NCBI RefSeq assembly: GCF_000482505.1
Contig: NZ_AXVL01000009.1
Coordinates: 1-64,000, forward strand
Direction of reading: 5' to 3'
Length of the DNA stretch: 64,000 bases
From: Leptotrichia trevisanii DSM 22070
Lineage (GTDB): Bacteria > Fusobacteriota > Fusobacteriia > Fusobacteriales > Leptotrichiaceae
Positions 1 to 64,000 of this stretch are shown here, one piece after another. Each line of letters begins with the position of its first letter. Position 1 is the first letter of the stretch. A model generated the notes under the pieces. It made no database searches, was not told where the DNA came from, and worked only from the letters and a program-made list of their open reading frames with translations. The position numbers and the translations under genes were made by a program.

Positions 1-1
1 A

Positions 2-175
2 GAGGCAATTGATGCTTTCAGGAAAAACATTGCCGTGTCAAGATATTCATTTTATCAAAGGCAGATGTACAGGACTTTCGGGATGAATCCTTTCTACTGT
101 CCAGCATGCAAGGTTAAAATGATTGTATGGGAATTTTATCATTACAGATATCCGCCCCTCAAAAAATACTATTAA
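2..175 (+). pseudogene. C-terminal end of an IS91-like transposase (partial)
   Basis: The frame is open from the left edge and ends at TAA 173-175, giving 57 residues. They include FGMNPFYCPAC followed by KVKM, which resembles the C-terminal zinc-knuckle (FGxxPxxCPxCxxxM) of Y2-type transposases of the IS91/Transposase_32 family. The rest lies outside the window, so it cannot be said whether the element is intact. A small hairpin (186-202) and a strong terminator follow. The family call rests on this one motif. Confidence 0.5.
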
Positions 176-246
176 TATTTTATTAATCCAACTAGGTTGG
201 ATATTTTGTCGTAGACATTTGTATATTTATTTGACAAAAGAAAAGG

Positions 247-268
247 AAAAGAGGCTGACGCCTCTTTT
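247..268 (+). terminator. Intrinsic terminator after transposase remnant
   Basis: The arms AAAAGAGGC (247-255) and GCCTCTTTT (260-268) pair perfectly around a 4-nt loop and end in a T run. It can end transcription of the transposase fragment. Confidence 0.75.
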
Positions 269-449
269 AAAATTATCAAATATATCAGTAAATACCTAAA
301 AAATATGAATTTAATTTCCTTATAAAAAAATAAAGGCTATTTTAATTATTTTTCGATGTTGGTTACACGTTGGTTACTTATGTATATTTTATTCCCATTT
401 TTACTGACTTTTTAGCTAAAAAAGAGTTTGTTCTTCAACTCCTTTTTAA

Positions 450-480
450 ATATGCTATCACAAGGGTAGCATATTTTTTT
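450..480 (+). terminator. Terminator-like hairpin
   Basis: ATATGCTA (450-457) pairs with TAGCATAT (467-474) and is followed by six T on the plus strand. It sits between the mobile-element remnant and the end of the convergent minus-strand gene at 498. Confidence 0.6.
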
Positions 481-497
481 ATACCAATATTACTATA

Positions 498-1181
498 TCA
501 TCTATGCAATCTCCGCTTAAACTCCTCTTTATAAGACTTATACGCATATCTTAGCATTATGCTCAAAATAAATAACGGAATTGATGAAAATATACTCCAA
601 GTCATTTTTTTACTTATAATTAGCTCCAAAATTAGAAGAAATATTCCAACGAAAAAAATGAAAAAATTTAGTATCTTTAATCTGTCACTCTTATGCTTAT
701 CCCAGACATATGAAAAAACAAGACTAATAAGATAAAGAGCAATAACAATAGGAATTCCACGCTTTATACTCCAAGTCAACTTTTTATCTCCAAAATCAAG
801 CAATAAAAAATAAATTATAAATCCGCTTAATAATAAAAACAGATTTGTCCTCATTCTGTACGAATCTAGAAAAACAAATAATCCCAGATCAAATATTAAA
901 ATAGACGGAATCGCATAGTAGCCCCATTCCAATTTTCCATACATTATTAGATTTTGAAAAAGGACTTCCAGAATTGAAATTATTGAAATTGTAAAAAATG
1001 ATAAAAATACAGCCTTTTTTACTTTTTTCATTTTCATTTCATACAAGTTTATATTAATCATCGGATATTCCTTCATAAATTCTTTCTCTTCCAGCCCCTT
1101 TATCTCAGGAACAGCTGTTTCACATAACGGACATCTTTCTGCTCCATCTTCCAGTTCCACTCCACATTTTATACAATACAT
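498..1181 (-). CDS. DUF6320-like zinc-ribbon membrane protein
   Basis: A 227-residue protein. The N-terminus has two CxxC knuckles (MYCIKCGVE and CPLCET), a zinc-ribbon seen in DUF6320-type proteins, followed by about six hydrophobic stretches of membrane-spanning length from residue 55 to 215. No catalytic motif is visible. The next gene upstream on the same strand is an HxxxD acyltransferase. From memory, DUF6320 proteins often sit beside such acyltransferases, so the pair probably works together at the membrane. The substrate is unknown and the family name is from recall, not a search. Confidence 0.65.
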   Translation of the reverse strand: MYCIKCGVELEDGAERCPLCETAVPEIKGLEEKEFMKEYPMININLYEMKMKKVKKAVFLSFFTISIISILEVLFQNLIMYGKLEWGYYAIPSILIFDLGLFVFLDSYRMRTNLFLLLSGFIIYFLLLDFGDKKLTWSIKRGIPIVIALYLISLVFSYVWDKHKSDRLKILNFFIFFVGIFLLILELIISKKMTWSIFSSIPLFILSIMLRYAYKSYKEEFKRRLHR

Positions 1182-1304
1182 ATTTATCCCCTATTTTTTA
1201 TAATAATTCTACCTTTAAACTGAACTCTAAAATTACACTGCTCTGTTCAAATCCAGAGTTTCTGTAATTTTATCGTTTTAATCTTAAAAAAATTCGTTTA
1301 TACT

Positions 1305-2714
1305 TTAAAAATAATTTGTAATAATCTTGGATTTTATTCCTCTCTTTCTTAAATAAACAAAAAAATCCCTCTCAATATCATAATTTGCAGTTAAATTTCC
1401 AAAATTTACATAAACCTTGTTACAGTCGCTTATAACTCCCATCTTGATTTTGCATCTTTTACTTGGTGGTGGTAAAAATCGGAATCCTTTTAAGTATTTT
1501 TCATATTTTTTATTAATTCTGAAAACTCCTAAATTTGAAAATCCTGTTGTATAGCCACGTTCTCCGTAGTAGTCAAATATGAATGGGAAAAACATACGTT
1601 TTATCAAATACGGAACAGATTTTATTATTATATTCTGCACTGGATTCATTGCCTTATATATGCTTTTGTAAAATTCTTTTTTTGTAATTTTTAGGGCAAA
1701 ATAGTTATCCAGATAAGTTATGATTTCAGAGAGGGAATATGCACCCAGACTTGCGTCCACGCTAGGAGTTATGTTTATAAAAAAATTTCTGTATGTAGTT
1801 TCTTCAAAAATTTTTCGTAGATCAACTGGTACTCCAATCACAATTGGATTTTTGGCTTGTGAATACCTATCCAGCAAAATTTTAAAATATACTGAGAGAA
1901 GATATTTCCCAATAGTAGTCCCATATTTTTTACTCTCCTCCTTCAGGCTTTCCACATCAATTTCTCCAGTTGTAATATGGTACTGCCCCTTTTCCAGTAT
2001 TTTCATTGGCAAATGAAATGCTGACTTTATCGTAGTTTCCTTGCTCACTTTCCGCATATATTTTTCATAAAGGTCGACATACTCGTTTTTTTGAGAATTT
2101 TTCAACACACTATCATTTCCCAGCAATTCTCTTGTTTTTTCAAAAAAGTTTTTTTCAAATTTCTTATTTTCAAAATCTTTTTCATTTTTATTTATCTTTT
2201 TTCCAAAATTAATTATTTTATTTATTTTTTCAATTTCTATTTCCTTCTTTTTTTCAGTCTTATCAATTAAATTATCCTTTTTATCTTTTTCAACATTTTC
2301 CCAAAAATACTTTTTCTCCAAATATTCTTCAATCAAATCCTGAAAAAATAACGCCGCACCTTTTCCATCGGTCAAAAAATGTGCTATTTCTATCGACAAT
2401 TTATTATTAAAATAAATGATTCTCAGTGGATTATCCTTCTGTATATCCGTACAAGGATAAGTTTTTTCCTCCTCAATCATAAAATGAGCCTTTTTCTGCT
2501 GCAAATAATTCCAGAAAATCCCCTTTTTTAGCTCAGAATTGTAAAACGGATACTTCTTTTCAAGCAAAATCGCCACTTTTTCCAATATTTCCAAATCAAT
2601 ATTTTCAGAAAATAATGCCGAAAGTCGAAAACACGTAGTTCTACCTTCACTAATTATCGAAGAATAAGTTTTTGCAAAAGCGTCCAGTTCATACCAGATT
2701 TTTTCATTTTTCAC
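1305..2714 (-). CDS. Condensation-like / alcohol acetyltransferase family protein
   Basis: 469 residues. The hallmark is HFLTDG at residues 112-117, the HxxxDG active-site motif of the CoA-dependent acyltransferase superfamily (NRPS condensation domains, PapA5, alcohol O-acetyltransferases). The histidine would act as general base in acyl transfer from acyl-CoA to an alcohol. Residues about 137-195 are a Lys/Asn/Glu-rich low-complexity insert that looks like a linker. The C-terminal half carries a PVDLRKIF-type segment typical of the second chloramphenicol-acetyltransferase-like lobe. No signal peptide. It lies 123 bp upstream of the zinc-ribbon membrane protein, probably as one transcript. 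The acyl donor and acceptor cannot be read from sequence. Confidence 0.7.
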   Translation of the reverse strand: MKNEKIWYELDAFAKTYSSIISEGRTTCFRLSALFSENIDLEILEKVAILLEKKYPFYNSELKKGIFWNYLQQKKAHFMIEEEKTYPCTDIQKDNPLRIIYFNNKLSIEIAHFLTDGKGAALFFQDLIEEYLEKKYFWENVEKDKKDNLIDKTEKKKEIEIEKINKIINFGKKINKNEKDFENKKFEKNFFEKTRELLGNDSVLKNSQKNEYVDLYEKYMRKVSKETTIKSAFHLPMKILEKGQYHITTGEIDVESLKEESKKYGTTIGKYLLSVYFKILLDRYSQAKNPIVIGVPVDLRKIFEETTYRNFFINITPSVDASLGAYSLSEIITYLDNYFALKITKKEFYKSIYKAMNPVQNIIIKSVPYLIKRMFFPFIFDYYGERGYTTGFSNLGVFRINKKYEKYLKGFRFLPPPSKRCKIKMGVISDCNKVYVNFGNLTANYDIERDFFVYLRKRGIKSKIITNYF

Positions 2715-2939
2715 ATTTATCCTCTTCCATTTTATTTATTTTACTTCTAGTACTATTTCCCATTTAAATAGCGAATGTTTAAAAAATTTTGAATTGCATA
2801 CTATTTAATAATGAATTAAAACTTCTTGTCCTTGATGACATAGTTCCTATTTTCTAATGGAATTTAGTATTAAATTATTTTGTTTAATAATGGTTTTTCC
2901 TATTTTATAAATGCTTAAGTATAAGCAATCAAAAAATCA

Positions 2940-3791
2940 TTACTTTTCCAAGTATTTTTTCAATCTTTCATAATTTTTTTTCGCTGTTTCATAACCAATA
3001 CTATACACTTCCAAAAGTTTCTTCTTATTTTTCTCAATTCTCCCAAGTGTCAGTTCCACTTCTGGACGAATCACAAAAATTTCTCCTTTTGCCTCCAGCT
3101 CGCCAATATAATCAAGCACTTCATTATATCGGCTATATCTTGTATTCATAAGCTCTACAAATTTAGGAAACTTTTTATATCTTATCCCAGTAATTTTACC
3201 CAATGCACTTTGTTTTTTTCTATAACTTTTATCACGTGTCAAGACAACCACATTTTTTGTATTTCCATTTTCCATAGACTTTTTAATCGGTATTGAATCA
3301 GAAACTCCGCCATCCAGATAAACATTCCCATTAATATTAACCATTCTGGCAAGTAACGGCAAAGAACTTGAAGCCCTTACATAAACAGTATCCTTGTCAA
3401 AATCCTTAACTTCAGGATATTCCGCCTCCCCAGTTTCACAATTTGTAATTACCACCTGAAATTTTGTCTTATTTTTCATAAATGTTTTGTTGTCAATCGG
3501 ATTCAGTTTATTCGGAATCTCATTATAAACTAAATCCACATCAAATAAATCCCCTGTTTTAAACAAGCTATAAAGCGTGCAGTATCTTTTGTCATCCAGA
3601 TAGTCAACAGACACATTAAACGCCCTCTTATGTTGTTTTGCCAAATAGCTGCAGGCATGGCAAGCTCCCGCAGATACCCCTATGCAATTATCAAATTCAA
3701 TATTTTTTTCCAAAAAGAAGTCCAGCACCCCTGCCGTAAATATCCCCCGAAGTCCTCCACCTTCCAATACTAACCCATTTTTTTCCTTCAT
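2940..3791 (-). CDS. Patatin-like phospholipase
   Basis: 283 residues from the chosen ATG. The patatin pattern is complete: oxyanion loop GGGLRG, nucleophile elbow GVSAGA (Ser41) and catalytic Asp in LDGGVSDS (Asp160). These form the Ser-Asp dyad that hydrolyses acyl ester bonds of (phospho)lipids. No signal peptide or membrane segment, so a cytoplasmic or peripheral enzyme is expected. Upstream in-frame starts exist (ATG 3800, TTG 3809), but AAAGGG lies about 9 nt before the ATG at 3791 and directly abuts the one at 3800, so 3791 is preferred. It appears monocistronic. Confidence 0.85.
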   Translation of the reverse strand: MKEKNGLVLEGGGLRGIFTAGVLDFFLEKNIEFDNCIGVSAGACHACSYLAKQHKRAFNVSVDYLDDKRYCTLYSLFKTGDLFDVDLVYNEIPNKLNPIDNKTFMKNKTKFQVVITNCETGEAEYPEVKDFDKDTVYVRASSSLPLLARMVNINGNVYLDGGVSDSIPIKKSMENGNTKNVVVLTRDKSYRKKQSALGKITGIRYKKFPKFVELMNTRYSRYNEVLDYIGELEAKGEIFVIRPEVELTLGRIEKNKKKLLEVYSIGYETAKKNYERLKKYLEK

Positions 3792-4001
3792 TAATTTCAT
3801 CCCTTTCAATATTAATTTTTTGTTTTCTCCTATTATACACCCATTCCTTGTATTTTTCTACTTTTTTAATAACTTAATTTTTATTTTTAACTATTCAAAT
3901 TTTTTAAAATAAATTACTAGAAAAAATTGATTTCTATTAATTATCAAGGTGCAATTAAAATGTAGGTTTATAAGTGTTATACTAAAATTGAGAAAAATGT
4001 G

Positions 4002-4030
4002 TTGACAATCTAACTTTATTTTGGTATAAT
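4002..4030 (+). promoter_or_regulatory. Consensus sigma-70 promoter of dps
   Basis: TTGACA (4002-4007), a 17-bp spacer and TATAAT (4025-4030) with an extended -10 (TGG before it). Both hexamers are perfect consensus, which predicts very strong basal expression and so a need for repression, matching the operator just behind it. Confidence 0.9.
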
Positions 4031-4032
4031 AA

Positions 4033-4051
4033 ATTTGTAATTATTACAAAT
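4033..4051 (+). promoter_or_regulatory. PerR-box-like operator of dps
   Basis: ATTTGTAAT-T-ATTACAAAT is a perfect 9-1-9 palindrome starting 2 nt after the -10 box, covering the predicted start of transcription. It resembles the Bacillus PerR box (TTATAATnATTATAA), differing by one symmetric substitution per half. Near-identical sites occur before ahpC (45191) and before the PerR-ferritin fusion (14931). Confidence 0.75.
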
Positions 4052-4083
4052 ATATAAATATTATAAATTAAGGAGTGATAAAA

Positions 4084-4521
4084 ATGTCAAAAACAGTTGA
4101 AAAATTAAATCTTTACTTAGCTAACTTGAATGTACTTTACAGAAAGGTTCAAAATTACCACTGGAACATTGTTGGTGCTGGATTCTTTTCTGTTCATGAA
4201 AAATTAGAGGAGTATTATGATGCGATAAATGAGCAAATTGATGATGTAGCTGAAAGAATTTTGTCAATAGGAGGACGTCCTTTAGGAACTCTAAAAGACT
4301 ACTTGGAAATTACAACTATTAAGGAAGCTGAAAATAAGGAAATTTCTATTCCAGAAGCAGTAGCTGATGTGAAAAAAGAATTTGAAGCAATGTTAAAATT
4401 AGTGAAGGAAGTAAAAGAAGCGGCTGATGAAGAAAACGACTACGGAACATCTGCATTAGTTGACGAATATATCAGTACATACGAAAAAAACTTATGGATG
4501 TTAAACGCATATTTAAAATAA
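4084..4521 (+). CDS. dps: Dps-family miniferritin
   Basis: 145 residues, the usual Dps length. It has the Dps ferroxidase signature: NYHWNIVG near the N-terminus, then HEKLEEYYDAINEQIDDVAERI, which supply the inter-subunit His/Asp/Glu iron ligands. Dps forms 12-mers that oxidise Fe(II) with hydrogen peroxide and store the iron, protecting DNA. The GTG at 4075 is in frame, but AAGGAG at 4070-4075 sits 8 nt before the ATG at 4084, which is chosen. Consensus promoter and PerR-box-like palindrome upstream predict peroxide-inducible expression. Its own terminator follows. Confidence 0.92.
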   Translation: MSKTVEKLNLYLANLNVLYRKVQNYHWNIVGAGFFSVHEKLEEYYDAINEQIDDVAERILSIGGRPLGTLKDYLEITTIKEAENKEISIPEAVADVKKEFEAMLKLVKEVKEAADEENDYGTSALVDEYISTYEKNLWMLNAYLK

Positions 4522-4578
4522 GATTTTTATGAGAAAATTACCAAACAAAGTCATTAAAATTACCTATTATATATATTT

Positions 4579-4611
4579 AGAGAAAGTCTGTAAAAAGATT
4601 TTCTCTTTTTT
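4579..4611 (+). terminator. dps terminator
   Basis: AGAGAAAGTC (4579-4588) pairs with GATTTTCTCT (4597-4606), 10 bp with one G-T, followed by a T run. Confidence 0.8.
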
Positions 4612-4612
4612 A

Positions 4613-4641
4613 TTTACAAAATATATAAAAAATGTTATAAT
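4613..4641 (+). promoter_or_regulatory. Promoter of yifB
   Basis: TTTACA (4613-4618), 17-bp spacer, TATAAT (4636-4641) preceded by TGT (extended -10). It immediately follows the dps terminator. Confidence 0.7.
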
Positions 4642-4674
4642 TAATTATTAATAAAAAATTAAAAGGGTGAGGTT

Positions 4675-6195
4675 ATGGCAATAAGTTTATTTAGTTGCAG
4701 CTATATGGGTGTAGATACTTATGTTGTAGAAGTCGAAGTTGATTTATCCAGAGGACTGCCTGTATTTAATATAGTTGGAATGGGAGATCAGGCGATTTCC
4801 GAGAGCAAGGAGCGGATTAGGAGCTGTTTTAAGAATGTGGGGTTTGAATTTCCTGTCAGACGTGTGCTGGTAAATCTGTCGCCTGCAAATATCAGAAAAA
4901 AAGGCAGTCATTTCGACTTGAGCATATTCTTAGGAATACTTGCTAATACAGGGCATATTTCAAATATAGACATATTAAAAAAATATCTAATTTTAGGAGA
5001 AATTTCCTTAAATGGAAAGATAAAATCAATAAATGGAGCAATAAATGCTACAATTCTAGCAAAAGAAACAGATTTTAAAGGTGTTGTCGTCCCAATGGAA
5101 AATTATAATGAAGCAAAATTAATTTCAGGTGTGGAAATTATCCCTGTTGATGAAATAACAGAATTGCTAGATTTTCTGGAGGGAAAAATTGATGTGGAAA
5201 CATTGTGCGAAAAAGCTGTCGAGATGAACACTTCAAAATTGGAAAAAGATGAAAACTTAGACGAAACTGTTGATTTTTCAGATGTAAAAGGGCAACTGCT
5301 TGCAAAAAGGGCTTTAGAAATTGCAGCGGCTGGTGGACACAATGTATTTCTAATAGGTGATCCTGGTTCAGGCAAGTCAATGCTTGCGAAAAGATTTAAC
5401 ACAATTTTACCTGATATGCCTGAAGAAGAAATTATAGAAACAACCAAAATTTACAGTATTTCAGGAATGTTAAGCCAAAGTGAGCCAATAATTCGTAAAC
5501 GCCCATTTAGAGCTCCACACTATTCAGCGACACAAGTAGCTCTAGTAGGCGGTGCAAACAGAGTTGGTGAAATTACTTTAGCACTAAATGGAATATTATT
5601 TCTAGATGAAATTGGAGAGTTTGAAGGAAAAACATTGGAAACGTTAAGACAGCCGCTCGAAGACGGAAAAATCGTTATTTCAAGAGCAAATTTGAGTGTA
5701 ACTTATCCAGTAAAAAACATTACAATAACTGCTTCAAATCCTACTCCAAGTGGATATTTCCCTGACAATCCACTATGTAACGACAGCCTAAAAGAAATTA
5801 AACGTTACCAGAAAAAATTTTCAGGCCCACTTCTCGACAGAATGGACTTGTATGTGGAAATGCATCAGTTAAAAAAAGATGAGATTTTTGATGAATCCTT
5901 ATCAGAAAAATCCAAAGAAATTCAAAAAAGAGTGATAAAAGCTCGTGAAGTACAAAAACAACGTTTTAACTCAAATACTTTAAACAGAGATATGAATAAG
6001 AAACAGCTAAACAAATATTGTAGAATAGACGAAGAAAGTGAAGAAATTATGAAATCTGCCATTGATAATCTAAAATTATCAGTTAGAATGTTTGACAAAA
6101 TATTAAAAGTTTCGAGAACAATAGCAGATTTAGACGGTGAAGAAAACATAAAAAAGGAGCATTTGCTAGAAGCTCTCAATTATCGGAGAAAATAA
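4675..6195 (+). CDS. yifB: YifB/ComM-family AAA+ ATPase (Mg-chelatase-like)
   Basis: 506 residues, standard family length. The N-terminal domain (about 1-180; starts SLFSCSYMGVDTYVVEVEVDLSRGLPVFNIVG in segments) is the ChlI-like fold. The AAA+ core has Walker A GDPGSGKS at about residues 228-235 and Walker B ILFLDEIGEF. The C-terminal Mg-chelatase subunit domain ends in LEALNYRR. In Haemophilus and Vibrio, ComM is a hexameric helicase promoting branch migration during natural transformation. A recombination role is inferred from the family. ATG follows GGGTGAGG. Single gene between its own promoter and a bidirectional terminator. Confidence 0.9.
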   Translation: MAISLFSCSYMGVDTYVVEVEVDLSRGLPVFNIVGMGDQAISESKERIRSCFKNVGFEFPVRRVLVNLSPANIRKKGSHFDLSIFLGILANTGHISNIDILKKYLILGEISLNGKIKSINGAINATILAKETDFKGVVVPMENYNEAKLISGVEIIPVDEITELLDFLEGKIDVETLCEKAVEMNTSKLEKDENLDETVDFSDVKGQLLAKRALEIAAAGGHNVFLIGDPGSGKSMLAKRFNTILPDMPEEEIIETTKIYSISGMLSQSEPIIRKRPFRAPHYSATQVALVGGANRVGEITLALNGILFLDEIGEFEGKTLETLRQPLEDGKIVISRANLSVTYPVKNITITASNPTPSGYFPDNPLCNDSLKEIKRYQKKFSGPLLDRMDLYVEMHQLKKDEIFDESLSEKSKEIQKRVIKAREVQKQRFNSNTLNRDMNKKQLNKYCRIDEESEEIMKSAIDNLKLSVRMFDKILKVSRTIADLDGEENIKKEHLLEALNYRRK

Positions 6196-6199
6196 TAAT

Positions 6200-6246
6200 A
6201 AAAATGTGTAATCAGTCAATTTTATTTGATTAACTACACATTTTTT
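6200..6246. terminator. Bidirectional terminator between yifB and engB
   Basis: AAAAATGTGTA (6200-6210) pairs with TACACATTTTT (6235-6245), with a further AATCA/TGATT inner stem. T runs flank both sides, so it serves both convergent genes. Confidence 0.85.
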
Positions 6247-6255
6247 CATAAATTA

Positions 6256-6843
6256 TTATTTTTCAGTAACTCTTTTTCCTATAAAATCCAATAATTCTTT
6301 TCTTCCAGTATTTTTTAATGAAGAATAAAAAAATACATCTTCATTTTTAAACACAAGTTTTTTTCTAATTTCCTTCAACTGCTTAAATTTTTCATTATTC
6401 GACAATTTATCAGCCTTTGTAAAGATTATATAATATTCAATTTCAAAATGTTCCAGCCATTTTAACATTTCCATATCCTCATTTGATGGAACTCTACGCA
6501 AATCAAGCAATAAAAATACAACTTTTTCACGATTTGACACAAGATAGCTTTCTATTGTTTTCCCCCAATTTCTTTTAACAGCCTCAGGCACTTTTGCAAA
6601 TCCATATCCCGGCAAATCCACAAAATGAATTTTATTATTTATCAAAAAATAATTGATTAACTGTGTTCTTCCTGGCGTCTTACTCGTTCTTGCCAGATTT
6701 TTCCTTTTTGTAAGCGAATTTATAAGTGAAGATTTTCCTACATTTGATCTTCCAATAAAAGAAAATTCCACAATGTTATTAAATTCCGGGTAATCTTTTC
6801 CCACAACTGCTGATTTCACAAATTCTGACTTGCTTATTTCCAT
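6256..6843 (-). CDS. engB: Ribosome biogenesis GTP-binding protein EngB/YsxC
   Basis: 195 residues, typical of EngB. G1 is GRSNVGKSSL, G2 region KTPGRTQ, G3 DLPGYGFAK, G4 FTKADK and G5 SSLKNTG. The family is an essential circularly conserved GTPase needed for late 50S subunit assembly. No oddities. It precedes the LCP gene's reading direction as the last gene of a minus-strand group (coaE, LCP, engB), 35 bp downstream of the LCP stop. Confidence 0.95.
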   Translation of the reverse strand: MEISKSEFVKSAVVGKDYPEFNNIVEFSFIGRSNVGKSSLINSLTKRKNLARTSKTPGRTQLINYFLINNKIHFVDLPGYGFAKVPEAVKRNWGKTIESYLVSNREKVVFLLLDLRRVPSNEDMEMLKWLEHFEIEYYIIFTKADKLSNNEKFKQLKEIRKKLVFKNEDVFFYSSLKNTGRKELLDFIGKRVTEK

Positions 6844-6877
6844 ATTTCACCTCTTTTTTTTTAATTTGTCTACTTTT

Positions 6878-7678
6878 CTAATTTTTAAATTCTTCCTTTG
6901 CATTTTCCAATGAAGTTTCATCAGGCATAAAATACCAGACTCCATTAATCATTCTTCCATCCCCTGTAATTTCGTGCTGCTCAATATCCGAATGATGTAT
7001 CAGAACTGCTGGTAATGCCGACAGACTTCTAATAGGATTCACCGTTATTTCCATATGTTGCTTTGCATATCCATAAACTTGCGGGATGTATTTCCAGCCA
7101 GATGGTGCAGCTATTTTTTTTGCAATCCCTTGAATAACCTGTCTTTGACGCTCATCACGCTTAAAGGCTGTATCACTTTTTCGGTGTCTTGTGTATGCAA
7201 GTGCCATTCTCCCCTTCAGATTGTAAACCTGCCCCTGATTAAAGTGAAACACTTCCTGATCAAAATAGTCCTGATTAAAAGTGTGATTTGAAACAACATC
7301 CACTCCGTCAATCAAATTCGTCAAGTTCATAACATCTTCAAATCTGAATCGCACGTGATAATTAATTTTTGTATTAAGAAAATTTTCCACAGCGTCAATC
7401 GTACACTTTACACCGCCAAAATGGTGCGAATGTGTAATTTTATCCTGCTTATAGTTTTCACAAGGAATTTCAGCATATGTATCACGTGGTATCGAAATCA
7501 TTTTTATCTGTGCCAAATATGGTATAACTCTTATAACAATAAGCCCATCACTTCTCGATCCTTCCGTTGGTTGATTTGCATAGGCATCTACTCCTATCAC
7601 AAGAATATTAAATGGTACAGAAAGCCATCCTATAAACGCTACTAAAAATATTCCCAGTATTATAAATACTTTTTTCAT
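6878..7678 (-). CDS. LytR-CpsA-Psr (LCP) family protein
   Basis: 266 residues. One N-terminal membrane anchor (about 3-22), then the LCP domain with VIGVDAY, RSDGLIVIRV, ISIPRDTY and a downstream TRHRK segment. The Arg/Asp-rich signatures bind polyprenyl pyrophosphate. In Gram-positives LCP enzymes attach wall polymers to peptidoglycan. Here the cell probably has an outer membrane (kdsB present), so the transferred glycan is unclear. It is short for the family, with little C-terminal extension. It lies between coaE and engB, with a 35-bp gap to engB. Confidence 0.88.
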   Translation of the reverse strand: MKKVFIILGIFLVAFIGWLSVPFNILVIGVDAYANQPTEGSRSDGLIVIRVIPYLAQIKMISIPRDTYAEIPCENYKQDKITHSHHFGGVKCTIDAVENFLNTKINYHVRFRFEDVMNLTNLIDGVDVVSNHTFNQDYFDQEVFHFNQGQVYNLKGRMALAYTRHRKSDTAFKRDERQRQVIQGIAKKIAAPSGWKYIPQVYGYAKQHMEITVNPIRSLSALPAVLIHHSDIEQHEITGDGRMINGVWYFMPDETSLENAKEEFKN

Positions 7679-7855
7679 TTTTTCACCTCTTAATTCTTAC
7701 ATTTTTATATTTTCTCAATTTTTTTAAGTAATATGTTTCAAATAAAATTTCAATATAATTTTTTTAATAATATCCAAATAAATAAAATTATTTAATACCT
7801 ATATTTAATTTTATAGACTTCAAAATAACAAATTTTATCCTTAAATTATTCAAAG

Positions 7856-8464
7856 TTAATTTTTATTTTCAAATGCTATTTCTTTTAAAAAATCATCAAC
7901 TTTTTTTCTCAATTCCTGAATATTTCCATCATTTTCGATAACAAAATCACTTTTCTTCTTCTTTTCATCCAGGGACATCTGAGAATTAATAATATTCAAG
8001 GTTTCCTCATACGTTCTGTCATCCCGCTTTAAAACACGCTGAATTTGTGTATCTGTATTTGCACTGACTAACAGAATGTAATCAAATTCCTTTTCCCATT
8101 GGACTTCAAAAAGTAGCTGAATTTCCACAAAAATAATTTTATTTTCTTTTTTATGCCCAAAAATCTTTTCTCGCATAAAATGTAAAATTTCTGGATGCAT
8201 AATAGAATTTAAAATAAGTCTTTTTTCCTTATTTTTAAAAATAATTTTCCCCAGCTTTTCACGTGAAACAGTATAATTCCCAAAATTATCCTTTTCCAGA
8301 ACTTCCTTTCCAAAGTTTTCCACAATTTTTTCTACAACCTGTGGAAATCTGATAACTTCGTGAGAAATCACATCCAAATCAATAACCTCATATCCTTTTT
8401 CCCGTAAAATCTGACTAACCGTACTTTTCCCAGTCCCAATTCCACCCGTGAGTCCAATAACCAT
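7856..8464 (-). CDS. coaE: Dephospho-CoA kinase
   Basis: 202 residues. The P-loop GGIGTGKST is at residues 6-14, and the CoaE lid and substrate segments DLDVISHEV and RRVL-type Arg/Asp region (QRVLKRDDRT) are present. It phosphorylates the 3'-hydroxyl of dephospho-CoA using ATP, the last step of CoA synthesis. coaBC, another step of the pathway, lies far away at 49.2-50.4 kb on the same strand, so the pathway is dispersed. No anomalies. Confidence 0.93.
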   Translation of the reverse strand: MVIGLTGGIGTGKSTVSQILREKGYEVIDLDVISHEVIRFPQVVEKIVENFGKEVLEKDNFGNYTVSREKLGKIIFKNKEKRLILNSIMHPEILHFMREKIFGHKKENKIIFVEIQLLFEVQWEKEFDYILLVSANTDTQIQRVLKRDDRTYEETLNIINSQMSLDEKKKKSDFVIENDGNIQELRKKVDDFLKEIAFENKN

Positions 8465-8840
8465 CTCTCTCTCCCTTAAACTTCCTTCCCATAATAAAAC
8501 TTTTTCTAAAATTCTTTTAATGTTACTAAACTATTTTCATTTTACAAATTTATTATTTCAAATTTTAAAACATAATGTATTTTATACCTTTTTTCATTTA
8601 TTTGCAACAATTTTTATCTTATCACTTGAATTGATTTTTTTTTTACTTAATAAGAGACGAAAATTTGAAAAATTTTAGGGAAATAATAAAATTTTAAAGG
8701 AAAATATGGTATAATAAAGATAAGATTTAAAAAAAGAAAAAATTGAAAAAATACTTACAATATGATAAAATTACATATGCAAAAAAGATTTTTATAGTAA
8801 TAAAAAGATTTGATTTATAAAATAAAAATGAGGAGGGAAT
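8465..8840. other. Divergent intergenic region coaE / accB
   Basis: Very AT-rich, with no gene seen. It carries the start region of coaE on the minus strand and an extended -10 promoter for accB on the plus strand (8710-8715). I see no riboswitch-like structure. Confidence 0.5.
8707..8715 (+). promoter_or_regulatory. Extended -10 promoter of accB-accC
   Basis: TGG followed by TATAAT at 8710-8715. No convincing -35 at 17-bp spacing (TAAAAT), so it would rely on the extended -10. The leader to accB is about 115 nt. Confidence 0.5.
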
Positions 8841-9242
8841 ATGGAACTTAAGGATATTCAGGAATTAATGCAAGTTCTAAAAAAGGAAGATTTGGCAGAA
8901 ATTAAAGTAAGATATGGAAAAGTAAAACTTACATTAACAAATTCTGAAACAGTAAAAACTGTAAATAATCCGACATCAGTGGTAAAAAAAGAAGTGAAAG
9001 AAGTTACAAAACCAGCATTGCCAGTAGAAGAAATCATAAAATCAGGCAATGTAGGTAAAATAAAGTTACTAAGCTCAAAAACAGGAACAGTGGTAAAAAA
9101 AGGGCAAATTCTTGCCAAAATTAACACAATGGGGATTGATAACGATGTAAAATCAACTGTAAACGGTATTTTAACAGAAATTCTTGTTACAGATGGTTCA
9201 GCTGTGGATTTTGCAAAGGAATTATTTAAAATTGAAGTATAA
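8841..9242 (+). CDS. accB: AccB-like biotin/lipoyl-fold protein lacking the biotin lysine
   Basis: 133 residues. The N-terminus (1-35) resembles AccB, residues 36-68 are a linker, and 69-133 form a biotinyl/lipoyl domain (VGKIKLL...VKKGQILAKI...NGILTEILV...FKIEV). In biotin carboxyl carrier proteins the hairpin carries E-A-M-K-M with the biotinylated lysine. Here the aligned segment is N-T-M-G-I, so the lysine is Gly98 (GGG at 9132-9134). The thumb loop of E. coli AccB is also missing. The gene sits directly upstream of accC, after RBS GAGGAGGG. Either another biotin carrier exists elsewhere, or this protein has a scaffold role. The domain call is firm; carrier function is doubtful. Confidence 0.85.
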   Translation: MELKDIQELMQVLKKEDLAEIKVRYGKVKLTLTNSETVKTVNNPTSVVKKEVKEVTKPALPVEEIIKSGNVGKIKLLSSKTGTVVKKGQILAKINTMGIDNDVKSTVNGILTEILVTDGSAVDFAKELFKIEV

Positions 9243-9263
9243 TTTACAGTTTTTCTGTCAAAT

Positions 9264-9308
9264 ACGAATCTAAGTAGCTCATTCAGATTAATCTTGAGAT
9301 TCGTTTTT
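9264..9308 (+). terminator. Hairpin/terminator between accB and accC
   Basis: ACGAATCTAAG (9264-9274) pairs with CTTgAGATTCGT (9293-9304, one bulge), then a T run. It may partly terminate accB transcripts and so set the accB:accC ratio. Confidence 0.65.
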
Positions 9309-9365
9309 AACAAAGTTTAACTGTAATATGTGAAATAGAAAATCTTTTAGGAGGATAGGATATTA

Positions 9366-10721
9366 ATGTTCAAAAAAATATTAATAGCAAACAGAGGAGA
9401 AATTGCTGTTAGGATAATCAGAGCAGCAAGAGAGTTGGGAATAGCGACTGTTGCAGTTTATTCAGAAGCTGACAAGGAATCACTTCACGTAAAGCTGGCT
9501 GATGAAGCTATCTGTATCGGAACTGCCAGCAGTGCAGACTCATACTTAAAAATACCCAATATTATTTCGGCGGCACAAATGACAGGAAGTGAAGCAATTC
9601 ACCCTGGATACGGATTCTTGGCAGAAAATCAAAGATTTGCCGAAATATGTGACAAAAACGAGATTGTCTTTATTGGCCCAAAACCTGAATTAATCAATAT
9701 GATGGGGGATAAGGCGACAGCAAGGGAAACTGCCATCAAACACAAAGTCCCTATAACAAAAGGTTCAGACGGAATTGTGCCAAATGTGGAAGAAGCCAAA
9801 AAAGTTGCACAATGGATAACTTATCCGGTTATGATAAAAGCCACTGCCGGTGGTGGTGGTAAAGGAATGAGAATCGCCCATGATGAAAAGGAACTTGTAG
9901 AAAATTACATTGCCGCACAAAATGAAGCAAAGGCAGCATTTGGAAATCCAGATGTCTACATTGAAAAATATGTGGAAGAGCCAAGACACGTAGAAATACA
10001 AGTTGTTGGAGATAAATTTGGAAATGTAGTTCATTTAGGTGAAAGAGATTGTTCCATTCAGAGACGGCATCAAAAATTAATAGAGGAATCTCCATCAGCG
10101 GGAATTGATGCCAAAACACGTGAAAAAATGGGAAAATTCGCCGCAAAATTGGCAAAAGGTATCGGTTACGACAGTGTTGGAACATTGGAATTCCTTGTTG
10201 ATAAAAACATGAATTTCTATTTTATGGAAATGAATACCAGAATTCAGGTGGAACACACTGTAAGTGAAGAAATTACTGGTGTTGACTTGATAAAAGAACA
10301 AATAAGGGTGGCCGCAGGAGAAAAATTAAGTGTTTCTCAAAAAGATATAAATATTGATGGACACGTGATAGAATGCAGAATTAATGCAGAAGATTCTGAA
10401 AATGGATTTTTACCTTCATCTGGAATACTGGAAACATACATTCCATCTGGAGGGATTGGAGTAAGAATCGACTCACATTCTTATCAGAATTATGAAATCC
10501 CGCCTTATTACGACTCAATGATAGCAAAACTTATTGTAAAAGGTAAAAACAGGGAAGAAGCCATTGCAAGAATGAAACGTGCCTTAAAGGAATTTATTAT
10601 AGAAGGTGTTGACACAACTATACCATTCCACTTAAAAGTGCTTGATAATCAAGACTTTAAGAAGGGGACTATCTATACAAACTTTATTGAAACACATTTT
10701 AAAGAAGCACTTGGCAAATAA
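9366..10721 (+). CDS. accC: Acetyl-CoA carboxylase, biotin carboxylase subunit
   Basis: 451 residues, full length. It starts with the FKKILIANRGEIAVRIIRAA signature of biotin carboxylases. The ATP-grasp glycine loop GGGGKGMR, the EKYVEEPRHVEIQV segment, the catalytic MEMNTRIQVEHTV segment and a C-terminal biotin_carb_C region are all there. It uses ATP and bicarbonate to carboxylate biotin carried on AccB, the first half-reaction of malonyl-CoA synthesis. ATG at 9366 with AGGAGG 11-17 nt upstream. The catalytic subunit looks fully functional, in contrast to the neighbouring carrier that lacks its biotin lysine. Confidence 0.96.
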   Translation: MFKKILIANRGEIAVRIIRAARELGIATVAVYSEADKESLHVKLADEAICIGTASSADSYLKIPNIISAAQMTGSEAIHPGYGFLAENQRFAEICDKNEIVFIGPKPELINMMGDKATARETAIKHKVPITKGSDGIVPNVEEAKKVAQWITYPVMIKATAGGGGKGMRIAHDEKELVENYIAAQNEAKAAFGNPDVYIEKYVEEPRHVEIQVVGDKFGNVVHLGERDCSIQRRHQKLIEESPSAGIDAKTREKMGKFAAKLAKGIGYDSVGTLEFLVDKNMNFYFMEMNTRIQVEHTVSEEITGVDLIKEQIRVAAGEKLSVSQKDINIDGHVIECRINAEDSENGFLPSSGILETYIPSGGIGVRIDSHSYQNYEIPPYYDSMIAKLIVKGKNREEAIARMKRALKEFIIEGVDTTIPFHLKVLDNQDFKKGTIYTNFIETHFKEALGK

Positions 10722-10814
10722 CTTATGAAAAAATTTTATAAATCAATAAAAAATCAGATTATTACACATAATTTGATTACTATTTGATAAAAATAAAAAT
10801 TAGGAGGAATTAAA

Positions 10815-11210
10815 ATGAACGAATTAGGAAATGTAAATATATCGCAGGAAGTGGTAGCAACAATTGCAGAATCAGTAGTATCAGAAATTGAAGGAGTACA
10901 TAGCCTTGTTGGTGGAACTTCTAAAAATGAAATTGTTAAATTTTTCCAAAATGTATCTTCAGGCGGAAAAGGAATCGAAGTGGAAGTTGGAGAAACTGAA
11001 TGCACACTAGATTTATATATTGTGGCAAAAATGGGATACAAATTACCTGCACTAGCTGGGGAAATTCAAACAAGAGTGGTAAAGGCAATTACTGAAATGA
11101 CAGGATTAAAAGTTCAGGAAGTTAATGTTTACATTCAAAAAATTGTAAAAGAAGATAAAAAAGAAGTTATTCAGGCACCTGTAACAGAAACAGCAGAAAT
11201 TGAAGAATAA
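10815..11210 (+). CDS. Asp23/Gls24 family envelope stress protein
   Basis: 131 residues. The family pattern is clear: NELGNVNISQEVVATIAESV at the start, then EIEGVHSLVGG, and a C-terminal VKAITEMTGLKVQEVNVYI. Asp23 proteins are abundant cytoplasmic proteins held at the membrane by AmaP, whose gene follows, and are linked to envelope stress in Firmicutes. RBS TTAGGAGG precedes the ATG. The genes asp23-amaP-nusB form a conserved unit. An acidic tail ends the protein. Confidence 0.93.
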   Translation: MNELGNVNISQEVVATIAESVVSEIEGVHSLVGGTSKNEIVKFFQNVSSGGKGIEVEVGETECTLDLYIVAKMGYKLPALAGEIQTRVVKAITEMTGLKVQEVNVYIQKIVKEDKKEVIQAPVTETAEIEE

Positions 11211-11228
11211 TAAAAATCATAATATACC

Positions 11229-11271
11229 CAAGCTCCGTAAAAATCAAATTTTTAAACATATCCGGAGTTTG
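11229..11271 (+). other. Stem-loop between asp23 and amaP
   Basis: CAAGCTCCG (11229-11237) pairs with CGGAGTTTG (11263-11271), nine base pairs including one G-T. No T run follows. It may be a processing or attenuation hairpin that lowers amaP relative to asp23. Confidence 0.5.
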
Positions 11272-11347
11272 AGTACACTCTAAAAGAAAGGAGAAGCTGA
11301 CAAGAAAATACTATAAAAATATGGTATATTTCTGACAGTATATATTA

Positions 11348-11998
11348 ATGATTGCAATATTAGGATTTTTAGCAAGATTATCTGTTATACTTGGATTTAT
11401 TGGAATTGCATTTTCAAGCATATCAGATATGCTGTTTAGGACTGATTATTTAGGGCAACTTGACAATTTTGTTGATTTAAACAGCCTAAATTTTAAAATT
11501 TTAGTTGGGATATTATCAATTATCTATTTAGTTATATTTTCACTTTCATACATCAATAAACTGACAAAATATTCTCAAAATAGAAAAGTTAAAAATAAAA
11601 ATGGAGAAATTGAAGTTTCCGTCAAAACAATAAATGAAACATCAAAAGACTTTTTAAGTGGGCTTGAAATTATAAAAAATTCAAAAGTAAAGTCATATCC
11701 AAGCGGAAAGGCTGTCGTCATAGAAGCTACTGTGGACACTTATAACGTCGATAATCTAAATGAAAAATTGGCAGATATTCAAAACAAGTTATCTGATTAT
11801 ATTTTTCAGGCAACTGGAATTACCGTAAAAAAAAGTAAAGTAAAATTGAAAAAAGTTTTAGGTGAAACAATCATTGAGAAAAAAATCATTGATTCTCCAA
11901 CTGTTCAAAAGGAAGAAAATACTAATAACGAAAACACAAATCTAAAAAACAAAAATGATGTACAAAATAAGACTTCCCCATCTGGAAAGGAAAATTAA
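11348..11998 (+). CDS. amaP: Alkaline shock response membrane anchor protein AmaP
   Basis: 216 residues. Two N-terminal membrane segments (about 4-26 and 52-72) are followed by a cytoplasmic domain and a Lys/Asn/Glu-rich tail. This matches AmaP, which anchors Asp23 to the membrane. The start ATG lacks a clear RBS: the nearest one (AAAGGAG near 11287) lies about 55 nt upstream, and an in-frame stop at 11333 excludes earlier starts. Translation may therefore be weak. The stop overlaps the nusB start by one base (TAATG), indicating coupling. Confidence 0.85.
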   Translation: MIAILGFLARLSVILGFIGIAFSSISDMLFRTDYLGQLDNFVDLNSLNFKILVGILSIIYLVIFSLSYINKLTKYSQNRKVKNKNGEIEVSVKTINETSKDFLSGLEIIKNSKVKSYPSGKAVVIEATVDTYNVDNLNEKLADIQNKLSDYIFQATGITVKKSKVKLKKVLGETIIEKKIIDSPTVQKEENTNNENTNLKNKNDVQNKTSPSGKEN

Positions 11999-12411
11999 TG
12001 ACACGAAGAGGAATTAGAGAAGAAATATTTAAACTTCTTTTTGAATACGAATTAATTGACAACAATATTGACAAAAGAATAAATGATATAATTAATGAAG
12101 AAAGTTTAAAAAAAGATGAAGAAATCGACTTTTTAAGAAGTTATGTTACAGAAATAATTGAAAATCAGAATATTCTAATTGAAAGAATACGGGAAGTGCT
12201 AGATGGTTGGACTTATGAACGTTTGGGAACAATAGAAAAAGTTTTATTAAAAATATCTTTTTATGAAATTACTATAAAAGATATAGGATATGAAATAGCA
12301 ATTAATGAAGTTCTTGAAATTGCAAAAAAATATTCCTACAACGACACAAAAGACTTTTTAAACGGAATTCTTGCAAAATTAGTACAGAATATTAAAGAAG
12401 AAAAAAAATAA
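11998..12411 (+). CDS. nusB: Transcription antitermination factor NusB
   Basis: 137 residues, typical of NusB. It begins TRRGIREEIFKLLFEYE and has the conserved C-terminal elements LLKISFYEI, AINEVLEIAKKYS and FLNGILAKL. NusB binds boxA RNA with S10 (NusE) to promote read-through of rRNA operons. It overlaps amaP by one nucleotide. A terminator follows. Confidence 0.95.
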   Translation: MTRRGIREEIFKLLFEYELIDNNIDKRINDIINEESLKKDEEIDFLRSYVTEIIENQNILIERIREVLDGWTYERLGTIEKVLLKISFYEITIKDIGYEIAINEVLEIAKKYSYNDTKDFLNGILAKLVQNIKEEKK

Positions 12412-12452
12412 ATGGAAGAATATTTTAAACGAAACAAATAATAAACAAAAAG

Positions 12453-12483
12453 ACTTCTGTATTTACATATGGAAGTTTTTTTA
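12453..12483 (+). terminator. nusB terminator
   Basis: ACTTCTGTAT (12453-12462) pairs with ATATGGAAGT (12467-12476), 10 bp with two wobbles, then eight T. Confidence 0.85.
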
Positions 12484-12487
12484 AATA

Positions 12488-12571
12488 TATAGTCATTCTA
12501 GTTTAAAATGAGAGTAGGAGTCCATTGTTTTTTATATATTTTTACTCCAATTTTTAAATGGATTGACTATA
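12488..12571. repeat. MITE-like segment with 8-bp terminal inverted repeats
   Basis: TATAGTCA (12488-12495) and TGACTATA (12564-12571) are perfect inverted repeats bounding 84 bp. Further nested complementary pieces (GGAGT 12517-12521 with ACTCC 12544-12548; TCCATT 12521-12526 with AATGGA 12557-12562) make it a foldable unit. It may be an insertion-sequence end or a small non-autonomous element. No coding capacity. Confidence 0.4.
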
Positions 12572-12644
12572 AATTCTAGATTTTACAGTCTTTACATATA
12601 GTAAAATCACTTTTAAACTATACCAGAAAAGGAACTATAAACCA

Positions 12645-13757
12645 ATGAAAAAAATAGGAATAATTATCGGAAAATTTTTCCCGCTTCACATCGGACACGT
12701 AAACTTCATTCAAAGAGCCAGTGGAATTGTAGATAGATTGTATGTTGTTATCTCATATTCTGATGATGCTGACGATCTACTTACTTCCAATTCCCGTTTT
12801 GTGAAGGAAATCACACCAAAGGACAGATTACGTTTTGTAAAACAGACATTTAAAAACCAGCCTAATATTTCATCTTTTTTATTAGACGAAAACAACTATT
12901 CTCAACAGGGCGACAACTGGGAAGAATGGGCAACAGTCTTAAAAAATGAAATCGAAAAAAGAGAAAAGCTAAAAAATGAAAAAGAAATAGACTGGAAAAA
13001 TGATGTAATTTTCGTAAGTAACCGAGATGAAGACAAGGAATACAATTTAAGACATTTTGGCTCTGAAACAAAGTCAATTGACAAGAATTATATCGAGTAC
13101 AATGTAAACTCAAAGCAGATACGTGAAAATCCAAGTAAATACTGGGAATTTCTGCCACGTGAAGTAAGAGAACATTTAATTCCTATTATTACAATCTGCG
13201 GTGGAGAAAGCAGCGGAAAAAGTGTGATGATAGACAAACTTGCAAATGTTTTTAATACAACTTCGGCTTGGGAATACGGACGTGAATATGTTTTTGAAAA
13301 ATTAGGCGGAGATGAAGAATCATTACAGTATTCTGACTATGAAAAAATTGTTTTTGGACATCAGTCAAATGTTTTGTATGCCGCAAGAAATGCCAACAAA
13401 TTTGCACTAATTGACACTGACTACATCACTACCCTAGCCTTTTGTCTAACTTACGAAAAGCGTGATAATCCAATTGTCCGTGAGTTTGTACAAAATTATC
13501 GTTTTGATTTGACAATTTTACTTGAAAATAACGTAAAATGGGTAAATGATGGACTGCGTTCAATTGGGGATGATGACAGGCGTGGAAAATTCCAGAATTT
13601 ATTGAAGGAATTATATAAAGAATATGATATTCAATATATTACTGTAAAATCTAGCAGCTATGAAAAGAGATATTTAGCTTGTAAACATATTATTAAGGCT
13701 TATTTAGACGGTGCTGATAATTCACAGCTTCAAGAAATAGCAGATACTTTTATATAA
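12645..13757 (+). CDS. nadR: NadR-like bifunctional NMN adenylyltransferase / nicotinamide riboside kinase
   Basis: 370 residues. The N-terminal nucleotidyltransferase domain (1-170) has GKFFPLHIGHVNFI with the catalytic HIGH motif and the NSKQIREN motif. The C-terminal kinase domain has the P-loop GGESSGKS (186-193), REYV and DTDYITT segments. It makes NAD from nicotinamide riboside in two steps. The DNA-binding helix-turn-helix of enteric NadR is absent, so it is an enzyme, not a repressor. RBS AAGGA lies about 12 nt from ATG. Monocistronic with its own terminator. Confidence 0.92.
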   Translation: MKKIGIIIGKFFPLHIGHVNFIQRASGIVDRLYVVISYSDDADDLLTSNSRFVKEITPKDRLRFVKQTFKNQPNISSFLLDENNYSQQGDNWEEWATVLKNEIEKREKLKNEKEIDWKNDVIFVSNRDEDKEYNLRHFGSETKSIDKNYIEYNVNSKQIRENPSKYWEFLPREVREHLIPIITICGGESSGKSVMIDKLANVFNTTSAWEYGREYVFEKLGGDEESLQYSDYEKIVFGHQSNVLYAARNANKFALIDTDYITTLAFCLTYEKRDNPIVREFVQNYRFDLTILLENNVKWVNDGLRSIGDDDRRGKFQNLLKELYKEYDIQYITVKSSSYEKRYLACKHIIKAYLDGADNSQLQEIADTFI

Positions 13758-13763
13758 AAAAAT

Positions 13764-13810
13764 AACCTATTACTAAAGTTTTTTCTGATTCTTAGTAAAT
13801 AGGTTTTTTA
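13764..13810. terminator. Bidirectional terminator nadR / PerR-ferritin
   Basis: AACCTATTACTAA (13764-13776) pairs with TTAGTAAATAGGTT (13792-13805, one bulge). T runs occur on both strands, so it can end nadR and the convergent PerR-ferritin transcript. Confidence 0.85.
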
Positions 13811-13851
13811 TTTTTTTGTTTTTTGTAAATTTTAAATTTTTTTTAGATTTG

Positions 13852-13910
13852 AAAAATAGCTAAATACTTTTACCGTGCCCTCCTTAAATCGTGCATACTT
13901 AGCCATTTTT
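13852..13910 (-). other. Hairpin with Shine-Dalgarno-like loop, 3' of the ferritin fusion
   Basis: AAAAATAGCTAA (13852-13863) and TTAGCCATTTTT (13899-13910) form a 12-bp stem (one G-U on the minus strand) around a 35-nt loop. On the minus strand, where it lies in the 3' UTR of the PerR-ferritin gene, the loop shows AAGGAGGG; on the plus strand it reads CCCTCCTT (13878-13885), like the 16S anti-SD. No start codon lies at usable distance and no T run follows, so it is not a plain terminator or gene start. Confidence 0.5.
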
Positions 13911-13954
13911 GAAAAACCACTTTATATTATATAATTACCAAATTATACATCCAC

Positions 13955-14824
13955 TTATTCCCTTGTTCCCATTTCCTTGTCTAATAAATATAACGTAGCA
14001 CTATTATTATCAACATCAAGCGAAACAATTTTATCAATTAATTTTTGAACTTGTTCCTCTTCTTCTTCCTGTTCTTCAGCAAATTCATTTAAGAATACTT
14101 CTGCTCCATAATCTCCCAATTCCCTTGCAAGTTTATGAATATTTTCGATAGAGGCTGTTACAGCTTCTTCATGTGCAAGAGCAGCTTCAAATACTTCCTT
14201 TACTGACGTAAAGTCCATTTTGGGCTTATCTAGTGCAAAAAATTCAATTTTCCCATTTCTTTTTAATACATAATCATAAAATTTTCTTGAATGTTCAATT
14301 TCCTCTTTTGCTTGATTTCCCATCCATTTTGCAAAACCTTCCAATGCTCTTTCGTCAAAGTATGCAGCCATAGCCTGATATTGATAAGAAGCAGCAAGCT
14401 CCATATTTATTTGGTTATTTAATAAAACTTCCAATTCTTTATTTAATTTCATTTTCTCTCCAATCTCAATTTCCACATTGCCCAATTTTGACAAATCAAA
14501 TTTTGATAAATTTACATCAAAGTCAATTATTTCTCCACAAGATTTACACTTGAAATGTCCATGATCCTCTGTAACTACATCATATCTCACTTCATTTTCC
14601 TCTATTATGATTTCTTGAATAATGTTATTACTGACAAATATGTTTAATGTGTTGTATACTGTAGTTTTTGATAAAGTTGGCATTTCAGGAGATAAACTTT
14701 GGAAAATATCATCAACTGTTGGATGTGTATGATGATCCAGTAGATATTGAAATATCTTCATTCTTTGTACTGAAGGTTTTATTCCATTCTTCTTCAAATA
14801 TTCACCAACGTTTTCTATATGCAT
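13955..14824 (-). CDS. PerR/Fur-family regulator fused to a ferritin
   Basis: 289 residues. Residues 1-123 are a PerR-like winged helix plus metal site: by alignment with Bacillus PerR the five sensor ligands are kept (His34, Asp82, His88, His90, Asp101), and the Asp rather than Glu at the last site is PerR-type. The first structural zinc pair is present (CKSCG, Cys93/Cys96), but the last strand and second CxxC pair are missing. Residues 125-289 are a full-length FtnA-type ferritin with ferroxidase ligands Glu142, Glu175, His178, Glu219 and Gln252. Met125 (14452) has its own SD, GGAGAG, so ferritin alone may also be made. The promoter carries a PerR-box-like site. Fusion is seen; autoregulation is inferred. 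Confidence 0.9.
   Translation of the reverse strand: MHIENVGEYLKKNGIKPSVQRMKIFQYLLDHHTHPTVDDIFQSLSPEMPTLSKTTVYNTLNIFVSNNIIQEIIIEENEVRYDVVTEDHGHFKCKSCGEIIDFDVNLSKFDLSKLGNVEIEIGEKMKLNKELEVLLNNQINMELAASYQYQAMAAYFDERALEGFAKWMGNQAKEEIEHSRKFYDYVLKRNGKIEFFALDKPKMDFTSVKEVFEAALAHEEAVTASIENIHKLARELGDYGAEVFLNEFAEEQEEEEEQVQKLIDKIVSLDVDNNSATLYLLDKEMGTRE
14450..14462 (-). promoter_or_regulatory. Internal ribosome-binding site before the ferritin half
   Basis: On the minus strand TTGGAGAGAAA directly precedes ATG (14452-14450), which is Met125 of the fusion and the natural first residue of an FtnA-like protein (MKLNKELE). This would permit separate translation of a 165-residue ferritin, the usual family length. 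Confidence 0.6.
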
Positions 14825-14930
14825 TTTTCCTCCTAATTATTGTTTATTATTTATATTTTAATTTCAATTGAATAGTAAAAACAAATATACACTTGATTAA
14901 AATAATTAACTTTCACATTTACTTCATCCT

Positions 14931-14945
14931 TTGTATCCATTACAA
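14931..14945 (-). promoter_or_regulatory. PerR-box-like operator of the PerR-ferritin gene
   Basis: On the minus strand TTGTAAT-G-GATACAA, a 7-1-7 palindrome with two mismatches, matches the dps operator in its left half fully and in its right half at five of seven positions. It overlaps the last base of the -10 box, the same placement as at dps. Confidence 0.6.
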
Positions 14946-14973
14946 TTTTATACCTTTTTCTAAATTTTGTCAA
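14945..14973 (-). promoter_or_regulatory. Promoter of the PerR-ferritin gene
   Basis: Minus strand TTGACA (14973-14968), 17-bp spacer, TAAAAT (14950-14945). The leader to the ATG at 14824 is about 110 nt. Confidence 0.75.
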
Positions 14974-15028
14974 TACATTTATTTATTTTTGGTATCAAAG
15001 TTTATTTTTTCACTATATTCATAATACT

Positions 15029-16735
15029 TTAAGATAGCTTATCCAAAGGAATCAAAAAAGTAAAGATGGTTTGCACATCCGGTTCACTCTCCACCAGAAT
15101 TTCAATGTTATGCCTTATTGCAATTTCCTTTGCAATTGCAAGTCCCAGTCCCATTCCATTTTTATTTTCCTCAGTATTTGACTTATGATAACGGTTAAAA
15201 ATTTCGCCAATATTTTCAGGATCTATCCCTTTTCCATTATCACAAATTTTAAGTTCATATTTTTTATCCGTTTTCTTTAAAAAAATATCAATTTGCTGAT
15301 TTTCATTGGAAAATTTTATGGCGTTATCAAGCACAATTATTATCATTTGTCTAATTCTCTGATAATCTCCTGTAAAAAGATAACTTTCAGTTTCAACATT
15401 ATTTTTATCTGCACAATTAATTTTTATATTTTTTTTATTCGAAATCTGCTTCATACTTCTTACGGCATCATTTATAATTTCAATTAAATTTATCGTACTT
15501 TTGTCAATAGAAAAATCTGTATTTTGAAGTTTTGTCAAATCTATCAAGTCATTAACCAGCCTTTGCAAATGGATACTGTCTGACAAAATCTGCTTATTAT
15601 ACTCCTTTAACTGATCAGGCTCGCTAATAATTCCATCACAAATCGCTTCCATCGAACCTCGGATTACAGTTATCGGCGTTCGCAGCTCATGAGAAATATT
15701 TGCAATAAAATTTTGACGCATTTTTTCAAAACGTTCACTTTCCTTGGAACTTTTATCCAATTGAATTGCCAGTTTATCAATACTTTTTGCAAGCTCTCCA
15801 ATTTCATCGCTCTGATTTACATTTGTCGTCACTTCATAATTTCCCTTTGCCAATTCTGTTGTTGTATCACGAATTTTATTAAGTGGCTTTGTAAAGCTGA
15901 TGGAAAGCCAGACGGCACTGATACTCGCAAGGATGAGAGCTGCTAGAATACTGAAAATGAGCGTATAAATTCCACTTTCAAGAGCCGATGACATATATTT
16001 TACTGGTGAATGTAGCAAAACCACTCCTTCAATTGTGTTCCCATTTTTTATTGGAACCGTCACTGTAATCGAATTTTCATTTAACAAATCATTAAAATTT
16101 TCTGTTGTAGTCGTTATCCCATTTAATGCCTTTTTTATTGTTTCCTCTGCATTCGGTGGCAATTTTAAGTAGGAAAATGGCTCCTCTTTGTCACTTCTTC
16201 CCTGCACAATATTTCCAGTCTTTGCATCCACAATCCAGACTTCCCCCATTGCAATGTCTTCTATCATTCTCATACTTTTAAAAATTTTTATATTGTTATC
16301 TTTTTCATCAACTAGCCTATGTTTGTGAAAATGATCGTTTTCATTATTTTCGTTTTGATTTTTTTTATCTTCCCGTATATTTTCTATAATATTAGTTTCA
16401 AAAACTTTTCCATTTATATTTCCTATAATTTTAGCTGTTTCACGTCTAAATGGCTTATTGAGATTAGCTTCCTTTGGCGGGGGCATATCTTGTTTTCGCC
16501 TATCTTTATTCTCAAGATTCTCATTTCCGTCTTCAAACCACATTTTTGAAAGAGTTGTTGAAATTTTGTAAGCCCTTTCCACCAAGTTTTTCTTATGTAG
16601 ACTTACAGTATTCTGAATATAGATATATCCAAAAATGCTCCCAATCACAATGGAAAATAACAAAAGCGACAATCCAAAATATGAAAGTAATTTTATGAAT
16701 ATTTTATTTTCAAATTTTATGTCTTTTATTTCCAC
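15029..16735 (-). CDS. Membrane sensor histidine kinase (no adjacent response regulator)
   Basis: 568 residues. TM1 about 16-41, a large extracytoplasmic sensor (42-255) with a Lys/Asn/His-rich stretch near 120-150, TM2 about 257-281, HAMP about 282-335, HisKA with His349 in NISHELRTP, and a HATPase_c domain (DNAIKFS near 471, DNGKGID, GMGLGLAIAKE). GTG start lies 1 nt after the tannase-like gene's stop, with AAGGAAG as SD inside that gene, so the two are co-transcribed. No response regulator is adjacent. The closest orphan in this window is at 44289-44978. Linkage to the esterase suggests it senses something in that enzyme's environment; the signal is unknown. Confidence 0.92.
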   Translation of the reverse strand: MEIKDIKFENKIFIKLLSYFGLSLLLFSIVIGSIFGYIYIQNTVSLHKKNLVERAYKISTTLSKMWFEDGNENLENKDRRKQDMPPPKEANLNKPFRRETAKIIGNINGKVFETNIIENIREDKKNQNENNENDHFHKHRLVDEKDNNIKIFKSMRMIEDIAMGEVWIVDAKTGNIVQGRSDKEEPFSYLKLPPNAEETIKKALNGITTTTENFNDLLNENSITVTVPIKNGNTIEGVVLLHSPVKYMSSALESGIYTLIFSILAALILASISAVWLSISFTKPLNKIRDTTTELAKGNYEVTTNVNQSDEIGELAKSIDKLAIQLDKSSKESERFEKMRQNFIANISHELRTPITVIRGSMEAICDGIISEPDQLKEYNKQILSDSIHLQRLVNDLIDLTKLQNTDFSIDKSTINLIEIINDAVRSMKQISNKKNIKINCADKNNVETESYLFTGDYQRIRQMIIIVLDNAIKFSNENQQIDIFLKKTDKKYELKICDNGKGIDPENIGEIFNRYHKSNTEENKNGMGLGLAIAKEIAIRHNIEILVESEPDVQTIFTFLIPLDKLS

Positions 16736-16736
16736 A

Positions 16737-18335
16737 CTATCTTCCTTCTGCTACAATCTTATCCATCCATTTAAATAACTCATCCAGATCATAGTCTCCT
16801 GAATGCGGAGTTGCCCAAGGCGACGCAAAATCAACCTTTTTCCCAAGATTTTCCAATTTTATGGCAAGTATCGCAGGTATTGCAAGTGAAGTATCTTTGT
16901 CAATTGCTCCGTGTCTTATTCTCCAGTATTTTACTTTTGAACTTCCAATATAATCCATTGGATTCATCATTTTTATTATTTTTTTATCAGCCATCGTTCC
17001 ATTTACTGTCGAATGTTCCAGCATATATTCTGTAAAATGCTTATTATTTGTAGTTTTGTCTCCAAATTCATTGTTTTCTCCTGTTGACAAGTCCACATTA
17101 TCAAAGGCTCCAGGCGTTTTTTGCCTTCCCATATAAGCTATGTATTTATCATAATCCAAATCTACAACTTTCCCATTTTTTATTGTCAAAAAGTCAAATT
17201 CCGATAAATCAATTCCTTTTTTCAAAGCCACATTTGCAGAATCAATGTAATACTGTTTAATCTGATTTTTAAAACTTCCATTTCCATCTTTGTCCAATGT
17301 CAAAAGTTTACCATTTTTGTCCTTCAATTTCAAACTATTCACATAATCAGGAAACATTTTTTTCAAGTCGTTTGAACGTGAAATTTCATCATCAGTCAAT
17401 GTACCCTCAGTGTATTTTCTTTCCACATTGTAATCTAACATTGTAATATCAATTTTTTTATATGTTTTCACATCGTTGAACATCCATTCGTAAGCTGTAT
17501 TCGCATTCTCCAAGTTAGTTATTGGGCAATAAGCTGACACGGCGTAAATATCATCTCTTGCATTCAATGCACCAATTTCCTTTAGATACGGCTCATAATC
17601 CCTATTATTCCCAGTTGCACCAAGTAAAGCTGAAACACCTCCTCCAGCACTTGTCCCGTTGGAAATAATTCTATCCGCCCTTCCTGGCATTTTACCATCA
17701 TTGTAACGCAAATATCTGACAGCTGCCTTCAAATCTACAATTACGGCAGGTGCTTTTCCTGTGTATTTTCCATCCTTTTCCAAAGTTCTACCTCTAGCTC
17801 CAGGACTTGCCACAACATACCCATTTGACAGTGCAACTAATGAAGCATCAGGATTTCCGTCTCTTCCGTTTCCAGGAACTCCAGCGGCTCCAGGCATATA
17901 TCCTCCAATAGTATTCGGGAAAAATATTGGTGCAGTTTTTGCATTATATTTTCCAACTGATTTATTTTTAAAATATTCTTCTGGAATATAGATATTTATA
18001 GTTTGATACGCAATATCAACTGGTTTTGCAACATAAACTATATTTTCATAAGCACGATATGTAACTGTTTTTCCATTAACAGTAGCTGTTTTCGTCGTAT
18101 AACTTTTATTTACATCAAAATTTAAATTATAACCATTTTCTGTTTTATTTGTTATCATATCTTCGGTTATTACTTTTTTATTCATAGGTGCTCCCATTTG
18201 TGGCTTTTTATCTTCGTTTTTATTTACTTCAACATTTTTATGATTTTTACTAGAATCTACTAATCCTCTTTCATTATCAGTAGCCATTGAAAAAGCTGAA
18301 ACCAATAGACTTAATATAATTAATTTTTTTCTCAT
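16737..18335 (-). CDS. Secreted subtype B tannase-like alpha/beta hydrolase
   Basis: 532 residues. A signal peptide (KKLIILSLLVSAFSMA) is followed by a charged linker to about 50. The hydrolase domain has the nucleophile elbow GTSAGGG (Ser229) preceded by a GYVVASPGARGR segment, and the late acid/base residues Asp481 in DKDTS and His511 in PHSGDYD. The spacing and the DELFKW end fit subtype B tannases such as those described from Lactobacillus plantarum and Fusobacterium nucleatum, which hydrolyse gallic-acid esters. The actual substrate may be another phenolic ester. First gene of a two-gene transcript with the histidine kinase that follows. Confidence 0.8.
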   Translation of the reverse strand: MRKKLIILSLLVSAFSMATDNERGLVDSSKNHKNVEVNKNEDKKPQMGAPMNKKVITEDMITNKTENGYNLNFDVNKSYTTKTATVNGKTVTYRAYENIVYVAKPVDIAYQTINIYIPEEYFKNKSVGKYNAKTAPIFFPNTIGGYMPGAAGVPGNGRDGNPDASLVALSNGYVVASPGARGRTLEKDGKYTGKAPAVIVDLKAAVRYLRYNDGKMPGRADRIISNGTSAGGGVSALLGATGNNRDYEPYLKEIGALNARDDIYAVSAYCPITNLENANTAYEWMFNDVKTYKKIDITMLDYNVERKYTEGTLTDDEISRSNDLKKMFPDYVNSLKLKDKNGKLLTLDKDGNGSFKNQIKQYYIDSANVALKKGIDLSEFDFLTIKNGKVVDLDYDKYIAYMGRQKTPGAFDNVDLSTGENNEFGDKTTNNKHFTEYMLEHSTVNGTMADKKIIKMMNPMDYIGSSKVKYWRIRHGAIDKDTSLAIPAILAIKLENLGKKVDFASPWATPHSGDYDLDELFKWMDKIVAEGR

Positions 18336-18505
18336 AAATTCTCTTTCTATTTTACTACATTTTATTTTTTAACAAAAACCTTATAATATTTCCCATTAGA
18401 GTAATAGATTTATTATAAATCCTATTTAATAAGGAATCTTAACTCTTTACCAGAAAATAAATAAAATATCTTTTCAAATTTTTTAGTGTACTATAAATAA
18501 TAAAT

Positions 18506-18539
18506 AAAAAAGGACATAAGTATAAAACCTATGCCTTTT
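18506..18539 (-). terminator. Terminator of the infA-rplQ operon
   Basis: Minus strand AAAAGGCATAGG (18539-18528) pairs with TATGTCCTTTTT (18517-18506, one bulge) and runs into Ts. It lies just after rplQ. Confidence 0.75.
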
Positions 18540-18554
18540 GGTTATTTATAAAAA

Positions 18555-18929
18555 TTATACTAATTCAATAATTGCCAATTCAGCTGAATCTCCACGTCTA
18601 ACAGCTGTTTTGATGATTCTTGTATAACCACCATTTCTTTCAGCATATTTAGGTGCAATTTCATTAAAGATTTTTGCAACTGCTCCTTCATTTCTTAAAA
18701 ATGCAAAAGCCTGTCTTCTCAAATGCACTCTTCTTGCTGCATCAGTTGAATTATTATATTTTTTCCCTAAAGTAATTGCTTTCTCAGCAAATTTTCTTAA
18801 TTCTTTAGCACGAGTTACTGTTGTTTCAATTTGTTCATGTTCTACTAAAGAAATTGTCATATTTTTAAGCATAGCTAATCTGTGATCAGTTCTTCTACCC
18901 AGTTTTCTATATGATTTATTATGATTCAT
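18555..18929 (-). CDS. rplQ: 50S ribosomal protein L17
   Basis: 124 residues. The N-terminus [20 protein letters not shown] is diagnostic, and the C-terminal [26 protein letters not shown] is complete. A large-subunit protein near the exit tunnel. Last gene of the conserved operon, 54 bp after rpoA, followed by a terminator. Confidence 0.98.
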
Positions 18930-18982
18930 TTTCCCTCCTCGTTTAAGATTTTATTCTAAATTCTGGTTTAATTTTTATATGA

Positions 18983-19957
18983 TTATTCATCATTACTTGG
19001 ATTATCACCTAAATCGTAACCAAGTTCCTTCATTTTATCAATAATTTCATTTAGCGATTTCTTCCCTAAATTCTTAATTTTCAATAATTCATTATAAGTC
19101 ATTGAAGTTAAATCTGAAATTGTATTTACTCCCGCTTTCTTCAAGCAGTTATAAGAACGTACTGTAAAGTCAAGCTCTTCGATTTTCATATCTTCAATGT
19201 TATTTTCATTTTCAGCATCAGTTTCTGTCAATTCATCTTCACTATCTCTGTATTTACTCATACTGTTTCCAATATTTGTAAATGGTTCCAAATGCCAAGT
19301 TAATAACTCTACTGCATAAGATAAAGCATCTTTAATTTCGATACTTCCATCTGTTGCAATTTCCAAAATTAACTTGTCATAGTTTGTAACACGTCCAACC
19401 ATAGTATCTTCAACACTATAATTTACTCTTTTAATAGGTGTATAAATTGCATCAACTGCTAAATATCCTATTGGCCATCCATCCGTATTAATTTCATCAG
19501 AAACTACAAATCCTTCTCCAGAATCAACAAGGAATTCTATGTCAATCTGTTTATCAGTTGTTACTGTCATAATAACCTGCTCAGGATTTATAACCCTCAA
19601 TCCTGGTTCTACTTGAATATCTGCTGCTGTAATTACAGCTGGTCCTTTTACTGAAAGTGTCATTTTCTTTTCACCAGGTTCATCAGCTTCAACTACTATT
19701 TCCTTTACGTTCAAAATAATGTCTGTAACTGCTTCTTTTGCGCCCTCAATTGTAGAAAATTCATTTAGCACACCTTCAATTTTAATTCCTTTTATTGCAG
19801 TCCCTGGAATTGATGATAATAATATTCTTCTAAGTGCATTTCCAATAGTATTTCCATATCCTCTGTATAGAGGCTCTAGTGTGTACTTTGCTGTATAATT
19901 ATCTTCTTTTTCTTCAGTTAATCTTACATTTTTAGCTATTTTTTCAATATTTAACAA
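18983..19957 (-). CDS. rpoA: DNA-directed RNA polymerase alpha subunit
   Basis: 324 residues. The N-terminal assembly domain has the GNTIGNALRRILLSSIPG motif. A linker rich in Asp/Glu/Asn (about 235-255) leads to the C-terminal domain with LDFTVRSYNCLKKAGVNT and the NLGKKSLNEI helix that contacts UP elements and activators. It dimerises to seed polymerase assembly. Standard position between rpsD and rplQ. Confidence 0.98.
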   Translation of the reverse strand: MLNIEKIAKNVRLTEEKEDNYTAKYTLEPLYRGYGNTIGNALRRILLSSIPGTAIKGIKIEGVLNEFSTIEGAKEAVTDIILNVKEIVVEADEPGEKKMTLSVKGPAVITAADIQVEPGLRVINPEQVIMTVTTDKQIDIEFLVDSGEGFVVSDEINTDGWPIGYLAVDAIYTPIKRVNYSVEDTMVGRVTNYDKLILEIATDGSIEIKDALSYAVELLTWHLEPFTNIGNSMSKYRDSEDELTETDAENENNIEDMKIEELDFTVRSYNCLKKAGVNTISDLTSMTYNELLKIKNLGKKSLNEIIDKMKELGYDLGDNPSNDE

Positions 19958-19987
19958 GCTAATTCATCTCCTCCGATTAAAATATTA

Positions 19988-20575
19988 TTATCTAGAGTAG
20001 AACTCGATAATCATCGCTTCGTCAACTTCAAAGTCAACTGCATCTCTTCCTGGATTTTCTAACACTTTAGCTGTTAAAGCTCCTTCTTCAAGTGATAACC
20101 ATCCTGGAACTGTTTTTTGTCCAACAGACTCTTTAATTAAAGCTAATTCTTTAGAATCTTCCTTAACTGTAATTACATCACCTTGTTTTACTCTATATGA
20201 TGCAATATTTACTCTTTTCCCATTGATTAAGATATGTCCGTGACTTACAATTTGTCTTGCTTGTCTTCTTGTAGCACCGAACCCCAATCTGTAAATTACG
20301 TTATCTAATCTTCTTTCAAGATATTGAAGTAAAAGTTCACCTGTTACTCCTTCTTTTCTTGTTGCTTCTTCATATAATTTATAGAATTGTTTTTCCATTA
20401 CTCCATAAACGAATTTTACTTTTTGTTTTTCTCTTTGTTGTGTTCCATATTCAGTTAATTTTCTATTTGCATTTGGTCTAATATTTCTATTTGATTTTTT
20501 GTTTACCCCTAAAACAATAGGATCTAAACCAAGATTTCTACATCTTTTTAACACAGGCTGTCTATCTCTTGCCAT
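19988..20575 (-). CDS. rpsD: 30S ribosomal protein S4
   Basis: 195 residues. An S4 domain is visible (RRLDNVIYRLGFGATRRQAR, then VSHGHILINGKRVN). It nucleates 16S 5'-domain assembly and in many bacteria represses its own operon by binding the leader. The N-terminus RDRQPVLKRCRNLGLDP lacks the zinc-binding cysteines found in some S4 proteins (a C- form). Confidence 0.98.
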   Translation of the reverse strand: MARDRQPVLKRCRNLGLDPIVLGVNKKSNRNIRPNANRKLTEYGTQQREKQKVKFVYGVMEKQFYKLYEEATRKEGVTGELLLQYLERRLDNVIYRLGFGATRRQARQIVSHGHILINGKRVNIASYRVKQGDVITVKEDSKELALIKESVGQKTVPGWLSLEEGALTAKVLENPGRDAVDFEVDEAMIIEFYSR

Positions 20576-20603
20576 TTATCTTTTTCCTCCTTAGTTTATA
20601 AAA

Positions 20604-20993
20604 TTACGGTCTTCTCTTTTTAGGTGGTCTTGCACCATTATGAGGTACTGGAGTTATATCAACTATTCTTGTTACTTCTAATCCAGTAGCCTGTATTGAT
20701 CTAATAGAAGCTTCTCTTCCAGATCCAGGTCCTTTTATTTTGATTTCGATTTGTTTCATACCATTTTCAATTGCAACTTGAGCTGCTTGTTCAGCTGCGA
20801 TTTGAGCTGCAAATGGAGTTCCTTTTTTAGTTCCTTTGAACCCTGAAGTTCCTCCTGATTTCCAGATTACTACTTTACCTTCTGAATCTGTTATAGTAAC
20901 AACAGTATTATTAAAAGTAGAATGTATATATGCTATTCCATTAGGAATATTTTTTAATTTTTTCTTTTTTGAAGTTGCTGGTTTTTTTGCCAC
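20604..20993 (-). CDS. rpsK: 30S ribosomal protein S11
   Basis: 129 residues. Family core includes [32 protein letters not shown] and the C-terminal [18 protein letters not shown]. Platform protein of the small subunit next to the Shine-Dalgarno cleft. In the usual order between rpsM and rpsD with a 28-31 bp gap on each side. Confidence 0.98.
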
Positions 20994-21024
20994 TTATGGT
21001 TTCCTCCTTTAACTTAATAGTTTA

Positions 21025-21390
21025 TTATTTTTTCTTAGCAATTGCCATTCTAACTGGCCCTTTTCTAGTTCTTGCATTTGTTTTAGTTTTTTGTCCTCTT
21101 ACAGGTAATCCATTTCTATGTCTTAACCCTCTGTAACTCTTAATATCAAGTAGACGTTTGATGTTAAGTCTGATTTCTTTTCTTAACTCTCCTTCAATTT
21201 TGTACTCTTCCACAGCAGCTCTTATTTTTGCCACTTGTTCTTCTGTCAAGTCTTTCACTTTTGTATCTCTGTCGATACCAGTTGCTCCTAAAATTTTGTT
21301 TGAAGTGCTTCTACCGATTCCAAAAATATATGTTAAAGAAACTTCTACTCTTTTATTTCTTGGAATATCTACTCCTGCTATTCTAGCCAA
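21025..21390 (-). CDS. rpsM: 30S ribosomal protein S13
   Basis: 121 residues. [20 protein letters not shown] start, the [11 protein letters not shown] helix-two-turns-helix, [21 protein letters not shown] and a basic tail ending KKK. It contacts the P-site tRNA and the 50S subunit. About 210 bp separate it from rpmJ, a longer gap than elsewhere in the operon, in which I see no gene. Confidence 0.98.
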
Positions 21391-21601
21391 ATTTTTTCCT
21401 CCTCGTTTTGATATTTTTAATCTTCTTCAATATGCCCTCACATACACAATATAAGGAATAAGCCCTACAGCTAAACATACCTTTACAATCTTTATTTCAA
21501 TATCCATAGTAATTTGTTTTTATTTAATCTATATATATTTTAATAAAAATGTTTTTAGGTTTATTAATCTGTTATTCTTTAAAATAAAAAATATTTTAAA
21601 A

Positions 21602-21715
21602 CTATCCTTGTATTTGTTTATGTTTAGGGTTTTCGCATATTACTCTTACTTTTCCGTGACGTTTAACGATTTTACATTTGTCACAAATAGGTTTTACTGA
21701 AGCTTTTACTTTCAC
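21602..21715 (-). CDS. rpmJ: 50S ribosomal protein L36
   Basis: 37 residues read from the minus strand, starting at GTG 21715-21713 after the RBS GGAAGGAGGG and ending at TAG. The protein starts with [15 protein letters not shown] and ends [10 protein letters not shown]. It has the L36 zinc ligands Cys-x2-Cys, a third Cys (VICEN) and His (PKHKQ), so it is the zinc-binding (C+) form. It lies between infA and rpsM, its conserved location. Confidence 0.95.
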
Positions 21716-21736
21716 TAAAAACCCTCCTTCCAACTG

Positions 21737-21955
21737 TTATTTTTTTCTATATACAATTCTACCTCTTGACAAGTCATACGGAGAAACTTCAACCGTAACC
21801 TTATCTCCTGGCAAAATTTTTATATAGTTCATTCTCATTTTTCCTGAGATATGTCCTAAAACTTCGTGTCCATTTTCGAGCCTTACTTGAAACATTGCAT
21901 TTGGCAATGCCTCGATTATTTCACCTTCCAGCTCAAGAACATCCTGTTTTGCCAT
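21737..21955 (-). CDS. infA: Translation initiation factor IF-1
   Basis: 72 residues, exact family length. An S1-like OB fold with [33 protein letters not shown] and the C-terminal [12 protein letters not shown]. It blocks the A site during initiation. First gene of the infA-rpmJ-rpsM-rpsK-rpsD-rpoA-rplQ transcript, with a consensus-like promoter about 110 nt upstream. Confidence 0.98.
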
Positions 21956-22073
21956 AAATAATCACCTCGGATCCTTTCTATTATAACAAAAAAATAACTA
22001 AATGTCCAGTTTTTTTAACATTTAATTTTTATCAAATCAAAAAAACAATACACATTTGATTATTTACCCTATC

Positions 22074-22102
22074 ATAATACAGTATTTATCACATTTTGTC
22101 AA
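22074..22102 (-). promoter_or_regulatory. Promoter of the infA-rplQ operon
   Basis: On the minus strand TTGACA (22102-22097), 17-bp spacer and TATTAT (22079-22074). It is the best promoter match upstream of infA. Confidence 0.75.
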
Positions 22103-22243
22103 TTATTTTTATTTTACAGCATTTATTTACAATTTTTTACTAAGACTTATCATAATCTGTACTCAAGTCCCTTTAAATCCGAACAAAAATTAAGTACATT
22201 TAATAATTTATCATATTTTAATTTATAGCTATTTTTACTTTCT

Positions 22244-22870
22244 TTATTTCTTAATACTCCTAAAAATCCTGTACCCAGCATTAATTTCCAGCGTTTCACA
22301 ATTTCCAAAAACTTCCTCAAGTTTTTTCTGCGTACTTTTTGCCCCATGCTTCGTCTGAATCACACAGTAAAATTCCCCATTTTTATTTAAGTGCTCAAAA
22401 CTTTTTTCATAAATCTGAAAAATTGTTTGCTTTCCAGCCCGAATTGGTGGATTGGATAAAATCACATCAAACTTTTCAGAAATATTATCAAACACAAAAG
22501 ACTTCCTCACTTCAAAATCATTATTTTCATCCTTTACAACTTCATTTTTTAAAAGATTTTCTGTTGTAAGCTCCAAAGCCCGCTCATTTACATCCGACGA
22601 CATAGTTTTTACATTTTCAAAAAACGCTTTAACAATAACTGTCACAACTCCGTATCCACAGCCAATATCAAGCACATCAAATTTTTGATTTTTTTTGTTC
22701 ATATTTCCTCTCAAAAACACTTTTAACATAACATCTGTCCCAAAATCCACCTTTGTCTTTGAAAATACTCCATTATCTGTCACAAATTCAAATTTTTTAT
22801 TTTCTATTTCGTATTTTATTATTTTCCTATCTGACTTCACTTCCTGCTTTTCTGAAAAGTAATGGCTCAT
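22244..22870 (-). CDS. Class I SAM methyltransferase, RsmC-like
   Basis: 208 residues. The SAM-binding loop DIGCGYGVV and the catalytic NPP motif (LSNPPIRAG) identify an N- or exocyclic-amine methyltransferase of the RsmC/MTS family. In E. coli RsmC methylates G1207 of 16S rRNA. At this length it is the single-domain version without RsmC's N-terminal pseudo-domain, so the exact rRNA target is inferred. It begins MSHYFSEKQEVKSDRKIIKYE and has RBS TTAGGAGG. Upstream of the ribosomal operon on the same strand. Confidence 0.85.
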   Translation of the reverse strand: MSHYFSEKQEVKSDRKIIKYEIENKKFEFVTDNGVFSKTKVDFGTDVMLKVFLRGNMNKKNQKFDVLDIGCGYGVVTVIVKAFFENVKTMSSDVNERALELTTENLLKNEVVKDENNDFEVRKSFVFDNISEKFDVILSNPPIRAGKQTIFQIYEKSFEHLNKNGEFYCVIQTKHGAKSTQKKLEEVFGNCETLEINAGYRIFRSIKK

Positions 22871-22936
22871 TACCAGTTTCCTCCTAATTTTTCTATTTTT
22901 TATTTTAAGTTTATTTTATCACTGAATTTCAATTAT

Positions 22937-23836
22937 TCATAATACTCCCCCTGCTGTATTATCAAAATCACTTTTACCTTTCAATACTTTTACTATATCC
23001 AAGAATAAATCTGTAAACGATGAATCAGTATACTGTACATTTTCTCTTATATATCTTATTTTTGTAACGCCATTTTTAATTTCATATACTCTTATTGGCT
23101 TATAATAAGCATATCTATCAGTTATATAAATTCTTGTTGTCTTTTTTTCATCTCCAACCAGCTTCAAATAATTTTTAACTTGTTTAACCAGACTGTTTAA
23201 CCCTTCGCCGTTAACTGAATATTTTACTGAAATATCAATCACTTGATCAATTTCACCAGAAAATTCCTTTACATCAAAATCATCATCATACTGTTTTGGT
23301 TTTTTAAATTCTGTAATACTTACCGAATCTATCATAGGTAACTTTTTTATTATTTTTTTCATTTCTTCCTTATCTTTTATCTTGGAAAAATATGAACTAT
23401 ATACAATATTACGTGGTTCCCAGTAATAAATTGTCATAAAATTGACAAACTTTACAGATTGAAAAAATATTAATATCATAAAAAAGATAGATTTCCACTT
23501 TTTTCTTTTTATTTCCTGAAAAATTAGTATTGCCATCTGCACTGCTAACAATAAAATCAAATAAGCGATAACAGCGATATTAAATCTTTTATTTAAATCC
23601 CTATAACTCGAATATTTTATAAAAAACATCATAAAACCGGCAATAAAACTTGTTATGTACTTATTGCCTTCCATTTTTATGCCATTTACGCAAATTAGAA
23701 AAAATATCCCTGTAATAATTACCAGCAGATATATTCCTGTAAGTTTTCCCGATTCCCCATTATTCAGCAACATAAAGAGTTTTCCCATTAATAGCAAATA
23801 TCCCAAATACCAGTATGAAATACTTATTTTATTCAT
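22937..23836 (-). CDS. Membrane protein of unknown function
   Basis: 299 residues, family not recognised. About five hydrophobic segments fill residues 6-150, followed by a soluble C-terminal domain (160-299) with several beta-like stretches and no cysteine pairs or catalytic motif. The organisation (membrane half plus globular half) suggests an envelope or sensing role but nothing more can be said. It lies just upstream of the rRNA methyltransferase gene on the same strand, separated by 66 bp. Confidence 0.6.
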   Translation of the reverse strand: MNKISISYWYLGYLLLMGKLFMLLNNGESGKLTGIYLLVIITGIFFLICVNGIKMEGNKYITSFIAGFMMFFIKYSSYRDLNKRFNIAVIAYLILLLAVQMAILIFQEIKRKKWKSIFFMILIFFQSVKFVNFMTIYYWEPRNIVYSSYFSKIKDKEEMKKIIKKLPMIDSVSITEFKKPKQYDDDFDVKEFSGEIDQVIDISVKYSVNGEGLNSLVKQVKNYLKLVGDEKKTTRIYITDRYAYYKPIRVYEIKNGVTKIRYIRENVQYTDSSFTDLFLDIVKVLKGKSDFDNTAGGVL

Positions 23837-23967
23837 TATGAAATTCTCCCATTTTCTTCATTTTTACTATTATAACATATTTTTCACAGTTACATATCCA
23901 TTTTTTATCTTGCAAATATTTTTTCAAAAACAACTTTATTTTAAAATTATTGCATATACAAAACTTC

Positions 23968-23996
23968 TTGCATTCTTATAAATTTTTTTATATAAT
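23968..23996 (+). promoter_or_regulatory. Promoter of the HMA-domain gene
   Basis: TTGCAT (23968-23973), 17-bp spacer, TATAAT (23991-23996). No CsoR/CopY operator was recognised. Confidence 0.65.
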
Positions 23997-24067
23997 AAAC
24001 TTAACACAAAACTATTAATTTAAAATTTTGTGTATAAATAAAAATAAAATTTTATGGAGGTTTTGAA

Positions 24068-24292
24068 ATGATTAAAAAACTTGTTGAAATAGAAGGACTG
24101 CACTGTGAAAATTGTGCTAAAAAAGTGGAAGACGCTTTATATGGACTGCCAGAAGTGGAAAATGTGGAAGTAAACCTTTCTAATAAAAATGCAAAAGTTA
24201 CTTTAAACGAAGAAGTTGACGATTTGCTGATAGCGGATATAATTAATGGTGCTGGACATTATAAAGTGAAGGATGTTACAGAAATTTCTTAA
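24068..24292 (+). CDS. Heavy-metal-associated (CopZ-like) protein
   Basis: 74 residues: a single ferredoxin-like HMA domain. The metal loop is GLHCENCAKKVE, a variant of GMxCxxC in which Met is Leu and His precedes the first Cys. Such proteins bind Cu(I) and hand it to copper P-type ATPases. No ATPase is nearby. The RBS TGGAGG lies 7 nt from ATG. Metal specificity cannot be settled from the sequence. Confidence 0.88.
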   Translation: MIKKLVEIEGLHCENCAKKVEDALYGLPEVENVEVNLSNKNAKVTLNEEVDDLLIADIINGAGHYKVKDVTEIS

Positions 24293-24346
24293 TCTTTTTA
24301 TTAATTATTTATTTGCAAAAAATTAAAAAATTTATTTTAAATTGAG

Positions 24347-24375
24347 TTGATTTTTTTATTATAAAATGTTATAAT
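24347..24375 (+). promoter_or_regulatory. Promoter of candidate small RNA
   Basis: TTGATT (24347-24352), 17-bp spacer, TATAAT (24370-24375) with an extended -10 (TGT before it). Confidence 0.65.
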
Positions 24376-24381
24376 GTTAAC

Positions 24382-24455
24382 GTAAAAGAATAGAAATTCT
24401 CATTGTAATGTACAAATCAAAAGAGAGCTAACCTCCAAAGTAAGCTCTCTTTTTT
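24382..24455 (+). ncRNA. Candidate small RNA with CCUCC loop
   Basis: About 74 nt from the predicted start to an intrinsic terminator. The terminator stem AGAGAGCT (24422-24429) pairs with AGCTCTCT (24443-24450) and ends in a T run. Its 13-nt loop contains ACCTCC, complementary to Shine-Dalgarno sequences (GGAGGU). No start codon with an RBS occurs inside. C-rich loops that pair with mRNA ribosome-binding sites are a known design in bacterial sRNAs; function here is inferred only. Confidence 0.5.
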
Positions 24456-24649
24456 AGTTATTTCCAAAATTCTTGAATTAAAATTATTACTATCTGTAAT
24501 AAAATTATAACTAATACTAAATCCCATTTAAAAATAGGAATAAATTTTTATAATAGAGTTGTTTAATAGCTAATTCATAATCATTAAATTATTTTTTAGA
24601 TATCTTGATTAATAAATATTTTTTTATTATGTTTTTTCTTTTTATTCTC

Positions 24650-24832
24650 GTAGGATTGCTCATTGCCGCAAAACCTTACCTTGCAATAAAGATTTATCCT
24701 AATAATTAAAATTATGGCAAGATTGCTACGCAATAACCTATGGCTAGTCTACGACATTTTTCTGCACTGACAAAAAACTCGCTATGCTCAAACAGTTTTG
24801 CCAGTACAAAAAAATGCTCCGACAGGTTATTT
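24650..24832. repeat. Palindromic intergenic repeat element
   Basis: AATAACCT (24731-24738) and AGGTTATT (24824-24831) enclose nested complementary pieces (GACATTTTT with AAAAATGC; TGACAAAA with TTTTGCCA) around a core ACTCGC-tat-GCTCAAACA. To the left, ATTGC/GCAAT hairpins and two related copies of GATTGC lie at 24655-24735. The same ACTCGC...GCTCAAACA core recurs inside 55405-55545, so this is a dispersed non-coding repeat. Confidence 0.5.
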
Positions 24833-25110
24833 ATACTAGAGTCTGATTGAAAGATGAAAATTATATTTTAATTATTTAAAAATATTAGATTTATACCTTT
24901 TATTAGAAAAATTTGTAATAATTTCGTTATTTAAACGGGGTTTAGTATGAAATTTTTATTACTAGCGTACGCATAACTATGACATCTCCTTTCTCAAGGA
25001 TTGATAAAATTATAACATCTATATATTTATTTTTTTAATGAATATGAAATTTTTTTACAAAAAAAAGATGATATTAAACAATTTTACTGTTCTTTATCAT
25101 CTTTTAAATT

Positions 25111-25563
25111 TTAAAAATTTTGTATAAACTTTTTATCTAACTCATTTAGTTTTTCTACGGATTCATACTGATATTCTTGAATTGATTTCATTAACTCTTT
25201 AAATTCATTTTCGTTATATTCTTTTATTAAGCTGTCCGAATTTTCACACTCTTTATTTTCAATCTGATACATTCTCTCAAAAAACTTTATCAATAATTTT
25301 TTAGTATTGTATAAATATTCATAATCAAAATCAGGATAATTATCTGAATGGATATACTCAAAAAGTTCATTTAAAAAATTTTCTTTAGCCTTGTAATCTT
25401 TTAAATCGAAGATATCTCCCAAATTAAATTTTTTTTCAAACTTTCCTTTAATATTTTGAGTTTCAACTCTCCACTCATTATTGCCTTCTGATTCAAATGT
25501 AATTTTGATATATTTTAATTCGTTTGAATGTACTAATTTTAAATTCAAATCATATTTTTTCAT
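25111..25563 (-). CDS. Hypothetical protein
   Basis: 150 residues, unrecognised. Acidic and Lys/Glu/Tyr/Phe-rich, with no signal peptide, membrane segment or cysteine motif. The N-terminal 55 residues look beta-rich; the C-terminal half is helical. RBS TAGGAGG precedes the ATG. It is the third of three closely spaced minus-strand genes (25111-26635), the other two being membrane-anchored. This arrangement could be an immunity or accessory module, but nothing in the sequence proves it. Confidence 0.55.
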   Translation of the reverse strand: MKKYDLNLKLVHSNELKYIKITFESEGNNEWRVETQNIKGKFEKKFNLGDIFDLKDYKAKENFLNELFEYIHSDNYPDFDYEYLYNTKKLLIKFFERMYQIENKECENSDSLIKEYNENEFKELMKSIQEYQYESVEKLNELDKKFIQNF

Positions 25564-25601
25564 AAATTCCTCCTAAATCTTAAAAATTTCGACTTTATAT
25601 G

Positions 25602-26345
25602 TTATATAAAAATATTTTCTCTAATAAGAACACTATTTTTACCTATCTGATCTATTATTCCTTTTATTGTTAATTCTTCTCCTACTAATAAATTTGTATT
25701 TTCTTTTTGTTTTGACAAAAAAACTACTTGAAAATTTTCAAATTCATTTGCTATTAAACTAACGTCACCATTAACATTAACATCTTTTATTATACCAGAG
25801 GTCTCTATACATTTATCAACACATAGAAAACTACTTTTTTTACATTGGTTTATCAATTCTAATATTTCTATTTTTTCATAAGAAGTATCTTTTTGTATTG
25901 TTTTTAATCTATTATAAATTTTTGTACTAAGTGAATTTCCATAAACTTCAAGAGTTACTTTTACTACTTTATAACTTTCTTTATCTTGAAAATATAATTG
26001 TAACAACCTATTTCCATTACTTGTTTCTTTTTTATTAACATAAGTTAATTTATCCATTACATAACTACATTCAGAATTTTCAAACATTATTTTTTCATTT
26101 CCAAGATGTAATTTTATTTTTTTATTACTAACTAATTTAGATATTTTCCAATTATTAACAGCTACACAATATACATAATACAATTTTCTTGTATCTTGTA
26201 TTGTACCTGCAAAATAATGATAGTAAAGCATTAATAGACATATTACTGGTATTAAAACAAGTATTCCTGAAATTCCAAATGAAACTATCAAAAAAAATAG
26301 TCCTGGAAAAAAAAGAATAACAATAATCGCAATTATAAATCCCAT
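25602..26345 (-). CDS. Membrane-anchored protein with OB-fold-like C-terminus
   Basis: 247 residues. Two hydrophobic segments lie at about 3-24 and 26-45, then a cytoplasmic or external region, and a C-terminal portion (185-247) with the rhythm of tRNA_anti-like OB folds (SGIIKDVNVNGDVSL ... VGEELTIKGIIDQIG). Such OB modules occur in lipoproteins and membrane proteins of unknown role. It is 38 bp upstream of the hypothetical gene that follows and behind a small single-TM protein. Domain call is tentative. Confidence 0.55.
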   Translation of the reverse strand: MGFIIAIIVILFFPGLFFLIVSFGISGILVLIPVICLLMLYYHYFAGTIQDTRKLYYVYCVAVNNWKISKLVSNKKIKLHLGNEKIMFENSECSYVMDKLTYVNKKETSNGNRLLQLYFQDKESYKVVKVTLEVYGNSLSTKIYNRLKTIQKDTSYEKIEILELINQCKKSSFLCVDKCIETSGIIKDVNVNGDVSLIANEFENFQVVFLSKQKENTNLLVGEELTIKGIIDQIGKNSVLIRENIFI

Positions 26346-26383
26346 AATTTATCATCCTCCTAATTTATATATATCAAACTATT

Positions 26384-26635
26384 TTAATTTTCTGGAATGC
26401 ACACTTGACTGCTACTTATTACTTCATCTGGAACTCCTTCACTTCTTAATTTTTTTATGCATTCTCTCATGTCCATTCTTTCTGTTGGCTGTTCCGATTT
26501 ATCTATCAAAACATAAATACCAAAACCTATAATAATTATTATCATCGCTATAAAAAATTTTTTTACTTGCTCTCTTATTTCATTTTCTATTTCATGTCTT
26601 CGTTTTTCTTCAGTATTTTTTTTCACTATTTTCAT
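26384..26635 (-). CDS. Small single-pass membrane protein
   Basis: 83 residues. A charged N-terminus (1-26) is followed by one very hydrophobic helix (about 28-45) and a C-terminal tail with two cysteines. Topology is likely N-in by the positive-inside rule. Family not recognised. First gene of the three-gene minus-strand group ending at 25111. Confidence 0.5.
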   Translation of the reverse strand: MKIVKKNTEEKRRHEIENEIREQVKKFFIAMIIIIIGFGIYVLIDKSEQPTERMDMRECIKKLRSEGVPDEVISSSQVCIPEN

Positions 26636-26849
26636 GTAGTTTCCTCCAATCTGTTAATATTTATAATTCTAAATAACTTATTCAGTATAACAAAGAATAC
26701 TATAATTAAACCTTTAGATTAACCTTATTTTGTCTTTTTTTTTTGAATTATGTTTAATATTTTTCACAAAAAAGTATCTATTTAAAACAAAAAAGCCCAA
26801 TAGATTTCTTTCTATCAGACTTTTTCATAAATTTATATTATTTTTCTTG

Positions 26850-28106
26850 CTATTCCCTTATCTGTCCTTCTCCTCTAATCACATATTTCGTCGTAGTCAG
26901 CTCTCTTATTCCCATAGGCCCACGAGCATGCAGTTTTTGTGTGGAAATTCCAATTTCTCCACCAAAACCGAATTCTCCTCCGTCAGAAAATCTTGTTGAG
27001 GCATTTAAATAAACGTTGGCTGAATCTACTTCGTTTAGGAATTTTTCAGCATTTTCGATGGATTTTGTCAGGATTGAATCAGAATGATGTGTTCCGTGAT
27101 TGTTTATATATTCAATTGCTTCATCTACATTTTTAACTAGCTTTAAGGACATTATTAAATCCAGATATTCAGCTCCAAAATCTTCTTCTGCCGCCAATTT
27201 CACATCCGCTCTATTTCCAACAATTTCCAATGCTTCTTTGGTATATCTTAACTCTACGCCGTCTTTTAAAAGCATTTCTGTTAATTCAGGCAGGATTGTT
27301 TTTGCGATGTTTTCGTGGATAAGTGTTGTTTCGATGGCATTACATACACTTGGACGTTGGACTTTGGCATTTTCTATGATTGGTAATGCCTGTTTTATGT
27401 TGGCTGTTTCGTCCACAAAGATGTGACAGATTCCTGCACCTGTTTCTATCATTGGGATTGTTGCGTTTTCTACGATAAATCTTTTTAGCCCTTTTCCTCC
27501 TCTTGGAATAATTACGTCAATATATTTGTCTGCACGGATTAAATCCCTTACAAGTTCCCTTTCTGGCTTTTCCACAAGCTGAACTGTATTTTTTGGCAAT
27601 CCGTGATTATCTGCAACTCTATTTAATAGGTTATTCAAATAAATATTTGAATTCAGGGCATCTTCTGAACCACGTAAAATTATCGCATTTGAAGATTTTA
27701 TTGCAAGTCCTGCCGCATCAACTGTAACGTTTGGGCGTGATTCATAAATCATTCCGATTACTCCGAGCGGAACTCTTTTTTTTACAATATTCATTCCATT
27801 TTTATGATTCCATCCTGTAATAACTTCTCCAATTGGATCTGGAAACATAGCCATTTCACGTAGACTTTGAGCCATTCCTTCGATTCTGCCGTCCGTAAGC
27901 TCCATTCTATCTAATAAGGAAAATGCCATTCCATTTTTCTTACCATTTTCCATATCTATTCTGTTTGCAGCCTTTATTTCTTCCTTTTTATTTATCAATT
28001 CATCTGCTATTGCAAATAATACATCATTTTTAATTTTTGTTCCAATTTTCAAAAGTTCTCTTGAAGCAACTTTCGCCTTTTTCCCAAGTTCTTCTATATA
28101 ATTCAT
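26850..28106 (-). CDS. proA: Glutamate-5-semialdehyde dehydrogenase (gamma-glutamyl phosphate reductase)
   Basis: 418 residues from the preferred ATG (MNYIEELGKKAK); an ATG four codons upstream is too close to its SD, whereas GAGG lies 7 nt before 28106. ALDH fold with the ProA segments KRVPLGVIGMIYESRPNV, IPRGGKGL, and the catalytic Cys in VQRPSVCNAIETTL. NADPH reduces gamma-glutamyl phosphate to the semialdehyde, the second step of proline synthesis. proB lies 1.6 kb upstream on the same strand, separated by two unknown membrane genes. The C-terminus RGPMGIRELTTTKY is complete. Confidence 0.95.
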   Translation of the reverse strand: MNYIEELGKKAKVASRELLKIGTKIKNDVLFAIADELINKKEEIKAANRIDMENGKKNGMAFSLLDRMELTDGRIEGMAQSLREMAMFPDPIGEVITGWNHKNGMNIVKKRVPLGVIGMIYESRPNVTVDAAGLAIKSSNAIILRGSEDALNSNIYLNNLLNRVADNHGLPKNTVQLVEKPERELVRDLIRADKYIDVIIPRGGKGLKRFIVENATIPMIETGAGICHIFVDETANIKQALPIIENAKVQRPSVCNAIETTLIHENIAKTILPELTEMLLKDGVELRYTKEALEIVGNRADVKLAAEEDFGAEYLDLIMSLKLVKNVDEAIEYINNHGTHHSDSILTKSIENAEKFLNEVDSANVYLNASTRFSDGGEFGFGGEIGISTQKLHARGPMGIRELTTTKYVIRGEGQIRE

Positions 28107-28137
28107 GTTTTCCCTCATTTCCTAATTTGTTTAATTT

Positions 28138-28734
28138 CTAAAAAAGATCCCCAGCTTTCCTATTCTCATCCTTCATTTTTTTCAGCTTTCTCTTCCAGAA
28201 TAATCCACCAATTGCAAATACAGCTATAAAAATAGTCAAAAAAATCCAATATCCTACCAAATATTGCCTAGCCCAGTCAACATTAAATATATTCGTTATA
28301 ACTTCTATTAAAATATCAAAAAATTTTGTATCTGGATACTGCTTTTTGAAAATCACTGCCAAATTTAACACTTCTGACAAATATATTGACAGATATGAGA
28401 AAACAACTGTAATAATCATGCCAAAAGGTGTCATTTCAAATTCATCATACGGATTGTTAAATCTACTTTTTTTAACTTTTCCAACTTCTTCCACTTCATT
28501 CCAGCTATCAGTTTCCTTCGACTTTTCCCTTTGTCTTTTCCCGAAAAAATTTCCCAGTACAACTCCGGCACTTGATGCACCTAATGCTACTATTGGCACT
28601 ACAGCCGTACTGTCATTAATTTGAGCTACCCAAAAACCGAATAATGTTGCAATTATTAAACCTGCAAACCCTCCTAGAAATGTGTATAACTTATTTTCAT
28701 TTTTACCACTTGTTAGAAACTTTATATTATTCAT
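28138..28734 (-). CDS. Membrane protein of unknown function in the pro cluster
   Basis: 198 residues with about four membrane segments (15-37, 45-63, 103-130, 162-181). Gly/Ala-rich segments between the first two helices (VVPIVALGASSAGVVLG). Family not recognised. RBS GGAGAAAT before ATG. It is 31 bp upstream of proA and 17 bp downstream of the next gene, so probably in one transcript proB-X-Y-proA. Confidence 0.55.
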   Translation of the reverse strand: MNNIKFLTSGKNENKLYTFLGGFAGLIIATLFGFWVAQINDSTAVVPIVALGASSAGVVLGNFFGKRQREKSKETDSWNEVEEVGKVKKSRFNNPYDEFEMTPFGMIITVVFSYLSIYLSEVLNLAVIFKKQYPDTKFFDILIEVITNIFNVDWARQYLVGYWIFLTIFIAVFAIGGLFWKRKLKKMKDENRKAGDLF

Positions 28735-28751
28735 TTATTTCTCCTGTTTTT

Positions 28752-29537
28752 TTATTTATTTGCTCCAAAAGTATTAATTATTGTTTCTAGTAAATTTGTA
28801 TTATGAATTAATGCTTTGGTTGACAAATGCAATATTTTATTTCCATCTCTATCTTTTATATTTATTGCTCCATATGATGTACTTATATTATATTCGTTCC
28901 AGCTATAAACTTCATTATCTAAAGTCAATGCTTCTCTTGTAACCTTTATTATCAGTGCCTGTTCTAATTTTTTAGCTATATATTTTTTAGGAGCCAATGC
29001 CATTATTGGTTTTCTAGTATTGTTAAACAAAAATTCCACAGCTTCTCCATTTTCGATTTTTTTCATAGCTTTTGGATAATTAATTTTTACAAAATCCTGC
29101 TGAAACAAATCAAATGCGTTAGTGGGATAACCTGCTGCAGCTATATTTTTCCAAGTACCGTTGTTGTCTTTATACCATATTCCTAAAAATGTATTTGGCC
29201 TCATTACATTTGGAATAAAAAAATATTCCAAATTTTCATAAAGAATTTTTTCGTTTTTCCCAATAGAAAAACCGTCTTCATAAAAGAATATTTTTACATA
29301 TTTTTTTATTATAAAATATGGCAAAACATAAGCAAATATTATTAACAATAAATCCACTAATACTATAGCCATTATAGCATTTCCCAGCGTTCCTCTTTCA
29401 GCTGCTCTTCCAAAATTTTTCATAAAAAATATTGTAAACATTATCAAAAAAAAGTTAAACAGCAAAAAATTTGCCAATGTAATTATTTTAAGATAAAGTT
29501 TCATTCCCACTGTTTTTTTAGGTTTTTCGTAATTCAT
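28752..29537 (-). CDS. Two-TM protein of unknown function in the pro cluster
   Basis: 261 residues. Two N-terminal membrane helices (about 14-36 and 50-72), then a soluble domain (80-261) whose alternating beta strands (KIFFYEDGFSIGKNEKILYENLEYF) resemble bacterial PH-like domains. No enzymatic motif. Located 207 bp downstream of proB and 17 bp upstream of the next gene. Function unknown; the PH-like resemblance is by eye. Confidence 0.55.
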   Translation of the reverse strand: MNYEKPKKTVGMKLYLKIITLANFLLFNFFLIMFTIFFMKNFGRAAERGTLGNAIMAIVLVDLLLIIFAYVLPYFIIKKYVKIFFYEDGFSIGKNEKILYENLEYFFIPNVMRPNTFLGIWYKDNNGTWKNIAAAGYPTNAFDLFQQDFVKINYPKAMKKIENGEAVEFLFNNTRKPIMALAPKKYIAKKLEQALIIKVTREALTLDNEVYSWNEYNISTSYGAINIKDRDGNKILHLSTKALIHNTNLLETIINTFGANK

Positions 29538-29744
29538 AAATCATCTCTCTTTCTTTTCATTATTTAAAAATTTCTAATTGTATACTTAGCTTTAAAGTTA
29601 AATCAAACAATCTAAATTAAATTATGTTTCAGATATGTAAATTTTTACTTTAAGTTTCAATGAACAATATAAAGTTTATAGCAACTGATAAAAATAAACT
29701 TAATATAAAATTTACTTCTAGTGCCAACAAAAATCATATTTTTA

Positions 29745-30887
29745 TTATTTCCTAATAACAACATTGTCAATATGAATCACAGCATCATCATATTTGTACC
29801 CCAATACTTCCTCTATATTTTCACTTTTTACGCCTTTTATAAGGCTTATTTCCTCTGATGAATAATTTGAAATTCCTGTTGCAACAACTTTTCCTTCCAA
29901 ATCTTCTATTTCGATAACTGCCCCTTTGTCAAAATTTCCTTCAATGGATTTTATTCCAACTGATAATAGGCTGTTCCCGTTTTTCAATGCTGCTTTTGCA
30001 CCATTATCAATTGTCAATACACCTTCTTTATTAGTCCCGTAAGCAAGCCAGTATTTTCTTAGGCTAATCTTTTTATTTTTTTTCACAAAAAGTGTTCCTA
30101 TATTTTCCTTTTCTACAATTCTAGTTATATTTTTCGGATCATCTCCGCTGGCAATTACAAGACTTGTTCCAATTTTTGTTACCATTTCCGCAGCAATGAT
30201 TTTTGTTATCATTCCACCAGTACCGAATTTTGAGCCTTCCGCACCTGCCATCCGCTTTATATCCTCATTAATATCCCCAACCATATGAATCAGGTTTGCA
30301 TCCTCATATTTTCGGGGATTTTTATTGTAAAGCCCATCAATATCCGATAAAATAATTAATAAATCAGCGTCAATCAATCCCGAAACAAGTGCCGACATCG
30401 TATCATTGTCCCCAACCTTTATTTTCAGTGCATTAGACACGATTGCATCATTTTCATTTATAATCGGAATAATTTTTCTTTTCAAAAAGGCATTACAGAC
30501 ATTTCTCATGTTCAAATATCTTTTTCTATTTGAAAATTCCTCTTTTGTCAATAAAAGCTGTCCGATTATCTTGTTATGCTCCTTAAAAAGCGTTTGATAA
30601 ATCTGCATAAGCGAGACCTGTCCAACTGCTGACAACATTTGCTTTTCCGCTAAAGTCTTGGGCTTCTCACTTATATTAAGCAGTCCCATTCCAGCACCAA
30701 CTGCACCAGAACTCACAAGGATCACATCATACCCCTTATCCTGCAAATTGCTCAGCTCCAGCACAATTTTCTTTATTTTTTCAATATTCAGATGTCCATT
30801 CTCAGTAGTAAGCGTAGAAGTTCCCACCTTTACAACTATTCTCTGTATATTTTCCAAAATTTCCTCTCTTGTATTACTATTTCTCAT
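29745..30887 (-). CDS. proB: Glutamate 5-kinase
   Basis: 380 residues. The amino-acid kinase domain has IVVKVGTSTLTTENG, VSSGAVGAGM, INENDAI, GDNDTMSALVS and GTGGMITKI. A C-terminal PUA domain follows (about 285-370: AALKNGNSLLSVGI...GAVIEIEDLEGKVVATG). It phosphorylates glutamate to gamma-glutamyl phosphate, the committed, proline-inhibited step. Full length. No T-box or other proline-responsive leader is apparent. The third enzyme, ProC, is not in the window. Confidence 0.95.
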   Translation of the reverse strand: MRNSNTREEILENIQRIVVKVGTSTLTTENGHLNIEKIKKIVLELSNLQDKGYDVILVSSGAVGAGMGLLNISEKPKTLAEKQMLSAVGQVSLMQIYQTLFKEHNKIIGQLLLTKEEFSNRKRYLNMRNVCNAFLKRKIIPIINENDAIVSNALKIKVGDNDTMSALVSGLIDADLLIILSDIDGLYNKNPRKYEDANLIHMVGDINEDIKRMAGAEGSKFGTGGMITKIIAAEMVTKIGTSLVIASGDDPKNITRIVEKENIGTLFVKKNKKISLRKYWLAYGTNKEGVLTIDNGAKAALKNGNSLLSVGIKSIEGNFDKGAVIEIEDLEGKVVATGISNYSSEEISLIKGVKSENIEEVLGYKYDDAVIHIDNVVIRK

Positions 30888-30939
30888 ATTCTTTCCATTC
30901 TCCTGTTAAACATTTTTATGTGTTTTATTTTTTTAAGTA

Positions 30940-30961
30940 AGGGCATAAAATTTCATGCCCT
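30940..30961. repeat. Hairpin AGGGCAT/ATGCCCT
   Basis: A 7-bp perfect stem with an 8-nt loop between proB and the small lipoprotein gene. There is no T run on either side, so it is not a standard terminator. The arm sequence recurs in the hairpin at 55362-55389. Confidence 0.45.
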
Positions 30962-30976
30962 CACAATTCTAATCAA

Positions 30977-31120
30977 TTATTTTTTCAATTTGTTACACAG
31001 ATTTGTATTTAGACAAGTATATCCTCCTGCAACTGCTCCTGCTCCCAACGCTATCGCTGTACAGGAACTTAGGCTCATCATTAATGCAATTATTACTCCT
31101 ATAAGTTTAATTTTTCTCAT
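30977..31120 (-). CDS. Small lipoprotein
   Basis: 47 residues on the minus strand, ATG 31120 to TAA 30977, behind the RBS GAGGTAGG. The sequence is a lipoprotein signal peptide (MRKIKLIGVIIALMMSLSSC, lipobox LSSC with Cys20) followed by only 27 residues that are Gly/Ala-rich and contain two more cysteines. The mature part would be a lipid-anchored peptide. Such short lipoproteins are easily missed by annotation. Function unknown. Confidence 0.75.
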   Translation of the reverse strand: MRKIKLIGVIIALMMSLSSCTAIALGAGAVAGGYTCLNTNLCNKLKK

Positions 31121-31231
31121 TTTTCCTACCTCTCAATCCGGTTTTTAAATTAACCTAAAAAATTTACTATATTTTAACTTTTTTAATTTATTTATTCCTT
31201 TATAATAATAAATAATTTTGGTATTTTAATC

Positions 31232-32674
31232 TTAACTTTTACGTATCCACACAGAAATCTTTTCACTTTCAACTTTAAAATGGGCATTTCCTTCCACATC
31301 TACTATAACATCTGCGTATCCGCTGCCTGTAACTTCCTGCCAAACCTGTCCAGCCCGTTCCTTTCCAACTTCCACTTGAATCTCACCTTCCTCATCAGAA
31401 TTTGAAAGTACAGCTACACAGCCAGTCCACTCATCTCGTCCCGTTCTTTGAATTGCAATTATGTTTGGATTATCCAGATAATTTATTTGTTCTCCATAAG
31501 CATACATTCTCCGTACTTCCAGAAGTTTGTCAATTATCCACTGATGCGGGCTTTTTTCCCCGCCTATTCCATAATAATCCCCATAAAACAGACATGGATA
31601 GCCGTCTTTTGATAATAATATTATAGCATATGAATGTGGAATAAACCAGTCTTCCACTTGTGATTCCAAAGCACTTCCCTTTTGAGAATCGTGATTGTCC
31701 ACAAATGTTACGGCCGCCATCGGATTTGTTGCAACTATTGTATGCTCAAAAATTTCTCTTAAATCGTAATCTTGTTTCTTTTTGGAAGCATCGTACATGT
31801 TAAAATGAAGTCCGACATCGAACAAATCAGTCTTATAACCAACATTATCCAGATATTCCTTCAATTTTTCCAAGTCATTTCGCCAGTATTCACCGACGGA
31901 ATAAAATTTTTCTCCATAAGTTGCTCTTACTTGTGTCAAAAATTCCGCTATAAATTCATCTTTTATATGTTTTACCGCATCCATCCTGAATCCATCAATT
32001 TTCAGTTCATTTACAACCCATTTTCCCCATCTGATTACTTCCTCCCTTACTTCAGGATGTGAAAAATCAATATCAGCATTCATCAGATAGTCATAATTTC
32101 CAAGCTCCGAATCAACTCCCTCATCCCAGTCCTTATTTTCTCCAACAATTTTATAAATCGCTGTTTTTCCTGTTCTGTTATCAAAATCCACACCATCAAA
32201 AAGATTGTGATTCCACTTGAATGTAGAATATTTATCATTTCTTCCTGGAAAAGTGAATTTTGTCCAGCCTTCTATTTCAAAAGGCTCTGATATTTCCACT
32301 GTTCTATCTTCCGGATCAACTTCAATTGCTAAAAAATTTTCCGTTTCATCAGCTCCACCCTTATGGTTCAACACTGCGTCCAGATATACATTTATATTGT
32401 ATTTATGAAGTTCTTCTATTGCTTCAACCAGTTCCTGCTTTGTCCCATATTTCGTTCTGATAGTGCCCTTCTGATCAAATTCTCCCAAGTCCCACAAATC
32501 GTATGCTCCATATCCCACATCAAATTGTGAAGTCCCTTTATATGCAGGTGGAATCCACACTCCACTGACACCAATTTCACTCAGATGTCTGGCATCATCC
32601 TTTAATCTTTGCCAATGTTTCCCGTCATTTGGCAAGTTCCACTCAAAATACTGTATCATTACTCCATTTTCCAT
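31232..32674 (-). CDS. Cytoplasmic alpha-amylase (GH13)
   Basis: 480 residues, GH13. The catalytic set is intact: nucleophile Asp232 in GFRMDAVKH, acid/base Glu262 in SVGEYW and Asp329 in FVDNHDS. The sequence starts GVMIQYFEWNLPNDG as in liquefying Bacillus-type amylases and E. coli AmyS/AmyA. No signal peptide, so it acts on intracellular glycogen or imported maltodextrins. Domain B and C-terminal beta domain (about 390-480) are present. RBS AGGAGG. Located between the lipoprotein and kdsB. Confidence 0.93.
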   Translation of the reverse strand: MENGVMIQYFEWNLPNDGKHWQRLKDDARHLSEIGVSGVWIPPAYKGTSQFDVGYGAYDLWDLGEFDQKGTIRTKYGTKQELVEAIEELHKYNINVYLDAVLNHKGGADETENFLAIEVDPEDRTVEISEPFEIEGWTKFTFPGRNDKYSTFKWNHNLFDGVDFDNRTGKTAIYKIVGENKDWDEGVDSELGNYDYLMNADIDFSHPEVREEVIRWGKWVVNELKIDGFRMDAVKHIKDEFIAEFLTQVRATYGEKFYSVGEYWRNDLEKLKEYLDNVGYKTDLFDVGLHFNMYDASKKKQDYDLREIFEHTIVATNPMAAVTFVDNHDSQKGSALESQVEDWFIPHSYAIILLSKDGYPCLFYGDYYGIGGEKSPHQWIIDKLLEVRRMYAYGEQINYLDNPNIIAIQRTGRDEWTGCVAVLSNSDEEGEIQVEVGKERAGQVWQEVTGSGYADVIVDVEGNAHFKVESEKISVWIRKS

Positions 32675-32700
32675 AATTTCCTCCTTTTTTACAATATTTT

Positions 32701-33456
32701 TTATTTATCCAATGTTATTCCATTTTCTGTTATAAATTTAACAACTTCGCTTAAATCCTCTTGTGTATCCACCCCTATCACATTTGAATTAGTTTCCAGA
32801 ACTTTTATTTTATAGCCATTTTCAATAAATCTAAGCTGCTCAAGCGACTCCATCTTTTCCAGAACACCCTCTCTCAAGTTTTTCAGTTCATTTAAAAATT
32901 TCGCTGTGTAGCCATAAATTCCAACATGTTTAAAATATTTAAAATTTTCACTGTTATTTTTATCACGCTCGTATGGAATTACCGAACGGCTAAAATAGAT
33001 GGCATTGTCATTAAAGTCTGTGATAACTTTTACATGATTTGGATTCTCAATTTCCTTTTGAGATTTCATTTCCTGCTTCAATGTAACAATTTCAGATTTC
33101 TCATTTCTGTAATTATTTGCCAGAATATTGATTGACTCAATGTCAATTAACGGCTCATCCCCTTGAATATTTATAATAAAATCATAGTTTTTGTACTCGT
33201 CTTTATTTATAACTTCAATTATTCTGGAAGTTCCATTTTTATGATTTTCAGCCGTCATAACCACATTCCCGCCAAATTTTTTTACCACTTCAAAAATTCT
33301 CTTGTCATCAGTAGCCACGACAATTTCGTCAATATCAGCATTTCTTGCCCTTTTGTAAACCCACTCAATCATTGTGTATCCACAAATATCCTTAAGAGGC
33401 TTCCCTTCAAACCTGCTGGACGCATATCTTGCCGGTATCACTCCCAATATTTTCAT
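32701..33456 (-). CDS. kdsB: CMP-Kdo synthetase (3-deoxy-manno-octulosonate cytidylyltransferase)
   Basis: 251 residues from the preferred ATG (MKILGVIPARYASSRF); a GTG/ATG nine residues upstream lies before the RBS AAGGAG, which sits 10 nt before 33456. The nucleotidyltransferase signature IPARYxSxRxxGKPL and VxxxTDDxRI-like segment (VVATDDKRIFE) plus INIQGDEPLI are clear. It activates Kdo with CTP for lipopolysaccharide core synthesis, direct evidence that the organism has an outer membrane. kdsA/kdsD are not in the window. Confidence 0.95.
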   Translation of the reverse strand: MKILGVIPARYASSRFEGKPLKDICGYTMIEWVYKRARNADIDEIVVATDDKRIFEVVKKFGGNVVMTAENHKNGTSRIIEVINKDEYKNYDFIINIQGDEPLIDIESINILANNYRNEKSEIVTLKQEMKSQKEIENPNHVKVITDFNDNAIYFSRSVIPYERDKNNSENFKYFKHVGIYGYTAKFLNELKNLREGVLEKMESLEQLRFIENGYKIKVLETNSNVIGVDTQEDLSEVVKFITENGITLDK

Positions 33457-33661
33457 AAATATATTTCTCCTTTTTTTCAACAATTTTATAAAACTAAACT
33501 TAAAGCTATGCTGTTCAAATATCAGGTTTGTTTAATTTTAAATAAGTTCGAATGTATTTTACCATATTTTTGTTTAAATTACATTATATTTATGTCAGAT
33601 AAATAAAAAAAGAGCCATTTAATTTTTCTAAACAACTCAATTTTTTATTTCTTCTAAATCT

Positions 33662-35128
33662 CTATGCCAGTCCGAAAGTTATAAATCTTAAAACTTTTCC
33701 AAACAATGATAACTGCTTGTAATCATTCTGGGCCACAATATCAACTGTTCCTACGACTTTGTCATCGTTTGACAGCACTTCCAGCTTACCAATCACATCG
33801 CCTTTGGCAATCCCTTCTTTTTCAGCGGTAACTTGTAAATCTTTTATCTTAAATTTATAATTTGTATTATCCAATTGATATACATTGCTTGATAAAACAC
33901 CTTTTATTTCTTTTTTTTCTGCATTTCTGACTTTAAATGTGTTTCCAAGTTCCTGTCCTTCCTTGTAAACTGGTATCATTCGTTCTTCCAGTTTTGTAAA
34001 TTCCTGCTTCTGATCCTCAGTTCTTGCGTCATCACTTTTATTTCCAAGTGTAACGGAAATAATTTCCAGATTCCCAATTTTACTTGAAACAATCATATTA
34101 TATCCAGCTTGTGCATGAAATCCTGTCTTTAAGCCATAAATCCCGAATTTATCAAGCAAATGGTTTCTATTGTTATAAACCACATCTTCGCCTTCTGAAT
34201 TTTGCAACACAAGTTCAGATTCTTTCATCCATGCTCTCAATCTTTCATCTCTTACAGCTCTTCTTCCAAGCAGATACATATCGTATGCTGTTGAAACGTC
34301 CATATCCTTATTAGTCATCGAAGTTGGAAGTCCCGCAGGAGTGTAATAATGTGTATCATTCATTCCAAGTTCTCTTGCCTTGTCATTCATTAATTTTACA
34401 AAGTTATCCATATTCCCTTTTGAAATATGATATGCCACTAGGTACGCCGCATTGTTTGCCGAGTAAATAATCTCTGCACGCAGCAAGTCCTTTAATGTGT
34501 AGCAATCTCCAGCCTTGGCATTTAACCAACTACCGCCCATATTTACTATTTCTGGTGTAAAACATACTTTGTCATCCAGTTTTGCATTTCCCCTGTCAAC
34601 TTGATCAAGTGCCACAAGAATATTCATAACTTTTGTAAGTGAAGCAATTGGATGTTTCTGTCTTGACATTTTATCCTTCAAAACTTTTCCATCTGTAGTT
34701 GCAATGAATTTTATAACTTCGCCATAATAGTGGGAAACCCCTTCATGTTCATGCTCTACTGCCTGCACAAGTTTTTTCTTTGGCACCGCTTTATTATCAT
34801 TTTTTGCCGTCTTATTTTTACTATTGTCTTTTCCCTTATGATTTTTTAAATCTGCTTCATTCCCGATATTTTCACCATTTTCCTCAAACTGTGAATGTTT
34901 TCTTTTTTTACCGTGTTTAGAACTTTTTTCGTATCCCCGTCTTGTTGCCTGCTCAATTTCATCATATCCACCATGTTCCTTCAAAGTTGAACTTTTAGAT
35001 TTTTCTTCCCTGACAGTGACACCACTTTCTTTTGTAGCACCTGTTTCCTGCTCCCCTTCCGCATAAACTAAAGCTGCGAATAATGCTAACACTCCCAAAA
35101 CCAAAACTCTTTTTACTTTCTTATACAT
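33662..35128 (-). CDS. D-alanyl-D-alanine carboxypeptidase (PBP5/6-like, SxxK family)
   Basis: 488 residues from ATG 35128, chosen because AAAGGAAAAGG lies directly before it; an ATG five codons upstream has no SD. Numbering from the longer form: signal peptide to about 28, a charged low-complexity linker (30-125, Lys/Glu/Asn-rich), then the transpeptidase fold with SLTK (Ser168), SAN (228-230) and KTG (339-341), and a C-terminal beta domain (about 390-480). It trims pentapeptide stems of peptidoglycan in the periplasm. The linker, longer than usual, may span to the wall. The C-terminal LRFITFGLA is a possible amphipathic membrane anchor. Confidence 0.92.
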   Translation of the reverse strand: MYKKVKRVLVLGVLALFAALVYAEGEQETGATKESGVTVREEKSKSSTLKEHGGYDEIEQATRRGYEKSSKHGKKRKHSQFEENGENIGNEADLKNHKGKDNSKNKTAKNDNKAVPKKKLVQAVEHEHEGVSHYYGEVIKFIATTDGKVLKDKMSRQKHPIASLTKVMNILVALDQVDRGNAKLDDKVCFTPEIVNMGGSWLNAKAGDCYTLKDLLRAEIIYSANNAAYLVAYHISKGNMDNFVKLMNDKARELGMNDTHYYTPAGLPTSMTNKDMDVSTAYDMYLLGRRAVRDERLRAWMKESELVLQNSEGEDVVYNNRNHLLDKFGIYGLKTGFHAQAGYNMIVSSKIGNLEIISVTLGNKSDDARTEDQKQEFTKLEERMIPVYKEGQELGNTFKVRNAEKKEIKGVLSSNVYQLDNTNYKFKIKDLQVTAEKEGIAKGDVIGKLEVLSNDDKVVGTVDIVAQNDYKQLSLFGKVLRFITFGLA

Positions 35129-35218
35129 CCTTTTCCTTTCCATCTATATTTATATTTTAAAAATTTATTTTCTAAATTATTCACAAATAATCTAAAAATT
35201 TTATCATAATTATTTTTA

Positions 35219-35878
35219 TTAATTATTAATTCCGCTTTTTTTCAGATTATCCAGATTATATTTACAATAATCCCGAATTTCACATATATCGCATTTAGGC
35301 CTTCTGGCAATACATTTATCCCGCCCATGTAAAATCATATAATGTGAATATACAAACCAATGCTTTTTTGGAACCAGTTTCATTAATTCCCGCTCGATAA
35401 TTTCAGGGTTATCACTTTTTACAAAACCAATAAGATTTGACAATCTTTTGACGTGTGTATCTACAACAATTCCTTCACGAATGTTCCAAAGTTCACCTAA
35501 AACAACGTTTGCTGTTTTTCGCCCTACACCTGGCAGCTCTACCAGCTTTTCAAGTTCTTTTGGAATCACATCGCCATATTTTTCAAGCATCATTTCAGCA
35601 TTTAATTTTATATTTTTGGCTTTATTTTTATAAAAACCTGTTGATTTTATGTACTTTTCCAGCGTTGCCAAATCCATTTTCCTAATGTCCTTCGGCTCTT
35701 TTACAACTTTAAACAGCTCCTTTGTAACAATGTTTACACGTGCATCGGTACACTGAGCCGATAAAATCACTGCAACCATCAGCTGATAAGGCGTTTCAAA
35801 CTCCAAGGCAGCTCTTGGAACCCCAAATTTTTTTTCTAATATCGGAAATACTTTTTTCAATCTTTCCTTTTTTGTCAT
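35219..35878 (-). CDS. nth: Endonuclease III
   Basis: 219 residues. HhH motif LPGVGRKTANVVLG with the catalytic Lys and Asp (VVDTHVKRLSN) and a [4Fe-4S] cluster signature Cys-x6-Cys-x2-Cys-x5-Cys (CIARRPKCDICEIRDYC) at the C-terminus. A bifunctional glycosylase/AP lyase that removes oxidised pyrimidines. Fits the oxidative-stress theme of the window but sits away from its other members. No operon partner other than traX upstream. Confidence 0.96.
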   Translation of the reverse strand: MTKKERLKKVFPILEKKFGVPRAALEFETPYQLMVAVILSAQCTDARVNIVTKELFKVVKEPKDIRKMDLATLEKYIKSTGFYKNKAKNIKLNAEMMLEKYGDVIPKELEKLVELPGVGRKTANVVLGELWNIREGIVVDTHVKRLSNLIGFVKSDNPEIIERELMKLVPKKHWFVYSHYMILHGRDKCIARRPKCDICEIRDYCKYNLDNLKKSGINN

Positions 35879-35925
35879 TTTCCCTCTCCAAAAATTTATA
35901 TAATTAAATTTTTATATTAAAGTTA

Positions 35926-36612
35926 TTATTTCTTTTCTAAAAAAAACTTTATTATTCCTAAAATAAAAAAATGTACTGGATAAAATAAATAAAAAAAGTA
36001 TTTCATACTTCTTCCCTTTTTCCCATTATACATAAAAATAAAAATCAATGAAATTAGTGAAAAAATTTGCACATCAACAATTTGAAAAACATTTGGAAAA
36101 ATTATATTAAAAACATTTAATATAAGAAAATTCATTAATATTTTAAGTTTATCATTTCTAAAAATATTAAAAATCATTATTAATAAAATCCCATAAGCCC
36201 CATAATCCAATTGAAATTTTTGAGCCAAATATAATATAGCAGCAATCAAAATGATTTTTATAATCTTCATAAAAGGCTCTTTTATCCAATTTTTTCTCAA
36301 ATTTAAAATATAAATTGCAACAAGTCCAAGGGATAATGTGAAAAATATATTGATAGCATAACCATATCCAAATAACACAAAAAGTGCTTGAATACCCACT
36401 GCAAATCCAAATATCCGAAGCAAGTATTTTTTCAAATCCCGTGTATGTACATACCCCTCACCAAGCGTAAATGCAAATATCGGAAAGGCAATCCTTCCAA
36501 TAACCCTCAATATCTCACTTCCACCAATTATAACTTGATAATGATCCAAAAACATTGTTATTAATCCAATTATTTTTAAAACAAATAAACTCAATTCATC
36601 TCCTAGTTCCAA
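35926..36612 (-). CDS. TraX-family membrane protein
   Basis: 228 residues with about seven membrane segments. The start LKIIGLITMFLDHYQVI and GRIAFPIFAFTLGEGYVHTRD are characteristic of TraX. F-plasmid TraX acetylates pilin; chromosomal homologues in Firmicutes and Fusobacteria are uncharacterised, presumably acyltransferases. Near nth, same strand, 47 bp apart. No pilus genes nearby. Very AT-rich (Phe/Ile/Lys). Confidence 0.8.
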   Translation of the reverse strand: MELGDELSLFVLKIIGLITMFLDHYQVIIGGSEILRVIGRIAFPIFAFTLGEGYVHTRDLKKYLLRIFGFAVGIQALFVLFGYGYAINIFFTLSLGLVAIYILNLRKNWIKEPFMKIIKIILIAAILYLAQKFQLDYGAYGILLIMIFNIFRNDKLKILMNFLILNVFNIIFPNVFQIVDVQIFSLISLIFIFMYNGKKGRSMKYFFYLFYPVHFFILGIIKFFLEKK

Positions 36613-36981
36613 TTATTTATGCTTTTGTAACTGCAACACTAGTTTGTTTTTATTTTTTAACTTTTAAAATCAATAAAACTAATTCCTTTTCAAAAAACAC
36701 ATTTTTATTATTTCTGAAAGCCTTTATTTAAACAAACTTTATATAATTCATTATATTTAATCATACCATCTTTTCAATTTAATTTCAAGGATTTTTTTGT
36801 ACAAACTTTGTTATTGCCTATTTTTTTAATTTTATAATAAAACTAAGCTAAAAAGCTATGATTGTTCTACTCAAACCTAAAAATTATTTAATTTTATCAA
36901 AAGAACTCTGAAAAGATTTGAATATACAACACCTCTTAATTTATTCTTGTAACACACATCACACTTTTTCTATTTTTTTTA

Positions 36982-36990
36982 TGTTATAAT
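36982..36990 (+). promoter_or_regulatory. Extended -10 promoter of the 37.1-40.1 kb operon
   Basis: TGT followed by TATAAT (36985-36990). The -35 region (CACTTT) is poor. Predicted start near 36997. Confidence 0.55.
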
Positions 36991-37022
36991 TTATTATACT
37001 GGACAATTTTACAAAACTTATT

Positions 37023-37064
37023 AAAAAGAGTCATAAAATATTTTTCTAAACAAGACTCTTTTTT
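37023..37064 (+). terminator. Terminator/attenuator before the operon
   Basis: AAAAAGAGTC (37023-37032) pairs perfectly with GACTCTTTTT (37054-37063) and ends in a T run. No gene precedes it on the plus strand, so it would cut transcripts starting at 36997 unless transcription reads through. This fits attenuation of the operon or a separate ~65-nt RNA. Confidence 0.7.
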
Positions 37065-37105
37065 AAATATTTAAGATTTTACTTAATTAAAGGAGAAAAA
37101 TTAAT

Positions 37106-38332
37106 ATGTTTAGTTTAGATGATACACTTTATGAAATTATAAATAAATATCCTGAAGCTTTGGATTTTTTTATTGCAAATGGATTTGAGCAATTAAAAAA
37201 TAAGCAGATGCTTGAGGTTATGGGGAAAAATATTAAGTTAAGAATGGCACTTATGTCAAAAAAAATTAATCAGGAACTGTTTGTTGAAAAGCTGGAAACA
37301 TTTTTGCAAAAAGATGCAGATGTTGATGTTTCACTGGATGAAAGTAAAGCTGATGAAAATAGCGACTTGATAATTGAAGGAGTTCTGCCTTGTCCTATCA
37401 GAATACCACTTTTAGAAGGTATAAAAGACTGGGTAAACGAACAGAACGAGAAAAACGATTATACTATTTCATATACCTTGAAATCAGCAAATTTAGGGCT
37501 TGACTGGGTTGTAGAAAAAGTTAAGACAGGTAATCCTGACAAAGTTTCGGATATATTGCTTTCGGCTGGATTTGAGCTTTTTTTTGATAAGAATTTGATG
37601 GGACAATATATGGAAAATGGTATTTTTGAAACACACCTTGAAAATATGAATAAAGATTTTTGCAACGAAACTATTGACTTGCGGGATCCTAAAAAGCGTT
37701 ACGCAATAATGGGAGTTGTGCCAGCAATATTTTTGATAAACAAGACTTCTTTAGGAGATAGAAAAGCACCAGAAACTTGGGCAGACTTGTTAAATGACGA
37801 ATTTGAAGACTCAGTTGCATTGCCAATGGCTGATTTGGACTTGTTTAATGCCCTTCTTGCAAATCTTTACAAAGATTTCGGAATGGATGGGATACATAAA
37901 TTGGCACGTTCATACAAAAAGAGCTTGCACCCTGCTCAAATGGTAAAAGCCAGAACTAGAACACCTGAAGCCCCTGCTGTCAGCATTATTCCATACTTCT
38001 TTTCACAAATGATTGATGGATCAGGAGACTTGGAAGCTGTATGGCCAAAAGATGGAGCTTTGCTAAGCCCAATATTTATGATTACAAAAAAATCTAAGGC
38101 AGATAAAATCAAGCCATTTATGGACTTATTCATGTCAAATGAGATTGGAACAATTTTTTCTGCAAATGGAAAATTCCCATCAACAAATCCAAATGTGGAT
38201 AACCATTTAGAAGAACATCAGAATTTTAAATGGATTGGCTGGGATTTTATTTATAGCCATGATATTGGGAAAATTATTCGTGAATGTGAAGAAGAATTTA
38301 ATAATGATGTACAAAAAAGCCTTGCACAATAA
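37106..38332 (+). CDS. DUF1858-type domain fused to a binding-protein-like domain, cytoplasmic
   Basis: 408 residues. Residues 1-75 are a small helical domain like DUF1858 (TLYEIINKYPEALDFFIANGF). Residues 88-408 have the look of a type 2 periplasmic substrate-binding protein (IEGVLPCPIRIPLLEGIKDW ... APETWADLLNDEFEDSVALP ... IFMITKKSKADKIKPFMDLF), as in iron or polyamine ABC systems. There is no signal peptide or lipobox, so the protein stays in the cytoplasm, unlike transport binding proteins. It heads an operon with a GTPase and a lone ABC ATPase. The ligand is unknown; a metal or cofactor is the guess. Cys in VLPCP and CNE could matter. Confidence 0.7.
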   Translation: MFSLDDTLYEIINKYPEALDFFIANGFEQLKNKQMLEVMGKNIKLRMALMSKKINQELFVEKLETFLQKDADVDVSLDESKADENSDLIIEGVLPCPIRIPLLEGIKDWVNEQNEKNDYTISYTLKSANLGLDWVVEKVKTGNPDKVSDILLSAGFELFFDKNLMGQYMENGIFETHLENMNKDFCNETIDLRDPKKRYAIMGVVPAIFLINKTSLGDRKAPETWADLLNDEFEDSVALPMADLDLFNALLANLYKDFGMDGIHKLARSYKKSLHPAQMVKARTRTPEAPAVSIIPYFFSQMIDGSGDLEAVWPKDGALLSPIFMITKKSKADKIKPFMDLFMSNEIGTIFSANGKFPSTNPNVDNHLEEHQNFKWIGWDFIYSHDIGKIIRECEEEFNNDVQKSLAQ

Positions 38333-38362
38333 AATTTAAAAGAATAAAAAAGGAGATCAACT

Positions 38363-39055
38363 ATGAATTTAATAATATTTTCAGGCCCACCATCATCAGG
38401 AAAAACAAGCGTTATTCTAAAAACAGTAGAAGCCTTAAAATCACAAGGAATGTCAGTTGGAGTAGTAAAATTCGACTGCCTTTACACAGATGATGACAAA
38501 TTATACGCAAAAGCAGGAATCCCAGTAAAAAAAGGGATTTCAGGAGCTTTATGCCCAGACCATTTCTTCGTATCAAATATCGAGGAAGTCGTGCAATGGG
38601 GAAACAGTCTTGGACTTTCAATATTAATTACAGAATCGGCAGGACTTTGCAACAGATGTTCGCCATATATCAAGGACATCAAGGGAGTCTGTGTAATCGA
38701 CAATTTATCAGGAATTAATACACCTAAAAAGATTGGACCATTATTAAAAGCCGCTGATATTGTGATTATTACAAAAGGGGACATTGTTTCACAAGCTGAA
38801 CGTGAAGTTTTTGCCTCACGTGTGAACTCTGTAAATCCAAAAGCTGTAACAATGCACGTTAACGGGCTTACTGGACAAGGAGCGTACGAATTAAGTACAC
38901 TTCTTTACGAAAAAGAACTGGAAATAGACAGCGTTCAAGGAATGGAACTTAGATTTCCAATGCCATCGGCACTTTGCTCTTACTGCTTAGGAGAAAAGAG
39001 AATTGGTGAAAAATACCAGATGGGTAATGTCCGAAAAATGAATTTACAGCAATAA
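38363..39055 (+). CDS. HypB/CobW/UreG-like GTPase with CxxC motifs
   Basis: 230 residues. P-loop GPPSSGKT (8-15), switch-like LITESAGLC with CNRC at 96-99, G4-like TKGD (137-140), and a second CSYC at 205-208; Cys39 and Cys64 add possible ligands. This matches the SIMIBI class of metallochaperone GTPases that insert Ni, Co or related metals, with two CxxC pairs replacing the usual CxCC. RBS AAAGGAG before ATG at 38363, 31 bp after the binding-protein-like gene and 34 bp before the ABC ATPase gene. A role in assembling or delivering a metal centre is inferred. Confidence 0.75.
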   Translation: MNLIIFSGPPSSGKTSVILKTVEALKSQGMSVGVVKFDCLYTDDDKLYAKAGIPVKKGISGALCPDHFFVSNIEEVVQWGNSLGLSILITESAGLCNRCSPYIKDIKGVCVIDNLSGINTPKKIGPLLKAADIVIITKGDIVSQAEREVFASRVNSVNPKAVTMHVNGLTGQGAYELSTLLYEKELEIDSVQGMELRFPMPSALCSYCLGEKRIGEKYQMGNVRKMNLQQ

Positions 39056-39089
39056 AAAAATTGATAAAAATAATAAAAAAGGAAAAAAT

Positions 39090-40106
39090 ATGAAAAATAA
39101 CGATTTGATAAATAAATTGACTATTAGGGAACTTAGCAATAAATATCCCTTTGCAGAAAACTTTTTTACAGAAAATAACTTGCCTGTGGAAACTTTTCAG
39201 AATAAGACATTTCACGAGTTCATCGTAACTTTTGCAGAAGATAAAATCGAGGACTTTGCACTGGATGTGGAAAAAATTGAAGAAAGTCTTGTTGACTACA
39301 TTGAGCAGATGAAACTTTTTTTGGGAATGGAAGAGGAAAATTCGATTGATATGCTTACAATTGTCGGTGGGCAAGATAAATCTGGGAATAAAGAGGGATT
39401 TGAGCGGCTTGATATTCATAAATCAGAAATTATTTCCATTGTAGGGCCTACAGGCTCTGGAAAATCAAGACTTCTTGCCGACATCGAATGGACTGCCCAG
39501 AAAGACACGCCAACACAGCGTCAAATCCTTATAAACGGTGAACTTCCAGACAAAAAATGGCGTTATTCCTCAAACAACAAATTAGTCGCACAACTATCAC
39601 AAAACATGAATTTCGTTATGGATTTATCAGTAAAGGAATTTCTAGAATTGCATGCTCAAAGCCGAATGATTGAAGACATTGATGAAACTGTAGAAAAAAT
39701 CATTACTGCTGCAAACAATCTGGCTGGAGAGCAATTTGACTTAACTACTGCAATCACAGCCCTAAGTGGTGGACAATCCCGTGCTTTAATGATTGCCGAC
39801 ACAGCCATTTTAAGCTCATCTCCAATTGTCCTAATTGACGAAATTGAAAATGCAGGAATTGACAGGAAAAAAGCCTTGGAATTGCTTGTTTCATCAGACA
39901 AAATCGTATTAATGGCAACACACGACCCAACATTAGCACTAATAGCAGACAAACGAATTATAATAAAAAATGGTGGAATCAATAAAATTATTACGACAAG
40001 CCCTGAAGAAAAGAAAATTTTGAAAAAACTGGATGAAATGGATGATATTATTCAAAAAATGAGAAGCGATTTAAGAAAAGGGGAAATTTTAAAAAATGAT
40101 TTTTAA
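39090..40106 (+). CDS. Stand-alone ABC-type ATPase with DUF1858-like N-terminus
   Basis: 338 residues. The N-terminus (1-80) is again a helical region like that of the first gene (LTIRELSNKYPFAENFFTENNL). The nucleotide-binding domain has Walker A GPTGSGKS (119-126), signature LSGGQS (225-230), Walker B IVLIDE (246-251) and His278 in ATHD. It lacks membrane segments and there is no permease gene nearby, so this is not a conventional transporter. A DUF1858-like N-terminus on both the first and third gene products suggests they dock through it or share a partner. RBS AAAAAGGA is present. Confidence 0.75.
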   Translation: MKNNDLINKLTIRELSNKYPFAENFFTENNLPVETFQNKTFHEFIVTFAEDKIEDFALDVEKIEESLVDYIEQMKLFLGMEEENSIDMLTIVGGQDKSGNKEGFERLDIHKSEIISIVGPTGSGKSRLLADIEWTAQKDTPTQRQILINGELPDKKWRYSSNNKLVAQLSQNMNFVMDLSVKEFLELHAQSRMIEDIDETVEKIITAANNLAGEQFDLTTAITALSGGQSRALMIADTAILSSSPIVLIDEIENAGIDRKKALELLVSSDKIVLMATHDPTLALIADKRIIIKNGGINKIITTSPEEKKILKKLDEMDDIIQKMRSDLRKGEILKNDF

Positions 40107-40147
40107 TCAAGAAATTTGTTTTTAAAAATTAATAATAAAAGTAAATT

Positions 40148-40188
40148 AGGGAGAAATATTCAGAATTTGTTTATTTTCTCCCTTTTTA
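40148..40188 (+). terminator. Terminator of the 37.1-40.1 kb operon
   Basis: AGGGAGAAA (40148-40156) pairs with TTTCTCCCT (40175-40183), followed by T. Confidence 0.85.
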
Positions 40189-40369
40189 AATGGAGAATAA
40201 AAAGAACTGAAACAACTGGAGAATTTGAGAAATTGATTGAAAATGAAGATAAAGTTCATATTACACAATATTAAGCCATAGCGTTTGTTAAATCGTTTTT
40301 GGGTATAAAAAATATCCTACCTGATGCAAAATTTTTTTGTTATAGGGCTAATATGATCCTATTTCAAAA

Positions 40370-40408
40370 CAAAAAATAACCGCTGTCTTTTACAACAACG
40401 ATTATTTT
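40370..40408 (-). terminator. Terminator of the immunity-like gene
   Basis: On the minus strand AAAATAATCGTTG (40408-40396) pairs with CAGCGGTTATTTT (40385-40373), 13 bp with two wobbles, followed by TTT. Confidence 0.75.
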
Positions 40409-40432
40409 AAAAATTAGCTTTATTTTTTATCA

Positions 40433-41101
40433 CTATTTTTTCAACAATTTCTCCATTTTTCTATATAATAGTGATTTATATTCCATTTCTTCAATATATT
40501 TTTCTACGCTTTCTTCTCCTTCTTTTAATTTTTCTTCTAATGTAACTGCTTCTTTTAATATATCGTTATAAAAGTCATATCTCTTTGAATATTTATTATA
40601 TTCTTCTCTTACTTTATCAATATTTTCCTGTATTTTTGAATATTTTTTAAACTTTGCAAAAGTAGTAGCTCTAAATAAATATCTATAAATTTCTGCTCCT
40701 ATATATAATTTATCATTTCCTACTATTTCTTCAAAAAAAGTATCTAAATCTTCATATTTTTTAAACCAAGGGATTATTTTGTTTTTTATTTCTTCTAAAA
40801 TACTTTTCATCCCTTTTTCCATCTTTTCTTCTCCGTCCAAATCTACAAATTCTGTCTCACTACCATTTCCTATAGAATTTTTCATTATATAACTATATAT
40901 CGGTATTATTGCATACTCTACTCTTAATTCATGATAATATCTGAAAAAACCTATATATTCAAATAATCCTAGTTTATTTAATTTAAAAAATTTTCCTGTT
41001 CCTTTCTTTTTAAATCCAAAGTCTTTCATTGGTTTATTAAAAATTTCTTTAAAATATTTCTTATATAGTTCATTGTATTCTTTTGTTGATAATTCTTCCA
41101 T
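40433..41101 (-). CDS. DUF4304-like protein, possible immunity protein
   Basis: 222 residues, no signal peptide or membrane segment. The start (YKKYFKEIFNKPMKDFGFKKKGTGKFFKL) matches the DUF4304 pattern, a family frequently found as immunity proteins next to polymorphic or contact-dependent toxins. The C-terminal half is a long helical region rich in Glu/Lys. Directly upstream on the same strand are a CdiA-CT-like toxin fragment (41115-41303) and a small unknown gene, so an immunity role is inferred. The family assignment is from recall. Confidence 0.55.
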   Translation of the reverse strand: MEELSTKEYNELYKKYFKEIFNKPMKDFGFKKKGTGKFFKLNKLGLFEYIGFFRYYHELRVEYAIIPIYSYIMKNSIGNGSETEFVDLDGEEKMEKGMKSILEEIKNKIIPWFKKYEDLDTFFEEIVGNDKLYIGAEIYRYLFRATTFAKFKKYSKIQENIDKVREEYNKYSKRYDFYNDILKEAVTLEEKLKEGEESVEKYIEEMEYKSLLYRKMEKLLKK

Positions 41102-41114
41102 TTCTTCTTCCTTT

Positions 41115-41303
41115 CTATTTCCATATTGTTATATCTGATTTTTTTATTGTTCCATTAGATTTTTCAATTATTTTCTGGGTTATTTCTTTTTCTTGTACAG
41201 CTGTAATTCCTTGTCCTCTAGCGTCAATTACAATATTTTGTCTTGTTCCAATAGGTAGTTCATTTTTTCTTTTTTCATATTGTTCTACTATAGCTTTAGC
41301 CAT
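41115..41303 (-). pseudogene. C-terminal toxin-domain fragment (CdiA-CT-like)
   Basis: 62 residues. The core GTRQNIVIDARGQGITAVQ and the end KSNGTIKKSDITIW fit C-terminal nuclease-type domains of contact-dependent or polymorphic toxins. There is no SD before its ATG and no delivery region upstream, so it is either a displaced 'orphan' toxin tip or a decayed remnant translated by coupling to the gene that ends 1 nt before it. It precedes a DUF4304-like gene, the expected place for its antidote. Confidence 0.5.
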
Positions 41304-41304
41304 A

Positions 41305-41499
41305 TTAATTTGTTATGCCGTATTTATTTATAAATTCATCTGGAGTTTCATTAAATTTTACATTTCCAAATTTTTCCTTTATTTCTTCCTCAGAAACATT
41401 GAATTGAATATTGTTATTATCTTTTTTTATATAAAAATACCTTGAACATCTTTTCTTCTTTAAGTTTTTTTTTCTTTCAACATTATTTATCATTTTCAT
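41305..41499 (-). CDS. Small hypothetical protein in the toxin/immunity cluster
   Basis: 64 residues with a very basic N-terminus (KKNLKKKRCSR) and a Glu/Lys/Asn-rich remainder. Family not recognised. Its stop is 1 nt before the toxin-like fragment's start, so the two may be coupled, or both may be parts of one broken gene. No strong SD is present. Confidence 0.4.
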   Translation of the reverse strand: MKMINNVERKKNLKKKRCSRYFYIKKDNNNIQFNVSEEEIKEKFGNVKFNETPDEFINKYGITN

Positions 41500-41536
41500 A
41501 ACCAGTATTATTTTATGCCCTGATATTATTCTTTAT

Positions 41537-42712
41537 TCAAGGTTGTCGAACAGATTTATTAATTCTAAAAATTAAATACATAACCACAAAAATAACAACT
41601 GTAACATTTATCACAAATAAATTAACAACACTAATTTTTCTTAATAATAAACTAGAAACAAATAACGTTCCGAATGAAAAAATCCTTGAAAAAAATGATT
41701 TCATTGAAGTTATTGCACTTATTTTTTCTTTTGACAAGATTTTATTAAAGTGAAATTCAAAATAATAGTTAATTATAAAAAAAATTGTACATAATATTAG
41801 GTATATCCCTGTAAATATTAGATTATTTTTTAATATTATTACAGTTATTGCCATTAAAAATATTAAAATTAACAATAAATACAATTTCTTCGTATTTATA
41901 AGCAGAATATTTGTATTGTATGCAATAATTACAATTATTTGAAACAGCACATACATTACAAAAAAATTCTTTTCTCCAATTCCTTTATCTAAAAAAAGTT
42001 TTTGCCATAACTGAAAATGGCTTTGAATAAAAATTTGTATAATTCCAAAAAATATAAAATAATATTTCATTACTCTTTTTTCTTTCAATTCAGAAATGCA
42101 CTCGGCTATGTGCTTTTTAAAAATTTGAAAGTTTATATTTTCATTTGCTTTTTTATTCTCATCGGAAAAAAATAAGGCTGTTAGCAATATATTGAGAAGT
42201 ATCAAAGTAATAGAAATAAAATAAATATTTACACCTATCTTAAAATAAAGTAAAAATCCTATTCCTGAACCTAAAATAGAAGAAAAAGTCGAAATTTGCT
42301 TTTGATATTTTAAAAATTTTTGCAATCCAGTTTCATTATTTTTCAAACTATTTATTAAAACTACATCAATTGTTCCAGTTTCTAGTGCATTTGCCAATCC
42401 ATATATTGTATATGCGACTGATAACCAAAACAGGCTTTTAGAAAATATAATTAGGAAAAAAGTTATAATCAATGTAAGCAATGATAAAATATAGACTTTT
42501 TTTCGTGAATATAAATCCGACATTACTCCACTTGGAATCTCAAAAATAATCATTGAAAGGTTAAAAAAAGACTGCATTAGCACAATCTGCGACATTAACA
42601 AGCCTTTTTTCAGAAAAAGTACAGTCAAAATGGAATGTGGCATTGTGGAAGCTAAAAATAGTAAAAAAGTGCTTATATAGTAAACTTTGGTATTTTTATC
42701 TATAAGATTCAT
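41537..42712 (-). CDS. Major facilitator superfamily transporter
   Basis: 391 residues with about 12 membrane segments. MFS signature between TM2 and TM3 is visible as SGVMSDLYSRKKVYIL (G-x-x-x-D-x-x-x-R-K-K). The central loop (about 190-215) is charged. The substrate cannot be inferred; drug efflux is the usual guess. It is flanked by a methyltransferase and the toxin-like cluster. Confidence 0.85.
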   Translation of the reverse strand: MNLIDKNTKVYYISTFLLFLASTMPHSILTVLFLKKGLLMSQIVLMQSFFNLSMIIFEIPSGVMSDLYSRKKVYILSLLTLIITFFLIIFSKSLFWLSVAYTIYGLANALETGTIDVVLINSLKNNETGLQKFLKYQKQISTFSSILGSGIGFLLYFKIGVNIYFISITLILLNILLTALFFSDENKKANENINFQIFKKHIAECISELKEKRVMKYYFIFFGIIQIFIQSHFQLWQKLFLDKGIGEKNFFVMYVLFQIIVIIAYNTNILLINTKKLYLLLILIFLMAITVIILKNNLIFTGIYLILCTIFFIINYYFEFHFNKILSKEKISAITSMKSFFSRIFSFGTLFVSSLLLRKISVVNLFVINVTVVIFVVMYLIFRINKSVRQP

Positions 42713-42789
42713 TATTTTTACCGCCTTTCCAATCCCTTTTATCTTTTAATAATTTTTTCCGATTTCCTGTATTTCTGATTTTTACTGTT

Positions 42790-43554
42790 TCAAATCTTCT
42801 TACCCACAATATAAAATCTATGAATTCTTCCTTCCACTGCTCCATTTGACTCAATTATTTCCTGTACTTTATACAAATTGTCAAGATGGCTTTCGACTGA
42901 AAAATTTGGAAATTCCCATTCAATAATTTTTGCAAACCATACAAGAGCTCCTGTATCAAAAAACTTTATTGGTTGAAATGTTTCCCCACTTTCTAATATT
43001 TCAAATCCTTGTTCAGAAATTTCCTGCTGTTTAATATTGAGATAATGCTCAGCGTACGGTAAATCTTTATATTTAGGTAGTAATATTTCAACAAGTTCCC
43101 TATCATTTTCTGCCCCTACCTGCTGTGTAATAAAAATTCCATCTTTTTTCAAGACTCTTTTTAATTCTGTAACATTATAAGCCCCATGCCGATTGGTAAT
43201 TATGTCAAAATATTCATTTTCAAATGGGAGTTTTTCATCTCCATCCGCTTCTTTAAAATCTATTCCCAATGGCAGCAATACTTTTTTACACAGTTCAACA
43301 TTTGGCTGATAACCTTCAATTGATGATGTGTTATGTTTTGGATGATTTAATGAAAGCAAAAACTCTCCACCACCTGTTTCCATATCCAGCAATTTCATAT
43401 TATTTTTCAGATACTTATTTATGACTGTTCTAAAATCCCAAGGTAAATTTTCCTCTTCTGAATAACGTCCATAAATATGAGAAAAATCCCATCCATGTAT
43501 ATGTGCCATTTTTTCTTCTTTCAGCCACTCTTCTTTTAATTTATTTTTATCCAT
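42790..43554 (-). CDS. Class I SAM-dependent methyltransferase
   Basis: 254 residues. The SAM-binding region is LLDMETGGGEFLLSLNHP, with acidic residue in SIEGYQPN and a motif FDIITNRHGAYN in place of the usual catalytic segment. It starts MDKNKLKEEWLKEEKMAHIHGWDFSHIYGRY, typical of a family of putative small-molecule or rRNA methyltransferases in Firmicutes. The substrate is unknown. Same strand as the MFS and DUF1275 genes, 22 bp from the latter. Confidence 0.8.
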   Translation of the reverse strand: MDKNKLKEEWLKEEKMAHIHGWDFSHIYGRYSEEENLPWDFRTVINKYLKNNMKLLDMETGGGEFLLSLNHPKHNTSSIEGYQPNVELCKKVLLPLGIDFKEADGDEKLPFENEYFDIITNRHGAYNVTELKRVLKKDGIFITQQVGAENDRELVEILLPKYKDLPYAEHYLNIKQQEISEQGFEILESGETFQPIKFFDTGALVWFAKIIEWEFPNFSVESHLDNLYKVQEIIESNGAVEGRIHRFYIVGKKI

Positions 43555-43576
43555 ATATTTCCTTTTAATAAATTTC

Positions 43577-44266
43577 CTAAATAGTTTCCTTAAACATTAT
43601 CACAAATACAAAAACTAATAAAATACAGCAAACTAACAGAGAAGCTATTCCAAATATATTTACTAAAATTACGCAAAGTAATGATCCGATAAGGAAAAAG
43701 CCGTCTAATCCTAAATATATCCAGAAACTTTCTAAATGTGATTTGTCCTCAGTTTTGATATATTTAACTAAATTATCCATTCCGCTTCGCAAGTTTCCTG
43801 TACACATTGTTGTCGCTCCTGCTAACCCTCTAATTTTTCTAAAGCACTGATATTGAATTGCAGCGATAAAGGACATAATTATATTTACAACGATGTTCCA
43901 GTTTCCGCTTGGAACAAAAGAAATAAAAAACATTATTATGATTTGATAAATTATTACAATTTGCTGCCATCTAAAAATTTTATGCTTTTCAAATCTTGTT
44001 TTGATAAGTTCAGTAAACAATATTCCCAACGCAAAAAATAAAATTGGCATAAAATAATAGAAGGATTTCCCAAGCTCCCCTTTTCCTAAATTTATCGCTA
44101 AATAAACAATGTTCCCAGTCTGTGCATTAGCAAGGACTTTTCCACGGGTAATAAATGTGTATGCGTCCATAAATCCTCCAACCATGCACAGCATCATTCC
44201 CAACCGAAATGTTTCTGGCGGATACTCCTCTCCATTAAACAGAATTTTTCTAATTTTTTTGCTCAT
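43577..44266 (-). CDS. YoaK/DUF1275-family membrane protein
   Basis: 229 residues, about six membrane segments. The start LGMMLCMVGGFMDAYTFITRGKVLANAQTGNIVYLAI (in part) is the DUF1275 signature (GGxxDAxxFxxxGxVFxxxxTGN). Function unknown in all bacteria to my knowledge. It follows the response regulator gene by 23 bp, so it may be regulated with it. Confidence 0.85.
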   Translation of the reverse strand: MSKKIRKILFNGEEYPPETFRLGMMLCMVGGFMDAYTFITRGKVLANAQTGNIVYLAINLGKGELGKSFYYFMPILFFALGILFTELIKTRFEKHKIFRWQQIVIIYQIIIMFFISFVPSGNWNIVVNIIMSFIAAIQYQCFRKIRGLAGATTMCTGNLRSGMDNLVKYIKTEDKSHLESFWIYLGLDGFFLIGSLLCVILVNIFGIASLLVCCILLVFVFVIMFKETI

Positions 44267-44288
44267 CTAAAAAATTCACTCCCTTTTT

Positions 44289-44978
44289 TTATTTTTCCAA
44301 AATATCAAATTTGTAGCCAACTCCCCAAATTGTCTTAATATTCCACTTCTCGTGCTCATAATTATCCAGTTTTGCACGAAGCCTTTTTATATGTGTATCA
44401 ACAGTACGACTTTCTCCAAAATAGTCAAATCCCCAAATTAAATCCAGCAAATTTTCTCTTGTAAAAACTTTGTTCTGATTTGTTGCAAGAGTCCATAAAA
44501 TCTCTATTTCTTTCTTAGTCAACGAAATTATTTCATCATTTATCTTTACCGTAAAGTTATTCAAATCGATCTCAAGATTGTCAAATGTGAAAATTTTTGC
44601 ACTTTCATCATTTTTAGGTGTTATTCTACGTAAAATTGCATTTATTCTAGCTATAATCTCTCCTGGTGAAAACGGCTTCACAATGTAGTCATCTGCCCCT
44701 ATTTCTAGCCCCATTATTTTCTCATAGTCCTCTCCCCGTGCCGTAATCATTATAATCGGAACATTTGAAAAAGTACGCACTTCCCTGCATACATCAAAAC
44801 CATCCTTTTTTGGCATCATTACATCCAGCAGCACTATATCAAACTCATTTTCCTTAATTTCCTTCAAAGCATCTTCCCCATTAAAAACTGTACTTACAAT
44901 AAAATTATTCTTTTTGCAATATTCTGCCAGTATTGACACAATCTGCCTATTATCATCAACGATTAATACTTTATACAT
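44289..44978 (-). CDS. OmpR/PhoB-family response regulator (orphan)
   Basis: 229 residues from ATG 44978 (MYKVLIVDDN), preferred because GAGG sits 6 nt before it; a GTG four codons upstream lies within that SD. The receiver domain has the acidic pair in VDDN, phospho-acceptor Asp in DIVLLDVMMPKKDG and Lys in YIVKPFSPGE. The C-terminal winged helix ends KTIWGVGYKF. No kinase gene flanks it; the only unpaired kinase in the window is at 15029-16735. DUF1275 is the next gene. Confidence 0.93.
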   Translation of the reverse strand: MYKVLIVDDNRQIVSILAEYCKKNNFIVSTVFNGEDALKEIKENEFDIVLLDVMMPKKDGFDVCREVRTFSNVPIIMITARGEDYEKIMGLEIGADDYIVKPFSPGEIIARINAILRRITPKNDESAKIFTFDNLEIDLNNFTVKINDEIISLTKKEIEILWTLATNQNKVFTRENLLDLIWGFDYFGESRTVDTHIKRLRAKLDNYEHEKWNIKTIWGVGYKFDILEK

Positions 44979-45149
44979 ATTTATCCTCACTTTCCCTTTT
45001 ACTTTTACACAACTTTTCTGAAATCAAATTTAAAAATTTTTATTATTTTTCAAATCATTTAATTTTCTACACATCTTAAGTTTAAAAATACCGAAATACA
45101 TAATAAAATTTTATCATAATTTCTTTGAAATACAAACATTAAATTTTAT

Positions 45150-45177
45150 TTGACAAAATAATTTTTTATGATATAAT
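45150..45177 (+). promoter_or_regulatory. Promoter of ahpC
   Basis: TTGACA (45150-45155), 16-bp spacer, TATAAT (45172-45177) with TGA before it (extended -10). Confidence 0.85.
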
Positions 45178-45190
45178 GTAATCAAGAAAT

Positions 45191-45209
45191 ATTTGTAATC
45201 ATTTCAAAT
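45191..45209 (+). promoter_or_regulatory. PerR-box-like operator of ahpC
   Basis: ATTTGTAAT-C-ATTTCAAAT, 9-1-9, one mismatch, differing from the dps operator (4033-4051) at two positions. It lies 13 bp after the -10 box. Confidence 0.7.
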
Positions 45210-45244
45210 TAAAAATAATAATATTATTAAATTAGGAGGAAATT

Positions 45245-45811
45245 ATGTCTTTAATAGGAAAAAAAATTGAAAACTTTACAGCTCAGGCTTATCAAAACGA
45301 AGAATTCAGAGAAGTGAACTTTGAAAAGGATATGTTAGGGAAATGGAATATTTTCGTATTTTATCCAGCTGATTTTACATTTGTGTGCCCAACTGAATTG
45401 GAAGATCTGGAAGATCACAGGGAAGAATTGGAAAAATTAGGATTTAACGTTTATTCAGTGAGTACAGATACTCATTTTACCCACAAAGCGTGGCACGATC
45501 ACTCAGAAGCAATCGGAAAAGTTAAATACACAATGATTGGAGATCCAACAAAAGCTATTTCAAGAGAATTTGAAGTATTGAATGAAGAAAGCGGGCTAGC
45601 TTACAGAGGGACTTTCGTTGTAAATCCTGATGGAAAAATTGTTGCTTATGAAGTAAATGACGAAGGAATCGGAAGAGATGCATCAGAATTAGTAAGAAGA
45701 GCAAAAGCTGCAAAATTCGTAGCTGACAACCCAGGATTAGTTTGTCCAGCAAAATGGAAAGAAGGAGAAGCTACTTTAAAACCAGGATTAGATTTAGTAG
45801 GTAAAATCTAA
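45245..45811 (+). CDS. ahpC: Alkyl hydroperoxide reductase subunit C (2-Cys peroxiredoxin)
   Basis: 188 residues. The peroxidatic Cys48 is in [13 protein letters not shown], and the resolving Cys is in [10 protein letters not shown] near the C-terminus, so it is a typical 2-Cys AhpC. It reduces hydrogen peroxide and organic peroxides, taking electrons from AhpF-type proteins. RBS TTAGGAGG. A strong promoter and PerR-box-like palindrome precede it. It is followed by an AhpF N-terminal-domain gene, 141 bp downstream. Confidence 0.97.
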
Positions 45812-45952
45812 TAATTTTAAACTTTTATAAATAACTTAAATAACAGCATTATTCAAAATCAGACTCAAAAATTGACTGTATTATCAAACCTCTAATTAAT
45901 CTAATTTTTCCGTTTGATTTTGAAAATTTTATATAAATCAGAAGGAGGGAAA

Positions 45953-46585
45953 ATGGCTTTATTAGATAGCAATATCGTAGAACAGTTAAAAGGTTATTTT
46001 GACAAAATTAATGGAAATATTGAGTTAGTTTCATTTTTAAATGACAGTGATAAATCAAAAGAATTGGATAGTTTCTTGCAGGAAGTAGACGCTATTTCTG
46101 AAAAAGTAAACTATGTGAAAAAAACATTTGAAAACGATAAGACTGATTTGGAAAAAGCAAACATTACTCGTCCAACATCTTTTACAATTTTAAAAGATGG
46201 AGAAAATACTGGAATTAATTTTTCAGGCATTCCTGGAGGACATGAATTCAACAGTTTTATTCTAGCAGTTTTAGGACTTGCGGGACTTGGAAAAAAACTG
46301 GAAGGGGAACAGCTTTCAAAAGTTGAATCAGTTAATAAGCCTGTAAATATTGAAACGTTTGTTTCGTTATCTTGCACACATTGTCCAGATGTAGTTCAAG
46401 CCTTAAACCTAATTTCATCAAATAATAAAAACATCACAGCAACAATGGTAGATAGTGCAGTATTTTTTGAAGAAGCAAAAGAAAAAGATATTCAGGCAGT
46501 ACCGGTTGTATTCATAAACGGAGAGCAAAAATCAGTTGGTGCAAAAACTATTGAAGAATTAATAACGCTTGTTACCAACGCATAA
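45953..46585 (+). CDS. Stand-alone AhpF N-terminal (double thioredoxin) domain
   Basis: 210 residues from ATG 45953, chosen because GAAGGAGGG ends 4 nt before it. It aligns over its whole length with the first ~200 residues of E. coli AhpF (DSNIVEQLKGYFDKI; GIPGGHEFNSFILAVL; LSCTHCPDVVQALNL), with the redox CxxC at Cys141/Cys144. The FAD/NADH disulfide-reductase half is absent, so electrons must come from another protein such as thioredoxin reductase. Placed after ahpC, it likely re-reduces AhpC. A 10-bp inverted repeat (45852-45861 with 45915-45924) lies in the gap and may fold. Confidence 0.88.
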   Translation: MALLDSNIVEQLKGYFDKINGNIELVSFLNDSDKSKELDSFLQEVDAISEKVNYVKKTFENDKTDLEKANITRPTSFTILKDGENTGINFSGIPGGHEFNSFILAVLGLAGLGKKLEGEQLSKVESVNKPVNIETFVSLSCTHCPDVVQALNLISSNNKNITATMVDSAVFFEEAKEKDIQAVPVVFINGEQKSVGAKTIEELITLVTNA

Positions 46586-46666
46586 TTATGCAAAATATAA
46601 AAATAAAATAAAGAAACTTGATTTATCTAAAAATTTGGGAGAAAAAATAAAACTTGTGAATAAATG

Positions 46667-46711
46667 AAAAAAGAGAATATTCAGGAATTTGTCCTTTATA
46701 CTCTCTTTTTT
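46667..46711. terminator. Bidirectional terminator
   Basis: AAAAAAGAG (46667-46675) pairs with CTCTCTTTTTT (46701-46711), between the AhpF-domain gene and the SUFU-domain gene that converge on it. Confidence 0.75.
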
Positions 46712-46713
46712 AT

Positions 46714-47394
46714 TTAAAACACTGATTTTCTACTATAGTTTGTTACATCGCTGTTTAATTTTTCATATAATTCTTTAACAGTTGTCTCTTTATTTTGAAT
46801 TGCTTTCAGTTCATTATCAGTTACTCCGATAAATTGTATAAATTCCACTTTTCCGTTAACTGTATCAATTATTCCAGCTTTTTCATCAGGAATAGTAATA
46901 AATCCTGTAATATTTGATTTTTTATTTACATCCATTCCTTCCGTCTGCCCTGTGTATAAATATTCATATGGTCTAAATATTTCTCCACTAGAAAATGTCG
47001 CTCTTGCAATTGTTTGCAAAATTCCACAAATTCCCTTTAATTCAGCTTCCTCATCAGCATAATTATCTTTTTTTAATTTTAATGTAAATTCCATTCCATA
47101 ACCGCTATATTCTGCATTTTCACTTACTTTTTCATGCAGTTCAGACAATCCATAAGTAACAAAGTGCCAATAATTTCCTCCATCATAAATACTAATACCA
47201 TCCAAAGGATCATTTCCACCAAATCTCCATTTTATCATTGCCGCATAATGCAATGGATTTTTCTGGTCTGGATAAAGTTTATTAAAAGTTTCTGTAATAG
47301 CATCCCAGCCATCTGTATTTATTTCTTCAGAAACTGTTTCAGCATCATTCTCTTTTTCATTTTCTTTCTTAAATAATTTATCAAATAATTCCAT
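46714..47394 (-). CDS. Suppressor-of-fused (SUFU) domain protein
   Basis: 226 residues. After an acidic start the SUFU domain (about 28-200) is recognised from GWDAITETFNKLYPDQKNPLHYA and DGISIYDGGNYWHFVTYGLSELHEK. Named from a Drosophila Hedgehog component; the bacterial function is unknown, though bacterial forms are often found near toxin or immunity genes. No signal peptide. Monocistronic. RBS TTAGGAGG. Confidence 0.85.
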   Translation of the reverse strand: MELFDKLFKKENEKENDAETVSEEINTDGWDAITETFNKLYPDQKNPLHYAAMIKWRFGGNDPLDGISIYDGGNYWHFVTYGLSELHEKVSENAEYSGYGMEFTLKLKKDNYADEEAELKGICGILQTIARATFSSGEIFRPYEYLYTGQTEGMDVNKKSNITGFITIPDEKAGIIDTVNGKVEFIQFIGVTDNELKAIQNKETTVKELYEKLNSDVTNYSRKSVF

Positions 47395-47435
47395 AAAAAT
47401 TTCCTCCTAAGTGTCATCATTGCTAATTAAAAAAA

Positions 47436-48383
47436 TTATTTTTTTCTAATTTTCTTACTTTTCAAATTACTGGCTTTTTTCATATTTTTCCCCATCTTGC
47501 TTCCATCTGGATTCTCCTTTTTTTCTACAAATATGCTCTTATCTCTAAAGCCGGCATCATAGCCCTTTGTTTCAAACCACTCTGTTTTAGCTGCTTCAGT
47601 TTGAGCTTTTATCTCTTGTTTCGTCATTTTATCCCCATTTTTTATTTTAAAGTACATTTCTGGATCAACTCTGTTTATAAGCCCTTTTCCACGCATTTCA
47701 AAGGCTATTTCAAAATGAAGATGTGGAGCGTGTGTCCCACTTGCATTTCCTGTCACGCCTGATTTAGCTATCACTTGCCCAGCCTTTACTGTATCTCCAA
47801 TTTTTACATTTACTTTGCTCAAATGACAATATCTGATATATTTTATCTGCATTGTATTGGAATCATAATTTGGGCTATATGCCCATTCTCTTGCACTTTC
47901 TTTAGGCTTGAAATTTTTTCTTTTTATTTTTTCAAGTTCCTTTGGATCAACTTCCAAGTAAAAATTTAATCCATACCCTGTTTTATCCACATACATATCC
48001 ACAATTTTCCCATCCAGCACAGCATAAACATCCGTTCCCGGCAATGCAAAAATATCAATCCCTTGATGTCCTCTTGCCCCATTGCTCCGAGTCAGCCCAA
48101 ATTTAGCCCAGTCAGGATAAACTTCCCCACGAAAATTATAATAGGTAACTTGCGGATTCTTTATCGGATCAATCCTGAAAATCTTATCATCCTCTTCTTC
48201 ATTCACGACATTATTTCCAGAATTAATATTTTTCCTGCTAAATATCATTCCAAAAATTATAATTCCTAAAATTAATAAAGCCGTTATCCCCAAAATTACC
48301 CCTGTTTTCTTGCCAGATTTTGAATTTTTACTTTTCCCTTTTTCTTCAATTTTATTCTCTAAATTCTTATTTTCATTATCCAT
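47436..48383 (-). CDS. Membrane-anchored M23 peptidase (LytM-like)
   Basis: 315 residues. Cytoplasmic Lys-rich tail, one membrane helix (about 28-48), acidic linker, then the M23 domain with zinc ligands in GHQGIDIFALPG (His106, Asp110) and HLHFE (His221, His223; His187 in RYCHLS). A zinc endopeptidase that cleaves peptidoglycan cross-bridges. It has an insert of about 45 residues (145-180) inside the domain. The C-terminal tail is Lys-rich. Its role is probably envelope remodelling. Confidence 0.88.
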   Translation of the reverse strand: MDNENKNLENKIEEKGKSKNSKSGKKTGVILGITALLILGIIIFGMIFSRKNINSGNNVVNEEEDDKIFRIDPIKNPQVTYYNFRGEVYPDWAKFGLTRSNGARGHQGIDIFALPGTDVYAVLDGKIVDMYVDKTGYGLNFYLEVDPKELEKIKRKNFKPKESAREWAYSPNYDSNTMQIKYIRYCHLSKVNVKIGDTVKAGQVIAKSGVTGNASGTHAPHLHFEIAFEMRGKGLINRVDPEMYFKIKNGDKMTKQEIKAQTEAAKTEWFETKGYDAGFRDKSIFVEKKENPDGSKMGKNMKKASNLKSKKIRKK

Positions 48384-48419
48384 AGTTAATTTGCTAAATT
48401 TATATAGCCTCTCCTTCTT

Positions 48420-48890
48420 TTATTTATTTTTTTCTTCATCCAAAATATATTCTTCAATGTAAAAATTAGAAATATGTGAAGAAAATCCTTCTATTTTCTG
48501 ATATTCTTTTATTTTCTTCCTAGCTTCTAATTTTGACGAACATACTGATAAAATTCGATGTTTTTCTTTTATTTTATCTTTACCAATGTAATAAAAATGA
48601 GAAAGTACGTATAATTTTTGATTTTTTGAATTGTCAATTTCTACATCATCTTCTCTATAATAAGTAACATAACCACCTTCCCATCCAGCATATTTATCCA
48701 AATGACATTTTTCGAGCCAGAACCCATCCAAATGTGAACAAAATCCTTTAATTTTTTTATATTTTTCCAGTGCCTTCAATCCTTCTTCCTTTGTATAATA
48801 GGCACCTAAAAACCTTGCTTCCTCATTCCACTTATATTTATCATAGACATCTCCATAATCATATCCATGTGATAAAATCCATATTCCCAT
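48420..48890 (-). CDS. Protein with two tandem DUF7336-like domains
   Basis: 156 residues, internally duplicated. Residues 3-70 (WILSHGYDYG ... GLKALEKYKKIKGFCSHLDGFWLE) and 88-150 (YVLSHFYYIG ... ARKKIKEYQKIEGFSSHISNFYIEE) share the same layout: beta strand, x-SH-x, helix with an aromatic/Lys-rich EKY, then GF-SH. The 59-residue gene just upstream is a third, single copy. The domain name is from memory and function is unknown. RBS TAGGAG. Confidence 0.65.
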   Translation of the reverse strand: MGIWILSHGYDYGDVYDKYKWNEEARFLGAYYTKEEGLKALEKYKKIKGFCSHLDGFWLEKCHLDKYAGWEGGYVTYYREDDVEIDNSKNQKLYVLSHFYYIGKDKIKEKHRILSVCSSKLEARKKIKEYQKIEGFSSHISNFYIEEYILDEEKNK

Positions 48891-48957
48891 AGTTGATCTC
48901 CTAATTATTTAAGGCTTTTAGATTTAAACCCTTTTGTGTAGTAATCTTTCCCAATTA

Positions 48958-49137
48958 TCATGGTTCTATTTTAAATCCTTCAGGAAAATCCCTAAAACCT
49001 TTCATTTCTTTCCATTTATCAACAATTTCCAATGCCTTTTCCTTTGTTGAAAAAAAGCCTATTAATTTATCATCATCCTTTTCATCTCTATGATACAGCA
49101 TGTACACTTTTTTTATCTTTTGTTTTTCAGATTTCAT
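48958..49137 (-). CDS. Single DUF7336-like protein
   Basis: 59 residues, ATG 49137 to TGA 48958, RBS AAGGGAG. It has the same pattern as each half of the next gene: VYMLYHRDEKD, then a helix AXXIVDKWKEMKGF, then FPEGFKIE. This looks like the basic unit from which the two-domain protein (48420-48890) arose by duplication. Function unknown. Confidence 0.65.
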   Translation of the reverse strand: MKSEKQKIKKVYMLYHRDEKDDDKLIGFFSTKEKALEIVDKWKEMKGFRDFPEGFKIEP

Positions 49138-49205
49138 AATTTATTCTCCCTTTTACAAAATCAATGAACTTATAAAAATCAACACATTAATAATTTTAAA
49201 AAACT

Positions 49206-50411
49206 TTATCTCTTTTTCAATTCACAAACAACTTCACTCAAAATATCATAAGCCAGCTCCATCTTACTTTTCTGACTAATTTCCACCGAAGTCCTATCTT
49301 TTTTAATAATCTCAATCACATTTTCATCGCTGCCCATTACAGACGCATTATTTGCCACTATAATATCCAAATTTTTCTTTTCCAGCTTTTTTAAGGCATT
49401 TTCCCTTATCTCATTAGTTTCTGCCGCAAATCCAACTAATAGCTGTTTTTCCTTCTTCTTACTCATCTCTAGCAAAATATCAGGATTTCTAACCAATTCT
49501 ATAACCAAATCTGAATCAGATTTCTTTATTTTTTCGTTTTTGTATTCCTTTGGTCTGTAATCAGCAACTGCCGAACAAGCTACGAAAATATCAGTATTTT
49601 TAAAAAATTCATCCACTTTTTCGTACATTTCAAGTGCTGATTCTACAGAAATAAAGTTTTCAAGTCCATTTGGAACTTTCAAATCCGTAGGCCCGCTAAT
49701 TAAAGTTACTTCTGCTCCCAGATCAGCAGCCGCCTGAGCAAGTGAATATCCCATTTTACCACTTGAATTATTTGACAAATATCTGACAGGATCAATATTT
49801 TCCTTTGTTCGCCCACTCGTTATAAGAATTTTTTTACCTTTTAGTGCAGTATCAAAATTTTCTATTTTTGAAAAAATACTATACCTTTCTATTTCGTCAA
49901 CAATATCTTCTGGCTCACTCATTCTGCCTTTGGCACTATAATTGCAGGCAAGCAGTCCTTCCTCTGCATCAATAAACCTGTATCCAAAAGATTTCAGTTT
50001 ATCAATATTCTCTTTTAAAATCGGATTTTCATACATATTTACATTCATCGCCAAAGCAAAAAACACTGGCTTTCTAACTGAAAGAGCAGCAAGAACCGTT
50101 GTAAGCATATCGTCTGCAATCCCATTTGCAACTTTTCCAATTATATTATAAGTCGCAGGTGCAATCAAAACCATATCCGCCCAATCCGCAAGTGAAATAT
50201 GCTCCACCTCATAATGCGGATTACTGTCCCACATATCCACATAAATTCTATTTCTTGATAAAGTTTCAAGAGTCAAAGGTCCAATGATTTTTGTAGCATT
50301 TTCAGTCATCACAACTTTTACATTATATCCTTTCTTTTTCAAAAGCGATACAATTCCAGCTGATTTATATGCCGCAATTCCCCCTGTAACTCCTACTAAA
50401 ATATTTTTCAT
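49206..50411 (-). CDS. coaBC: Bifunctional phosphopantothenoylcysteine decarboxylase / synthetase
   Basis: 401 residues. CoaC half (1-190) with VGVTGGIAAYKS, the His in NPHYEVEHISLADW, PATYNIIGKVANGIADD and active-site Cys in LLACNYSAKGRM. CoaB half (about 190-401) with ILITSGRTKENIDPVRYLSNNSSGKMG and CSAVADYRPK. It makes 4'-phosphopantetheine for CoA. The gap to cysS is 26 bp, so cysS-coaBC form one transcript; cysteine is used by both products. Confidence 0.96.
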   Translation of the reverse strand: MKNILVGVTGGIAAYKSAGIVSLLKKKGYNVKVVMTENATKIIGPLTLETLSRNRIYVDMWDSNPHYEVEHISLADWADMVLIAPATYNIIGKVANGIADDMLTTVLAALSVRKPVFFALAMNVNMYENPILKENIDKLKSFGYRFIDAEEGLLACNYSAKGRMSEPEDIVDEIERYSIFSKIENFDTALKGKKILITSGRTKENIDPVRYLSNNSSGKMGYSLAQAAADLGAEVTLISGPTDLKVPNGLENFISVESALEMYEKVDEFFKNTDIFVACSAVADYRPKEYKNEKIKKSDSDLVIELVRNPDILLEMSKKKEKQLLVGFAAETNEIRENALKKLEKKNLDIIVANNASVMGSDENVIEIIKKDRTSVEISQKSKMELAYDILSEVVCELKKR

Positions 50412-50436
50412 TTTTTCCCTCTTTTTAAATCAAAAA

Positions 50437-51888
50437 TTACAATAAATTATAATCTGTACTTCCATCCTTATTATCCTTAATTTCCACGCCAAGTTTCTTC
50501 AACTCATCCCGAATTTCATCAGATAACTTGAAATTTTTCTCGCTTCTTGCCTCACTTCGTAATTTTATCAGTAATTCAATTAATTTTTTTGTTAATTCCA
50601 TATTTTCTCCATCTTCCTCCTTCACAGCATTTTCTACTTCAATCGCTATCCCAAACACATTCTCCAATTTTTGTTTCAAAGAATCATAAGATTTTTTAAT
50701 TTCCACATAAATTGTGGAAAACTCCTCTCCTTTTGTGGAAATAAATTTATTCGTCTCTCGAATTTGGTCAAAAATTGTCGCTAGTGCCTGTGGCGTGTTC
50801 ATATCCTCATCCATCGCAAATTCAAATTTTTTATCAAATTCATCAATTTTTTGAGAAAACTCTGAATTTTTAATATTTTCTATTTTTTCATTCTTATATT
50901 TTTCAACAATATCTTCAAATTTATTCATTGATTTCACAATATTTTGCAATGCTTTTTTCGTATCCTCCATATTCTCAAATGAAAAATTAATTGGCTTTCG
51001 GTAATGCGTACTTAGAATAAAAAGTCTTACTACATTCCCAGAAAATTTTTCAAGTATTTCACGAAGTAAAAAGAAATTTCCTAACGATTTTGACATCTTG
51101 TCGCCATTTATCTGAATAAATCCGTTGTGAAGCCAGTAATTTGCAAAGTTTCCGTGATAAGCACACTTGCTTTGGGCAATCTCATTTTCATGATGTGGGA
51201 AAACTAAATCCTGTCCACCGCCATGAATATCAAATGTATCCCCAAGATATTTTTTTGCCATCGCACTACATTCTATATGCCATCCAGGACGCCCCTGTCC
51301 CCAAGGCGATTCCCAAAACGGCTCTCCATCCTTCTTTTTCTTCCAAAGTGCAAAGTCTACTGGATTTTTCTTAATTTCCGACACATCAATCCTAGCCCCA
51401 AGTTCTAGCTCCTCAATTTTCTGATTTGACAATTTCCCATAATCCTTATATTTTTTCACCTCAAAATAAACATCCCCATCTTTCTCATAAGCAAACCCAT
51501 TGTCAATTAATTTTTGAATAATCTCAATAACTTCTGACATATTCTCAGTAACCTTAGGTCTTTTCACACTCTCAAGAATATTCAGCTTGCTAATATCCTC
51601 AAAAAAATATTTTATATATTTTTCCGAAACCTCACTCGCAGAAGTCCCTTCTTCCATAGACTTATTTATAATTTTATCATCCACATCCGTAAAATTCTGC
51701 ACAAACTCAACTTCCATCCCCTTATGCTCAAAATACCGTGCCAACGTATCAAAAACCACAATTGGACGTGCATTCCCCAAATGTATATAATTATAAACAG
51801 TAGGCCCGCAAACATACATTTTTACCTTATTTTCTTCTATTGTCTTAAATTCTTCGATTTTATTCGTCATTGTGTTGTAAAGTTTCAT
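50437..51888 (-). CDS. cysS: Cysteinyl-tRNA synthetase
   Basis: 483 residues. Class I synthetase signatures CGPTVYNYIHLGNARP (HLGN is the HIGH motif) and KMSKSLGN. Zinc ligands Cys in YVCGPT, CSAM and the HHENE segment. DALR-type anticodon domain at the C-terminus. It charges tRNA-Cys. No fusion or truncation. Confidence 0.97.
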   Translation of the reverse strand: MKLYNTMTNKIEEFKTIEENKVKMYVCGPTVYNYIHLGNARPIVVFDTLARYFEHKGMEVEFVQNFTDVDDKIINKSMEEGTSASEVSEKYIKYFFEDISKLNILESVKRPKVTENMSEVIEIIQKLIDNGFAYEKDGDVYFEVKKYKDYGKLSNQKIEELELGARIDVSEIKKNPVDFALWKKKKDGEPFWESPWGQGRPGWHIECSAMAKKYLGDTFDIHGGGQDLVFPHHENEIAQSKCAYHGNFANYWLHNGFIQINGDKMSKSLGNFFLLREILEKFSGNVVRLFILSTHYRKPINFSFENMEDTKKALQNIVKSMNKFEDIVEKYKNEKIENIKNSEFSQKIDEFDKKFEFAMDEDMNTPQALATIFDQIRETNKFISTKGEEFSTIYVEIKKSYDSLKQKLENVFGIAIEVENAVKEEDGENMELTKKLIELLIKLRSEARSEKNFKLSDEIRDELKKLGVEIKDNKDGSTDYNLL

Positions 51889-51930
51889 TTTTTTCTCCTT
51901 GAAAAATCTTCTTATTTTTTAGATTATTTC

Positions 51931-52329
51931 TTATAAAATCTTAATATTTTCTATTAAAAATTTTTTTAATGTTTGATTTTTTCCTTCTTTGTAATCTTCA
52001 TTATAATATTTAATATTCCGTAAACAATCTGTATATTCAATGTCCTTTTGCATTTCTTTTTCAATTTCTGTCAATCCTTCACTATCCATTAGACTTTCTA
52101 AAACTTCATTTTCATTTTTTTCATAAAATAATTCTAATTCAACAACTGTGCTTCTAAATATTTTAAAACAATGATAAATGCTTTCTAAAATTCTAGTTTT
52201 TCCACTTCCATTAACTCCAATTAAAATTATTGTATCCAAAATTTTGTCGTTGCTCTTAAAATTTATATTCAAATTTTTAAGTCCATTATATTCTTTAATA
52301 TGAATTTTTCTAATTTTCATACGCTTCAA
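51931..52329 (-). pseudogene. Truncated AAA/RecF-like ATPase
   Basis: 132 residues from TTG 52329, whose SD GAGGA sits about 6 nt before it. Residues 1-60 are the first strands and Walker A (GVNGSGKT) of an AAA15/RecF-like P-loop ATPase (IRKIHIKEYNGLKNLNINF), but the protein ends before signature and Walker B. The normal family is 300-600 residues. It is either a truncated gene or a regulatory stub; a decayed anti-phage or abortive ATPase is one origin. Confidence 0.7.
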
Positions 52330-52387
52330 CCATTCCTCTAAGTTAAAATTTTTATTTAAAAATAGTTATTTAATTAAATTAAATCAC

Positions 52388-52831
52388 TTAAATTTTTAAA
52401 ACCAATCTCATAGGAGTAAATTTAATTCCATCTTTTTCCTTTTCTTCATCAATTTTTTCAAAACCTAGTTTTTTATATATCGGTATCGCATACCTTGAAG
52501 AATTTACAGTTATATACGAGTTTTTATTATTCTTTAAAATAAATTGCATTAAATTTTTTCCAATTTTTTTGCCCTGAGATAATTTTTCTACAAAAAATAA
52601 AGTTATATGCCTTTTTTCTTCATCAGTTGCAATAATACCTTTTAAAACATTATCTTTAAAAGCTCCAAAAATTTTAAACGAAGCTGTTATTTGTTTATTG
52701 TCAACAAAACTACAAAAAGTTTCCATACCCATTTCCGTATAACTTTCATCTTTGCTTTCCAAATAAGCTCTTTTAGCAAATAATAGAGCTTCACTTTTTT
52801 CCTTATCAAACAGTTGTTTAATCTCTATCAT
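52388..52831 (-). CDS. GNAT-family N-acetyltransferase
   Basis: 147 residues. A GNAT fold with the acetyl-CoA loop QGKKIGKNLMQF (QxxGxG/A) and the C-terminal YKKLGFEKI. Substrate unknown. No signal. AT-rich. Between the truncated ATPase and mutS2. Confidence 0.85.
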   Translation of the reverse strand: MIEIKQLFDKEKSEALLFAKRAYLESKDESYTEMGMETFCSFVDNKQITASFKIFGAFKDNVLKGIIATDEEKRHITLFFVEKLSQGKKIGKNLMQFILKNNKNSYITVNSSRYAIPIYKKLGFEKIDEEKEKDGIKFTPMRLVLKI

Positions 52832-52920
52832 AATAAGTTCCTTCCTAGTATTTTTTCTACTAAAATTATACTAACACTAATTTAAAGCTACAATGAAAAT
52901 TAAGTTGTTATCCAAAAATC

Positions 52921-55260
52921 CTACTTCAAAATAACCACCGTACACCCAATTCCACCTTCATTTTGATTGGCATCTTTAAATTCTGTTACATATTTTGAAG
53001 TTCTTAGGTATTCGTGGATTTTTTTTCTTAGTACCATTGTTCCTTTTCCGTGAATTATGTAGATTTCGTGGTAGCCTGTTAGCATTGCTCTGTCCATGTA
53101 TGTTTCTAGTTCTGCGATTGCTTCGTCGGCATTCATTCCACGTAAGTCAATTTCTCCTCGTACTTGGGAAGTTCGTTTTAATGAGGCGAAGTTTTTGAAT
53201 TTATTTGTTTTTTTCTTCTGGATTTTTACAATGTCGTCAGTTGATACAACCAGCTTTAATATTCCAGTTTGGACTTGGATACGGTTGTTTGACATTATTT
53301 TCAAAATTTTTCCATTTTGGTTCATTGTTTTTACAAGCACTTCTTCCCCAACAGCAAAATCCGCATTTTGAGTAATAACTTTCTTTTCCTTTACATTTTT
53401 CTTTTTATCCGTAATAAATGATTCACGTAGCATATTCAGGCTTCTTTGAGCATTTTTTGCATCTTCTTTCTTAGATTCCTCGCTGTTAATTTTGTCAATC
53501 AGGTTTTTGGCTTTTGCCTGCATATTTTTCAAGTAATTGTCAGCTTCCTCGTAGGCACGTTTTATAATTTCATTTCTTTCATTTTCAAGTTTTATCATTT
53601 TTTCTTCATAAGTAGTCTTTTGCTTGTCAAGTTCCGTTCTTGTTGCTTCCAATTGTGCCTGCATTGTTTCCAGCTCGTCATTTTTTTCCTTTATTGATTT
53701 TAGCATTTCTTCAACACGCTGATTATCTTCACTTATGTAGCTTTTTGCATTTTCAATCACTTCTTCGCTAATTCCGTATTTTCTTGCAATTATAAGGGCG
53801 TTACTTTCCCCTGGTATTCCTTCCAGCAGTCTGTACGTTGGAGACAACGTTTCCACGTCAAATTCCATTGAGGCACTTTTAATTCCTGTTGTGTTAAAGG
53901 CGTATGCTTTTACTTCGCTGTAATGGGTTGTAATTATGGAAGTTACATGCTTTTTGTTCAGATAATCAATGATTGCCATTGCAAAAGCCGCTCCTTCCAT
54001 CGGATCAGTTCCACTTCCTAATTCATCCATTAATACAAGTGATTTACCGTTTGCATGTTCAATTATATCTTTTATCTTGCTAACATGCCCTGAAAATGAG
54101 GATAAGTTTTGCTCCAGACTTTGTTCGTCCCCAATGTCAGCCAGTACATTGTGAAAATATCCAATTTCAGTTTTTTCATTTGCAGGAATCGGGATACCAG
54201 ATAATGCCATAATTGTAAGAAGTCCAGCCACTTTCAATGTTACTGTCTTCCCTCCAGTATTAGGCCCTGTAATAAGCATTATATTCTCAGGATTCCCAAG
54301 TTCAAAGTTAATCGGCACAACCGCATTTTCATCAATCAATGGATGTCTTGCTTCAACCAGTTTCAAATATTCCTTGTTAATAATTTTTGGAACAATACAT
54401 TTTTTATTAACTGAATAAGTCGTTTTCGCATCAATAAAGTCCAGTCTTTCCAAAATTTCCTTAATTTCTAGAATTTCTTCTTTTTTTGTCTTCACAAGCT
54501 CTGTAATTCTAAGCAGTATTTTTCTAATTTCCTCACGCTCACGAGCCTCATATTCACGCAATTTATTGTTTAATGAAACAACATTTAAAGGCTCAATGTA
54601 AACTGTACTTCCAGTTGCAGATCTATCGTGTTCAATTCCTTTTATAAGCCCTTTAAAATCAGTCTTTACAGCAATTACATATCTGTCGTTTCTTTGAGTT
54701 ATTATTCTTTCCTGAATAGCATTTTGCGTACTTTTATTGGAAATCAGCTCGTCAAATTTCTCTTTAATATTTGCATTAATATTCTGCTTCTGCCTTCTCA
54801 CATCACGAAGTCCAATCGAAGCTTCATCCTTTAACACTCCTTCATCATTAATTGCTTCTGAAATAAAGTTCTCAATATCCTTAACTTCCTCAACATCGCT
54901 AAACAGATTCCAAATCGTTCTATATTTATCCCTGACATTCTTAGCCCTGCTCTTAGAAATCCTAAAAATCGTCAAATTTTTCTTCAAAACCGCCAAATCC
55001 TCAGCACTCAAATAAGATCCAATAATATCAATGGAATTCATCATCTTAGTAATATCCGCAAGCCCCGCAAGCTCCAATCCATCATCATACTTATAAAAGT
55101 CAATCATCTCCATCATAAGCATAAGTTCTTTATCCAAAACCGACTTTTCCTTTATAATATCAATATCCAGAAACTTTTCTTTCGTCTTCTCCAATCTTGA
55201 TAAATCAATAAGTTCATTAACTATCTTATAAAATTCCAATACATCATAATTTTTTTCCAT
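52921..55260 (-). CDS. mutS2: Endonuclease MutS2
   Basis: 779 residues. ATPase core with Walker A GPNTGGKT and Walker B LVLMDELGSGTDP, a long coiled coil (about 500-610), and a C-terminal Smr nuclease domain beginning DLRGMNADEAI and ending VVILK. MutS2 suppresses recombination and in Bacillus rescues collided ribosomes. RBS position not strong. Full length, not a mismatch-repair MutS (no mismatch-binding domain). Confidence 0.97.
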   Translation of the reverse strand: MEKNYDVLEFYKIVNELIDLSRLEKTKEKFLDIDIIKEKSVLDKELMLMMEMIDFYKYDDGLELAGLADITKMMNSIDIIGSYLSAEDLAVLKKNLTIFRISKSRAKNVRDKYRTIWNLFSDVEEVKDIENFISEAINDEGVLKDEASIGLRDVRRQKQNINANIKEKFDELISNKSTQNAIQERIITQRNDRYVIAVKTDFKGLIKGIEHDRSATGSTVYIEPLNVVSLNNKLREYEAREREEIRKILLRITELVKTKKEEILEIKEILERLDFIDAKTTYSVNKKCIVPKIINKEYLKLVEARHPLIDENAVVPINFELGNPENIMLITGPNTGGKTVTLKVAGLLTIMALSGIPIPANEKTEIGYFHNVLADIGDEQSLEQNLSSFSGHVSKIKDIIEHANGKSLVLMDELGSGTDPMEGAAFAMAIIDYLNKKHVTSIITTHYSEVKAYAFNTTGIKSASMEFDVETLSPTYRLLEGIPGESNALIIARKYGISEEVIENAKSYISEDNQRVEEMLKSIKEKNDELETMQAQLEATRTELDKQKTTYEEKMIKLENERNEIIKRAYEEADNYLKNMQAKAKNLIDKINSEESKKEDAKNAQRSLNMLRESFITDKKKNVKEKKVITQNADFAVGEEVLVKTMNQNGKILKIMSNNRIQVQTGILKLVVSTDDIVKIQKKKTNKFKNFASLKRTSQVRGEIDLRGMNADEAIAELETYMDRAMLTGYHEIYIIHGKGTMVLRKKIHEYLRTSKYVTEFKDANQNEGGIGCTVVILK

Positions 55261-55404
55261 TTTCTTTCCCTCAACATTCTTTTTAATTTCAAATATCTAT
55301 CTAATTTTAAGATTATTTTTATTAATAAATATTTTCTATTTTACTTATTTCTTATTTTAACGCAAGGGCATCAGACGCCATGCCCTTGCATCCCCGCTTC
55401 CCGA

Positions 55405-55545
55405 ATTTCAATTTTACAGAAAAAGACAAAACTCGCTTTTAATAAAAGTTATTTTCGCTCCATAAAGTTATTGTCAATTCAAATGTAGTAGAAAAGCTCA
55501 AACAAGTTGTCTTTTACTGAAAAATTAAAATCTCGGAAATTTATA
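55405..55545. repeat. Internal imperfect inverted repeat sharing core with 24.7 kb repeat
   Basis: AATTTTACAGAAAAAGACAAAACTCGC (in pieces) on the left faces GCTCAAACAAGTTGTCTTTTACTGAAAAATT on the right. The pair ACTCGC ... GCTCAAACA is also the centre of the repeat at 24731-24832, here separated by about 70 bp. Confidence 0.45.
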
Positions 55546-55745
55546 ACAATTTTTTTAATTTTTCCACATTTATTTTAATCAAATTAAAAACGTCGTGATT
55601 TTTTTGAAATGAAATTGACTGTCTGAGCTCTTTCAAAATTTTTAGACTATAATTAGTTTAAGGAATTATAATAACCTTTGTTAAAAAGCAAGTTTCAATT
55701 TCGTAGTAATTCAGGTTTATCCAAATAATAAATGTTTAGACTACT

Positions 55746-55766
55746 TTCCCAAATAAAATTTGGGAA
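55746..55766. repeat. Perfect 9-bp hairpin
   Basis: TTCCCAAAT (55746-55754) pairs with ATTTGGGAA (55758-55766) around a 3-nt loop. No T run, so it is not a terminator. Confidence 0.5.
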
Positions 55767-55903
55767 TATTTCAAAAAAATGCTTAGACAAGCCGGGGATG
55801 CAAGGGGGATGGCGACTGTTCCCCCTTGCCTCGTCTTATTTTGTTAAAATTATAGCACATTTTGTAATAATTTAAAATCGCTATTTAATATAAAGCCTTT
55901 TTA

Positions 55904-55912
55904 TGATATAAT
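55904..55912 (+). promoter_or_regulatory. Extended -10 promoter of ppc
   Basis: TGA followed by TATAAT (55907-55912). The -35 (TTTAAT) is weak. The leader to the ATG is about 70 nt. Confidence 0.5.
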
Positions 55913-55991
55913 TTAAAAGATGAAATATTGAAAAAATAAATAATATAAACAATAAATACAATTACCATAAAAGAAAGAGAGTGTGAAATAA

Positions 55992-58793
55992 ATGGATTTA
56001 AAAAATTTACCGATAACTCCTTTGCCATCAGTAAAACTGGATGAACGTCAGGAAGATTTACTTGTTCATAATGAGCTGTTTTCCAATTTGCTGGGGGAAA
56101 CGATTTTTAGATATGCGGGTTTACATATTTATGAGGTTACTGAAAAATTGAAGGAGGCTTCCAGTAAATATTACAAGACGCAGAAACAGGAGGCTAGGAA
56201 AAATTTGTCGTCTTTTTGTTCGGATCTTACTGATGCGGAAATTTTACGTGTGATAAGAGGTTTTTCGATTTTTTCAGCACTTGCAAATATCGCTGAAGAT
56301 GTGTATCAGACTCATGAACAGCGATATGCAAAAATTTCCAACAAGTTGCAGATTGGATCTCTTGAAAAATCATTAAAAAATTTGAAGGAAAAAGGGATTA
56401 ATCAGGAAAAAATATTGAAAGCTATGGAAAGGGTTTCAATTGTTCCAGTTTTGACAGCACATCCAACACAGGTTCAAAGAAAGAGTATTCTGGATTTAAC
56501 AAAGAAATTAACTGATATTCTAGATAAATATGAAAATGTAAAATCTCATCAGATTGATGAAAATGAATGGCTGAATGACTTAAGCCGTGGTATTCAAATC
56601 TGGTGGCAAACTGCGATGTTGCGGGCTACCAAATTGCGTGTAACAGATGAAATAAGCAATGCTCTAAGTTACTACAACATTACATTTTTCGATGAAATCC
56701 CACGACTTATGAATAAATTTCAGGAAATCTCAAAAACATTGGGAAATTCTGAATTAAAATCTCAGGCTCTGCTTCCGCTTACAATGGGAATGTGGATTGG
56801 CGGAGATAGGGATGGAAACCCTTATGTTACAGTAAACACGCTGGAGCAGTCGGCACAGGAGCAGGCTATAAAATTATTCCAGCATTATCTGGATGTGGTT
56901 CGTGAAATTTACAGAGATTTGTCAATGTCAATTTCTATGACAAATGTAACTGAGGAACTGCAAAAACTGGCTGATGCTTCTGGAGAAGTTTCACCACATC
57001 GTACACGTGAGCCATATCGTCGTGCATTGACAACAATAACGGATAGACTACTTGCCACAGCTTATAATCTATGTGATTACAACCGTGATTTATTACCACC
57101 AAAAAGAAAAAACGGGATTGACATTCCTTACAAATCAGCCAGCGAATTTACATACGACTTGGTAATTGTGGCAGAATCACTTAAAAAGAACAATAGCGAA
57201 TTTTTGGCACAAGGAAAATTAAACAACTTAATCAGTGCTACAAAAATATTCGGATTCCACCTTGCGACAATTGATTTAAGACAGGATTCCAGCGTTCATG
57301 AGGTATGTGTTGCAGAACTCCTGAAAAGTGCAAACATTCTAGGGGATTACCTGAGTCTGTCAGAAGATGCAAGATGTGAAATTTTACTGCGTGAACTGGA
57401 ACACGATCCCAGAATTTTAAGCGATCCGACAATTCCACAAAGTGAAACACTAGCCTCAGAACTTGCAATTTACAGAAAGGCAAAATTTCTGAGGGAACGT
57501 TTTGGAGATAAAATTATTGAAAAAAATCTGATCTCTCATGCAACAAGCGTTTCAGATATGTTAGAGATAGCTATTTTACTAAAAGAAGCCAATCTTGCAA
57601 AAGGAAATGAAGGAAATGAATTTTGTGATTTACAGATTGTTCCACTTTTTGAAACAGTGGAAGATTTAATTGCAGCTCCTGATATTTTGAGAAAATGGTT
57701 TAACTTGCCATTAGTGAAAAAATGGATGGATAAAAAAGGACGAAAACAGGAAGTTATGCTAGGATATTCAGACAGCAACAAAGACGGTGGATACCTAAGT
57801 TCAAGCTGGTCCTTATACAAGGCACAAAAAGAACTGACTGCAATCGGACGTGAATTTGATGTGGAAATCTCATTCTTCCATGGACGTGGTGGAACAGTCG
57901 GACGTGGTGGAGGGCCAAGCTATGAAGCCATCTTAGCACAGCCTGAAGGAAGTACAGACGGAACTATCAGACTTACGGAGCAAGGGGAAGTAATCGGTGC
58001 TAAATACGGAAATCCAGATTTAGGACTGAAAAACTTGGAAGCATTAGTTTCAGCAGCTCTTGAGTCAACTGCATTGACAGTGGAAGATGCAAACTGGGAA
58101 GAATATGAAAAAATAATAGAAAATGTTTCAGAATTAAGCTATTATGCCTACCGTGACTTAGTTTACAATACAGACGGATTTTCAGACTTTTTCTTTGAAG
58201 TTACGCCAATAAACTTTATTGCAGGGTTAAATATCGGATCAAGGCCATCCTCACGTAAAAAGACACAATCGCTGGAAAGCCTGAGAGCAATCCCATGGGT
58301 ATTCTCATGGTCCCAAGCCAGAATAATGCTGCCAGGCTGGTACGGTGTTGGAACAGCATTTACAAAATGGATTGACAATGATAGTAAAAAACTGGAAATT
58401 CTGCAAAATATGTACAAACAATGGCCATTTTTCCGTTCAACAATTTCAAATGTTGACATGGTTTTATCAAAAACAGATTTATCAATTTTTTCCGAATATG
58501 TAAAACTGGCAAGTGATCAGGAAACTGCACAAAAAATCTTTAACGAAATTGAAAAGGAATGGGTTTTAACAATTGACATTTTGAAAAAAATCACAGGAAA
58601 CAATGTTTTGCTGGCAGATAATCCAGAACTGGCAAGCAGCTTGCGAAATCGTCTGCCATATTTTGACTCAATGAACTATTTGCAAATTGAATTAATAAAA
58701 CGTTCAAGAGCTGGGGATGATTCAGAAGAATTGAGAAAAGCTATTCACATTTCAATAAACGGACTGGCAACAGGACTTCGTAATAGCGGATAA
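55992..58793 (+). CDS. ppc: Phosphoenolpyruvate carboxylase
   Basis: 933 residues, full length. Catalytic His is in LTAHPTQVQR, followed by GGDRDGNPYVT, GYSDSNKDGGYL and FHGRGGTVGRGGGP. The C-terminal end, LRNSG-like (ATGLRNSG), is the conserved tail. It carboxylates PEP to oxaloacetate, which replenishes C4 acids for amino-acid synthesis and fermentative succinate. Start ATG with AAAGAGAG nearby. Own terminator. Confidence 0.97.
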   Translation: MDLKNLPITPLPSVKLDERQEDLLVHNELFSNLLGETIFRYAGLHIYEVTEKLKEASSKYYKTQKQEARKNLSSFCSDLTDAEILRVIRGFSIFSALANIAEDVYQTHEQRYAKISNKLQIGSLEKSLKNLKEKGINQEKILKAMERVSIVPVLTAHPTQVQRKSILDLTKKLTDILDKYENVKSHQIDENEWLNDLSRGIQIWWQTAMLRATKLRVTDEISNALSYYNITFFDEIPRLMNKFQEISKTLGNSELKSQALLPLTMGMWIGGDRDGNPYVTVNTLEQSAQEQAIKLFQHYLDVVREIYRDLSMSISMTNVTEELQKLADASGEVSPHRTREPYRRALTTITDRLLATAYNLCDYNRDLLPPKRKNGIDIPYKSASEFTYDLVIVAESLKKNNSEFLAQGKLNNLISATKIFGFHLATIDLRQDSSVHEVCVAELLKSANILGDYLSLSEDARCEILLRELEHDPRILSDPTIPQSETLASELAIYRKAKFLRERFGDKIIEKNLISHATSVSDMLEIAILLKEANLAKGNEGNEFCDLQIVPLFETVEDLIAAPDILRKWFNLPLVKKWMDKKGRKQEVMLGYSDSNKDGGYLSSSWSLYKAQKELTAIGREFDVEISFFHGRGGTVGRGGGPSYEAILAQPEGSTDGTIRLTEQGEVIGAKYGNPDLGLKNLEALVSAALESTALTVEDANWEEYEKIIENVSELSYYAYRDLVYNTDGFSDFFFEVTPINFIAGLNIGSRPSSRKKTQSLESLRAIPWVFSWSQARIMLPGWYGVGTAFTKWIDNDSKKLEILQNMYKQWPFFRSTISNVDMVLSKTDLSIFSEYVKLASDQETAQKIFNEIEKEWVLTIDILKKITGNNVLLADNPELASSLRNRLPYFDSMNYLQIELIKRSRAGDDSEELRKAIHISINGLATGLRNSG

Positions 58794-58802
58794 TATAAAT
58801 AG

Positions 58803-58843
58803 AGGAATTTTTCTAATCAAAAATTAGGATTATTCCTTTTTTT
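58803..58843 (+). terminator. ppc terminator
   Basis: AGGAAT (58803-58808) pairs with ATTCCT (58832-58837), with inner CTAAT/ATTAG, then a T run. Confidence 0.85.
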
Positions 58844-58953
58844 CTGAAAAGATTTTCAAAAAATTTTTCTTCATTCATTTTATATTCATAAAACTGTTCT
58901 ATAATGTATTCAAGATAAAGAATAACAAAAACGAATATTAAAGGAGAAAAGCC

Positions 58954-59271
58954 ATGAAAAAGAAAATTTTAAGTATCACACTATTATCAATTATGATACT
59001 AGGAATGTCAATAACTGCAAATGCAAAAAGCAAACACAAATACAACAGACACATTGCTTCAAGTAGCTACATTGGAGTAAACAAAGCAACAAAAATCGCA
59101 TTGAAAAAAATACCAGGAGCAAACAGTTCTCACGTGAAGGAAATCCATCTTGACAGAGAAAATGGAAAAATGGTTTATGAAGGTGAAATTTACTACAACG
59201 GATGGGAATATGAATTCGACATTGATGCAGTAACTGGTACAATTGTAAAATGGAAAGCAGAGAGAGATTAA
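58954..59271 (+). CDS. Secreted PepSY-domain protein
   Basis: 105 residues. Signal peptide (KKKILSITLLSIMILGMSITANA, cleavage near 24) followed by a PepSY domain (KATKIALKKIPGANSSHVKEIHLDRENGKMVYEGEI). PepSY modules inhibit proteases or regulate signal transduction. It lies directly before a response regulator and kinase gene, 130 bp away, a common arrangement in which the PepSY protein may modulate or be controlled by the kinase. Confidence 0.88.
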   Translation: MKKKILSITLLSIMILGMSITANAKSKHKYNRHIASSSYIGVNKATKIALKKIPGANSSHVKEIHLDRENGKMVYEGEIYYNGWEYEFDIDAVTGTIVKWKAERD

Positions 59272-59401
59272 TAGAAACAAATTAAAATATATTCTTGCAG
59301 AGGGCTTAATTGAGATGGTATTATTTTCAATTTACTCTCTTTTTTATTTATTAAATTTATGATATACTCAAAAAAAAATACAGTTGAAAGGAATATTTAA
59401 A

Positions 59402-60082
59402 ATGAAAATTTTGCTGGCAGAAGATGAAATAGACTTGAATAATATCGTTACAAAATATCTTAAAAAAAATGGTTACAGTGTAGACAGTGTTTTTGATGGA
59501 GAAGAAACCTTGGATTATTTAAAATACAGCGAATACGATCTGGTAATTCTGGATATTATGATGCCGAAAGTAAATGGCTTTGAAGTTATAAAAAAACTTA
59601 GAGATAAAGGAAATCACACCGCTATTCTTGTACTTACTGCGAGAAACAGCCCAGATGACAAGGTAACAGGGCTAGATTTGGGAGCAGACGACTATATTGT
59701 GAAACCATTTGACTTTAATGAGCTTATGGCAAGAATCAGGGCAGTTGTGAGAAGAAAATACGGCAACAGTTCAAATAAACTTGTGACAGGAAATTTGGTT
59801 CTGAATACTTCTGAAAAGTCAGTAACAAGGGATGGAAAACAGATAGAATTAACAGGAAAGGAATACGAGGTTCTGGAATATCTTATGCAGAATAAAAACA
59901 GGATTTTGAGCAAGGAGCAGATTAAGCAGCATGTTTGGAGCTATGATTATGAAGGGGATTCTAATATAGTTGACGTTCTGATAAAAAATATTAGAAAAAA
60001 AATAAATATAGCAGATGGAAAACAGATAATTTTTACAAAAAGAGGACTCGGATACATTATATACTCGAGTCTACAAAATTAA
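59402..60082 (+). CDS. OmpR/PhoB-family response regulator
   Basis: 226 residues from ATG 59402 (MKILLAEDEIDLNNIV); an in-frame TTG at 59384 is less well placed, while AAAGGA lies 9 nt before the ATG. Receiver with the acceptor Asp in LVILDIMMPKVNG and VKPF; winged-helix C-terminus ends KRGLGYIIY. Its kinase is the next gene. Pairs with PepSY gene upstream. Confidence 0.94.
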   Translation: MKILLAEDEIDLNNIVTKYLKKNGYSVDSVFDGEETLDYLKYSEYDLVILDIMMPKVNGFEVIKKLRDKGNHTAILVLTARNSPDDKVTGLDLGADDYIVKPFDFNELMARIRAVVRRKYGNSSNKLVTGNLVLNTSEKSVTRDGKQIELTGKEYEVLEYLMQNKNRILSKEQIKQHVWSYDYEGDSNIVDVLIKNIRKKINIADGKQIIFTKRGLGYIIYSSLQN

Positions 60083-60119
60083 ACTAATAAAAGTTAAATG
60101 GAAGGAATAGCTGAAAACA

Positions 60120-61472
60120 TTGAAAAATAAGATAAATAAAATTTGGGAAAATCTCTCTGTAACTGTAAAAATAACCCTCTGGTACACTGCTTTTATCGTA
60201 ATTTTAATATCGGTTATGCTATCCGTATCTTTTACTATTGCAGACAAGATGACCGGGGATTTGAATCAGAGGGAGCTTATGGAATCAGTAGTTGAGATGG
60301 CTTCCGAGATGATTTCCAATCCTGATGAGTTTGATGACTTTGATGACGGGATTTATTTTGTGAAGTATAATAGTGCCGGGATAGAAATGGCTGGAATGTC
60401 GCCAAGAGGCTTTGACTTGACGTTAAATTTTGCAGAAAACACAGTCAGAACTTATGAAAAAAATGGAGAGAAATACTATTATTTTGACAAAAAAATAAAC
60501 GCTCCCGAAGGGGAATGGATCAGGGGAATTATCCCAGTAAGCAAGTTGACAAATGAAGTAAATAGAATGCTTTTAATAATTTTAATTTCAAGTCCGTTAT
60601 TACTGCTAATAATAATTTATGGCGGATATAAAATTATAAAAAAAGCCTTAAATCCCGTAGCCAAAATATCAGGTACAGCTTCAGAAATTCAAAAAAACGG
60701 TGATTTTTCTAAAAGAATTGAAATTGATGAAGGAAAAGATGAAATACACAAGATGGCAAATGCCTTTAATGAAATGCTAAACTCGCTTGAAAATTCTTAC
60801 ATACGTGAAAAACAGTTCAGTTCAGATGTTTCACATGAGCTTCGTACACCTATAAGCGTCATACTTACAGAAAGCCAGTATTCAATGGAATATGCAGATA
60901 CTTTAGAAGAGGCAAAAGATTCCTTTTCTGTTATTCAGCGTCAAGCCAAAAGAATGTCCAAGCTAATAAATCAAATAATGGAACTTTCCAAAATAGAAAA
61001 ACAGACAGTAATTGAATTACAAAAAATAAATTTTTCAGAAACAGTGGAAAAAATACTGGAAGACTGTAAAAATCTGCTGGGTAAAAAAAATATAAAAATT
61101 TCAAAAGCTGTTGAACAAAACATATTTATAAACGCTGATAAAGTAATGATGGAAAGGCTGCTTGACAATTTGCTTAGTAATGCAATGAAATTTACGAAGG
61201 ACAAAATAAGCGTAAAGCTGTATTCAGAAAATGAAAGCTGTATTTTGGAAATTGAAGACAACGGAATTGGAATCTCCGAAGATGATAAAAAACTTATCTG
61301 GGGCAGATTTTACCAAGTAAACGGTTCACGAAACAAAAAGATAAACAAAGGTTTTGGGCTAGGGCTTTTCCTAGTTTCTAAAATTATTGAGCAACATAAC
61401 GCAAGTATTGGAGTTGAAAGCGAACTGAATGAAGGGACAAAATTTGTTGTTAAATTTATAAGAATTAATTAA
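60120..61472 (+). CDS. Sensor histidine kinase
   Basis: 450 residues starting at TTG (MKNKINKIWENLSVTVKI), 37 bp after the regulator. TM1 about 20-42, a short extracellular sensor (43-150), TM2 about 151-172, HAMP, HisKA with His239 in DVSHELRTP, and HATPase (NLLSNAMKFT, DNGIGI, GFGLGLFLV). Forms a complete two-component system with the preceding regulator. The SD (GGAAGGA) is about 13 nt from TTG, so initiation may be weak. Confidence 0.92.
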   Translation: MKNKINKIWENLSVTVKITLWYTAFIVILISVMLSVSFTIADKMTGDLNQRELMESVVEMASEMISNPDEFDDFDDGIYFVKYNSAGIEMAGMSPRGFDLTLNFAENTVRTYEKNGEKYYYFDKKINAPEGEWIRGIIPVSKLTNEVNRMLLIILISSPLLLLIIIYGGYKIIKKALNPVAKISGTASEIQKNGDFSKRIEIDEGKDEIHKMANAFNEMLNSLENSYIREKQFSSDVSHELRTPISVILTESQYSMEYADTLEEAKDSFSVIQRQAKRMSKLINQIMELSKIEKQTVIELQKINFSETVEKILEDCKNLLGKKNIKISKAVEQNIFINADKVMMERLLDNLLSNAMKFTKDKISVKLYSENESCILEIEDNGIGISEDDKKLIWGRFYQVNGSRNKKINKGFGLGLFLVSKIIEQHNASIGVESELNEGTKFVVKFIRIN

Positions 61473-61476
61473 TTTT

Positions 61477-61515
61477 AAAAGGGATAATCTCTATTTCGAG
61501 AAAATCCCTTATTTT
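61477..61515. terminator. Bidirectional terminator kinase / adhE
   Basis: AAGGGAT (61479-61485) pairs with ATCCCTT (61504-61510), with an inner TCTC/GAGA stem. T runs occur on both strands. Confidence 0.85.
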
Positions 61516-61544
61516 TTCACTTTATTTTATATCAAAAATTTTAA

Positions 61545-64000
61545 TTAGAAACCTAAAATTTTTGCCACTCTTTCCTTTTCATTTTCCCATTCTTTTCCAT
61601 AGTAAGATTTCAAGTAAATTTCTCTTAATTCTTCCATTAGCGGATATCTTGGGTTAGCTGGCGTACATTGGTCATCGAAGGCATCTAGCGACATTTCGTC
61701 TACTGCTTCCAAGAAGTCTTTTTCAGGCACTCCCCATTCCTTAATGCTTGCTGGAATTCCTATTTTTTTATTTAATTCATTAATTCCCTTAATTAAATTT
61801 TCTACTTTTTCTTCTTTAGTATTTCCACCAAATCCTAGATAATCGTTCATTTCAGCGTATCTCTGCATTGCGTCAGGATATCTATATTGAGGGAATAGTC
61901 CCATCTTTGTTGGAGCTTCAACTGCATTGAAACGGATAACTTCTTCAAGAAGCATAGCATTTGCGATACCGTGTGGCACGTGGAATTTTCCTCCAAGTTT
62001 GTGTGCAAGTGAGTGATTTATCCCTAAGAAGGCATTTGCGAAAGCCATTCCTGCAAGACAAGAGGCATTTGCCATTTTTTCCTTAGCCTTGATTGCTTTT
62101 GCACCTAAATCCACTGATTCCGGCAAGTATTTGAATACAAGTCTAGCTGCTTCCTTTGAATATGGTTTTGTATATTCTGTTGCCATAATTGAAACATAAG
62201 ACTCAAGAGCATGTGTAAATACGTCAATTCCAGAAGCTACTGTAAGCCCTTTTGGCATTGTAAGCATAAGTTCAGGATCGTTAATTGCTACATGCGGTGT
62301 CAATGCGTAATCTGCAAGAGGATATTTGATTCCAGTTTCATCATCTGTAATTACTGAGAACGGTGTTACTTCCGAACCAGTTCCAGCTGATGTCGCAACT
62401 GCTATAAATTTAGCCTTTTTACCCATTTCAGGAAATTCAACGATTCTCTTTCTAATATCCATAAATCTCATTGCCAAATCTCTAAATCTTAATTCAGGAT
62501 GTTCGTACAATACCCACATAATTTTAGCGGCATCCATTGCAGATCCTCCACCAAGAGCGATAACAACATCAGGATTATATTCAAGCATTGCTTTTGCCCC
62601 AGCCTGAGCTGAACTCAATGTTGGATCTTCTTTTACTTCCGAGAATATTCTATAATCAATATTTATCTCATCCAATACTTTTGTAATGTGTTCTGCATAT
62701 CCTAATTCTGCCAATACTTTATCTGTTACGATAAATGCTTTTTTGTGGCTTCCTTTTAACTCTTCTAAAGCTGTCGGAAGTGATCCGTATTTGAAATAAA
62801 TTTTTTCAGGAACTTTGAACCATAACATATTTTCTCTTCTTTCTGCAATTGTTTTTACATTTAATAAATGTTTTACTCCTACGTTTTCTGACACAGAATT
62901 TCCTCCCCATGAACCACATCCAAGTGTTAATGATGGCTCCAATTTAAAGTTAAATACATCTCCGATTGCTCCAAGTGATGCTGGCATATTAATTAATGTA
63001 CGTCCTGTTTTCATCAGTCTTCCAAATTTATCTATTTTTTCTTTTTCTGCTAAATTAATGTATAGTGATGAAGTATGTCCCAATCCTCCAAGTCTTACTA
63101 ACTCATCAGCTATCTTAAGTCCATCTTCAAAATCTTCCGATTTATACATTGCAAGCACTGGTGATAATTTTTCATGTGCAAAAGGTTCTTCCATTCCAGT
63201 AGATTCCACTTCTCCAATTAACACTTTTGAACTTTTTGGAATTTCAAATCCTGCCATACCTGCGATAACATATGCACTTTTTCCAACTACTTCAGCATTC
63301 AAGTTTCCATTTATAAATAATATTTCTCTTACTTTATTTAATTCTTCTTCGTTAAGGATATAAGCTCCTCTGTTTAAAAATTCACTTCTAACTCTGTCAT
63401 AAATTTCCTTATCTATAATTACAGACTGCTCTGTTGCACAGATTACCCCATTGTCAAATGTTTTTGACATCAAAATGTAGTTTGCAGTCATTTTTATATC
63501 TGCCGATTTATCAATTACAACTGGCGTATTTCCAGCTCCAACTCCAATTGCAGGAGTTCCTGATGAATAAGCAGCCTTAACCATTCCTGGCCCACCTGTC
63601 GCAAGTATCAAGTCAGCACTTGCCATAAGTTCTCTCGATAACTCCACGCTTGGCTCGTCAATCCATCCAATTATATCTTTTGGTGCTCCATATTTTACCG
63701 CTGTTTCCAATGCAATTTTAGCTGTTTCAATTGTTGCCTGTTTTGCTCTTGGGTGTGGTGAAAATATTATTGCGTTTCTTGTTTTTAATGATATTAATGT
63801 TTTGAACATTGCTGTTGAAGTTGGATTTGTTGTTGGTACAATCCCTGCGATAATCCCTATTGGAGTTGCAATTTTTTTGACTCCGTAGGATCTGTCGTCT
63901 TCCAGCACGCCACAAGTTTTTTCGTCTTTGTATTTATTGTAAATGTATTCAGAAGCAAAGTGATTTTTTATAACCTTGTCTTCCACAATCCCCATTCCAG
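61545..64000 (-). CDS. adhE: Bifunctional aldehyde-alcohol dehydrogenase AdhE (N-terminus outside window)
   Basis: The frame remains open to the right edge. The first complete Met here corresponds to about Met59 of E. coli AdhE (GMGIVEDKVIKNHFASEYIY), so roughly 58 N-terminal residues are missing. The acetylating ALDH half has the catalytic Cys in FDNGVICATEQSV; the Fe-alcohol dehydrogenase half has GGGSAMDAAKIMW, and metal ligands in HALESYVS and HSLAHKLGGKFHVPHG. It converts acetyl-CoA to ethanol with two NADH. AdhE forms long spirosomes. It supports a fermentative anaerobic life style. Coordinates are to the window edge. Confidence 0.96.
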   Translation of the reverse strand, partial: GMGIVEDKVIKNHFASEYIYNKYKDEKTCGVLEDDRSYGVKKIATPIGIIAGIVPTTNPTSTAMFKTLISLKTRNAIIFSPHPRAKQATIETAKIALETAVKYGAPKDIIGWIDEPSVELSRELMASADLILATGGPGMVKAAYSSGTPAIGVGAGNTPVVIDKSADIKMTANYILMSKTFDNGVICATEQSVIIDKEIYDRVRSEFLNRGAYILNEEELNKVREILFINGNLNAEVVGKSAYVIAGMAGFEIPKSSKVLIGEVESTGMEEPFAHEKLSPVLAMYKSEDFEDGLKIADELVRLGGLGHTSSLYINLAEKEKIDKFGRLMKTGRTLINMPASLGAIGDVFNFKLEPSLTLGCGSWGGNSVSENVGVKHLLNVKTIAERRENMLWFKVPEKIYFKYGSLPTALEELKGSHKKAFIVTDKVLAELGYAEHITKVLDEINIDYRIFSEVKEDPTLSSAQAGAKAMLEYNPDVVIALGGGSAMDAAKIMWVLYEHPELRFRDLAMRFMDIRKRIVEFPEMGKKAKFIAVATSAGTGSEVTPFSVITDDETGIKYPLADYALTPHVAINDPELMLTMPKGLTVASGIDVFTHALESYVSIMATEYTKPYSKEAARLVFKYLPESVDLGAKAIKAKEKMANASCLAGMAFANAFLGINHSLAHKLGGKFHVPHGIANAMLLEEVIRFNAVEAPTKMGLFPQYRYPDAMQRYAEMNDYLGFGGNTKEEKVENLIKGINELNKKIGIPASIKEWGVPEKDFLEAVDEMSLDAFDDQCTPANPRYPLMEELREIYLKSYYGKEWENEKERVAKILGF

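Follow-up and report, generated by a model that had tools for sequence, protein, structure and literature searches.

Acetyl-CoA carboxylase (ACC) catalyses the opening step of fatty acid synthesis, and its heteromeric form is usually taken to be made up of AccA, AccB, AccC and AccD across bacteria. In plants, the BADC protein touches the thumb of BCCP. The BADCs are BCCP homologues without the AMKL motif that serve as glue for the BC-BCCP assembly; they share 25-30% identity with BCCP and have been presented as a peculiarity of the plant enzyme (PMC11926652). In the E. coli BC-BCCP complex, four BCCP cores stabilise the assembly with biotin far from the active site, and in Chloroflexus an eight-stranded barrel built from BCCP hairpins connects two BC dimers, with a gain in BC activity (PMC11077971). 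The accBC-yqhY gene order, studied in B. subtilis, has been reported as conserved in Fusobacteria (PMC5437119), and the fusobacterial gene described here has thus so far been counted as accB.

The window (the whole stretch of 64,000 nucleotides analysed here) belongs to the genome of Leptotrichia trevisanii DSM 22070 (2.85 Mb, 78 contigs, 99.98% complete). Directly upstream of accC it carries a gene, hereafter accB', that runs from an ATG start through 133 codons without an internal stop (Table 1), in agreement with the first-pass annotation, which had reported an AccB-like protein in a clean reading frame next to accC. The product matches the shared Biotin_lipoyl domain of Pfam (PF00364, 39.7 bits) and, as its best curated family, the BCCP profile TIGR00531, of which it covers positions 1-155 of 156 at 42.1 bits, below the equivalog cut-off of 115.2 bits; among the other AccB' places listed, none scores above 66 bits. 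The adjoining AccC is conserved, as had been claimed, with 738 bits against TIGR00514 (cut-off 626.5). A single-protein query on the genome contigs returned close relatives and canonical Bacteroidota BCCPs, and the AccB' N-terminus, MELKDIQEL, is an identical string in Bacteroidota BCCPs.

Table 1. Features of the accB' cluster, in window coordinates
Feature	Position	Strand	Basis
accB', AccB/BCCP homologue without the biotinyl lysine, 133 aa	8841..9242	+	ORF, family profile matches and alignment
AccC-binding-type N-terminus, helix and beta-hairpin, residues 1-35	8841..8945	+	AccB equivalent; homology
Barrel-sandwich (biotinyl-type) domain, thumb-less, residues 65-133	9033..9239	+	AlphaFold, pLDDT 92.8
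Gly98 codon, biotinyl-lysine position	9132..9134	+	Gly in 81/81 orthologues
Hairpin ACGAATCT...AGATTCGT followed by TTTTT, accB'/accC spacer; possible partial terminator	9264..9308	+	
accC, biotin carboxylase, canonical	9366..10721	+	TIGR00514 match
Asp23/YqhY-family gene, same conserved cluster	10815..11210	+	Sequence and cluster position; operon known from PMC5437119
Gene for an AmaP-like membrane protein, same cluster	11348..11998	+	Sequence; conserved in cluster
nusB	11998..12411	+	Sequence; conserved in cluster

Further along the window, a single ORF on the reverse strand (13955-14824) encodes a Fur domain (12-105) and a ferritin (134-266) in one chain. In the relative G077 the two are adjacent genes (L127:1499-1915 and 1961-2458), so that the window ORF reflects either a deletion that fused them or a mistake in the assembly.

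Profile-profile comparison aligned AccB' with BCCPs over its full length (99.7% probability, 24% identity), and the best match in the PDB is the AccB chain in the E. coli BC-BCCP complex 4hr7, to which both the N-terminal part and the biotinyl domain align. The flanking fold was said to be intact, and the AlphaFold model bears this out for the core, which reaches a TMq of 0.92-0.93 to solved biotinyl domains (E. coli 1bdo and 4hr7, Arabidopsis BCCP1); the full-length model is poor (pLDDT 35), the core being the one part modelled well, and the N-terminal part is assigned by sequence homology.

What is missing from this fold is the biotin site. The string N-T-M-G-I (residues 95-99) is matched to E-A-M-K-L/M in the multiple, profile-profile and PDB alignments alike, and Gly98 does occupy the position of the modified lysine, at the codon originally proposed. 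This column holds Gly in all 81 distinct AccB' proteins, from 81 genomes, and Lys in all 32 canonical BCCPs, and the whole EAMKMN motif is absent from AccB'. The absence of the thumb loop was likewise correctly noticed: where canonical relatives have YRSAGPD the window protein has a seven-residue gap, and the invariant thumb proline of BCCPs falls in a gap in 81/81 AccB'. The survey refines this point, since the loss is complete in the Leptotrichiaceae, and in many other Fusobacteriota a short stretch of unrelated residues stands at this place. The lipoyl lysine of PF00364-type proteins was also looked for, and AccB' has no lysine at that site. AccB' therefore fails the cut-off score, the A-M-K-M/L lysine and the thumb as marks of a BCCP, and keeps the core (by model) and the N-terminal segment (by sequence). 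Just three columns of an 80-sequence alignment are invariant, namely G72, G98 and G109. A sequencing error as the source of Gly98 is ruled out by its presence in 81 genomes, and its conservation in all 81 distinct orthologues together with a dN/dS of about 0.1-0.3 places it beyond chance.

The search of the genome for a canonical carrier and for BirA, proposed with the first-pass annotation, yielded both. A canonical BCCP with the motif EAMKLMNEV lies beside folD on another contig (C7), two BirA ligases and accD are present, and an ACC carrier thus exists outside the accC cluster. The same genome holds an oxaloacetate-decarboxylase-type gamma carrier (C2) and a lipoyl-domain protein (C29), as well as a second AccB-type carrier, EAMKLMNEI, beside a pxpC-like gene (L002 on C21) and a second AccC (C6:97001-98332). 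The BCCP gene adjoins folD in the two genera inspected, Leptotrichia and that of G043, and a canonical BCCP at or near the curated level occurs in nearly all AccB' genomes. Those without a separate one are two incomplete genomes (G015, G086) and the pair G063 and G064, in which the carrier is part of a fusion with a PycB-like protein. In the latter, a PycB-like carboxyltransferase is joined to a complete AccB module with its helix-hairpin and AMKLMNEV domain (L131:1442-3271 in G063; L132:590-2428 in G064), which besides AccB' is the sole Biotin_lipoyl match there at E<=1e-4.

When considering 98 Fusobacteriota genomes, the protein search matched 85, and the accB' gene was read in 81. An accC above the family cut-off and AccB' co-occur in 81/81, and neither is found alone among the 98 genomes. 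The accB' gene is immediately upstream of accC in all loci examined with flanks, with spacing from an overlap up to about 120 bases, and the order accB'-accC-asp23-amaP-nusB is kept, where the contig reaches, in nearly all loci read; the exceptions have one later gene unrecognised (L048, L040) or end early (L122, L120). Downstream of this cluster, a bioB-like (biotin synthase-like) gene is seen in G041 and G064 (L129:8788-9759 and L121:8615-9571). The remaining 17/98 genomes are without accC, and some of them are incomplete. Nine small Leptotrichiaceae genomes that are 92-99% complete (G065, G082, G083 and G091-G096) have no accC, accD, curated-level BCCP or AccB', which suggests that fatty acid synthesis has been lost there. 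In genus g14 (G016-G018), accD is present, accC, AccB' and an AccB-type BCCP were not found, and the only carriers are of the decarboxylase type (L123, L125).

The accB' gene shows the signs of constraint. Pairwise dN/dS values within the genus and with one neighbouring genus are mostly 0.1-0.3, with the exception of one nearly identical pair at 0.44, and mean identity is 0.36-0.38 in the helix and hairpin, 0.42 in the core and 0.15 in the linker. In a maximum-likelihood tree a single branch, with support of 100/98, separates AccB' from BCCP. The BCCPs of E. coli and Bacteroidota group with those of Fusobacteriota, which makes AccB' an old single lineage, though long branches near the split call for caution. 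We lean towards a scenario in which, before their radiation, the Fusobacteriota evolved an obligatory, BADC-type, non-biotinylated ACC subunit in the usual accB position, while the carrier function passed to a gene of its own, which in two lineages has become joined to that of a pyruvate carboxylase subunit.

The combination of retained binding parts with a missing biotin site is, by analogy, best explained by a structural subunit. On these sequence comparisons and the likeness to plants, we consider it probable that AccB' is a non-biotinylated, AccC-bound structural subunit of the Fusobacteriota ACC, working like the plant BADC proteins; the linkage to accC adds support that is partly a consequence of the shared cluster. 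The earlier suggestion of a second carrier that does the work, with AccB' as a paralogue for scaffolding or regulation, is supported by the canonical BCCP of the genome and by the phylum-wide occurrence of the form lacking the lysine; the choice between scaffold and inhibitor, like AccC binding, mixed complexes and the assembly role themselves, is one that we infer. The N-terminal helix and hairpin of AccB' would bind AccC, and the N-terminal segments of AccB' and canonical BCCP would probably together contribute to the barrel of hairpins, or to the docking sites, by which biotin carboxylase dimers are joined. The lysine-free core would take up a docking position in the architecture and play no part at the active site, leaving the separately encoded BCCP as the sole carrier to swing between AccC and AccAD. 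The AccB':BCCP ratio would then set complex assembly, and through it the output of malonyl-CoA, as proposed for plant BADC. Two BC residues named in the Chloroflexus study, Tyr32 and Arg37 (PMC11077971), correspond, with equivalent numbering assumed, to Tyr/Phe and mostly to Lys/Arg in 67 Fusobacteriota AccC.

AccB' could instead be mainly an inhibitor that competes with holo-BCCP for AccC and lowers ACC activity at low fatty acid demand, which is one model for plant BADC. A core without the lysine attached to a retained AccC-binding-type segment would be a natural dominant-negative, YqhY, the Asp23 protein with a homologue in the same cluster, is reported to act as a brake on ACC in B. subtilis (PMC5437119), and the spacer hairpin with its T-run, present only in the closest species, could hold the level of AccB' above that of AccC. 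However, this hairpin is not general: counterparts with other letters occur in G077 and G072, the rest of the Leptotrichia checked have none, and the folding of the window hairpin does not stand out (z -1.3). Moreover, AccB' is never lost in the 81 accC genomes, which is easier to square with an integral subunit than with a dispensable inhibitor; an assembly role is thus likelier than pure inhibition, which we regard as rather unlikely. The conserved order through asp23, amaP and nusB also invites the idea of an adaptor linking AccC with the Asp23-AmaP pair and, through it, with the membrane or with growth-linked control. As far as known, B. subtilis AccB is biotinylated, and the linkage to asp23 therefore needs no lysine-less form. 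When YqhY is deleted in B. subtilis, mutations in subunits of ACC are selected, among them one at AccB L2, in keeping with such a tie, but the accB-accC-asp23 order is also found in Firmicutes and other groups (PMC5437119), and an adaptor seems improbable to us.

The two other readings concern the protein itself. With its barrel fold intact, AccB' might bear a prosthetic group at a different lysine and act as a carrier, the second option of the first-pass annotation, which had itself doubted Lys104 as a substitute. That doubt was justified, as this column is Lys in 53/80 orthologues; no lysine is invariant in the 80-sequence alignment, the best being K29 of the N-terminal hairpin (75/80), and there is consequently no conserved alternative biotin site. 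An alternative biotin lysine is thus rejected, and with the EAMKMN motif gone and canonical carriers present, any carrier role for AccB' is very improbable. Equally hard to credit is a decaying relic of an ancestral accB left behind after replacement by a second carrier. The gene does stand upstream of accC, where accB is normally found, and in one genome (G028) the frame shifts within a poly-A run in the linker (L118:2849-3258), the sole broken accB' seen, for which sequencing error or slippage is possible. Yet accB' is intact in 80/81 genomes with its own conserved positions and an invariant glycine, and purifying selection contradicts decay; a pseudogene is rejected on the dN/dS values, with a frameshift only in G028.

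The reading of AccB' as a structural subunit would have consequences beyond this locus. By analogy, it suggests that the ACC of Fusobacteriota includes a non-catalytic subunit as a fixed component, for which the only reported parallels come from plant chloroplasts. In this phylum, to which Fusobacterium belongs, a fifth subunit resembling a carrier appears to stand where accB is expected. In the literature searched, which covers few subscription papers, we found no report of a lysine-less bacterial AccB, and a look for essentiality data from transposon studies of Fusobacterium returned nothing usable. Assaying or targeting the ACC of these bacteria with the cluster-encoded 'AccB' would mean using a protein unable to carry biotin, and Fusobacteriota AccB' would offer a small bacterial model for the debated question of whether plant BADC is glue or brake.

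Compared with known systems, AccB' resembles E. coli AccB/BCCP (4hr7, 1bdo) in its helix-hairpin, linker and barrel, in its adjacency to accC and in the close structural match of its core, and differs in lacking the biotinyl lysine, the EAMKMN motif and the thumb and in scoring below the equivalog cut-off. The accB-accC-asp23 family order is that of the B. subtilis accBC-yqhY operon (PMC5437119), except that in Fusobacteriota the accB place encodes the protein without the lysine instead. In Chloroflexus aurantiacus BC1, a fused BC-BCCP, a BCCP-type hairpin likewise joins BC dimers into a tetramer (PMC11077971); unlike in AccB', it is there part of a biotinylated, fused carrier. The likeness to plant BADC, drawn by description, is that of a non-catalytic BCCP homologue without the biotinylation motif working alongside a true BCCP; whereas BADC is known from plastids, outside any accC gene cluster, AccB' is encoded within the accC cluster.
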